Shown piece by piece: positions 1 through 64,000 of a stretch of DNA of 64,000 nt (the stretch's first letter is position 1; every line of letters starts with the position of its first letter). This DNA is from Salvelinus alpinus (taxonomy: Eukaryota > Chordata > Actinopteri > Salmoniformes > Salmonidae). Under the pieces are notes generated by a model. That model was not told the DNA's origin, ran no database searches, and saw only the letters and a list, made by a program, of their open reading frames with translations. The stretch covers positions 22,164,038 through 22,228,037 of the forward strand of contig NC_092098.1 in assembly GCF_045679555.1 (NCBI RefSeq), in the 5' to 3' direction. Both the position numbers and the translations under genes were made by a program.

Positions 1-24
1 GAAAAATAGACTGAATGACACTGT

Positions 25-147
25 ATGGCTCAGTTGGTAAAACATGGCACTTGCACCGCCACGGTTGTGGGTTCGATTCCTGGGGCCACCCATACGTAAA
101 CTGTATGCAAGCATGACTGTACGTGGCTTTGGATAAAAGAGTCTGAT
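25..147 (+). repeat. tRNA-derived salmonid SINE
   Basis: The head reads like a tRNA: an A-box-like stretch (tggctcagttgg) and a perfect B-box-like ggttcgattcc, followed by the tail module ending in a tggataaaagagtctgataaatggc-type end that typifies salmonid tRNA-derived SINEs (HpaI/SmaI group; exact subfamily not decided). A second, more diverged copy lies at 44207-44344. It is not a functional tRNA gene because the acceptor stem does not pair. Confidence 0.85.
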
Positions 148-667
148 AAATGGCAAATATATAGTGACGTACATTGACAAAAAAGATAACAAACACATAC
201 CTGCGCAAAGGACAGGCTATGATAGAGTATCAGAGACAGACAAGGTCTTATCTGATGACATGGAGTCGGAGCTTGCTAAGAATCTTAAGGACCGGTTTCA
301 TGGGCTTAGTAGCCTCAAATGCAGAGAACTTGCTTACGCATTGGTACATCGAAACAGCATTCCTCTCTCAGACAACTGGTCAAGAAATTGAAGGGTAAGT
401 GCTATTTAACAGAGATAGTTATATCTGAATGTAGGCATACATTTGAATGTAGGCAGGAAATAGTGTTTAACATGATTTTTTAATGACTACCTCATCTCTG
501 TACCCCACACATACAATTATCAGTAAGGTCAGTCGAGCAGTGAATTTCAAACACAGATTCAACCACAAAGACCAGGGATGTTTTCCAATGCTTTGCAAAG
601 AAGGGAACCTATTGGTAAATGAGTAAAAATAAGAAAAGCAGACATGGAATATCCCTTTGAGCATGGG
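148..667. other. Intergenic stretch, nothing recognised
   Basis: Short open frames occur on both strands but show no known domain, no splice pattern and no codon bias that I can see. No repeat family was recognised here. Confidence 0.5.
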
Positions 668-2141
668 GAAGTTATTAATACACTTTCAATGGTGAATCAA
701 TACACCCAGTCACTACAAAGATACAGGCCTCCTTCCTAACTCAGTTGCCGGAGAGAAAGGAAACCGCTCAGGGATTTCACCATGAGGTCAATGGTGACTT
801 TAAAACAGTTACAGAGTTTAATGCCTGTGATAGGAGAAAACCGAGGATGGATCCACAACATTGTAGTTACTCCACAATACTAACCTAAATGACAATGTGA
901 AAAGAAGGAAGCCTGTACAGAATAAAAATATTCCAAAACATGCATCCTGTTTGCAATAAAGTAAAACTGCAAAAAATGGGGCAAAGAAATTAACTTTATG
1001 TCCTGAATACAAAGCGCTATGTTTGCTGCAAATCCAACACAACACATCGCTAAGTACCTCTCTTCATACTTTCAAGCATAGTGGTGGCTGCATCATGTTA
1101 TAGGAATGCTTGTCATCAGCAAGGACGGGAGTTTTTTTTAGGATAAAAAGAAACGGAATAGAGCTAAGCACAGGCAAAATCCTAGAGGAAAACCTGGTTC
1201 AGTCTGCTTTCAACACACACTGTGTCACGCCCTGGCCTTTGTTATCTTTGTTTTCTGTAATAGTTTGGTTAGGTCAGGGTGTGACAGGGGGGATGTTTGT
1301 GTGTTTTTGTCTCGTCTTGGGTGGTTGTATGGTATAGGGGGTTTAGGTAGAGTAGATGGGTTTGTGTTTGAGTGTAGGTGTCTAGGTATGTCTATGGTTG
1401 CCTGAATGGTTCTCAATCAGAGACAGCTGTCATTCATTGTCTCTGATTGGGAGCCATATTTAAGGCAGCCATAGGCAGTAGGCTTTTGTGGGTAATTGTC
1501 TATGTCTATGTTGCATGTTAGCACTTAGTCTTTTATAGCTTCACGTTTGTTTTCGTCTTCCAATAAAATATGTATCTTTCACACGCTGCGCCTTGGTCTC
1601 CTCACTATGACGATCGTGACACACTGGGAGACAAATTCACCTTTCAGCAAGGCAATAACCTAAAACACAAGTCCAAATCTACACTTGAGTTGCTTACCAA
1701 GAGGACATTAAATGTTCCTGAGTGGCCTAGTTACAGTTTTGACTTAAATCAGCATGAAAATCTATGACAAGACTTAAAAATGGCTCTCTAGCAATGATCA
1801 ACAACAAACTTGTTGAGCTTGAAGAATTAAAAAAATATTTATGTGCACATATTGTACAATCAAGGTGTGTTAAACTCTTAGACTTACCCACGAAGACACA
1901 CAGCTGCAATTGCTGCCAATGGTGATTCTAACCGGTATTCACTCAGGGGGTTGAATACTTATGTAATTAAGATATATTAGGGTTTTATTTTTCATCGTTT
2001 CTTTTAGTAAATTTTACACATTTTCGGCCACGTTGACGTTACAGAGTATTTTGTGTAGATCGTTGACAATTTGAATCCCACTTTGTAACAAAACAAAATG
2101 TGGAAAAATTCAAGGGGTGTTAATACTTTCTGAAGGCACTG
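668..2141 (+). mobile_element. Tc1/mariner-like element, degenerate, split by a solo LTR
   Basis: The interior follows the salmonid Tc1 pattern: a remnant of the catalytic-core region with tggtggctgcatcatg, then the QQDN-type and the LEWPS-type segments (around 1640-1760), and a right terminus ending in tgaaggcactg followed by TA. The left inverted repeat is missing or too diverged to define, so the start is approximate. The transposase frame is destroyed by many changes. An LTR (1223-1621) interrupts it, and removing the LTR plus one copy of its target duplication restores alignment of the two halves. Confidence 0.75.
1223..1621 (+). mobile_element. Solo LTR of a Ty3/Gypsy-type retrotransposon (fossil)
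   Basis: It begins TGTCACG and ends GTGACA, and is flanked by a perfect 5-bp target duplication CACTG (1218-1222 and 1622-1626). It contains an AATAAA at about 1561 and the paired ttctcaatcagaga / tctctgattgggag motif also present in the LTR at 56321-56600, so both belong to one family. No internal region remains. It is younger than the Tc1 it sits in. Confidence 0.85.
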
Positions 2142-2588
2142 TATACAACATACCAAACCCCCATTCCATGAATTAAACTTTGACCTACAAGCACCATCAC
2201 CCACTGTCACAGAACACAATCAACCACTTACTCCAAGGCGGCTCAACTTACCCTGTCCCTATGTTCAACTTACCAAGAGATCACTTTTTTTGGTGAAGAT
2301 ATGTTTTCAAAACTTTGGTTTTCATGAATTCTGATTATTTCCAGATACACAACATCCTGAAATATATGCAGATATCTTTGTTATAAATAATACTATATTT
2401 CCCTTGATATAGTGATGCTGAATGTAAAAAATGGCTCAACATATCTCACTCTCCCCTATAATAATACATGTTCTATAAATACTGTATCCCCGACATAGCT
2501 CATCATAATATTTATACTACTGTACATTGTATTTTAGTTACACTTTTTATACAAACTGCATATGTGTTTATACACTGGATTCTTGACA
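2142..2588. other. Intergenic AT-rich stretch, nothing recognised
   Basis: No gene, terminal repeat or known family was recognised between the Tc1 right end and the next Tc1 terminus. Confidence 0.4.
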
Positions 2589-2590
2589 TA

Positions 2591-2815
2591 CAGTGCCAGT
2601 CAAAGTTTGGACACACCTACTCATTCAAGGGTTTTTCTTTATTTGTACTATTTTCTACATTGTAGAATAATAATGAAGACATCAAAACTATGAAGTAACA
2701 CATATGGAATCACGTAGTAACCAAAAAAGTGTAAACAAATCTAAATGTTTTTTTGTTTTTAGATTCTTCAAAGTAGCCACCCTTTGCCTTGATGACAGCT
2801 TTGCACACTCATGAA
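2591..2815. mobile_element. Tc1-like terminal fragment
   Basis: This is one inverted-repeat end of the Tc1 family that starts cagtgccagtcaaagtttgg, directly after TA. It carries the conserved ttctacattgtagaataata and agattcttcaaagtagccac blocks seen also at 22973, 24861 and 32458, then stops. There is no transposase. Confidence 0.85.
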
Positions 2816-2817
2816 GA

Positions 2818-2889
2818 TTAGTCTATTTTGATTTTGGAATGAGATGTTCAACGAGCAGATGTCCACATACTTTTGGTCATGTAGCGTAT
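2818..2889. mobile_element. Terminal fragment of a second Tc1-like family
   Basis: The segment containing gatgttcaacgagcagatgt and ccacatacttttggtcatgt matches the terminus of the common fish Tc1-like family whose end, read from the opposite strand, is acatgaccaaaagtatgtgg. Only the end is present, joined directly to the preceding fragment. Confidence 0.65.
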
Positions 2890-3064
2890 CATTCTTAGCT
2901 AATCTGTAAATTCTCCCGGTGTACATAAGCATAGATTGCATTTGATTACTGCTACAGTGCTATTTGTGTTGTTAATCAGATTTGTCCCGCCGTTCTTGAT
3001 TTATTGTCTTTTTGTCTTTTTTTCACTTACATTTTAATTGTTTGACATTTTACTGCATTGCTAG
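2890..3064 (+). repeat. LINE 3'-end-like segment
   Basis: The T-rich tail ending in tttactgcattgctag continues, after the inserted LTR element, into taacataagtatttcacttc at 3609, a string typical of salmonid LINE 3' ends. This suggests the miniature LTR element landed in a LINE tail. Confidence 0.4.
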
Positions 3065-3604
3065 TGTAACCGATGTGAAATGGCTATCTAGTTAGCGGTG
3101 GTGCGAGCTAATAGCCTTTCAATCGGTGACGTCACTTGCTCTGAGACCTTGAAGTAGTGGTTCCCCTTGCTCTGCAAGGGCCGTGGCTTTTGTGGAGCGA
3201 TGGATAACGATACTTCGTGGGTGACTGTTGTTGATGTGTGCAGAGGGTCCCTGGTTTGTGCCCGGTCCGGGGCGAGGGGACGGACTAAAGTTAAACTGTT
3301 ACATTGGTGCCGTGACCCGGATCACTGGTTGCTGCGGAAAAGGAGGAGGTCGAAAGGCGGGTGAGTGTAACCGATGTGAAATGGCTATCTAGTTAGCGGT
3401 GGTGCGCGCTAATAGCCTTTCAATCGGTGACGTCACTTGGTCTGAGACCTTGAAGTAGTGGTTCCCCTTGCTCTGCAAGGGCCGCGGCTTTTGTGGAGCG
3501 ATGGGTAACGATGCTTCGGGGGTGACTGTTGTTGATGTGTGCAGAGGGTCCCTGGTTCGCGCCCGGTTCGGGGCGAGGGGACGGTCTAAAGTTAAACTGT
3601 TACA
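3065..3604 (+). mobile_element. Miniature LTR retroelement (TRIM-like), looks structurally whole, non-coding
   Basis: Two direct repeats of 239 bp each (3065-3303 and 3366-3604), both starting TGTAAC and ending GTTACA, flank only 62 bp. They are about 96 percent identical. Directly after the first repeat lies a primer-binding-site-like ttggtgccgtgacccggatc (3304-3323), and the second repeat is preceded by a purine-rich tract (about 3340-3362). The element is flanked by CTAG on both sides (3061-3064, 3605-3608), fitting a target duplication. It has no room for gag or pol. This layout matches terminal-repeat retrotransposons in miniature, which move with enzymes from a larger relative. Confidence 0.8.
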
Positions 3605-4960
3605 CTAGTAACATAAGTATTTCACTTCACGCGCTAGAACAAAAACACACGAGAAATAGAAATAAGAAGAACACTAGAAAGTAAGCTATACACAGGGGCA
3701 GGATCAGTGCCAAAACCATATTTATGATGTGCATGGTTACTGGAGTGGTAGTTTTAGATATGTATAGGGGCAAGTTGACTAGGCATCAGGATATATGATA
3801 AACAGAGTAGCTGCAGCGTATATGATGATTGTATGTGAGTGTCTGTGCGAGTCAGTATAAATGTGTGTGCGTGTTATGTGTTTATGAGCAAATTAAGTAT
3901 GTGTGTGTTGGCGTGTCAGTGTGAGTGTGTGTGTGTGAGTGTGTAGAATATTCATAGAGTGTGTGTTAATGTGCATAGAGAGTGCAAAAATAAAATAGAA
4001 AGGTCAATGCAGATAGTCCGTGTAGCCATTTTGTTAGCTATTTAGCAGTCTTATGGCTTGGGGATAGAAGCTGTTCGGGAGCCTGTTAGTGTCAGACTTG
4101 ATGCTCCGGTACCACTTGCCATGCGGAAGCAGGTAGAACACGCTATGGCTTGGCTGGCTAGAGTCTTTAACAATTTGAACAATCTTCCTTTCACACCGCC
4201 TGATGGCAGGGAGCTTGGCTTCAGTGATGTACTGGGCTGTCGGCACCACCCTCTGTAGTGCCATGCGATCGAGAGTGGTACATTTGCCATACCAAGCAGT
4301 GATGCAGCCAGTCAAGATGCTCTCTAAAGTGCAGCTGTAGAAGTTTTTGAGGATTTGAGGGCCCATGCCAAATCTTTTCAACCTCCTGAGGGGAAGAGGC
4401 GGTGTCGTGCATTCTTCACGACTGTTTGCGTATATGTGGACCATTTTAAGTCCTTAGTGATTTGGACACCGAGGAACTTGTAGCTCTCAACCAGCTCCAC
4501 TGCAGCCCTGTCAATGTGGATGGGGGGTGTGCTCGCTCCCCCGTTTCCTGTAGTCCACGATCAGCTCCTTGGTCTTACTGACGTTGCAGGAGAGGTTGTT
4601 GTCCCGGCACCATACTGCCAGGTCACTGACCTCCTCCCTGTAGGCTGTCTCATCTTTGCCGGTGATCAAGCCTACCACCATTGTGTCGTCAGCAAATTTG
4701 ATGATGGTGTTGGAGTCGGGCGTGGCTACGCAGTCATGTGTGAACAGGGAGTACAGGTGGGAACTAAGCACACAACCCTGTGGGGCCCCCGTGTTGAGGG
4801 TCAGCATGGCGGTGGTAATGTTGCCTACCATCACCACCTGGGCGCGGCCCGTCAGAAAGTCCAGGATCCAGTTGCAGAGGGAGGTTCAGTCCCAGGGTCC
4901 CAAGCTTGGATGACAAGCTTGGAGGGGTGTGTAGCACTGAGCTCTAGGTAATGAACAGCA
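3605..4960 (-). mobile_element. L2/CR1-like LINE fragment, 3' half with reverse transcriptase
   Basis: On the minus strand the region about 4837-4511 encodes reverse-transcriptase motifs GAPQGCVLS and FADDTMVVG, and 4444-4034 continues with the downstream LINE block ([27 protein letters not shown]). The TG-rich stretch near 3830-3970 is the 3' untranslated part. It is truncated at 5' near 4960 and the frame is shifted between the two blocks, so it is inactive. The same family recurs at 7215-11110, 27388-27772 and 30690-31322. Confidence 0.8.
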
Positions 4961-4970
4961 TTCTCACATA

Positions 4971-5658
4971 CAGTGCATTCGGAAAGTATTCAGACCCCTT
5001 GACTTTTTCCACATTTTGTTACATTACAGCCTTATTCTAAAATGGATTAAATGAAATAAATTCCTAAACAATCAACACACAATACCCCATAATGACAAAG
5101 CGAAAACAGGTTTTTAGAAATGTTTGCAAATGTATTAAAAATACAAAACAGACCCTTTGCTATGAGACTCGAAATTGAGCTCAGGTGCATCCTGGCACAC
5201 ACCTGTCTATATAAGGTCCCACAGTTGACAGTGAATGTCAGAGCAAAAACCAAGCCATAAGGTTGAAGGAATTGTCTGTATAAATCCGAGACAGGATTGT
5301 GTCAAGGCACAGATCTGGGGAAGGGTACCAAAAACAATTCTGCAGCATTGAAGATCCTGTAGAATACAACCGCCATCATTCTTACATGGAAGAAGTTTGG
5401 AACCACCAAGACTCTTTTTAGAGCTGGCCGCCCAGCCAACTGAGCAATAGGGGCAGAAGGGCCTTGGTTAGGGAGGTGACCATGAACCTGATGGTCACTC
5501 TGACAGAGCTCCAGAGTTCTGATGTGGAGATGGGAGAACTTGCCAGAAGGACAACCATCTCTGCAGCACTCCACCAATCAGACTTTTATGGTAGAGTGGC
5601 CAGACGGAAGCCACTCCTCATTAAAAGGCACATGACAGCCCGCTTAGAGTTAAAAGGC
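4971..5658 (+). mobile_element. Tc1-like element, 5' half
   Basis: It starts after TA with cagtgcattcggaaagtatt, the terminus also seen at 32722. The region about 5400-5650 encodes the DNA-binding part of the transposase (LVREVTMNLMVTLTELQ, RRTTISAALHQSDFYGRVAR) with several frame changes. At 5658 it jumps into the 3' end of a different Tc1-like family. Confidence 0.8.
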
Positions 5659-5945
5659 ACTTTGAAGGCGCACCAGTTTGAGTGTAACAAGAACTGCGGC
5701 GCTGCTGGGTTTTTCAAGATCAACAGTTTCCCGTGTGTATCAAGAATGGTCCACCACCCAAAGGACATCCAGCCAACTTGACACAACTGTGAGAGGCATT
5801 GGAGTCAACATGGATCAACATCCCTGTTGGACGCTTTCGACACCCTTGTAGAGTCCATGCCTTGATGAATTCTGGCTGTTCTGAGGGCAGAAGGGGGTGC
5901 AACTCAACATTAGGAAGGTGTTACTAATGTTTTGTACACTCAGTG
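5659..5945. mobile_element. 3' end of another Tc1-like family joined to the previous one
   Basis: The segment with gtggagtcaacatgg-like and ggcattggagtcaacatgga strings and the terminus aatgttttgtacactcagtg followed by TA belongs to a separate common fish element. No linker separates it from the preceding Tc1, so this is a recombination or deletion junction. Confidence 0.65.
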
Positions 5946-6089
5946 TATGTGATCCTATACAGTAAGCAAGAAATTGTTTTAGTCAAATAGACCTGTTTGG
6001 GCTTCCTGCGGTTAATTTGCAGTACATATTATTTGCAATTATGTTCCAGTCCCCTGAACATCCACTCAATAAAAAAATTGGCCCATGAC

Positions 6090-6265
6090 TGAATCTAGTT
6101 GATGATCCCTGGTCTAGGGTGTCTGGGATGTTGGAGTTTATGTGTGCCATAACCAGCCTTTCAAAGGGTGGTAATCATTGTGGCAGGTAGTCTTAGATTT
6201 CTTGGGAACAGGAATGATGGTGGTCATCTTGAGACGTGGGGATTAGAGACTGGGAAAAGGAGAAC
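6090..6265 (-). mobile_element. L2-like LINE fragment
   Basis: The minus strand matches the reverse-transcriptase N-terminal part of the local L2-like LINE (the ccagcctttcaaagggtggt block is a diverged LINE segment of the kind found with the 8090-8220 sequence). Both ends are truncated. Confidence 0.5.
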
Positions 6266-6953
6266 TGTGTGCGCGACCAATAAACTTTGATTTGGTCCGT
6301 TTCTTGGACCATACATCCAGTTAAGAAGAATTTAAACCATATGTCCATCTATACTTATGTTACTCCAAGTTATTACTGTGCAATATCTGATTGTTGTAGT
6401 AGCTGGGGAAGTTGACAGGACAATCAGTTTCTTACTGTTCATCTCAAGACAATGACAAAAAGTGCACAAGTCTACTGCTTTGATATTCAAGTGTATATTC
6501 CCAATAAAAATAATCAGATCATGTCATCAGATGATGATGACGTCCCCCTCTATTAGCAACTGAGTGGAACAAGTCCTCTAAACTATTCCCAGACTGAAGT
6601 GTAAAAATCCTATTGTATTCACTCATATCTTGCTTTCTGCATTAAGTCCCATTAGAAGTTTCAAGCTTTATAAATAAAAATAAAACTTTGTTTCTAGCTA
6701 AATCCTGCACTGTGGTAATGTGTCCAACTAGTGTTCCATAAAATATATTTCATAGACTACATTTATTCACACTTTTTTATTTTTATATACAAAATTTAGT
6801 GGCAAACAGGCATGACACTACACTTACTAAATGTCCACAACAATGATGGGGGAATTGTAGGCTGGCTGGCTAACCTCAAAACTACCTTCTAATATATTTA
6901 CAGCACACTCTTGATTTCATCTAGCTGACTCCTTTATCAGATTATCCATGAGG
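6266..6953. other. taf9 downstream region, probable 3' UTR
   Basis: AT-rich sequence without a gene or repeat that I recognise. On the minus strand it lies immediately after the taf9 stop codon, so the part nearest 6950 is probably its 3' UTR; several tttatt strings (AATAAA on the minus strand), such as that near 6762, could serve as poly(A) signals. Confidence 0.45.
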
Positions 6954-9900
6954 TCATAATGCATCATAGTCATCGTCGTCTTCATGCTTCCTCTTCAGCG
7001 ATTCGCTGGCCGAGTTCTGTGACACCATGTTGGTGGTGATGAGGATCTTTTTGGATCCGATCAGGGAGGGGTTGATGAGGACATTTTGAACCATTGGGGT
7101 GGATGGTGTGGCTGTCGGAAAACAAAAGACAAAAATATCAGGATTTATTATGAACATTTAAAATGCACATTTTATTCAGTGAATAAACTACTGAATTGAA
7201 GCGTCTGAGAGACTTTAATTCAATTAAATCGTATTGGTCACATGCGCCAAATACAACAGGTGTAGACTTTTGCAGTTGAAAAAAATACAAATATTTGCCA
7301 AATAAAAATGAAATATTAAAAATAAAATGGGTATATACAAGGAGTACCAGTACAGAATCAATGTGCAGGGGTACGAGGTAGTTGAGGTAATACAGTATCA
7401 TGGGGGTAGGGGTAAAAGTGACTAGGTAATCAGAATATAGAATAAACAGAGTAGCAGCAGCATATGTGAAAGTGTGTCTGTGTGTGGTGTCAATAAGCAT
7501 GTGTGTCTGTGTGTTGTATGTACTGTGTGTGTTGGAGTGTCAGTGTATTGTGTGTGGATAGAGTCTAGTGAGTGTGCCAGTCAAGGGAGTCAGTGCAAAA
7601 CAATTAAGATAAATAAATGGGAGGTCAATGTAAATCATTTTTAGTGCCTTCTGACACCGCCTGGTATAGAGGTCCTGAATGGTAGGGAGTTCGGCCCCAG
7701 TGATGTTCTGGGCCGTATGCACTACCCTCTGTAGTGCCTTGTGGTCGGATGCTGAACAGTTGCCATACCAAGTGGTGATGCAGCAAGTGAAGATACTCCC
7801 ATGCCAAATCTTTTCAGCCTCCTAAGGGTGAGAGGCATTGTCGTGCCCGCTTCATGACTGTGTTGGTGTGCTTGGACTATGATAGGTCCTTAGTGATGTA
7901 AACACAGGAACTTTAAGCCCTTGACCTTCTCCACTACAGCCCCGACGTAAATGCAGGTGTGTTCGGCCCTCCGTTTCCTGTAGTCCACAATAAGCTCCTT
8001 TGTCTTGCCCACGATGAGGGAGAGGTTGGTGTCCTGGCACCACACTGCCAGGTCTCTGACCTTCTTGGGCACAGTCACTATGGTGGTCTGCTTAAAACAT
8101 ATAGGTATTGCAGACTCAGACAGGGAAAGGTTGAAAATGTCAGTGAAACTTGCAAGTTGGTCAGTGCATGCTCGCAGTACACGCCCTGGTAATCCATCTG
8201 GCCCTGTGGCCTTGTGAATGTTGACCTGTGTTACTCACATCGGCAGCGGAGAGCGTGATCACACAGTCTTCCGGTACAGCTGCTGCTATCATGCAAGTTT
8301 AAGTGTTATTTGCCTCGAAGCGAGCATAGAAGTAGTTTAGCTCGTCTGGTAGGCTTGTGTCGCTGGGCAGCTCTCGGCTGTGCTTCCCTTTGTAGTCTGT
8401 AATGGTTTGCAAGCCCCGTCACATCCAACGAGCGTCAGAGCCGGTGCAGTACGACTCGATCTTAGTCCTGTATTGACGCTTTGCCTGTTTGATGGTTCGT
8501 CGGAAGGCATAGCGGGATTTCTTATAAGCTTCCGGGTTAGAGTCCCGCTCCTTGAAAGTGGCAGCTCCAGCCTTTAGCTCACTGCGGATGCTGCCTGTAA
8601 TCCATGGCTTCTAGTTGGGGTATGTACGTACAGTCACTGTGGGGGTGAAGTCATCAATGCACTTATTGATGAAGCCAATGACAGATGCGGTGTACTCCTC
8701 AATGCCATTGGAAGAATCCCAGAACATATTACAGCCTGTGCTAGCAAAACAGTCCTGTAGCTTAGCATCTGCTTCATCTGACCACTTTTATTGATCTGGT
8801 GGTTCCTGCTTTAATATTTGCTTGTAAGCAGGAATCAGGAGGATGGAATTATGGTCAGGTTTGCCAAATGGAGGGCGAGGGAGAGCTTTGTATGCATCTC
8901 TGTGTGTGGAGTACAGTGTTGAAGTCGGAAGTTTACATACACCTTAGCCAAATACATTTAAACTCAGTTTCAGAATTCCTGACATTTAATCCTAGTAAAA
9001 ATTCCCTGTCTTAGGTCAGTTAGGATCACAACTTTATTTTAAGAATGTGAAATGTCAGAATAATAGTTGAGAGTGATTTATTTCAGCTTTTATTTCTTTC
9101 ATCACATTCCCAGTGGGTCAGAAGTTTACATACACTCAATTAGTATTTGGTAGCATTGCCTTCAAATTGTTTAACTTGGGTCAAACGTTTCGGGTAGCCT
9201 TCCACAAGCTCCCCACAATAAGTTGGGTGAATTTTGGCCTATTCCTCCTGACAGAGCTGGTGTAACCGAGTCAGGTTTTTCAGTTCTGCCCACACATTTT
9301 CTATACGATTGAGGTCAGGGCTTTGTGATGGCTACTCCAATACCTTGACTTTGTTGTCCTTAAGCCATTTTGACAACTTTGGAAGTATGCTTGTGGTCAT
9401 TGTCCATTTGGAAGACCCATTTGCGACCAAGCTTTAACTTCCTGAATGATGTCTTGAGATGTTGCTTCAATACATCCACATAATTTCCCCACCTCATGAT
9501 GCAATCTATTTTGTCAAGTGCACCAGTCTCTCCTGCAGCAAAGCACCCCCACAACATGATGCTGCCACCCCCGTGCTTCACGGTTGGGATGGTCTTCTTC
9601 GGCTTGCAAGCCTCCCCCTTTTTCCTCCAAACATAATGATGGTCATTATGGCCAAACAGCTCTATTTTTGTTTCATCAGACCAGAGGACATTTCTCAAAA
9701 AAGTACAATCTTTGTCCCCATGTGCAGTTGCAAACCGTAGTCTGTTTTTTAAAAATAAAATGGTGGGTTTGGAGCAGTGGCTTCTTCCTTGCTGAGCGGC
9801 CTTTCAGGTTATGTCGATATAGGACTTGTTTTACTGTGGATATAGGTACTTTTGTACCGGTTTCCTCCAGCATCTTCACAAGGTCCTTTGCTGTTGCTCT

Positions 9901-12900
9901 GGGATTGACTTGTACTTTTCGCACTAAAGTACGTGCATCTCTAGGAGACAGAACGCGTCTCCTTCTTGAGCGGTATGACAGCTGCATGGTCCCATGGTGT
10001 TTATACTTGCGTACTATTGTTTTTACAGATGAACGTGGTACCTTCAGGCATTTGGAAATTGCTCCCAAGGATGAACCAGACTTGTGAAAACTAACCGACT
10101 TGCCAAAACTATAGTTTGTTTTAACAAGAAATTTGTGGAGTGGTTGAAAAACGAGTTTTAATGACTCCAACCTAAGTGTATGTAAACTTCCAACTTCAAC
10201 TGTAGGTGGTCCAGAGTTCTTTTCCCTCTGGTTGCACATTTATCATGCTGATAGAAATCTGGTAAAACTTATTTAAGTTTCCCTGCATTAAAGACCCCGG
10301 CTACTAGGAGCGCCGCCTCTGGGTGGGCGTTTTCTTGTTTGATTATGGCGGAATAAAGCTCATTCAATGCTATCTTAGTGCCAACCTCTGACTGAAGTGG
10401 TATGTAAAGAGCTACGAAGAATACAGATGAGAACTCTCTTGGTAGGTAGTGTGGTCTACAGCTGATCATGATATACTCAACCTCAGGCAAGCAATAGCTC
10501 GAGACTTCCTTCGATATAGTGCACCAGCTGTTATTTACAAAAATACAAAGTCCGTCGTTGTTTTACCAGACGCCGCTGTTCTATCCTGCCGGTACATTAT
10601 ATAACCAGCCAGCTGTATGTTGATATTGACGTCATTCAGCCACGACTCCGTGAAGCATAAGATGTTACAGTTTTTAATGTCCCGTTGGTAGTTTAATCTT
10701 CCCCGTAACTTGTCGATTTTATTGTCCAAATATTGCACGTTTGCTAGCAGAATTGAGGGAAGTGGGGGTTTATTCGATCGCCTTCTCGGAAGGCAGCCCG
10801 CTCTCCGGCCTCTCTTTCTCCGCCACCTCTTCACGCAGATCACGGGGGTCTGGGCCTGCTCCCGAGGGAGCTGTATATCCTCCGCCTCGGGCTCGTCAGA
10901 GTTATGAAACAAGAAAAAGGATTCTGCTAGTTCGTGGTGAGTAATCGCAGTCCTGATGTCTAGAAGTTATTTTCGGTCATAAGAGACGGTAGCAGCAACA
11001 TTATGTACAAAAAGAGTAAAAAAATACGTTACAAATGCAGATAAACGAACAAAAAAACAATCAGTTGGGAGCACGTCTACCTTCTGTTCCGGCGCCATCT
11101 TACCCTGCACCGGGGCGCTGGTAGAAATTAGGTCAAACAGATTTCCGTTTTTTTTATGGCCCTATACAGCTCGCTGATTAAGGTCTTAGTGCCAGCACCA
11201 GTTTGTGACAGTAAATAAACAGCCACAAAAAATTCAGATAGAATACCTCATAATAATCTGTAGTCCATAATAATCTGTAGTCCATACTAACTCAGGTGAG
11301 CAGAACCTTGAAACTTCTTTAACCTTTTCTCAATATAGGGGGTGCTGTTTCTACATTAGCATTTATCGTCTCCAAATTAAACTGCCTCATACTCAATTCT
11401 TGCTCGTACAATATGCATATTATAGTTATTATTGGATAGAAAACACTCTCTAGTTTCTATAGCCGTTTGAATTATGTCTCTGAGTGAAACAGAACTCATT
11501 CTACAGCACTTTTCCTGATATGGAGTGAGATTTCAGACATTTTGGCCTCTGGTCCCAGGTCAGTTTTAAAGTCCCTGTAAATCCTATGAGGATACAAACA
11601 CTGCCCATGCCTTCCTCTAGATGTCAGTAAGAGGTGACAATTTGAATGGAGTCGATTGCGCAATCAGGGCCAGTATAAAACAGAAAAGACCGGATGTACC
11701 GTTCTTTTCCTGCTGCGCCTCACGCAAGATGGACGTCGGACTCTCTCTCTTTCCAAGCGTTGGTTTAGCCACTTATATATCGCCGGTCATGTTTTTACTC
11801 GTTATAGGTGTTAAAAACATCATAAGGTAGTTAATTTTAACCGTTTTATAGCAATTTATATCCGTTTAGTGCGATTTTGAGGCATTGCTTTGTGATGCAC
11901 ATTGAAGCACCGGGCACGTTTCGGGGTCCCGGTCGAACGTTAGTGGGCATTTCGACGGACAAGAGGACAGCTTTCGACCAAAAGAAGATTAGACCCAAGA
12001 AAGGATACATTGCCCAAGATACTGATGGAAGAACAGCTCACAGTAAGAACTATTTATGATGATAAATCGTTGTTCTGTCGAAAAATGTTATACGCATATT
12101 CCGCCATTTTTTTTGGTATAGCTTCGCTTGGCGAACCCTGTATTGCACATTAAGGATATTTTTAGAAATGTAATTCAGCGATTGCATTAAGAACTAATTT
12201 GTCTTTCGATTGCTGTCCACCCTATATTTTTTAGTCAAGTTTACGATTAGTTATTCATTACGCCAGATCACTGTCCAAAATGGAGCCCGACATTTTCAGT
12301 CTAGTTTTGCTAGTATTGTCATGTTATAACCACGTTTTTTTGTGGCTAAATATGCACATTTTTGAACACTCTCTATATGTATGTTGTAATATGATGTTAC
12401 AGGGGTGTCATCGGAAGAATTCTGAGAAGGTTAGTGAAAAAATTAATACATTTTGGCGATGATTACGTTATCTCTCTCTTTGGCTTGTATCAATGCTCGG
12501 GTAACGTTTGCACATGTGGTATGCTAATATAACGATTTATTGTGTTTTCGCTGTAAAACACTTAGAACATCTGAAATATTGTCTGAATTCACAAGATCTG
12601 TGTCTTTCCAATGCTATGCTTTGTCTATTTTTAAGAAATGTTTTATGATGAGTAAATTGGTAATACACGTTGCTCTCTGTATTTATTCTAGTCGAGTTGT
12701 GATGGTGGGTGCAATTGTAAACTATGATTTCTACCTGAAATATGCACATTTTTCTAACAAAAACTATCCTATACAATAAATATGTTATCAGACTGTCATC
12801 TGATGAGGTTTTTTCTTGGTTAGTGGCTATCAATATCTTTATTTGGCCGAATTGGTGATAGCTACTGGTGGAGAGAAAAAATGGTGGACAAAGAAAATGG

Positions 12901-15900
12901 TGTCTATTGCTAACATGGTTAGCTAATAGATTTACATATTGTGTCTTCCCTGTAAAACATTTTAAAAATCAGAAATGATTGCTGGATTCACAAGAAGTGG
13001 ATCTTTCATCTGGTATCTTGGACTTGTGATTGAATGATATTTAGATGCTACTATTTACTTGTGACGCTATGCTAGCTATGCTATTCAGCTTTTTTACTGG
13101 TGGGGGGTGCTCCCGGATCCGGGTTTCTGACTCGTTAGAAGTTAATATTAAGAGATTGCGCAAAATAGCACATTTGGTCAGGATCCCGTAAACCGGCCAC
13201 CATTTCCTCCGGCGACATTCTCTAATAATGTAAATACATAGTAGAGGTCGACCGATTAATCGGGGCCGATTTCAAGTTTTCATAACAATCGGAAACCGGT
13301 ATTTTTGGGCGCCGATTTTTTATTTTTTATATATTTTTTTACACCTTTATTTAATCTTTATTTAACTAGGCAAATCAGTTAATAACACATTCTTATTTTC
13401 AATGACGGCCTAGGAATGTTCTGCCTCGTTCAGGGGCAGAAGAGATTTTTAACCTTGTCAGCTCGGTGGATCCAATCTTGCAACCTTACAGTTAACAAGT
13501 CCAATGCTCTAACACCTGATTACATTGCACTCCACGAAGAGCCTGCCTGTTAGCGAATGCAGTAAGCTAAGGTAAGTTGCTAGCTAGCATTAAACTTATC
13601 TTATAAAAAACAATCAATCAATGACTGTCATTGCTCCAATGTGTACTTAACCATAAACATCAATGCCTTTCTTAAAATCAATACACAAGTATATATTTTT
13701 AAACCTGCATATTTAGCTAAAAGAAATCCAGGTTAGCAGGCAATATTAACCAGCTGAAATTGTGTCATTTCTCTTGCATTCATTGCACGCAGAGTCAGGG
13801 TATATGCAACAGTTTGGGCCGCCTGGCTCTTTGCGAACTAATTTGCCAGAATTTTACGTAATTATGACAACATTGAAGGTTGTGCAATGTAACAGGTATA
13901 TTTAGACTCATGGATGCCACCCGTTAGATAAAATACGGAACGGAATAAACGTTTTGTTTTCGAGGTGATAGTTTCCGGATTAGTCAAAGGTATATGGTTT
14001 AGAGAGAAATAGTCAACGCGTTATAATTCCTGTAATAACTTGCGGCTGAACTTGAAAGGGGTTCCTTCGTTATTTTACCGTTCATGTCTTCCATAGAGAA
14101 TGTCTTAAGTCTACTTCAAATAAGGTCTGTGTTTCATGCAGGCTTAAACCGCCTCAACGTTTTGATACCCGTGTAAATCTCACTAGGATAAGGTAACGTT
14201 TGTCTACATATTTTCATAAATCCACTCTACAATTTTTTTTATCTTCGCTTATATTTAGCCAATATTGATCAGAGTTACCTTGTCCTATGGATATCTACAC
14301 AGTTATAAAATTGTCAAGGTGGTGTAAGCCTACACGAAACACAGACCTTATTTTAAGTGAATCTAAAAATATCCTATGGAATAAGTGAAGGAACCGCTTT
14401 TCAGATTTTGCTAGAAGGTGTCATGGGAATTATGACTCGCACTCACATTGGTTGGCAATTCTTACCATGCCCATTATTAAAATAGGATTTCCTGCATATA
14501 GAAATTACAGTTTTTGTTTTCAACATTCATCACAGGTAACTTAAACTCTCTTTTTATTCAAACAGTTGAGAGTATTTGTCTCCTAAGCAGACTCTTCAGT
14601 ATCATTGTCACTTCAGAGCTGTGTGTGTGTGTGTGTGTGTATTTATGTATTATATTAAGTTAAAATAAAAGTGTTCATTGTTCATTCAGTATTGTTGCAA
14701 TTGTCATTATTACAAAAATGTGTGTGTGTGTGTATGATATATATATATATTTATTTTTATTTTTAAATAAATCGGCCGATTAAATCGGTATCGGCTTTTT
14801 TGTCCTCCAATAATCGGTATCGGCGTTGAAAAATCACAATCGGTCGACCTCTAATACATAGTATAAAATTCATAAGATTACAGTAGACTCCTTCACCAGC
14901 AATCTGAAGCAAGTTAGCATTGTGAAATGAAGGTTAGTCTTACAGGACTTGGAGGCTGCAGTCTGTGAGGATGGGATCTGAACGCTGAAGCGCTGCCCCG
15001 ACAGTGACACTGGCGTCCCCACTTTGGTTGTGACTGACTGCACTGAGGGAGTGCCTGGAAACATGCAGGAAGGAAGGAGTAAATGTTTTTGTAATGAAAC
15101 AGAAAATACAACAGATATGGTAGCAACAGGGCTGCACACCAGGAAGCAAACCCACATCCCACTGTCAAATAAGGACTTGGAGCAGTGTGTTAAAAAAAAC
15201 ATGTAATAAAATGACAAGGTATGAGTGAAAACATAGATTGCACAAAAGGGTCCCTCACCAAGGGTAGGCGTGCTGGGCCTGCTGGACACAGCTCCTATAC
15301 TGAGGCGAGGCACTGTTATTCTCCCCGCAGATGAGGACACCTCCACAGAAGAGGAACAGTCAGAAGGATTCACAAAAGAGAACATACTGGAATAGAATAC
15401 AATAAACATTGATTGCAAGTGCAGTAAAATCTTCAAAGCAGAACACGAGGCTACCTTTTTCTGTATGGACTTAAGCCTGTAGTTAGGAGCAGTAAGACAG
15501 TAACGGTCAGGGGGCAGGCGTGGACCAGTGTATGGCTTAATCAAGGGCAGAGGGGTCTGGTTCTTCTGCCTAGCTACATCCAGCAGGAACTACACAAAGA
15601 CAACATTGTCAGGAGTTAGTCTAGATAATTTATGAACATCTGAAAAAAAATGTCATGTCTGTCTTAGCACTGCTATTAAATCTTACATCTCGTGGTGGTG
15701 GGGAGGTGAAGGACTGGTCCATTCGACACTGGATCGCCAGTCTTATGTCGTCAGCATCCACAATGTTCTTCTTGGCATGTGTTGCATAGATTTTGGCATC
15801 CTCGATAATAGTTGTCACATATCCTGTAAAATCAAATGATATTTAATGACAGCTGTTCATTGTCTTGATACATTGGTGTCTTGTAACTACTAAACATGCA

Positions 15901-16616
15901 ATATTGCACACTGAGCATAACTAACCTGAGAGAGTTGAATGTATACTTACTGTAGGTAAATTCCAGCATTTGATTAATAACTCTGGGCTCATACTCTGTT
16001 ATCCCCATGTCTTTGAGGATTTGGATCATAACCTTTGCAATGGAAAAATATGAGCACATAATAAGCAAGAAATGCAGTATGCTGTGTGGCTGCATGGACA
16101 AACATGAAATAGAGTAACATGTCCATGTGTTGTCATCAACTGCACTAGCTAGTTACAACAATAACAGTCAGCAGCTGACGTTAGCTTGCCCTGCTAACTA
16201 ACAAGCTAACTATTAGTTACCATTCCCAATAGGCAAGTAGATGCCATTACACAAAAACAACGTTAGAATGATATGGAGTTATATTACTGGACAGCTACTC
16301 TAAAAATGCACATTTAAAATGAAGAGCGTCTGTTCTTCTAGTTCTAACGTCAGCTAGCTGACAAATAAATAACAAGCTAGCTAAAGTACTTAGCTAGTTA
16401 CCGTAGTTAGCTAACGTTAGCGAGCTCACTGGCTAGCGAACTTTGACACAATCCTGCAAAAACTAGAACCTTTAATTCAGCTGTCATAATAGATATCTAA
16501 CTAAACACTCATCACCACTGTAGCTACACTAATGGAACTATGACATTTAGGAAATTGTACCTTAAACGGTTATATCCTACCTGTGCATCTTTAGGAACAG
16601 TTTTCGGAGAAGCCAT
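6954..16616 (-). CDS. taf9: TAF9, TFIID/SAGA subunit (TBP-associated factor 9)
   Basis: Seven coding exons on the minus strand: 16616-16581, 16032-15951, 15823-15687, 15589-15455, 15340-15259, 15054-14944 and 7111-6954. All introns obey GT-AG, phases agree and the lengths sum to 741 bp, giving 246 aa (human about 264). It begins [12 protein letters not shown] and continues with the TAF9 histone fold ([19 protein letters not shown], then [12 protein letters not shown]), the conserved [12 protein letters not shown] and [12 protein letters not shown] blocks, a serine-rich middle, and the C-terminal [19 protein letters not shown] before an acidic [13 protein letters not shown] tail. TAF9 pairs with TAF6 through histone folds in TFIID and SAGA in the nucleus. 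The last intron spans 7.8 kb and is almost wholly transposons. It is divergent from ap4m1. Nothing in the exons suggests loss of function. Confidence 0.95.
7215..11110 (-). mobile_element. Near full-length L2-like LINE, interrupted by a Tc1
   Basis: Minus-strand LINE in the last taf9 intron. Its 3' end is the cacatgcgccaaatacaaca segment near 7235, followed upstream by 3' UTR, reverse transcriptase (8080-7640), and an apurinic-type endonuclease block (10912-10270) with [30 protein letters not shown] and VAGVFN where the family has VAGDFN, so a catalytic Asp is lost. The 5' end reaches an ATG around 11095 ([10 protein letters not shown]). A Tc1 at 8914-10202 splits it at a TA. Stops and frame changes make it inactive. 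Family name is my best fit; it may be closer to the salmonid RSg-1 group. Confidence 0.75.
8914..10202 (-). mobile_element. Sleeping-Beauty-type Tc1 transposon, internally deleted
   Basis: Both ends carry the inverted repeat with cggaagtttacatacac-type sequence and sit next to TA (8912-8913, 10203-10204). The minus strand encodes the transposase in pieces: 10239-9676 holds [20 protein letters not shown] (paired-type DNA-binding domain) and the RSARKKPLL end of it; 9698-9360 holds [15 protein letters not shown] with the first catalytic Asp, [16 protein letters not shown], and [13 protein letters not shown] with the second Asp. The inner part of one terminal repeat and the protein N-terminus are missing (1289 bp against about 1.6 kb for the family), and a frame change separates the two parts, so it is inactive. 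Confidence 0.9.
11135..11307 (-). mobile_element. L2-like LINE fragment, endonuclease region
   Basis: The sequence resembles the endonuclease region at 10340-10460 of the neighbouring LINE (same order: gctcgctgattaaggtctta-type block, then the agtaaataaacagccacaaa block), as a diverged second copy. Both ends are truncated. Confidence 0.5.
11308..13146. repeat. Interspersed salmonid repeat of about 1.8 kb, non-coding
   Basis: Opens with aacttctttaac and closes with gttagaagttaa, which are imperfect inverted repeats. The interior contains attggatagaaaacactctc and gtttgaattatgtctctgag, strings I know from a high-copy salmonid repeat family. No protein is encoded. The class is uncertain; a non-autonomous DNA transposon is likely. 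Confidence 0.6.
13242..14853. mobile_element. Non-autonomous hAT element with long inverted ends
   Basis: Starts TAGAGGTCGACCGATT and ends with its inverse AATCGGTCGACCTCTA at 14853. A perfect 8-bp target duplication ATACATAG (13234-13241, 14854-14861) shows hAT-type insertion. Repeated aatcgg motifs lie inside both ends. The interior (about 13560-14600) has no transposase and includes a reversed SINE near the left end. It lies within the last taf9 intron, just downstream of exon 6 in the gene's sense. Confidence 0.9.
13340..13565 (-). repeat. tRNA-derived SINE nested in the hAT element
   Basis: Reverse orientation: the shared tail tttatttaactaggcaaatc near 13357 is followed by aatgacggcctaggaatgtt and the diverged tRNA-like part ending near 13565. 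The same tail occurs at 29240-29310 and in plus orientation at 33880-33910. Confidence 0.75.
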
Positions 16617-17313
16617 TTTCACGTTTGACCCTTGCCCCGCGCATTCACTTCCACACAGCCGTACTAAAATAAAATCAATATGCATAGTACCGCCACCATC
16701 TGGTTCACCGCGTTCATGACACTTAGCTTTATTGTATATTATTTGGGGACTTAAAAAAAAAAAACATTTACTGTAAATGCATTGATCCAATAAAATACAT
16801 AGCTAGCTATTCTATGATGCAAAAATACAACTCTAGCTGTTGTGAAATTGAAAGTGCAGTAACTGAAATAATCTCCCTAGGTGGCGCTGTGAAACTCGAG
16901 GTTGATTTAGCTGCCAGTCAACAAACACCAAATAAGAATTGACGCGTAAATAAACGATGGCTAGCTAGCCAGCTAGTTACAAATAATGTGATAACTATCT
17001 TCTTAAGAGTTTACATTTCGGTCAACGTAGGGATTTTGGTATTTTGCATTATCAAGCAGCTAAGCAACCATCCTGTATGAAAGCAGTCACGATTGGAGTC
17101 ACGATTCCTGGACAAGTAACGTTAAGTAGATTGCTTTTTGGCTGCTGGTACGTAAATCTCATAAACACTGAATAACATTTGAAATGCTGATGTTTGATAG
17201 TCAGAGCCCACAGTAGGTTTGTCGATGTCATGGTCGTTATAATGTTAGTTGGAGCTAACTTAGGTTGATGTTACCGACTAACATGCATTGGTTTTTTATT
17301 TCCCTCTAGGAAG
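16617..17313. promoter_or_regulatory. Divergent promoter region between taf9 and ap4m1
   Basis: The taf9 start codon (16616, minus) and the ap4m1 start codon (17314, plus) are 697 bp apart and transcribed away from each other, so a shared or overlapping promoter is expected. A plausible non-coding first ap4m1 exon ends at 17147 before a consensus gtacgt donor, with the coding exon starting after ag at 17310. No TATA box stands out. Transcription start sites cannot be fixed from sequence alone. Confidence 0.65.
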
Positions 17314-24475
<7,162 letters not shown>

Positions 24476-24860
24476 TACGGACATACAGTACATACACACA
24501 CCATTGATCAGTCAGACTCTGGCTTACTCTCAATGCAGATGTGAACCCTGATCTTGACTGCCTGAAAACGTCAAGGGACTTTTGTATCAAATGTTTATTC
24601 TGTATATGGTGGAGTGACCCAATACAAATCTACTACATCAAAAAGTTACCCATACATTTCACTATTGTCATTATATTATGTCATATGGGAAATCATTCAG
24701 GAAAGTCTATGAATGTGCATAAAAACATATTCAGCACTTTTGAGTTTCTGTAATGCAGGGATAATCCGGATCAATATACAAATAACCAGGACCAGCCCCT
24801 GGAGGTCTGCAGAGGTACTGCAGGGGATCCACAGCTAGATAAAAAGTATGTGTATATATA
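24476..24860 (+). other. Probable ap4m1 3' UTR
   Basis: Sequence directly after the ap4m1 stop codon without coding signal. No clean AATAAA was found; the best variants are aatacaaat near 24621 and cataaaaaca near 24718. Confidence 0.45.
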
Positions 24861-25865
24861 CAGTACCAGTCAAAACACCTACTCATTCAAGGGTTTTTCT
24901 TTATTTTAACTATTTTCTACATTGTAGAATAATAGTGATGACCTCAAACTATGAAATAACACATATGTAACCAAAAAAGTGTTAAATTAAAATATATTTG
25001 AGATTCTTCAAAGTAGCCACCCTTTGCCTTGAGTCCATCTGTGGTAAATTCAATTGATTGGACATGATTTGGAAAGGCACACACCTGTCTATGTAAGATC
25101 CCATAGTTGACAGTGCATGTCAGAGCAAAAACTAAGCCATGAGGTCGAAGGAATTCTGTCTGTAGAGCTCCGAAACAGGATTGTGTTGAGAGACAGATTT
25201 GGGGAAGGGTGCCAAAAAACATCTGCTGCATTGAAAGTCCCCAAGAACACAGTGGCCTCCATCATTCTTAAATGGAAGAAGTTTGGAACCACCAAGACTC
25301 TTCCTAGAGCTGGCCGCCCGGCCAAACTGAGCAATCGGGGGAGAAGGGCCTTGGTTAGGGAGGTGACCAAGAACCCGATGGTCACTCTGACAGAGTTCCT
25401 CTGTGGAGATGGGAGAACCTTCCAGAAGGTCAACCATCTTTGCAGCACTCCACCAATCGGGTCTTTATGGTAGAGTGGCCAGACGGAAGCAACACCTCAG
25501 TAAAAGGCACATCACAGCCCGCTTGGAATTTGCCAAAAGGAACCTAAAGGACTCTCAGACCATGACAAACAAGATTCTCTGGTCTGATGAAACCAAGATT
25601 GAACTCTTTGGCCTGAATGCCAAGCATCACGTCTGGAGGAAAACTGGCACCATCCCTACGGTGAAGTATGGTGGTGGCAGCATCATGCTGTGGGGATGTT
25701 TTTCAGCGGCAGGGACTGGGAGACTAGTCCGGACCGAGAGAAAGATGAACAGAGCAAAGTACAGAGAGATCCCCAGACTTGAACCTGGTCGAACATCTCT
25801 GGAGAGACCTGAAAATAGCTGTGCAGCGATGCTCCCCATCCAACCTGACAAAGCTTGCAGAAAAT
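24861..25865 (+). mobile_element. Chimeric Tc1-like element (two families fused)
   Basis: Bases 24861-25028 are the terminus of the cagtaccagtcaaa family. At 25029 it changes into the interior of the family seen at 4971 and 32722. The plus strand then encodes a transposase in pieces: 25117-25473 (ELRNRIVLRDRFGEGCQKTS, RAGRPAKLSNRGRRALVREV) and 25403-25867 ([35 protein letters not shown]). The second catalytic Asp segment is deleted around 25769, so it is inactive. Confidence 0.8.
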
Positions 25866-25947
25866 AATAATAATCGACTCTTGCTCAACTCCCAAAACAC
25901 GCTGAAACGGATGTGCACACAGCACCTCATTGCAGAGTTCTACTTGG

Positions 25948-27288
25948 GAGTAGCCGTGCATGGGTAAAATCACTAGATAAGCGCTGTTTGCTCTACAACC
26001 TGTTAATTCATATGCCTTGCGACTGATATGTAAGCCAAAAGGCAGAGACCATAAGAAGACACAATGGCAGAATAAATTCAACCACACCTGTTGTTTTATC
26101 ACAAAGCTGGATAGCAACCTCTGTCCATTTGAAGTCCACAAACCATATTGCATGTACAGTATCCAACAGTTACATGACCTACAGCATGGTTAAGGTAGTT
26201 TAATGTTTACGACTTTTTGGACCACTAAACAACTATTGATTTAGAACCACAGAGATACCGCAAGTCGCAAAGAAAACAGGAGCTGCCGCCACTATTCCAG
26301 CACCATTTCAACTTCAACATTTCAACATCATCAAATCACCTCTGCTTAGTCTAATACAATGACAACTAAATGATACCAAAAACGATTTAGTCCAATCAAC
26401 GTAAGCTAAATATGATGTGGCTGTCCATGGTTCTAATTTCTGTGTGTGTGTGTGTGCGCGTTCATGCAAGTAGGAAAAACCTGTTGACTCACCCTACTTG
26501 TAGAGAAATGCCAATGCCATCCTCCTCTCTTTCAATTTGATGAAACGGTCTATCACTCTGTCATACAGCATACACTTATATTTTTTCTTGTCCCAGGATA
26601 CCTGGCTAAAATGCTTGCTAGCCTAACTTCCATTCATGGGCAACGGTAGCTAGTTAACATTAGCCTTCTACATATTGGACTTCCATCCTCTCAGGCCAGG
26701 GGCACAACAATGTATGAATTAATGGTTGGATCAGAATCGCTGTTATAATCATTGGCTAGTACGGAGAATTAAGTAAAACCACAAATCCAAATCTCTATTT
26801 CCATCCATGGCTAATTTAGACAACAACACAACGAGATGCAACAATTCAAGTTTTTCTGTCAATGATGTGTGAAGCCAAATCCAAGCTGGCTTCCCTTGAC
26901 ACTTTTTTTGTGAAGCACCAGGACCATTCAGTTAAACTCGCTCAGTTTAGCTCGATGCTGATTGGCTAATTTTTCCTACTTTTTTTTTGTCAAGTGAAGT
27001 AAGATGCTCGCTGGCTTCCCTTGCCTTCAATGCTACGGGCGGCAACAATGTCATACTCGTTTGGACCAGACAGCATCAGATAGATGGCCTACACCTAGAG
27101 AGACAGAGAGGCGCTGTTTCAATCACTCGGATGCTTTCTCCAGTGAGAACGCACATTCAGCCTCTTGTGAATTGAAGGGAAATTATGAAACAGAGAGATG
27201 AAAGAGATTATTTTATGTTTTTATATATATTTTTTGTCTTTTTTTGGGAAGCCTGGCTTCCCTTGACATCCATGAATACACACCACTG
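25948..27288. mobile_element. Non-autonomous hAT element, copy A
   Basis: Ends are the inverse-related agtagccgtgcatggg and tgaatacacaccactg; flanking octamers CTACTTGG (25940-25947) and CTACTAGG (27289-27296) match at 7 of 8, a hAT-type duplication. The same family lies in the opposite orientation at 53991-55073, sharing blocks such as ccattgattaat-type and gcccctgccctgag/ctcaggccaggggc sequence. Copy A has about 260 bp that copy B lacks. No transposase. Confidence 0.8.
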
Positions 27289-27387
27289 CTACTAGGAAGA
27301 CTACATTTGCGTTCTAAAGGACTGACATGAGCATGATGCTGCCCATTTTATCATACATTTTGCCTATAAAAGGCCTATATCAAAGTG

Positions 27388-27772
27388 TATTGTCACGTGC
27401 GCCGAATACAACAGGTGTACACCTTACAGTGAAATGCTTACTTACAAGCCCTAACCAGCAGTGCAATTTGTAAGTAAAAAATAGGTATTAGGTAAAGAAA
27501 AAAAAAGTTGAATGACAGTGAAAATAACAGTAGCGGGGGGGACGACGACAGTGCAAATAGTCCGGGTAGCCATTTGATTACCTGTTCAGGAGTCTTATGG
27601 CTTGGGGGTAAAAGCTGTTGAGAAGCTTTTTGGTCCTAGACTTGGCGCTCCGGTACCGCTTGCCATGCGGTAGCAGAGAGAACAGTCTATGACTGGGGTG
27701 GCTGTGGTTGTTGACTATTTTTAGGGCTTCCTCTGACACTGCCTGGCGTAGAGGTCCTGGATGGCATCTTGT
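27388..27772 (-). mobile_element. L2-like LINE 3' end fragment
   Basis: Starts at the LINE 3' end gtcacgtgcgccgaatacaa, includes 3' UTR, and on the minus strand encodes the C-terminal block (SHPSHRLFSLLPHGKRYRSA, LNSFYPQAIRLLNR). 5'-truncated at about 27772, the usual outcome of LINE integration. Confidence 0.85.
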
Positions 27773-28725
27773 TTGAATATAGAAGGTAACGTGTAGGAAC
27801 TCAAATATTTCAGTGATATTTCTGCAGTGTGTCAACTTGACAGATCCCATGGGATGATGCGGCACACTCTATGCTGATAAACCTATTATTTACCCTGGTA
27901 TAGCCCTATTCGGACTGGTTTTACTAGAGACGTTGGTTTTGTAATTGTTATACTAGCATGTGCGCTATTCCTCTGCACGATTCACACATTTCAAAACTCC
28001 CCTGTAATTCCACATTTTTTCAAATTGAATTGACTCTTATGACGGAAGCATGGAGGGTTTGAGGGTTTTTGTTGTGGCGTAAAGCTATTTAATGTCTAGA
28101 CTATAATAGGCAACACTGATAACTCTTGCTTGGCTGCCAAATGTATAGGTCTCCCCATAATATTTAAATTTATGAAGTGCGATCATAGGCTAATCATTAT
28201 TTTAACGATCCATGATAGACGTCCTTCCTAATAACGATGCCCTCCATCCTGCTGATTTGAGCTTCTGAACCATATTTGCACATGATTGTGTTTGTGGAGG
28301 AGAAAGTGAACATGCCTTTTCCAAAAAGTTTTGCGGAAATAGTATAGTGCTTTGCGATGTAGCTACCATCCTCTAGGTTTTCACGCCAACTCTAATCTAG
28401 CGCGTCTGATTCAATAATTAGCTGGTTGATAAACTGATCAGGTTAGTTACAACTGTGGTTGGAGCGAAGACCTACAGGAATTTAGCTCTCAGAGAACAAG
28501 GTTGGAGAGCCCTGACCTAGGACATCAACAGCCAACCAGTGTTTCATTAAATAACCTATAGGCACAAAAGTTTTTATTGCACATTTAGGCCTAATTAACT
28601 GATGCTGTTGGCGATTTTCAACTTCAATTCACTGGCACTATGAAGAATAGCTTAACCATACTCATTGATAGCCTAATATATACTTTTGGTGAATTTACGA
28701 GGCATTGCTAGACATGCCATTGCTA
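27773..28725. other. Intergenic stretch, nothing recognised
   Basis: About 950 bp without a coding signal, terminal repeats or a family I recognise. Confidence 0.5.
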
Positions 28726-30300
28726 CACTGAACAAAAATATAAACGCAGCATACAACAACTTCAAAGATTTGACAGAGTTACAGTTAATATAAGGAAATC
28801 AGTCAATCAAAAATAAATTCATTAGGCCCTAATCTATGGATTTTACATGACTGGGAATTCAGATATGCATCTGTTGGTTCTCACAGAATGTATGGGAGTG
28901 GATCGGTTAAATGAAAAAATCTGAAAACCAGTCAGTATCTGACCACCATTTGCCTCATGCAACATGACACATCTCCTTCGCATAGATTTGATCAGGCTGT
29001 TGATTGTGGGCTGTGGAATTGTGTCCCACCCCTCTTCAATGGCTTTGCGAAGTTGCTAGATATCATTGGGAACTGGAACATTCTGTTGTACACATCGATC
29101 CAGAGCATCCCAAACATGCTCAATGGGTGAAATGTTCAGTGAGTATGCAGGCCATGGAAGAACTGGGACATTTTCAGCTGCCAGGAATTGTGTACAAATC
29201 CTTGCAACATGAGGCCATGCATTACCAAGCTGAAACATTTTTATTTTTATTTAACCTTTATTTAACTAGGCAAGTCAGTTAAAAACGAATTCTTATTTAC
29301 AATGACGGGGATGGCGGCGGATTAATGACATGAAAATGGGCCTCAGGATCTCGTCATGGTATCTCTGTGCATTCAAATTGCCATTGATAAAATGCAATTC
29401 TGTTTGTTGTCCATAGCTTATGCCTGCCCATACCATAATCCCACCTCCACCATGGGGACCTCTGTCCACAATGTTGACATCAGCAAATCGCTTGCCCACA
29501 CGACGCCATACACGCTGTCTGCCATCTGCCTGGTACAGTTGAAACCAGGATTCATCCGTGAAGACCACACTTCTCCAGTGTGCCAGTAGCCATCGAATGT
29601 GAGCATTTGTCCACTGATGTCGGTTACGACGCCGAACTGCAGTCAGGTCAAGACCCTGGTGAGGACGACGAGCACGCAGATGAGCTGCCCTGAGACGGTT
29701 TCTGACAGATTGTGCAGACATTTTTTGATTGTGCAAATCCACAGTTTAATCAGCTGTCCGGGTGGCTGGTCTCCAACGATCCCGCAGGTGAAGAAGCCGG
29801 ATGTGGAGGTCCTGGGCTGGTGTGGTTACACGTGGTCTACAGTTGTGAGGCCTGTTGGACGTACTGCCAAATTCTCTAAAATGACGTTGGAGGCGACTTA
29901 ATGTAGAGAAATTAACATTCAATTCTCTGGCAACAGCTCTGGTGGACATTCCTGCATTCAGCATGACAACTACACGCTCCCTCAAAACTTGAGACATCTG
30001 TGGCATTGTGTTGTAACAAAACTGCACATTTTAGAGTGGTATTTTATTGTCCCCGGCACAAGGAGCATCTGTGTAATGATTGTGCTGTTTTATCAGCTTC
30101 ATGATGTGCTACACCGGTCAAGTGGATGGATTATCTTGGCAAAGGTGAAGTGCTCACTAACAGGGATGTAAACAAATTTGTGCTCAAAATTTGAGAGAAA
30201 TAAGCTGTTTGTGTGTACGGAACATTTCTGGGATCTTTTATTTCAGCTCATGAAACGTGACCAACACTTTGCAGGTTGCGTTTTATATTTTTGTTCAGTG
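28726..30300 (-). mobile_element. Tc1-like transposon, full length but inactive
   Basis: Inverted ends cactgaacaaaaatataaac and gttttatatttttgttcagtg-type, next to TA at the left. The minus strand encodes a transposase in pieces: 30027-29746 ([20 protein letters not shown], helix-turn-helix), 29742-29293 (SVVFTDESWFQLYQADGRQR with the first Asp; GPHGGGGIMVWAGI) and 29238-29056 (SPIEHVWDALDRC with the Glu). The second catalytic Asp, normally in a QQDNARPH-type motif, is replaced by QLGNAWPH, and a SINE tail is inserted next to it. Confidence 0.88.
29238..29317 (-). repeat. SINE tail fragment inside the Tc1
   Basis: The block tttatttaactaggcaagtc followed by aatgacggggatggcgg is the reversed 3' part of the salmonid SINE seen in full orientation at 33777-33930. 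Only about 80 bp are present. Confidence 0.8.
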
Positions 30301-30689
30301 TGTATATAATGTGTCACCCTCACTTTCTTCCTGTATTTTCGCTCTCTCTCTTTATGTCTTCTCTCTCACGCGCTTCTAGGTGTGGTATCCCAGCTGAGTG
30401 TCTGTTTACAGGTTACTGTGCATATTAGTACAAAGGGGTATGAAAGGTGAAGACCACTGTGTGTGGGACTACAACTTGAGAAACAGCAGCACCAGCAACA
30501 GCTTTGGGATAAGGGAAAACTCACAGTAAAATCCCTGCCTTACGTTTTTGTAACACAGAGAAATAAAACTTGATTGTGTTCATTACTTCATTGATGCACT
30601 GATACAGTATGAGCCAAAATGTGTATTTTTAATAAGGTTTTCCAGAACAATCCTCATTCCATGCAATCTCACACAATGATCTTGTGTTT
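30301..30689. other. Intergenic stretch with an isolated AATAAA
   Basis: A consensus-like acceptor (cgcttctag at about 30379) precedes non-coding sequence ending near an aaataaa at 30561. It could be a distal 3' UTR exon of an unknown transcript, but nothing else supports this. Confidence 0.25.
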
Positions 30690-31322
30690 ATATCAGATCC
30701 TCAAAAGGTTTTACAGCTGCACCATCGAGAGCATCCTGACTGGTTGCATCACTGCCTGGTATGGCAACTGCTCGGCCTCTGACCGCAAGGCACTACAGAG
30801 GGTAGTGTGTACGGCCCAGTACATCACTAGGGCCAAGCTTCCTGCCATCCAGGACCTCTATATCAGGCGGTGTCAGAGGAAGCCCTAAAAATTGTCAAAG
30901 ACTCCAGCCACCCTAGTCATAGACTGTTATCTCTGCTACCGCACGGCAAGCGATACCGCAGAGCCAAGTCAAGGTCCAAAAGGCTTCTTAACAGCTTCTA
31001 CCCCCAAGCCACAAGACTCCTGAAGAGCTACCCAGACCCCTCTTTTATGCTGCTGCTACTCTGTTTATTATCTATGCATAGTCACTTTAACTCTACCTAC
31101 ATGTACATATTACCTTGACTAACCAGTACCCCCTGTGTATAGCCTTGCTTGTTATTTTACTGCTGCTGTTTAATTATTTGTTACTTTTATTTTCTATTTT
31201 TTACTTAACACATATTTAAAAAAAAATCTTAACTTCTTAAAGCATTGTTGGTTAATGGCTTGTAAGTAAGCATTTCACTGTAAGGTTGTAATCGGTGCAT
31301 GTGACAAATAACATTTTATTAA
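30690..31322 (+). mobile_element. L2-like LINE 3' end, plus orientation
   Basis: Encodes the LINE C-terminal region ([39 protein letters not shown], then SHPSHRLLSLLPHGKRYRRA) with one frame change between blocks, then 3' UTR and the end gtgcatgtgacaaataacat. 5'-truncated. Confidence 0.88.
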
Positions 31323-31820
31323 AATGAATAATAAACCTTTGCAAAGTGAATTGTCTGTGTGTACAATGCAACTGACACTCGAAGTGAAATACAGTTTACA
31401 TAGAAATGACACATTGGTACACATTTCATTGTAAAATGATCTTTCATATAATTGATATTTTAATTACTGATACCTCCACTTGTACAATATTATATGTCTA
31501 ACTGCTCACATGTTCTTGACCTGATTTAAAAAAAATGTTGTTTGCACAGCAAATGCTCTCACAGGAGTATTTACATGAACATTCCTGCTGGCCTACTTTT
31601 CCAAAAATCCATTCATACCACAGAAACATAACCACTGAAGGTTGGCCTTTCTCAGTTAGGTACGGAAATCCATTAATCCAATCCTAGTCTCTTGTGACAA
31701 AAAAACATGGCCATCCCACACTTGAACTGGATGCAGAGATTTGTCAAACCCTGTACAACAATCGCAGGTCCTGCAGCCAGGCAGCCACTTCCTGTAGTTC
31801 AGGAACAGGATGTGATGCCA
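31323..31820. other. Intergenic stretch next to the gfm2 relic
   Basis: No gene or repeat recognised. On the minus strand this would correspond to the 3' UTR of the relic gene. Confidence 0.4.
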
Positions 31821-32259
31821 TCAGGCGAGGCCAGCCATCTTGTTGAGCAGGGCCTTCTGGTGCTGGAGGTCAGAGTTCTCAGTGGGTTGGAGTAGCCCTG
31901 AAACCGAGGAGGAGGAAAGAAATTAGGATAACAGAAACAGTCAATTTTACATTTGTAAACAACCCTGACGGTGTCTCCAGTAATGACATTTCTGCAATAT
32001 ATATATTTACTTTCATTGTACTGGTGTGAGTATATAGTCTGTCACTACTACATGTTTCCACGACGATATTGAATTACCTACCATCATCTCGGCCAGGGGC
32101 ACGGTGGCCAACAGCAACTTTATGGCGACTCTGGATGTCCCGGATTGCCCCTCGCCTCTGAGCCAGGTCACCCAACACGGGGCTCAGGTGCCCCTCCCCC
32201 ACCGTCACCTCCAGTGTCATCACAGGCTCCAACACCTGCCCCCCCGCCTGCCTCAGAGC
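31821..32259 (-). pseudogene. gfm2: Relic of GFM2 (mitochondrial ribosome-recycling factor), last two exons
   Basis: Minus strand. The penultimate exon, 32259-32082, has an AG acceptor and a gtaggt donor and reads [40 protein letters not shown], close to the C-terminal domain of EF-G2mt. It then shifts frame: the end is readable as [12 protein letters not shown] only in another phase. The last exon, 31897-31821, begins GYSNPLRTLTS, lacks the expected middle segment, and ends with KALLNKMAGLA and stop. GFM2 splits mitochondrial ribosomes after translation. Introns remain, so this is not a retrocopy. Upstream exons are absent; the next sequence is Tc1. The function is surely lost here. Confidence 0.8.
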
Positions 32260-32457
32260 CTACAGGAATGGACAAACACAACACTGTTACTACTGTAGTA
32301 TTACTATCACCAACAAACACGCTACTCTATTGCTAATGCCTTTTTTTCTTCTATGGGCACTCACAAACCACTGAGGAGACTACAGTACATAGGCAGAGAT
32401 CATCTCACATTGTGTACACAACTCTATCAAGGGTGTTCCTGTGCAGGTGTTAATGTA

Positions 32458-32690
32458 CAGTACTAGTCAAAAGCTTGGACACACCTACTCATTCAAGGGT
32501 TTATCTTCATTTTACTATTTTCTACATTGTAGAATAATAGTGAAGAAATCAAAACAATGAAATTACACAGATGGAATCATGTAGTAACCAAAAAAAGTGT
32601 TAATTGTATATTTGAGATTCTTTAAAGTTGCCACTCTTTGCCTTGATGACAGCTTTGCACACGCTTGGCATTCTCTCATATAGAAAAGTA
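32458..32690. mobile_element. Tc1-like terminal fragment
   Basis: Starts after TA with cagtactagtcaaaagcttg, followed by the same conserved blocks as the copies at 2591, 22973 and 24861, then breaks off. No transposase. Confidence 0.8.
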
Positions 32691-33776
32691 GTGTAGGGAG
32701 TTGTGTCTGTTCTATAACTTCCAGTGCATTCGGAAAGTATTCAGACCCTTTGACATTTTCCAAATTGTTGTTACATTACACCCTTATTCTAAAATGTATT
32801 AAATTGTTTTTTCCCCTCATCAATCTACACACAATACCCCATAACGACAAAGCAAAAACAGTTTAGATATTTTCGCAAATGTATTACAAGTAAAAAAACG
32901 AAATACTATATTTACATAAGTATTCAGACCCTTTATTCAGTACTTTGTTGAAGCAGCTTTGGCAGCGATTTCAGCCTTAAGTCTTCTTGGGTATGACGCT
33001 ACAAGCTTGGCACACCTGTATTTGGGGAGTTTCTCCCATTCTTCTCTGCAGATCCTCTTAAGCTCTGTCAGGTTAAATGGGGAGTGTCACTGCACAGCTA
33101 TTTTCAGGTCTCTCAAGAGATGTTCGATCGGGTTTAAGTCCGGGCTCTGACTGGGCCACTCAAGGACATTCAGAGGCTTGTCCCGAAGCCACTCCTGCGT
33201 TGTCTTAGGGTCGTTGTCCTGCTGGAAGGTGAACCGTCGACCCAGTCTGAGGCCCTGAGCACTCTGGAGAAGGTTTTCATCAAGGATCTCTCTGTACTTT
33301 GCTCTGTTCATCTTTCCCTTGATCCTGACTAGTCTCCCAGTCTCTGCCGCTGAAAAACATCCCCACAGCATGATGCTGTCATCACCATGCTTCACCGTAT
33401 TGATGGTGCCAGGTTTCCTCCAGAGATGACGCTTGGCATTCAGGCCAAAGAGTTCAATCTTGGTTTCATCAGACCAGAGAATCTTGTTTCTCATGGTCTG
33501 AGAATCTTTAGGTGCCTTTTAGCAAACTCCAAGTGGGCTGTCATGTACCTTTTACTGAGAAGTGTCTTCCGTCTGGCCACTCTACCATAAAGGCCTGATT
33601 GGTAGAGTGCTGCAGAGATGGTTGTCCTTCTGGAAAGTTCTCCCATCTCCACAGATAAACTCTGGAGCTCTGTCAGAGTGACCATCATGTTCTTGGTCAC
33701 CTCCCTGACCAAGGCCTTTCTCCCCTGATTGCTCAGTTTGGCCGGGCGGCCAGCTCTAGGAACTTCTTCCATTTAA

Positions 33777-33930
33777 AATCCAGGCTGTATCACATCCAGC
33801 CATAATTGGGAGTCCCATAGGGCGGCGCACAATTGGGCCAGCGTCATCCGGGTTTGGCTGGGGTAGGACGTCATTGTTAACTTGCCTAGTTAAAAATAAA
33901 GGTTAAATAAAAAAATAAAAATAAGAATGA
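33777..33930 (+). repeat. tRNA-derived SINE nested in the Tc1
   Basis: Carries tcccatagggcggcgcacaa, the gtcatccgggtttggctggg block, and the tail acttgcctagttaaaaataa followed by ggttaaataaa repeats. The tRNA-like head is truncated. Confidence 0.88.
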
Positions 33931-34104
33931 GAATCAACTGTGGGACCTTATAAAGACAGGTGTGTACCTTTCCAAATCATGTTACTTATGCAAATAAGGT
34001 ATTTCAGTTTTGTATTGTAATACATTTGCAAACATGTCTAAAAACCTGTTTTCACTGTGTTATTGTGGGGTATTGTGTGTAGATAGATGAGGAAAAACAT
34101 TAAA

Positions 34105-34245
34105 AATCTAAGTGTATTTGTCACATGCGCCGAATACAACAGGTGTAGTAGACCTTACAGTGAAATGCTTACTTACAAGACCTAACCAAAAATGCAGTTA
34201 AAAAAAATAAGAATAAGAATAAGAAATAAAAGTAACAAATATAAT
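34105..34245 (-). mobile_element. LINE 3' end fragment nested in the Tc1
   Basis: Reads gtcacatgcgccgaatacaa then cagtgaaatgcttacttaca, the same 3' terminus as at 27388, and dissolves into an A-rich repeat. Confidence 0.8.
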
Positions 34246-34359
34246 TAAAGAGCAGCAGTAAAATAACAATAATGTAATCAATTTTAGAATAAGGCTGTAA
34301 CATAACAAAATGTAAAAAGTCAAAGGGTCTGAATACTTTCCAAATGCATTGTATACACA

Positions 34360-34669
34360 TTGCAATTCAATCTGCAACGCTCTAACGTTGCGTGCCAAAA
34401 AGCACTACCTTCCTACCATTTGGGCGTAGGGCATTCTGATAGTGCGTAGTTATTGCGCAATGCTACACTGTTCCCAAAAGCGCGAATTTATCAGCGCTGC
34501 ACGGATCGGATGAGTTCCTGCTTTTGCGGAAGCGAAAAGGAACGGAAGCCAGCGCCAGAGAGCTTGCAAGGGTGGAGTAAAATACACCATAAAATAAACA
34601 GATAACAATTCACAGAAATACACACAGCTTGTTCTTTTGCCACCAATATACCGAAAGCCTGTCGAGGAG
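34360..34669 (+). promoter_or_regulatory. Upstream region and 5' UTR of arrb2
   Basis: Unlike the flanking transposons, this stretch is richer in CpG (gcgcgaatt, gcgctgcacggatcgg, gcggaagcgaaaaggaacgg) and directly precedes the arrb2 start codon. The transcription start cannot be placed. Confidence 0.5.
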
Positions 34670-45316
<10,647 letters not shown>

Positions 45317-46020
45317 AGCTCACACACACACTCTTACACACACACACGGTGGGATGAAAGCATGTGGATGGAGAGACGTGGTGGCCTCGTGGTCTTCCCG
45401 ATGTTGCTTGCGGTGTTCTTTTGTCTTGCTTAAGCCACTTGTCTTCTTGTACATGTTCTCTGTTTTGCGTTCTCGCTGTCTGCAGTGGTTGTTGTTATGG
45501 GGGGTGGCAAACAAGCGAAAACCCAGCACCATGTAAATGTTGATGTAATATTGTACCATGGCAATGCTGACAGATCCACAGGTGTCATTTGGCCAGCAGT
45601 TTCGAGGTGTTTAATAAGTGCTATAGTGGATAAAAAGTAGATGATTTAAATGTAATAAAGAGGGATGATGTGCCATGGCTGTCCACGCCGAGGGAGTGCC
45701 ATTAAAAGGAAGGGGGCTTTATCGTTCTTTTTCCACCAATAGTGATTTAAATGTAATTATTTCTACAAATATTGATCATATTGATCATGTATTGATCATT
45801 GATATAAAACGAGGTTTAGAGAGTACCTGTAAACACACTGAGAGAAGGGCAAACACACAGACTGACACACTTTGGTTAGTGATGTAATTTAGGCAACCCT
45901 TTCATCTGCCCCATCTTGACATTCCTGAGTTTCTACCCTGTCATTCATTCTGTAAAAACCTTCATGTTTTAAGGGAAGAATACGGAGGTTTCTGTGATTC
46001 ACTCTCTTCTACAATAAAGA
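45317..46020 (+). other. arrb2 3' UTR
   Basis: Follows the stop codon. Two canonical AATAAA signals at about 45653 and 46012 give likely ends. Confidence 0.6.
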
Positions 46021-47735
46021 GGACAGATGATACGCTCCCACTTACAGTAAACTTGCACACACTGGACCTGCACTGTATAGCCTAGTGATACTCCTCATTG
46101 TCAGTCTGTCAGTTAATCTCAATGCACCACTGACATTCATCAGATTCTTGCACATGGTCTAAGAGAATGGGTATTTTCAAATAATTTCTACATCAGATTC
46201 CATTCACTCTTGTGCTGAATCCCAAACTGACCCCTAGCTCTTCTTCCGTAGGCACTCCTGTAGATCTGAAAGGATTGGATAGGTATAAGTAATGTGGGGA
46301 AATTCCAACTAGCCAATCAGAAGGCAGGTTGAATCAATTACTATAATATTCATACCTATCCAATCCTAGAAGTGTCTAGTGACAGGCTAGCTAGGGGTCA
46401 GTTTGAGATACATCATTGGTGTCAGAGCTTTGTAGAGCAACAGCGACACCAATGGAGCATGTTTTTCAGCAGTGCTGTGAACTATGATCTGTGATTATTG
46501 TTGTTGTGCATCTATGGGTTACCTGTTTGCAGCTCTGCTAAGTGAATATTTGAAAGTGCTGCCACTGAGCTGTGGGAGAGTCTTAATGTCTACAGAAAGT
46601 ATACTGATATGATTTTGATCGAACATGACAGAACTATTAATATTATTACTACTGTATCATTGACTATGATTATTCTCAATCATTTAATACTTTTGTTTGC
46701 CTTAATTTTTTCTTCAGATTTTTTTTATTTTTTAATTAAAGGCAAAATGAATTAAATTCTCTAGTAGATACTCCTTTTCGTGTACGTTCTATCAAGTCTC
46801 ATATCCAAATACGGAAGAGAAGTTAATCTCACTGTTGAAGTGATGAAGTCAAGTATCCAAACATGGGCTCAGATGACTTCCTCGTCAGAATTTATTTATC
46901 TACAATGTGTGTTCGCGTTAAATTTGATTTGCACAGTAGCTTGTCAGAAGTTATCAAAATGGCATCATGCTTCACCATTTGGGGCTCAAAGTGCCACTGA
47001 CACATTTATACCTACTTTGCAGAAATGTGTAGTTAGGTAAGCTCCTCTGTGGGCCAGTGAGTGACCATTGAAAAGGATGGTCTCACATAAAAACAGGAAG
47101 CAGTCACAGGACAGAGAGTGGTGTATAAGTGAAGTGAAAAACATGACAGAAGTTTGTTACTTTATTGCTCATAGTATTTTAAAACGGTTAATATTAAAAC
47201 ATTGAGTTAGGTCTTAGGTACTCACTTAAATAAGCCTGTACATACAGTATCTGAAATTCACAACAGTATTACAGTTTGGTTTATAATTAGCTTTACCTAT
47301 AGCTACATTGATTAAAATCAATATCTTTCAATAGATAAACATGTAAAAAAAGATTTGAGCCACATTCGAGGTCTGTTTTAGTACAGGAAGCTTTTGGGAA
47401 AATGTGTCAAGGTCCACCCTGGGCAGTGCAGTGTGCACCATCCTCCTCTGGTCAAAGCAGACCTTGATATTAGTTGGTACGCAAGCGATTGCCTGCCACT
47501 GCTGTGTGTTCTGTGTCTGTTTGTGTGTCTCCTTACAGAGGAAAAGACAGGAGAATGGACAGTGGGCAGTTATGCATACGTGTCACTACACGTCACTGTG
47601 ATTAGAGTATGCATACAGATCTACAATAGCAACCCCCCAATGAGGATAATTTAAGGCTATTGGAAGTGTTACTCTGTATGGCAGTTACTGGTTCTGTTGA
47701 AGGCCTACCAGTCATCCAGGAGTTGGTCTACTCAC
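46021..47735. other. Intergenic region with one MITE
   Basis: No gene found apart from the short inverted repeat at 46220-46408. The remaining minus-strand exons expected for the neighbouring atg16l2-like gene (WD40 repeats) were looked for here and not found. Confidence 0.5.
46220..46408. repeat. Short inverted-repeat element
   Basis: Ends cccaaactgacccctagct and agctaggggtcagtttgag are inverses, and an inner pair ggattggataggtata / tacctatccaatcct strengthens the palindrome. No coding capacity. Confidence 0.75.
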
Positions 47736-48650
47736 CTGGTCGCAGCATCGCTCTACGGAGATGCTTATTGAATCGACGGGTGAAACGCCGCCATCTGGTG
47801 GGGGAAAAGCATTCAATCACTGTACCTCTATCCACATCCAGTACTACACACCACACACATCTCTCTTAGCCCCAACCACATTTACATTTGTACATTTTAG
47901 TCATTTAGCAGACACTCTTATTCAGAGCGACTTACAGTAGCAATTAGGGTTAAGTGCCTTGCTCAAGCGCACAACGACAGATTTCAGCACTTAGTCGGCT
48001 CAGGGATTTAACCAGCGACCTTTCAGTTACACCTAGATATATTACTTTACCTCTAGGGGAAGAGGCTAGGAATTTAAACGTTCTAAGTATTCAAACTAAG
48101 TATAGAACCCTTGCTCTGTCACCTTTCCTGTGCATCATTGTGCCTGTTCACCCTCTCTGCCACCGCCTCCTTCTCATCCATCCATCTCTCCAGAAGCCCC
48201 TCTTTCTCTCTCCAGACCGCTGCAAGCCCCTCCCTCAACTCCCGCTGCTCCAACCGCAGGGCTGCCAACTCCTTTGATTGGCTCTCCAATTCAAACTCAC
48301 GCTCTGATAGGCTGGCCTGCAGAATGTTGGCCCCCCTGGCTTGAGTGACAGCTTCCTTCTGATAGCGGGAGACTCTAATAGAAGATGGTGACATGAGTCT
48401 ATGTAAGTTTATATCAGACAACCTCACAACTAAGATCCCTCTCAGTTTCAGTATCTTTGTAGACAATGTCATGGATCCATTATTAAACCATATAGACTAC
48501 TGTACCTTAACATTAATCTATGAACAGATTACAATGGTTGATCACTTACTGTGATTAGCAGTATTGAAGCTCTGCGTCTTTCTGGTACATGGCGGTGGTC
48601 AGGTAAGAAACTGTCCGAGAGAGCTTGGGAGGAAGAAGAGGAAGATTGGA
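47736..48650 (-). pseudogene. atg16l2: ATG16L2-like gene fragment (coiled-coil exons)
   Basis: Three minus-strand exons with consensus splice sites and matching phases: 48650-48550, 48374-48123 and 47794-47736. Translated they give SYLTTAMYQKDAELQYC, then SRYQKEAVTQARGANILQAS with a long charged coiled coil, and LLERWMDEKEAVAERVNRHN running into RWRRFTRRFNKHLRRAM. This matches the ATG16L coiled-coil region, including the TRWMAEKAQEANRLN block of ATG16L1; atg16l2 is my preference because of its divergence. ATG16L proteins recruit the ATG12-ATG5 conjugate to autophagosomal membranes. An in-frame TAA (about 48554-48556) ends the first listed exon, and neither the N-terminal nor the WD40 exons are visible, so it is probably a decaying remnant. 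Confidence 0.6.
47884..48030 (-). repeat. tRNA-derived SINE fragment
   Basis: Reverse orientation: catttagcagacactcttat and agagcgacttacagtagcaa are the inverse of the SINE tail seen at 25-147, followed by ttaagtgccttgctcaagcg and a degenerate reversed B box. It lies in the intron between the last two atg16l2-like exons. Confidence 0.85.
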
Positions 48651-49239
48651 CTAGTAAGAGCAGGTCAAAAATTAGATAAACAATCACTGTTTTGATCCAA
48701 TTCTGGGAAAGAAAGGCAAGGAGAAGCAATCTTGTGTACAAGGCCACTATGTAAGGGCTGGGTTGCCAGATGCAGCACAAGAGAAGACATCAGAGAATCC
48801 AATTGACTGGATGACATTGAATGGAACCAATGTAGCAGCAGCACCCACAACTCTCTTTCCACAATCTATGGAAAAGTGCACAAGAATCTTGAAACTGACC
48901 AAGAAATATGGGTTGAGTGGGACTGGACCCAGTAAGATAATTGACAGTCACCTTTTCTGTTATATGTTCACTCTCTCTGAGGTTGAGGTGTAATTCTCTG
49001 TGGTCAGCTGTCATTCCACCATATCCTTCAGAACTGTGGAAAATATTGACATATGGTCAGAGAATGCTGATGGACATCAAATCAAACATTAGGATTGTAT
49101 GTCAGTTGATCTTTCTAGATCAATAGGATGCATTACAACACATTTGCACAATTCTGGATTTTCTCTAGGTGTTTCCATCTCCTAGCCTAGTCTGACCTTT
49201 ACTCTGTTCCAGCTGGCATTCCTACCTGGGTCTCCGCTA
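48651..49239. other. Intergenic stretch, nothing recognised
   Basis: Further upstream exons of the atg16l2-like fragment would be expected here on the minus strand but none could be identified. Confidence 0.4.
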
Positions 49240-49645
49240 ATTTGGACACTGAAAAGAGACAATCACAAAAAAAGAAATTATTGGAGAAATGGCAGTGGAA
49301 ACGCTTTTATGCGCAAATATTGATATAATAACCATCATATCGAAGTAAACTTGGGAGTCACGCGATGATATGTTGTGTGGTCCTCGCACAACGACTCACG
49401 AAAGCATGCAGATCATTAAACTACAGATTAACTTCATAGGGTGGTGAGTGAGTTTGATGCTCCTTTCCAATAAATAGGGTCTTATTCTGACAAATAATCT
49501 CGTTTTTATCCAGAATAATTTCATAATGTAGGTAGCCTACCCGCACTGCGAGTTGTTGGCTAGAGCGCATGTGCCAAATTCAGAGTGAGCAAATTGGATA
49601 ATCACTGGATGACGACATCAATCGCACCATTGGAAGACATACCTT
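49240..49645. repeat. Inverted partial copy of the TTAA-flanked repeat
   Basis: The inverse complement matches 19640-19910 and 20225-20320 (shared: gatataataaccatcatatc against gatatgatggttattatatc; ccaataaatagggtcttatt against gaataagaccctcgatattt). It lacks the LTR that sits in the other copy, thus representing the empty site. Confidence 0.75.
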
Positions 49646-50011
49646 GGTGGGTAGCCTACAAAAGCCTACTCCTGCTCTTTTCCCGCGATCAATCAAACAC
49701 ATTTGGTGTGTCATCATAGTGGTCTCTGACTTGTGGTCAGACTTGCTCAGGCGGAACAAACTTAAATTTGTGCCTTTTTTCAATGCTGATTTGAATGCCA
49801 TTGAGAAAACAGAAGTGTCATTTTTTTCCGCAAACATCCTTTCTGAATATAAAAGTTATCCTCGAAGTAATCATCTAGTTTTTCAAAAGTATCTGTAATC
49901 TGATTACAGAATTTTTGTTGGTAATGTAAAGTATTAAAATGACTGTTTTTTGTAATCCCTTACATGTAATCCGTTACTCCTCAACCCTGAAGGTAGGCTA
50001 TCACTGGAGAC

Positions 50012-52656
50012 CAGTGGCGGTCAGTGCCGTTTAAAATGAGGGAGGATGATTTTTTTCTTATGAGCACGGCCTTATTTATATTACAGCATATTGGATGAGT
50101 GTCACATATTCCATTCACCCAGCTCAATTTAACAGCGTTGTAACAGCATTACAACATGATACTCAAATTTTACCTATACCCATCACGAGGTTGCTACAAC
50201 CTATAAATGAAAGTTTACAATGTAGGTGCACACAGGATGAGAGAAAAATTCGAGGTGATACATGGACACAGTGATATTCAATACCGCCTTGCACACTCTT
50301 GCCTGCATCTAGCTGATATAGGGTGTAATCATTAGTCCAACCGTTACAAACAAGTTTCTATTGGACGTATTCAGGTATGTTTATCCCTGTTTTGTTTTCC
50401 ATTTAAGAAACTTTTTCTACAGAATCGGCGGAATGAATACACCCCTGATCTCGCGTGAACACAGTTCACTTTCATAGCAGCCACGTTGTTTTCCTTTTCG
50501 CAACTATGCGCTCTCCTCTTACCTATTCCTGTTCGCTTGTGGACTTCAATGCACAACTGTCATGAGAATTTTCAATCCCAATGATAATAACTAACAATCA
50601 ATAGCTTTGACCAATCCCCGAGGTTTGTAAGACCATGGGTTTAATAATAATTAGGCAAAGACTCAGCTTATGCAAAAAGTTAGTACAGTTTATTCAGAGA
50701 ACGTTCTAAAGTCAAGAATGCAAACACAGTCTTTATAACACACACAAACAAGTTCAAATCTTAAGCTACGCCTTGCTCAGACAGTCAGTGTTTTTTCACT
50801 ACACAGATACATTGTTTAATCTGCAACATGTTTCATAATTTTCTGCAAGCATAACAGTTTCTCCCCTCCATGGGTGGAGACAGAATGTCCTGTAAGGAAC
50901 ACAGTATTACAACTTGTCTGTCGATAGCTCATCATTTGTTTCCCACTTGCACCCTGCTTACATACTAAAAAGGAACTAAAGGTCCTTGTTCTAATTCTGA
51001 CTAAAACTACACACATCATCAGATTATAGTTTTATGATACTAATACATTTCATACAATTATATGGTTTCAGAGTGGAATTATTTAATCATTATCTTTAAA
51101 CATATAAATTATTTTATCAACAACACATCAGCTTTCCAAGCCAAACCGCTACACACAGCCTACATTGTTGTCACCATATTAGCTAAAGTAACATCATAGT
51201 CAGCATAGCTAATAGAACTAATGCGTTAGTAAACCCGCTACAATCATGCAGTAACGTTACAGTGTACAGTCAGCAGTTACACCGGTGGGCCCCAGTTGCA
51301 ATAAATTAGTAAAACCAAAAGTTTACCTTGACTTGTAAGAGATCCAGTGTTGTATTGGATAGTCATAGCCAGCTAGCTAACATAACATCCCTTTGTTTGA
51401 GCAGGGTGTTTCAGTAGACTAAACTAGTTAGCCGCATTTGCTAGCTATGTAATTGAAACTGATTTTTTTTTAAATTACTCTCTTTTTCTCTCTTGCTTCT
51501 CCTTCATTTTGGAAGAAATTCATTTGTTCTAAACTGTTGTCTATTGTCTTTCTCTCCCTTTGAGTCAACTACTCACCACATGTTTTGCACTGCAGTGCTA
51601 TCCAGCTGTAGTTTATGCTTTCAGTACTAGATACGTTTTCTGATCCTTTGATTGGGTGGACATGTCAGTTCATTGAGTGCAAGAGCTCTGATGAGTTGGA
51701 GGACGTCCTCCGGAAGTTGTCATTATTACTGTGTAACATGCTGACCAGACCGCTTGCGCGCGTGGGTCCGCCATCGCGCACATGTTGATTGTGTCCACAC
51801 ACACCAGACATGATCAGGAGGACACTCAGGTTGAAATATCAAAACTAATTCTGAACCAACTATATTTATTTGGGGACAGGTCGTAAAGCATTAAACATTT
51901 ATGGCAATTTAGCTAGCTAGCTTGCTGTTGCTAGCTAATTTGTATTGGGATATAATCATTGGGTTGTTATTTGACCTGAAATGCACAAGGTCCTCTACTC
52001 CACTGATAAAAGGGTAAACTGAGTTTGTTTCTAGTAATCTCTCCTCCTTCAGGTTTCTTCTTCTTTGAACTTTATATAGCGGTTGGCAACCAACTTTAAG
52101 GTGCATTACCACTACCAAGTGTACTGGAGTGTGAACCTCAGTTCATCTTTCAATCACCCACGTGGGTATATGCCCCTAAAAAGCAATGAGGAGATGGGAG
52201 AGGCAGGACTTGCAGCGCGTCATGCGTCACAAATAGAATCAAGTTCTATTTTAACACCTGGCTACGCAGGAGCTCGTTGACGCGCAATGATTGAATAACA
52301 TCTATGTGTACATTTATTTTGCAACACTCGCGCAACGTGAGCGGTGTGGTCAGCATGTAAGTCTATAGAAGGGGGTGAGAACCATGAGCCTCCTAGGTTT
52401 TGTATTGAAGTCAATGTACCCAGAGGAGGACGGAAGCTAGCTTTCCTCCGGTTACACTATGGTGCTAAACTACAGAGTGCTGTTGAGGCTACTGTAGACC
52501 TTCTTTCCAAATTATGTGTTTAATCAATTATTTGGTGACGTGATTATATTTAGTATAGTTTTAACTAAAAATAACAACTTTTAAAATGTTTTACAATTTT
52601 TATTTGAATGAAATTCACTGAGGAGGATGGTCCTCCCCTTCCTTCCTCCTCCACTG
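50012..52656. mobile_element. Non-autonomous hAT element with nested LTR
   Basis: Left end CAGTGGCGGTCAGTGCC, right end (inverse) CAGTGGAGGAGGAAGG; the inner ends share a gaggatg-type block. Flanking octamers CTGGAGAC (50004-50011) and CTGGACCC (52657-52664) match at 6 of 8. It contains no transposase. A solo LTR is inserted at 50558-51119. Confidence 0.7.
50558..51119 (+). mobile_element. Solo LTR of an LTR retroelement (fossil)
   Basis: 562 bp starting TGTCATGAG and ending TTTTATCA, flanked by a perfect 5-bp duplication ACAAC (50553-50557, 51120-51124). AT-rich, no internal region. It differs from the TGTCACG LTR family elsewhere in the window; an endogenous-retrovirus or Gypsy origin cannot be decided from the LTR alone. 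Confidence 0.65.
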
Positions 52657-52854
52657 CTGGACCCAGTGCTTGACTTGGATCAGCATCAACAGAGTGGAGA
52701 CTGAAACGCCTGCACCAGTAGAAATTCATTTTTTTCGAGCTGAAAGACAATAGCCATGATGTTGCAGAACAATTTAAGTCAATAAGTAATCGTTTTATTG
52801 ACTTAAAGTGACAAACACAAACTGAAAATTAGTGCCAACAATGTGTATTTTCCT

Positions 52855-53423
52855 CAGTGTTGGAAAAAGTATAAAATTGTCATACTTGAGTAATAGTAAA
52901 GATGCCTGAAAAGAAAATTACTCAAGTGAAATTCACCCAGTAAAATACTACTTGAGTAGTTATAAGTATTTGGTTTTAAATATACTTAAGTATCAAAAGT
53001 AAATGTAATTGCTAAAATATACTTAAGTATCAAAAGTAAAAGTATAAATTATTTCACATTCCTTATATTAAACAAACCAGATGGCACAGTTTTCTATTTA
53101 CGGATAGCCAGGGGCACACTCTAACACTCAGACATAATTTACAAACAAGCATTTGTGTTTATTGAGACCGCCAGACCAGTGATGTTCTCTTGATAAGTGT
53201 GAATTGGACCATGTTCCTGTCCTGCTAAGCATTTAAAATGTAAGGAGTACTTTTGGATGTCAAGGAAAGTGTATGGAGTAAAAAGTACATTATTTTGTTT
53301 AGGAATGTAGTGGAGTAAAAGGAAAAGTTGTCAAAAAATATAAATAGTAAAGTACAGATATATATTTTTAAACTACTTATGTAGTACTTTAAAGTATTTT
53401 TACTGAAGTACTTTACACCACTG
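52855..53423. mobile_element. hAT MITE of 569 bp
   Basis: Begins CAGTGTTGGAAAAAGTA and ends TACTTTACACCACTG; octamers ATTTTCCT (52847-52854) and CTTTTCCT (53424-53431) match at 7 of 8. The interior is full of tacttaagtat and agtaaaagta motifs and encodes nothing. Confidence 0.88.
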
Positions 53424-53431
53424 CTTTTCCT

Positions 53432-53982
53432 ATGAAATGACATTTCTTTTTAGCCTACATTTAGTTTCAGGGCTGGGTTTTATTTGAATTGTACCACCCA
53501 CCAGCATGGCATTGTTTATTAATCAGAAACACCTGCAAAGTTCGCAAGTCGTGACTGAGCTGAGCAATATAAAAGATAATATTTGTCTGCAGCAAAGATG
53601 GTGGATAAATAAAGATAATTCACTCAGGCCGTTTACCATTTAAAAATGTTTGTCAGTTCCGGTCTACTTAACGGGGTGGGTCTCCCATAGACAGCAATAC
53701 AATAGCAGCTGTGTCTGGTCTAGGCCTAGTTCATTGACTATTATTGAACTAGAAAAAAATGAGAGAGTAGTGTCTCGCTTCCTTTTCCATCTCTGGCTAC
53801 AGCTTTTCATAGTAGCCTACACTTGGCTGCCTGAGCCATGGAGTAAATTAAAATAGGGGTGCAAACGTATGACTGTCCTATATAGAAATTGTACCCAAGA
53901 TAGAAAATTCCACAAACTTGTTTATTTTGTCCTGTTGTTACATCAACTATTGGTGTTTCGTGTCCGATGCGCTCAGGGTGTT
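53432..53982. other. Intergenic stretch, nothing recognised
   Basis: No gene, terminal repeat or known family identified. Confidence 0.45.
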
Positions 53983-53990
53983 GTTACATA

Positions 53991-55073
53991 CAGTGGCGTG
54001 TATTCATGGATGCCAAGGGAAGCCAGGCTTCCCCAAAACATTTACCAAGAAAAAAATACAAAAACATAAAATAATTGATCTTTCGTCTCTCTGTATTTCA
54101 TAATTTGGTCTTGGCGCACCAAAAAAAGTCACTCCTATCAAATCCCATTGAGAGCATACGCCACTGACAGAAAAGCTTGAATTGTTGCATTTCGTTTCGT
54201 TGTTGTCCTCCGGTGGCTAGCTTAGAGCCACCCTGGCTAAAATTGTCCCTTTCCTAAATTAGCCATGGATGGAGATGGGGATTTGGACTGGTGGTTTTAC
54301 TTAATTCTTCGTGCTGGCCAATGATTATAAAGGTGATTCTGATCCAACCATTAATTAATTCATTGTTGTGCCCCTGCCCTGAGAGGTTGAAAGTTAATAT
54401 TTAGCTGGATGTAGACAGCTAATGTCTACATCCAGCAAAAAATAAAAGCGTATACTGTATCACAGTGATACTCTACAAGTAGTGTGAGTCAACATGTTTT
54501 TATACTTGCACGAACGCGCACACACACACACACACATAAATCAAGCATTTCGCTACACCCGCAATAACATCTGCTAAATATGTGTATGTGACCAATAAAA
54601 TTAGATTTGATCAGAACCATGGACAGCCACATCATATTTAGCTTATGTTGATTTGGAATAAATTGTTTTTGGTATCATTTAGTTGTCACTGTATTAGACT
54701 AAGCAGAGGTGATTTGATGATGTTGAAATGGTGCTAGAATAGTGGAAGCAGCTCCTGTTTTCTTTGCGACTTGAGGTAGGTAGACTAACTCCTTGCTTCT
54801 AAATGAATAGTTGTTTAGTAGTACGAAAATGTCAGAAACATTAACTTGCTTAACCATGCTGTAGGTATGTATGTTACTCTACATGCAGTATGCTTTGTGG
54901 ACTTCACTGGACCGAGGTTGCTATCCGGTTTTGTGATAAAAAAAAAGGTGTGGTTGAATTTATTCTGCCACTATGTCTTATTATTTCGGCCTTTAGGCCT
55001 ATACATCACGGTCGCAAGGCGGGGGGTGGGGGGGTTTGGCTTCCCCAGAGATTTTACCCATGCACCGCTACTG
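53991..55073. mobile_element. Non-autonomous hAT element, copy B (inverse of copy A)
   Basis: Starts CAGTGGCGTGTATTCATGG and ends CATGCACCGCTACTG, with a perfect 8-bp target duplication GTTACATA (53983-53990, 55074-55081). Relative to the copy at 25948-27288 it is inverted. No transposase. Confidence 0.92.
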
Positions 55074-55399
55074 GTTACATATAATTTGCGGCATGTATCT
55101 TGAGCAAAGTCATTGTAGCCTATCATTTCACTTCCAATATCTGTGAGGCATGAGCCTACCAAATGTTGCACCGTGTCCATTACAATGTAGAAAAACGTGT
55201 CTCTAGTCCAAATCGTTTAATATTTAGGCTATCCATATTATCAAAGCTTCATCTTCTTTGTATTTCTATGGTAGATTCGCGGGCCGCAATTTATGGAAGA
55301 TGCCAAAACTTTTGAGATAACAATAGATGTCAAAGCTACTCCCCTATCCATCTTTGGTGAAGTTTTCCCTACATGCTTATGACAAATCCAGATCTAGGA

Positions 55400-56600
55400 T
55401 CTGTGCCACTGCCCGTCTGCCCAGCGCCGCCTGAGCTGCCCGTCTGCCCAGCGCCGCCTGAGCTGCCCGTCTGCCCAGCGCCGCCTGAGCTGCCCGTCTG
55501 CCCAGCGCCGTCTGAGCTGCCTGTCTGTCCAGCGCCGTCTGAGCCGCACGTCTGCCCTGAGCCGTCAGAGCCGCCCGTCTGTACTGAGCCGCTAGAGCCG
55601 TCCGTCAGTCAGGAGCCACTAGAGCCGCCCGCCAGTCAGGAGCCGCCAGAGCCGCCCGCCAGTCAGGAGCCGCCAGAACCGCCCGCCAGTCAGGAGCCGC
55701 CAGAGCCGCCCGCCAGTCAGGAGCCGCCAGAGCCGCCCGTCAGTCCGGAGCTGCCTTTCAGCCCGGAGCTGCCTTTCAGTCCTGAGCTGCCCCTCAGTCC
55801 TGAGTTGCCCCTCAGTCCGGAGCTGCCCCTCAGTCCGGAGCTGCCCCTCAGTCCTGAGCTGCCCCTCAGTCCGGAGCTGCCCCTCAGTCCTGACCTGCCC
55901 CTCAGTCCGGAGCTGCCCCTCAGTCCTGAGCTGCCCCTCAGTCCTGAGCTGCCCTTCAGTCCTGAGCTGCCCTCAGTCCTGAGCTGCCCCTCAGTCCTGA
56001 GTTGCCCCTCAGTCCGGAGCTGCCCCTCAGTCCTGAGCTGCCCCTCAGTCCGGAGCTGCCCCTCAGTCCGGAGGAGTTTCCTCAGTCCAGAGGCGCCCCT
56101 CAGTCCAGAGGTGCTCCTCAGTCCAGTGGGGCCCTTTATTAGGGTTCCCAGGCCAAGGTCGGCGGCGAGGGTCGCCGCTAAAAGGACGCTAAGAAAGCGG
56201 ACAAAGACAATGGTGGAGTAGGGTCCACGTCCAGCGCCAGAGCTGCCACCGCAGACAGATGCCCACCCAGACCCTCCCCTATAGGTTCAGGGGGGGGGGG
56301 GGGGGGGGGGGGGGGGGTACTGTCACGTTCTGACCTTTATTTCCTTTGTTGTGTCTTTATTTAGTATGGTCAGGGCGTGAGTTGGGGTGGGCAGTCTAGT
56401 TTTGTATTTCTATGTTTTTCCTATTTCTGTGTTTGGCCTGATATGGTTCTCAATCAGAGGCAGGTTTTTTGTGTTGTCTCTGATTGGGAACCGTATTTAA
56501 GTAGCCTGTTTTGTGTTGGGTTTTGTGGGTGGTTGTCTTCAGTCTTCCTGTGTCTGCACCAGACAGAACTGTTTCGGTTTTTCACATTTGTTGTTTTGTT
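55400..56600 (+). mobile_element. 3' end of a Gypsy-type LTR retrotransposon (fossil, broken)
   Basis: Parts: a GC-rich stretch coding a proline-rich tandem repeat (units like PVCPAPPEL, EPPEPPASQ, then LSPELP), about 55400-56150, ending in a basic tail RVAAKRTLRKRTKTMVE before a stop near 56220; a polypurine-like G tract expanded to 28 G (56290-56317); and an LTR starting TGTCACG at 56321, of the same family as the solo LTR at 1223. The LTR abuts a Tc1 fragment near 56600. Most of gag and pol is absent. It is broken. Confidence 0.75.
56290..56317. repeat. G28 homopolymer at the LTR boundary
   Basis: An uninterrupted run of G directly before TACTGTCACG, that is, at the polypurine-tract position of the LTR element. 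The length may be unreliable in the assembly. Confidence 0.85.
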
Positions 56601-56601
56601 C

Positions 56602-56998
56602 AGACCTGAAAGCGCATGTGCGAGCAAGGATGCCTACAAACCTGACTCAGTTACACCAGCTCTGTCAGGAGGAATGGGCCAAAATTCACCCAACTTATTG
56701 TGGGAAGTTTGTGGAAGGCTACCCGAAACGTTTGACCCAAGTTAAACAATTTGAAGGCAATGCTACCAAATACTAATTGAGTGCATGTAAGCTTCTGACC
56801 CACTGGGAATGTGATGAAAGAAATAAAAGCTAAGTCATTCTCTCTACTATTATTCTGACATTTCACGTTCTTAAAATAAAGTGGTGATCCTGACTGACCT
56901 AAGACAGGGAATCTTTACTAGTATTAAATGTCAGGAATTGTGAAAAACTGAGTTTAAATGTATTGGCTAAGGTGTATGTAGACTTCTGACTTGAACTG
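56602..56998 (+). mobile_element. Sleeping-Beauty-type Tc1, 3' fragment
   Basis: Encodes the transposase C-terminus ([39 protein letters not shown] and stop), then the right inverted repeat ending ctgacttgaactg before TA (56999-57000). The 5' part is missing. Confidence 0.9.
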
Positions 56999-57092
56999 TA
57001 AATGTTCACTTGACAAGTTCTATGACAATTATTGTTTTCATTTTGTCATGCCAATTTTGAGCAGAATTCATTGTGACTAATTTGTTTTTAAG

Positions 57093-58787
57093 GTCCAGAG
57101 AACAAGGTGGAAGGGGAAAATAACAAGGTATGGGCACATTTTGCAATCCATTTACAAGCTGAAGTTAGCAATACAGATACTTTGAACTGGTATAGGTGAG
57201 GATGGTTTGACTAAACCCCCCATATAATTAGAATAATATGTATGTATGTTCTACCCATTATGTTGATATGACAGAACCACACATATTTTTACTTTCTCAG
57301 GGTAATCCTCCCCCCTCTTCCAAGTGCAAATCCAACTCCTGTGTAAGTGTGGCTGCATTTACACAGGCAACCCAATTCTGATATTTGTTTCACTTATTGT
57401 TTTTTTTACCAATCAGATAAATTCTTTAGCCAATAATTGGGCAAAATATCAGAATTTGGCTGCCTGTGAAAACTCAGCCTATCCTTTTCTGAAACCTGAA
57501 GACTCACTAGGTCCCAGAGCTTGAGTCACACAGACGCCTACAGTCAAGGGTTAAATACCTGATCGGTCACATAGAGTCAATTGGATATTATATGTGGTTA
57601 GAAATTGTGTGACAGATCCTCTTCTACACTGTGTTTGTCAGATGCTAACCATCGCAGATATGAAAAACCTGGGAGGACTTGGCGATGACATGAAAATTTG
57701 TAAAAAAATCTGATCTGATATATTATGACACAAAGGCAAAGAAAAAACGATTTATTTTCCATGTGGGTCTGACTGATGACACAGCCAGTACCAAAGTCAC
57801 TGTATATGGGAAGGAGTGATATGACTTATTCCAAGAGGGAAGCTTTTACCAGTTCAAAGCTCTCATTGTGGAAGGGGATATAGTGAAGGTCACAAAAAAA
57901 GCAAAGTGTCCAAAAAAAGCCAATTAGAAGTTCCTCAGAGGCTGGAGTTGGAGGCAAGGATGCTCATTGAACCGGCCCACCATCCAATCTGCTCCATCAC
58001 TGATGCCAAGGCCTCTTACCCAGGCAGCTAGATGAGCATTGATGGAACTGTTATTGATGTGAGTCATACAGTACCTCTTTAAATGACCTTTAAATAACCC
58101 TTTGCTAATTGTTTTAGTTAACTACACCCTCTCTTTGCTCAGATGACACCTGTGAGTAAAGTGAATGTGAAAAAGGAGAGCACCAGGAAGTTGATTGAGC
58201 ACCGCAGCCTGACCTTGCAGGATGAGACTGGTTCTATTGAGGTCTGTCTCTGGAGAGAGCAGGCCCACAACTGCCGTGCTTTGGTTGGAGATGCCGTAAG
58301 GGTGACCAATGTGTACTCCAGTGAGTACTTTGACAGTATTTCTCTCAACTCAACTGGAAGAACCAGGGTTTATAAGGTGGGTCCTGTTACTAAGGGCCGG
58401 GTAGTCTGCCATTGCCTCTGCTTTTCAAATAGACGATCAGCTCTTTATTGCAGGCTAGTGATGATATTCATATAAAACCTATAAATGTTATGGTCTCTCT
58501 CACTCTCTGTGGTGTAAATTAGGTCCAGCCTGCTACTTTGGAGACTGTGAGGCTGTCTATTGAAGCAATTGAAAAGTGCACTAAGATGGAGGCGACCCTG
58601 GAAACAGACAGATGGAAAGCTGAGACTCTTCAATGTGGCATCGGAGATCCTGGTACAGACCTATGGCATTAAACTTGAGGGAGACTTTGGAGAGAGGCTT
58701 CTTAAGATAATGCCGCTTTCTGCAGAGGCAAAAATACAAGGCAATAGAATTACAACTCTCACAAAGATTGAAGTCCATCCTGAATGA
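57093..58787 (+). pseudogene. Degenerate multi-exon gene with OB-fold-like domains, unidentified
   Basis: Exons with good splice sites: 57093-57127 (GPENKVEGENNK), 57301-57342 (GNPPPSSKCKSNSC), 57642-58058, 58143-58376 and 58523-58787. Exon 3 opens MLTIADMKNLGGLGDD and later reads RFIFHVGLTDDTASTKVTVY in another phase with at least three internal stops; exon 4 is clean and reads LTLQDETGSIEVCLWREQAH, GDAVRVTNVYSSEYFDSISL, a single-strand-binding OB-fold pattern like those of RPA. The last exon changes frame before LRLFNVASEILVQTYGIKL. I do not recognise the family; an RPA-like protein, or one from a DNA-transposon source such as a Helitron, are both possible. The 5' end is cut off by the Tc1 fragment at 56998. 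Confidence 0.6.
57353..57477. repeat. Short palindromic MITE, second copy
   Basis: Inverted ends ctgcatttacacaggcaacc and gctgcctgtgaaaactcag; inner blocks attctgatattt / aaatatcagaattt pair. Related to 45065-45149. It starts only 10 bp after the donor of the second OB-gene exon. Confidence 0.75.
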
Positions 58788-59142
58788 TAAAAGGTTTTGT
58801 GGATGAAAGTTGGATTACTGGCAACTTTGGCCACATAACCAATGACTTGAGCTAGAATATAATTGTTAATGTATTGATTTGTATTTTTACTTATACTTTT
58901 TCATTTTGTAATGAACTGAGCTGAAGTGGTACACCACAAACAAAATATCATTGAATCCAAGATTTGTCTGATTTCAGTTTAATTCCGCATGTAAAACCAT
59001 TGTATTTCACAAGTGGTAAGAGAGGGGTAATGGGTTTCTATCTTTAAACTATTATACACAATGTATTCAGCTAAAAGAAATTGCTTTTATTAGAAGCTGA
59101 AAAGAGACCTGGCTGATGCCTGTATTATAAATACTGTACATA

Positions 59143-59312
59143 GGGCTCTATTTCAATCTGTATGCGTGATAAAAATGTAATGATAATTTCCAATTGAGCA
59201 GACATATGCAGCGTTTACCGTAAATGCAGTCTCCGTCAACGCGGGACCATTGCCTTTAAATTTCAATTGGGCTTTAATGCTGAACTTCCGCGATATGGAT
59301 TGAATAGAGCCC
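59143..59312. repeat. Short MITE with gggctctatt ends
   Basis: Ends gggctctatttcaatctgta and atggattgaatagagccc are inverses over 170 bp. No coding capacity; no target duplication found. Confidence 0.75.
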
Positions 59313-60076
59313 ATCAAACCCCAATGTTTATCCTTGCCACCGTCATGTTTTCTTTTCAGGGAGGCTATGGCCTTTTGTCAAACATGTATAGTCAAGGAAG
59401 CAATTTCCTTTTTATCCTTCCCGTTTATTGCAGGGAACATCTACAAGAGACTGAGGTCCTTCACATCAAGTACCATTTAGTTAGATCCTTTCACATCATT
59501 ACACTCAGGAAAACAAACACATTAAATAAATACTTCATTCAAACATTTGGTGCACCATATTTTTCTGAGGAACTACTACATAAGTGACTAACAAATTAAG
59601 AGCTATATCTCAACAGCATACAATTCACAACAGCACAAACACAAAAGACAGTACACAAAATGTACATATTTAACCATTTTTGACATCTCTCTTGATTTGA
59701 CCAACATTGACCATTATGAATTTGCAGTATATTCAGATTTCTCAATTGAAACAGGAGATCATTCTACATCTTTTTGTAACTTTGTAGTTTCTGTTGCATC
59801 TAGGAATTTGTGTTGAGTTATCTAGCACACATGATGTATGCACTGAAATGGTCCTTGAGGGGAACAAGATTTACAATTTTATTCACCATGATCAATTTAC
59901 AGTTTGCATGTTTGGGTTACAGTTTTGGTCAATTCAATAAATAGTTGTATGCAAATACAAGGAATGATAGATTTCAGTCATTAGCATATAACAGAGAGGA
60001 CTTATGTTGAATGTTTTACTCTGAAGTTACAAATAAATAGCTTTTTATAAGGTTGCTTCCCTTGAGAACTTGAAAT

Positions 60077-60078
<2 letters not shown>

Positions 60079-60124
<46 letters not shown>
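60079..60124. repeat. (TG)n microsatellite
   Basis: About 23 TG units, 25 bp downstream of the rnasek stop codon in the gene's sense, within its 3' UTR. Confidence 0.97.
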
Positions 60125-60128
<4 letters not shown>

Positions 60129-60149
60129 CTTCTGATGCTGCAGGGGAAC

Positions 60150-60542
60150 TTATGTCACCATGTACTCCTGGCGCTTGTTGAGTCGAACCTGGCAGAGTGA
60201 CACCGCCCCCACTGCAACATAAATGGCTGCTGCGATGAAGCAGTTGATGCCCACCTGGTTGTAGAGTCCATATATGGTCCCCGGGGGGTTCTTACTGTGG
60301 GCAGAGAGAGAGATGAAAGAAAGAGTTGAGTTTGAGGGAAAACCCAAGAGAGACAACATGGGATGGTTTTCTAAGGGTGAATTCAAAAGGGATCTAAACT
60401 AGAAGAGAAACTCAGTTCATTGTAAGGGTCTAATGGTTCCTTTTCTTCACACCACTTACTCATTGCGGATGTCCTCCTCTGTGAAGGGCACGTCCTCAAT
60501 CAGTACAGCAGACTTTGCACTGAAGAAGATCCCCAACATCAC
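60150..60542 (-). CDS. rnasek: Ribonuclease kappa, last two exons (partial)
   Basis: Minus-strand exons 60542-60470 (VMLGIFFSAKSAVLIEDVPF, TEEDIRN) and 60294-60150 (KNPPGTIYGLYNQVGINCF, then a second membrane helix IAAAIYVAVGAVSLC and QVRLNKRQEYMVT, stop TAA at 60152-60150). The junction phase gives Asp. This is the RNASEK signature: two transmembrane helices and the conserved QVRLNKR-EYMV C-terminus. The protein is a small membrane protein associated with the V-ATPase, needed for endosomal acidification and endocytic entry of several viruses. The first exon (MASLLCCGPK-type, about 26 aa) is not found between 60542 and the window end, so the intron is at least 3.4 kb and contains a Tc1. Confidence 0.9.
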
Positions 60543-60964
60543 CTACAATACAACAAGAGAATACATATGTTATGCATTATGCACATTCAGTGTAGTCAGA
60601 GAGTAAAGGGGTTTGGATTACGGGGCCAATTAGGGCCTGTCATGCCAAATAGTGTCCCCCTCTACGGGATTCGATGAGTTCTAGCCTCTGTTGCCAAAAC
60701 TTGCAACATTCTGACCGGATTACGTAATGAACCAAAGCATCCGTTGCTATGCTGGTTGCTTGGCTCCTTTTTACCTCGTAGCGGTTGCGAAGGAGGATGC
60801 GGGCAGTCCTAGTTCACCTCAAACACTCACCTAGTCCTCGCAAAATGATTACCTCAGATTTGCTCTCCAAGGACAGTGTTTTTGGCATTGACAACCTGCT
60901 AACTACCTGCTTCTTCAGAGGACCGACTGGGAAGAGAACATTTTCTTTACCATGTATGTCTTTA

Positions 60965-62534
60965 CAGTGCCTTGCAAAAGTATTCACCCCGCATTTTTCC
61001 TATTTTGTTGCATTACAACCTGTAATTTATTTGGATTTCATGTAATGGACAGACAGAATAGTCCAAATTGGTGAAGTGAAATTCAAAAAAATTACTCGTT
61101 TCAAAAAATAAAGTGTTGCGTGCATATGTATTCACCCCCGTTGCTATGAAGCCCCTAAATAAGATATGGTGCAACCAATTACCTTTAGAAGTCACATAAT
61201 TAGTTAAATAAAATCCACCTGTGTGCAATCTAAGTGTCACATAATCTCAGTACATATACACCTGTTCTGAAAGGCCCAGAGTCTGCAACAACCCTAAGCA
61301 AGTGTCACCATGAAGACCAAGGAGCTCTCCAAACAGGTCAGGGACAAAGTTGTAGGAAAATAACAGATCAGGGTTGGGTTATAAAAAAATATCAGAAACT
61401 TTGAACATGCCACGGGGCACCATTAAATCCATTATTGAAAAATGGAAAGAATATGGCACCACAACAAACCTGCCAAGAGAGGGCCGCCCACCAAAACTCA
61501 CAGACCAGGCAAGGAGGGCATTAATCAGAGGCAACAAAGAGACCAAAGATAACCCTGAAGGAGCTGCAAAGCTCCACAGAAGAGATTGGAGTATCTGTCC
61601 ATAGGACCACTTTAAGTCGTACACTCCACAGAGCTGAGCTTTACAGAAGAGTGGCCAGAAGAAAGCCATTGTTAAAGAAAAAAATAAGCAAACATGTTTG
61701 GTGTTCGACAAAATGCATGTGGGAGACTCCCCAAACATGCGGAAGATGGTACTCTGGTCAGATGAGACTAAAATGTAGCTTTTTGGCCATCAAGGAAAAC
61801 GCTATGTCTGGCGCAAACCCGACACCTTATCACCCCGAGAACATCATCCCCACAGTGAAACATGGTGGTGGCAGCAGCATGCTGTGGGGAGGTTTTCCCC
61901 ATCGGGCAGGGACTGGGAAACTGGTCAGAATTGAAGGAATGATGGATGGCGCTAAATACAGGGAAATTCTTGAGGGAAACCCGTTTCAGTCTTCAAGAGA
62001 TTTGAGACTGGGACGGAGGTTCATCTTCCAGCAGGACAATGACTAAGCATACTGCTAAAGCAACACTTGAGTGGTTTAAGGGGAAACATGTAAATGTCTT
62101 GGAATGGCCTAGTCAAAGCCCTGACCTCAATCCAATTGAGAATCTGTGGTATGACTTAGATTGCTGTACACCAGTGGAACCCATCCAACTTGAAGGAGCT
62201 GGAGCAGTTTTGCATTGAAGAATGGCCAAAAATCCCAGTAGCTAGATGTGCCAAGCTTATAGACATACCCCAAGAGACTTGCAGCTGTAATTGCTGCAAA
62301 AGGTGGCTCTACAAAGTATTGACTTTGGGAGTGCTGAATAGTTATGCACGCTCAAGTTCTTTTTCTTTTTTTTTTTCATTTCTTTTTTTCACAATAAATA
62401 TTTTGCATCTTCAAAGTGGTAGGCATGCTGTATCAATCAAATAATACAACCCCCCCCAAAAAATGTAATTCCAAGTTGTAAGGCAACAAAATAGGAAAAA
62501 TGCCAAGAGGGGTGAATACTTTCACAAGCCACTG
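60965..62534 (+). mobile_element. Full-length Tc1-like transposon, inactive
   Basis: Ends cagtgccttgcaaaagtatt and gaatactttcacaagccactg, between TA dinucleotides (60963-60964, 62535-62536); 1570 bp. The plus strand codes the DNA-binding domain at 61374-61604 ([38 protein letters not shown]), VLWSDETK with the first Asp near 61750 followed by a stop, [28 protein letters not shown] with the second Asp near 62035, and the [11 protein letters not shown]-type block with Glu at about 62130. Several stops and frame changes remain. It lies inside the rnasek intron, opposite in strand. Confidence 0.92.
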
Positions 62535-62536
62535 TA

Positions 62537-63759
62537 TTTAAGTACATATTGTTAAATAGGAACAAATCATTTAAGCTGTTTTTAGATTGACGTTGCTAGC
62601 TACTGTACTTATATACCTCAGCCTGCTTAGCCAGCTACAGGAGCTGGCTAGCTAGCCAGAACGGTTATATTCTGTCACCAATGGCTTGTGTTTATACATT
62701 TTTTACAATTTGTTTTCTATGGTACATAAGACATATTTCAATGTCTTACATTGTCAATAGATATTGCTTTCCTACCCCCTCCTCCAGGTTTGGTGAATGG
62801 ACCAGGAGGTATCCCGTCCACCAGAACCAGTGAGTTCGGATCAGTCTGATTTTCTGTGCTCTGAGTCGGACCAGCTTGAGGTAGGCTATACCTTCCAAAT
62901 GTGTTGTAAGGTACATATCTCCCATTTATAACACTGCACTAATCCATCACATTTTCTCACAGTAAAGTGTAACCTGTGTGTTTGCTTGTTTACATCTGTC
63001 TCCTACCCTGTTCCCTTTAACTCTGCTCCTGTTCTCCAGGACCTAGGGGTTCTGTTCAACACCCAGACGTGGATCCACCTGATGTCCTCCATTACCAACC
63101 ACCCTCCAACTTTTCATTACATCATCTACAGCTACTGTTGTCATTATCTGCTAAGAAAGTTCTTGCTCTATCATACTGGGTACATAAATATGTGAAATAC
63201 ACAGATTAAAAACACTAGCACTGCAAACACTCAGAACAAAGAGAGCAGCAGTGCCTGGACTTTGCAGTCTCCTTCAAGTCCCCCTTCTGAGACTGGCTGC
63301 CTGTTGAGAACAAGTGACAGGCAGAACCTCCCACCCACACAGCAACCACCTCCTCTATATCCCACACACCAGAATTCAGTATTTTAGTCTGTGAGTGTAC
63401 AAAAAATCTGAAAATAAATTAATGGCAAACTTTGATAGGTTTTGGTACCGTTGTGTATTAAAATCTTTAATATTGCCAGGTTCACAGCTGCTTCATAAGG
63501 TGTTCATTATTGTAAGTTATCCTTTGTTGGTATTTATTTGTTCTACATTATTCATTGTTGTATCCTTGGACCCACAAATAAATGTATACATTTATATAAA
63601 AAAATAAAATAAAAATATACACACACAAAACCACAAGGGCATATTAATGAGCTATGCGAGATAGAAACTTTACTCCCCAGAAACAGAGTAAAGTTGACCA
63701 TAGCTGGATGCCATCTAGACATGACCGAGAGGAAGAGGTAAAGCGAGAGGGATAAAGAA
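62537..63759. other. rnasek intron remainder, no certain feature
   Basis: Two plus-strand segments have splice-like borders (62788-62880, after ctcctccag and before gtaggc; 63041 onward after ctccag), but the readings have no recognisable domain. The rest is AT-rich. Confidence 0.35.
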
Positions 63760-64000
63760 CAAACAGCAAAAACATACATGATCAATTACAAATATTAGAA
63801 TGAACTATTAAAGACTACCAGAATCCCACTGGATTCTCCAATTACATTGAATGAACTACAGGACAAAATACAAACCCTCCAACCCAAAAAGGCCTATGGG
63901 GTTGATGGTATCCTAAATGAAATGATAAAATATACACACCACAAATTCCAATTGGCTATACTTAAACTCTTTACCATCATCCTCAGCTATGGCAAATTCC
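63760..64000 (+). mobile_element. LINE reverse-transcriptase fragment, runs off the window
   Basis: Plus strand encodes ITLNELQDKIQTLQPKKAYG followed by VDGILNEMIKYTHHKFQLA, the start of a reverse transcriptase (the GPDGIPNEMLK-like motif of a fish LINE different from the L2-like one in this window). It is open to the window end and may continue. Confidence 0.7.

Follow-up and report, generated by a model that had tools for sequence, protein, structure and literature searches.

A TRIM-like, non-coding LTR retroelement with well-preserved ends in salmonid DNA

Terminal-repeat retrotransposons in miniature (TRIMs) are described as elements that stay below 1000 bp, bear terminal repeats of 100-250 bp and have a primer site complementary to a tRNA at one end of the interior and a purine tract at the other (PMC6934838, in the portion available). 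Two described systems come closest to the element considered here. Cassandra is a plant TRIM with a 5S rRNA promoter, whereas Helenus is defined by a tRNA-derived stretch in its LTR (Kojima 2024, PMC10886601, of which the accessible parts are drawn on throughout). According to the same source, animal Helenus TRIMs produce 4-bp duplications, the primer of vertebrate members is tRNA-His, -Leu or -Lys, and only Gypsy elements have a primer-site region in common with animal Helenus families. In that paper tRNA-bearing TRIMs are recorded for 13 species of fish, among them the coelacanth (there is no salmonid in its Table 1), a single zebrafish family is counted at 5575 LTRs and 2618 interiors, and the fish LTR-11_DR lineage of Ostariophysi is given an age of over 200 million years. 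Helenus elements are also mentioned in a meeting report (PMC12859917, in the portion available); among the papers retrieved on Helenus, PMC10886601 alone describes the elements, judging by titles and by that portion of the meeting report. TRIMs are thus already on record from fish, with copies running into the thousands in zebrafish, and the view that they are rarely described in fish, which accompanied the original prediction of the present element, is out of date.

The element lies in a 64-kb stretch of Salvelinus alpinus DNA (hereafter the window, i.e. the whole of the sequence that was analysed) and totals 540 bp, made up of a 239-bp LTR, a 62-bp interior and a second 239-bp LTR (Table 1). 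A mechanical repeat search returned direct repeats at 3063-3308 and 3364-3609 (246 nt, 95%), which include a few edge bases; the LTR limits given in the table are this repeat trimmed to its TG...CA ends. Compared with each other, the LTRs differ by 10 mismatches (6 transitions, 4 transversions; 95.8% identity, K2P 0.043), and both start with TGTAAC and end with GTTACA, so that their termini are perfectly inverted over 6 bp. The original prediction had posited two 239-bp direct repeats around a 62-bp interior, in agreement at about 96 percent and with both ends and the target duplication preserved, and it holds in all these respects, down to the CTAG at both flanks. A 239-bp repeat that stays in register at 96% is well past chance; four matching bases at fixed ends would be expected by chance in about 1 in 256 cases.

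Table 1. Features of the TRIM-like element, in window coordinates.
Feature	Position	Strand	Basis or remark
Target-site duplication, left copy, CTAG	3061..3064	.	identical to 3605-3608
5' LTR, 239 bp, TGTAAC...GTTACA	3065..3303	+	repeat search, LTR-LTR comparison
TTTT, only T run of at least 4 in 5' LTR	3188..3191	+	LTR position 124
B-box-like site, 5' LTR	3253..3263	+	8/10 to GGTTCRANYCC, LTR position 189
Interior, 62 bp, non-coding	3304..3365	+	ORF list
Primer-binding site (predicted)	3305..3322	+	17/18 to complement of tRNA-His 3' end, CCA included
Purine tract, imperfect, ahead of 3' LTR	3336..3365	+	26/30 purines, counted on sequence
3' LTR, 239 bp	3366..3604	+	repeat search, LTR-LTR comparison
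TTTT, only T run of at least 4 in 3' LTR	3489..3492	+	motif scan
B-box-like site, 3' LTR	3554..3564	+	9/10 to GGTTCRANYCC; 8/10 to GGTTCGANTCC
Target-site duplication, right copy, CTAG	3605..3608	.	matches left copy

The interior carries both of the signals that had been claimed for it. The predicted primer site begins one base past the 5' LTR and is the sole place in the 64-kb window, on either strand, that scores above 13/18 against the tRNA-His complement, the runner-up reaching exactly that value. The match to tRNA-His stands at 17/18, with the reference being the primer printed for human tRNA-His in the available portion of PMC12217144. Given the conservation of tRNAs, the 3' end of fish tRNA-His would be expected to be the same as that of its human counterpart. 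The purine tract is present though imperfect. C or T occupies 4 of the final 30 interior bases, the longest unbroken purine run (3336-3349, 14 nt) stops 16 bp before the 3' LTR, and the purines adjoining that LTR are interrupted by C and T. None of the window's 40 open reading frames, listed at a cut-off of 110 aa or more, overlaps the element.

How does this architecture compare with that of TRIMs in general? At 540 bp in total, with 239-bp terminal repeats, a tRNA-complementary primer site at the start of the interior, a purine-rich tract (26 of 30 bases) at its other end, broken next to the LTR, and no ORF of at least 110 aa, the element matches the published definition in size, repeats, primer site and purine tract (PMC6934838, in the portion available), as the original prediction had it. 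TRIMs form multi-copy families, however, whereas the element here is known from one copy in 64 kb. Cassandra shares the architecture and the size class (PMC10886601), but its 5S rRNA promoter finds no parallel at this locus, where no Rfam model matches at E up to 10. One might also imagine that no retroelement was involved at all, and that a 301-bp unit was simply duplicated, in tandem or segmentally, to give the two head-to-tail copies, which are indeed spaced 301 bp apart. Such a duplication would leave unexplained the TG...CA inverted ends of both LTRs, the tRNA-His primer site one base past the first repeat, the purine-rich end before the second and the 4-bp duplication at the flanks, and we give this account next to no credence.

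We consider it very probable that the element is instead a non-autonomous TRIM, its RNA copied by the reverse transcriptase of a helper, primed by tRNA-His and integrated with a 4-bp duplication. An LTR retrotransposon needs in cis the ends recognised by integrase, a primer site, a purine tract and LTRs for strand transfer. The LTR pair, the TG/CA ends, the primer site, the purine-rich end, the 4-bp duplication and the non-coding interior are all observed here; what we see is an LTR retrotransposon cut down to its cis needs and coding for no protein, so that protein must come from a helper, which would have mobilised the element in trans. In this scheme an autonomous LTR element, likeliest of the Gypsy superfamily, would supply the reverse transcriptase that copies the element RNA, with tRNA-His annealed at the predicted primer site priming first-strand synthesis; the second strand would begin at the purine tract ahead of 3366 or close to it, and the helper's integrase would insert the linear DNA, duplicating the 4 bp CTAG. 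A Gypsy-type helper appears most likely because the Helenus TRIMs of Kojima 2024 combine 4-bp duplications and tRNA-His priming with a primer-site region shared with Gypsy. No helper element was found here. A reverse-transcriptase remnant, which may be of the LTR or the non-LTR class, lies about 0.9 kb from the TRIM (4511-4885, minus strand; Pfam RVT_1, E 5e-11).

If the element belongs to a multi-copy family, as we would presume of a TRIM, relatives might be sought nearby. Searching the element against the 64-kb window (blastn, word 7, E up to 10) recovered the self match, the LTR-LTR match at E 8e-111 and another five rows at E 4.3 apiece, one of which falls in the 3' LTR of the element itself, on the opposite strand. 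The 64-kb window thus contains neither another copy nor a solo LTR. Nor did it yield an empty site when the two flanks were joined and sought as one sequence, the best match (46/55) being the element's own right flank and the next reaching 30/55. Short exact pieces of the element gave 0 matches in prokaryotic genome contigs and viral contigs, and blastn against phages and plasmids gave none to E 0.01. Since all of these sequences come from prokaryotes and from the viruses and plasmids that they carry, the absence of matches is uninformative on fish.

A single copy in the window is also what we would expect if the element were a private product of internal deletion, in which a longer LTR element lost its interior, through recombination at the locus or during one reverse transcription, and was never amplified. 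The interior is just what a long interior collapsed to both its ends would leave. Against this speaks, indirectly, the existence of fish TRIM families of like plan with thousands of copies (Kojima 2024, PMC10886601), families that are known to us by description. We regard a private deletion as improbable, and take the locus to be, most likely, an ordinary, well-preserved non-autonomous retroelement of an already published kind.

Having placed the element among TRIMs, we asked whether it might be assigned more narrowly. Under a Helenus-type reading, Pol III would be the polymerase that uses the element's promoter, starting in the 5' LTR and stopping in the 3' LTR, possibly at TTTT. Note that this reading narrows the TRIM explanation rather than competing with it, so that the confidence placed in the one and in the other is not to be added up to one; on its own merits we rate it somewhat below even odds. 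Resemblance to the fish Helenus families of the LTR-11_DR group, as described in the accessible parts of PMC10886601, extends to two short LTRs, a tiny non-coding interior with a primer site and a purine tract, a 4-bp duplication (here CTAG/CTAG), tRNA-His as one of the vertebrate primers and a fish host. The duplication, the tRNA-His primer site, the size and the type of host all agree with vertebrate Helenus (PMC10886601). The difference is that a tRNA-derived stretch in the LTR is a feature of theirs, the comparison being one by description and not by sequence.

Some motifs in the LTRs point in the same direction. A B-box-like site at LTR position 189 reaches 9/10 to GGTTCRANYCC in the 3' LTR, a score that 1.96% of 5000 composition-matched random sequences attain, and AATAAA, ATTAAA and TATAAA are absent from both LTRs, as is TATATA. 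In addition the LTR may be a common repeat in salmonids and other teleosts, which we offer as a lead and no more.

Several observations argue against this reading. First, the looser consensus behind the P of about 0.02 is one of two that were tried. Scored against the stricter GGTTCGANTCC, the site reaches 8/10 in the 3' LTR, equalled by 9.6% of 1000 shuffles, and 7/10 in the 5' LTR, equalled by 56%; the A of both consensuses is replaced by C in the 3' LTR and by T in the 5' LTR. The A box fares worse, being equalled by 1000 of 1000 shuffles, and the joint A and B score is equalled by 46% (3' LTR) and 85% (5' LTR) of them. Second, ARAGORN predicts no tRNA anywhere in the window, although it also missed the tRNA-like head of a SINE-like element at 26-83, and an Rfam search of 543 bases spanning the element, with E allowed up to 10, returned nothing. 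As a control, two perfect B-box sites were put to Rfam, of which that SINE head returned 13.7 bits (E 6) and the other nothing, making this a weak test. Third, the TTTT of the 5' LTR would fall between the Pol III start and the B box; if Pol III is used, that TTTT (3188-3191) might, speculatively, serve as a stop. With the tRNA-derived LTR stretch that defines Helenus being putative here, the element is to be filed as a TRIM and not as Helenus.

We found no published record of a salmonid TRIM in the literature searched, which leaves subscription journals mostly outside its scope, and six pieces of the element of 14-16 letters are printed in none of 5.39 million papers. The words 'salmo' and 'oncorhynchus' are absent from the main text of PMC10886601 as available, and 'TRIM' from the accessible part of a review of fish mobile elements (PMC7599744). 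An older paper on a salmonid 'retroviral LTR-like repeat' reportedly exists and was not found in the literature searched. Somewhat more doubtful than the Helenus-type reading as such is the fuller proposition that a salmonid, or another euteleost outside Ostariophysi, here harbours a TRIM of Helenus type that is driven by Pol III, belongs to the LTR-11_DR lineage and has an LTR strongly structured as RNA. If it were true, the lineage would be older than the reported >200 million years or would have moved by horizontal transfer. A Helenus-type element in a salmonid would add to the known hosts of a TRIM lineage already published from fish. It would also offer a clean copy, with its ends, primer site and target duplication, of use in dating and in the search for the helper. 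In annotation, LTRs of this kind risk being mistaken for repeats of unknown type or for tandem duplications.

The 4.3% divergence between the LTRs suggests an insertion age of about 2 to 11 million years (2.2 to 10.8 as calculated) if substitutions accumulate at 1e-8 to 2e-9 per site per year, rates that are assumed and not measured. CpG content tells a compatible story: the 3' LTR has 17 CpGs against 16.8 expected and the 5' LTR has 13, whereas the window as a whole has 0.43 of expectation, and LTR CpG near expectation in a depleted window is in keeping with a rather young insertion. Among the 10 LTR differences, three (at LTR positions 120, 193 and 195) are a T against the C of a CpG in the 3' LTR.

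Predicted folding of the LTR RNA (3366-3604) is better than that of dinucleotide shuffles (z -5.1, 0/200 as good). For RNA of the whole element (3065-3604) z is -7.7, with 0/100 shuffles as good, partly through pairing of one LTR with the other.

Elsewhere in the window, a beta-arrestin exon lies at 38334-38714 on the plus strand (best PDB match Beta-arrestin-2, E 5e-39, frame residues 8-82), and remains of Tc1/mariner-type transposases occur at 9676-10239 (-), 25391-25867 (+), 29293-29745 (-), 33087-33518 (-) and 61525-62046 (+), the first of which carries a Pfam Sleeping Beauty HTH domain. A vertebrate-type beta-arrestin exon together with Tc1/Sleeping Beauty-type transposase remains fits fish DNA. 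The SINE-like element mentioned above spans 26-159 (+) and consists of a weak tRNA-like head (26-83, 13.7 bits, below the Rfam gathering score), in which bases 70-80 form a perfect B box, and a UnaL2-type LINE tail at 106-159, which at 45.6 bits falls below the gathering score of 55. Two UnaL2 LINE 3'-end elements, at 44293-44348 (+) and 47895-47948 (-), score above the Rfam gathering threshold. Finally, a long open frame in the ORF list (55361-56221, plus strand) encodes proline-rich repeats of the ELPLSP and EPPASQ types.
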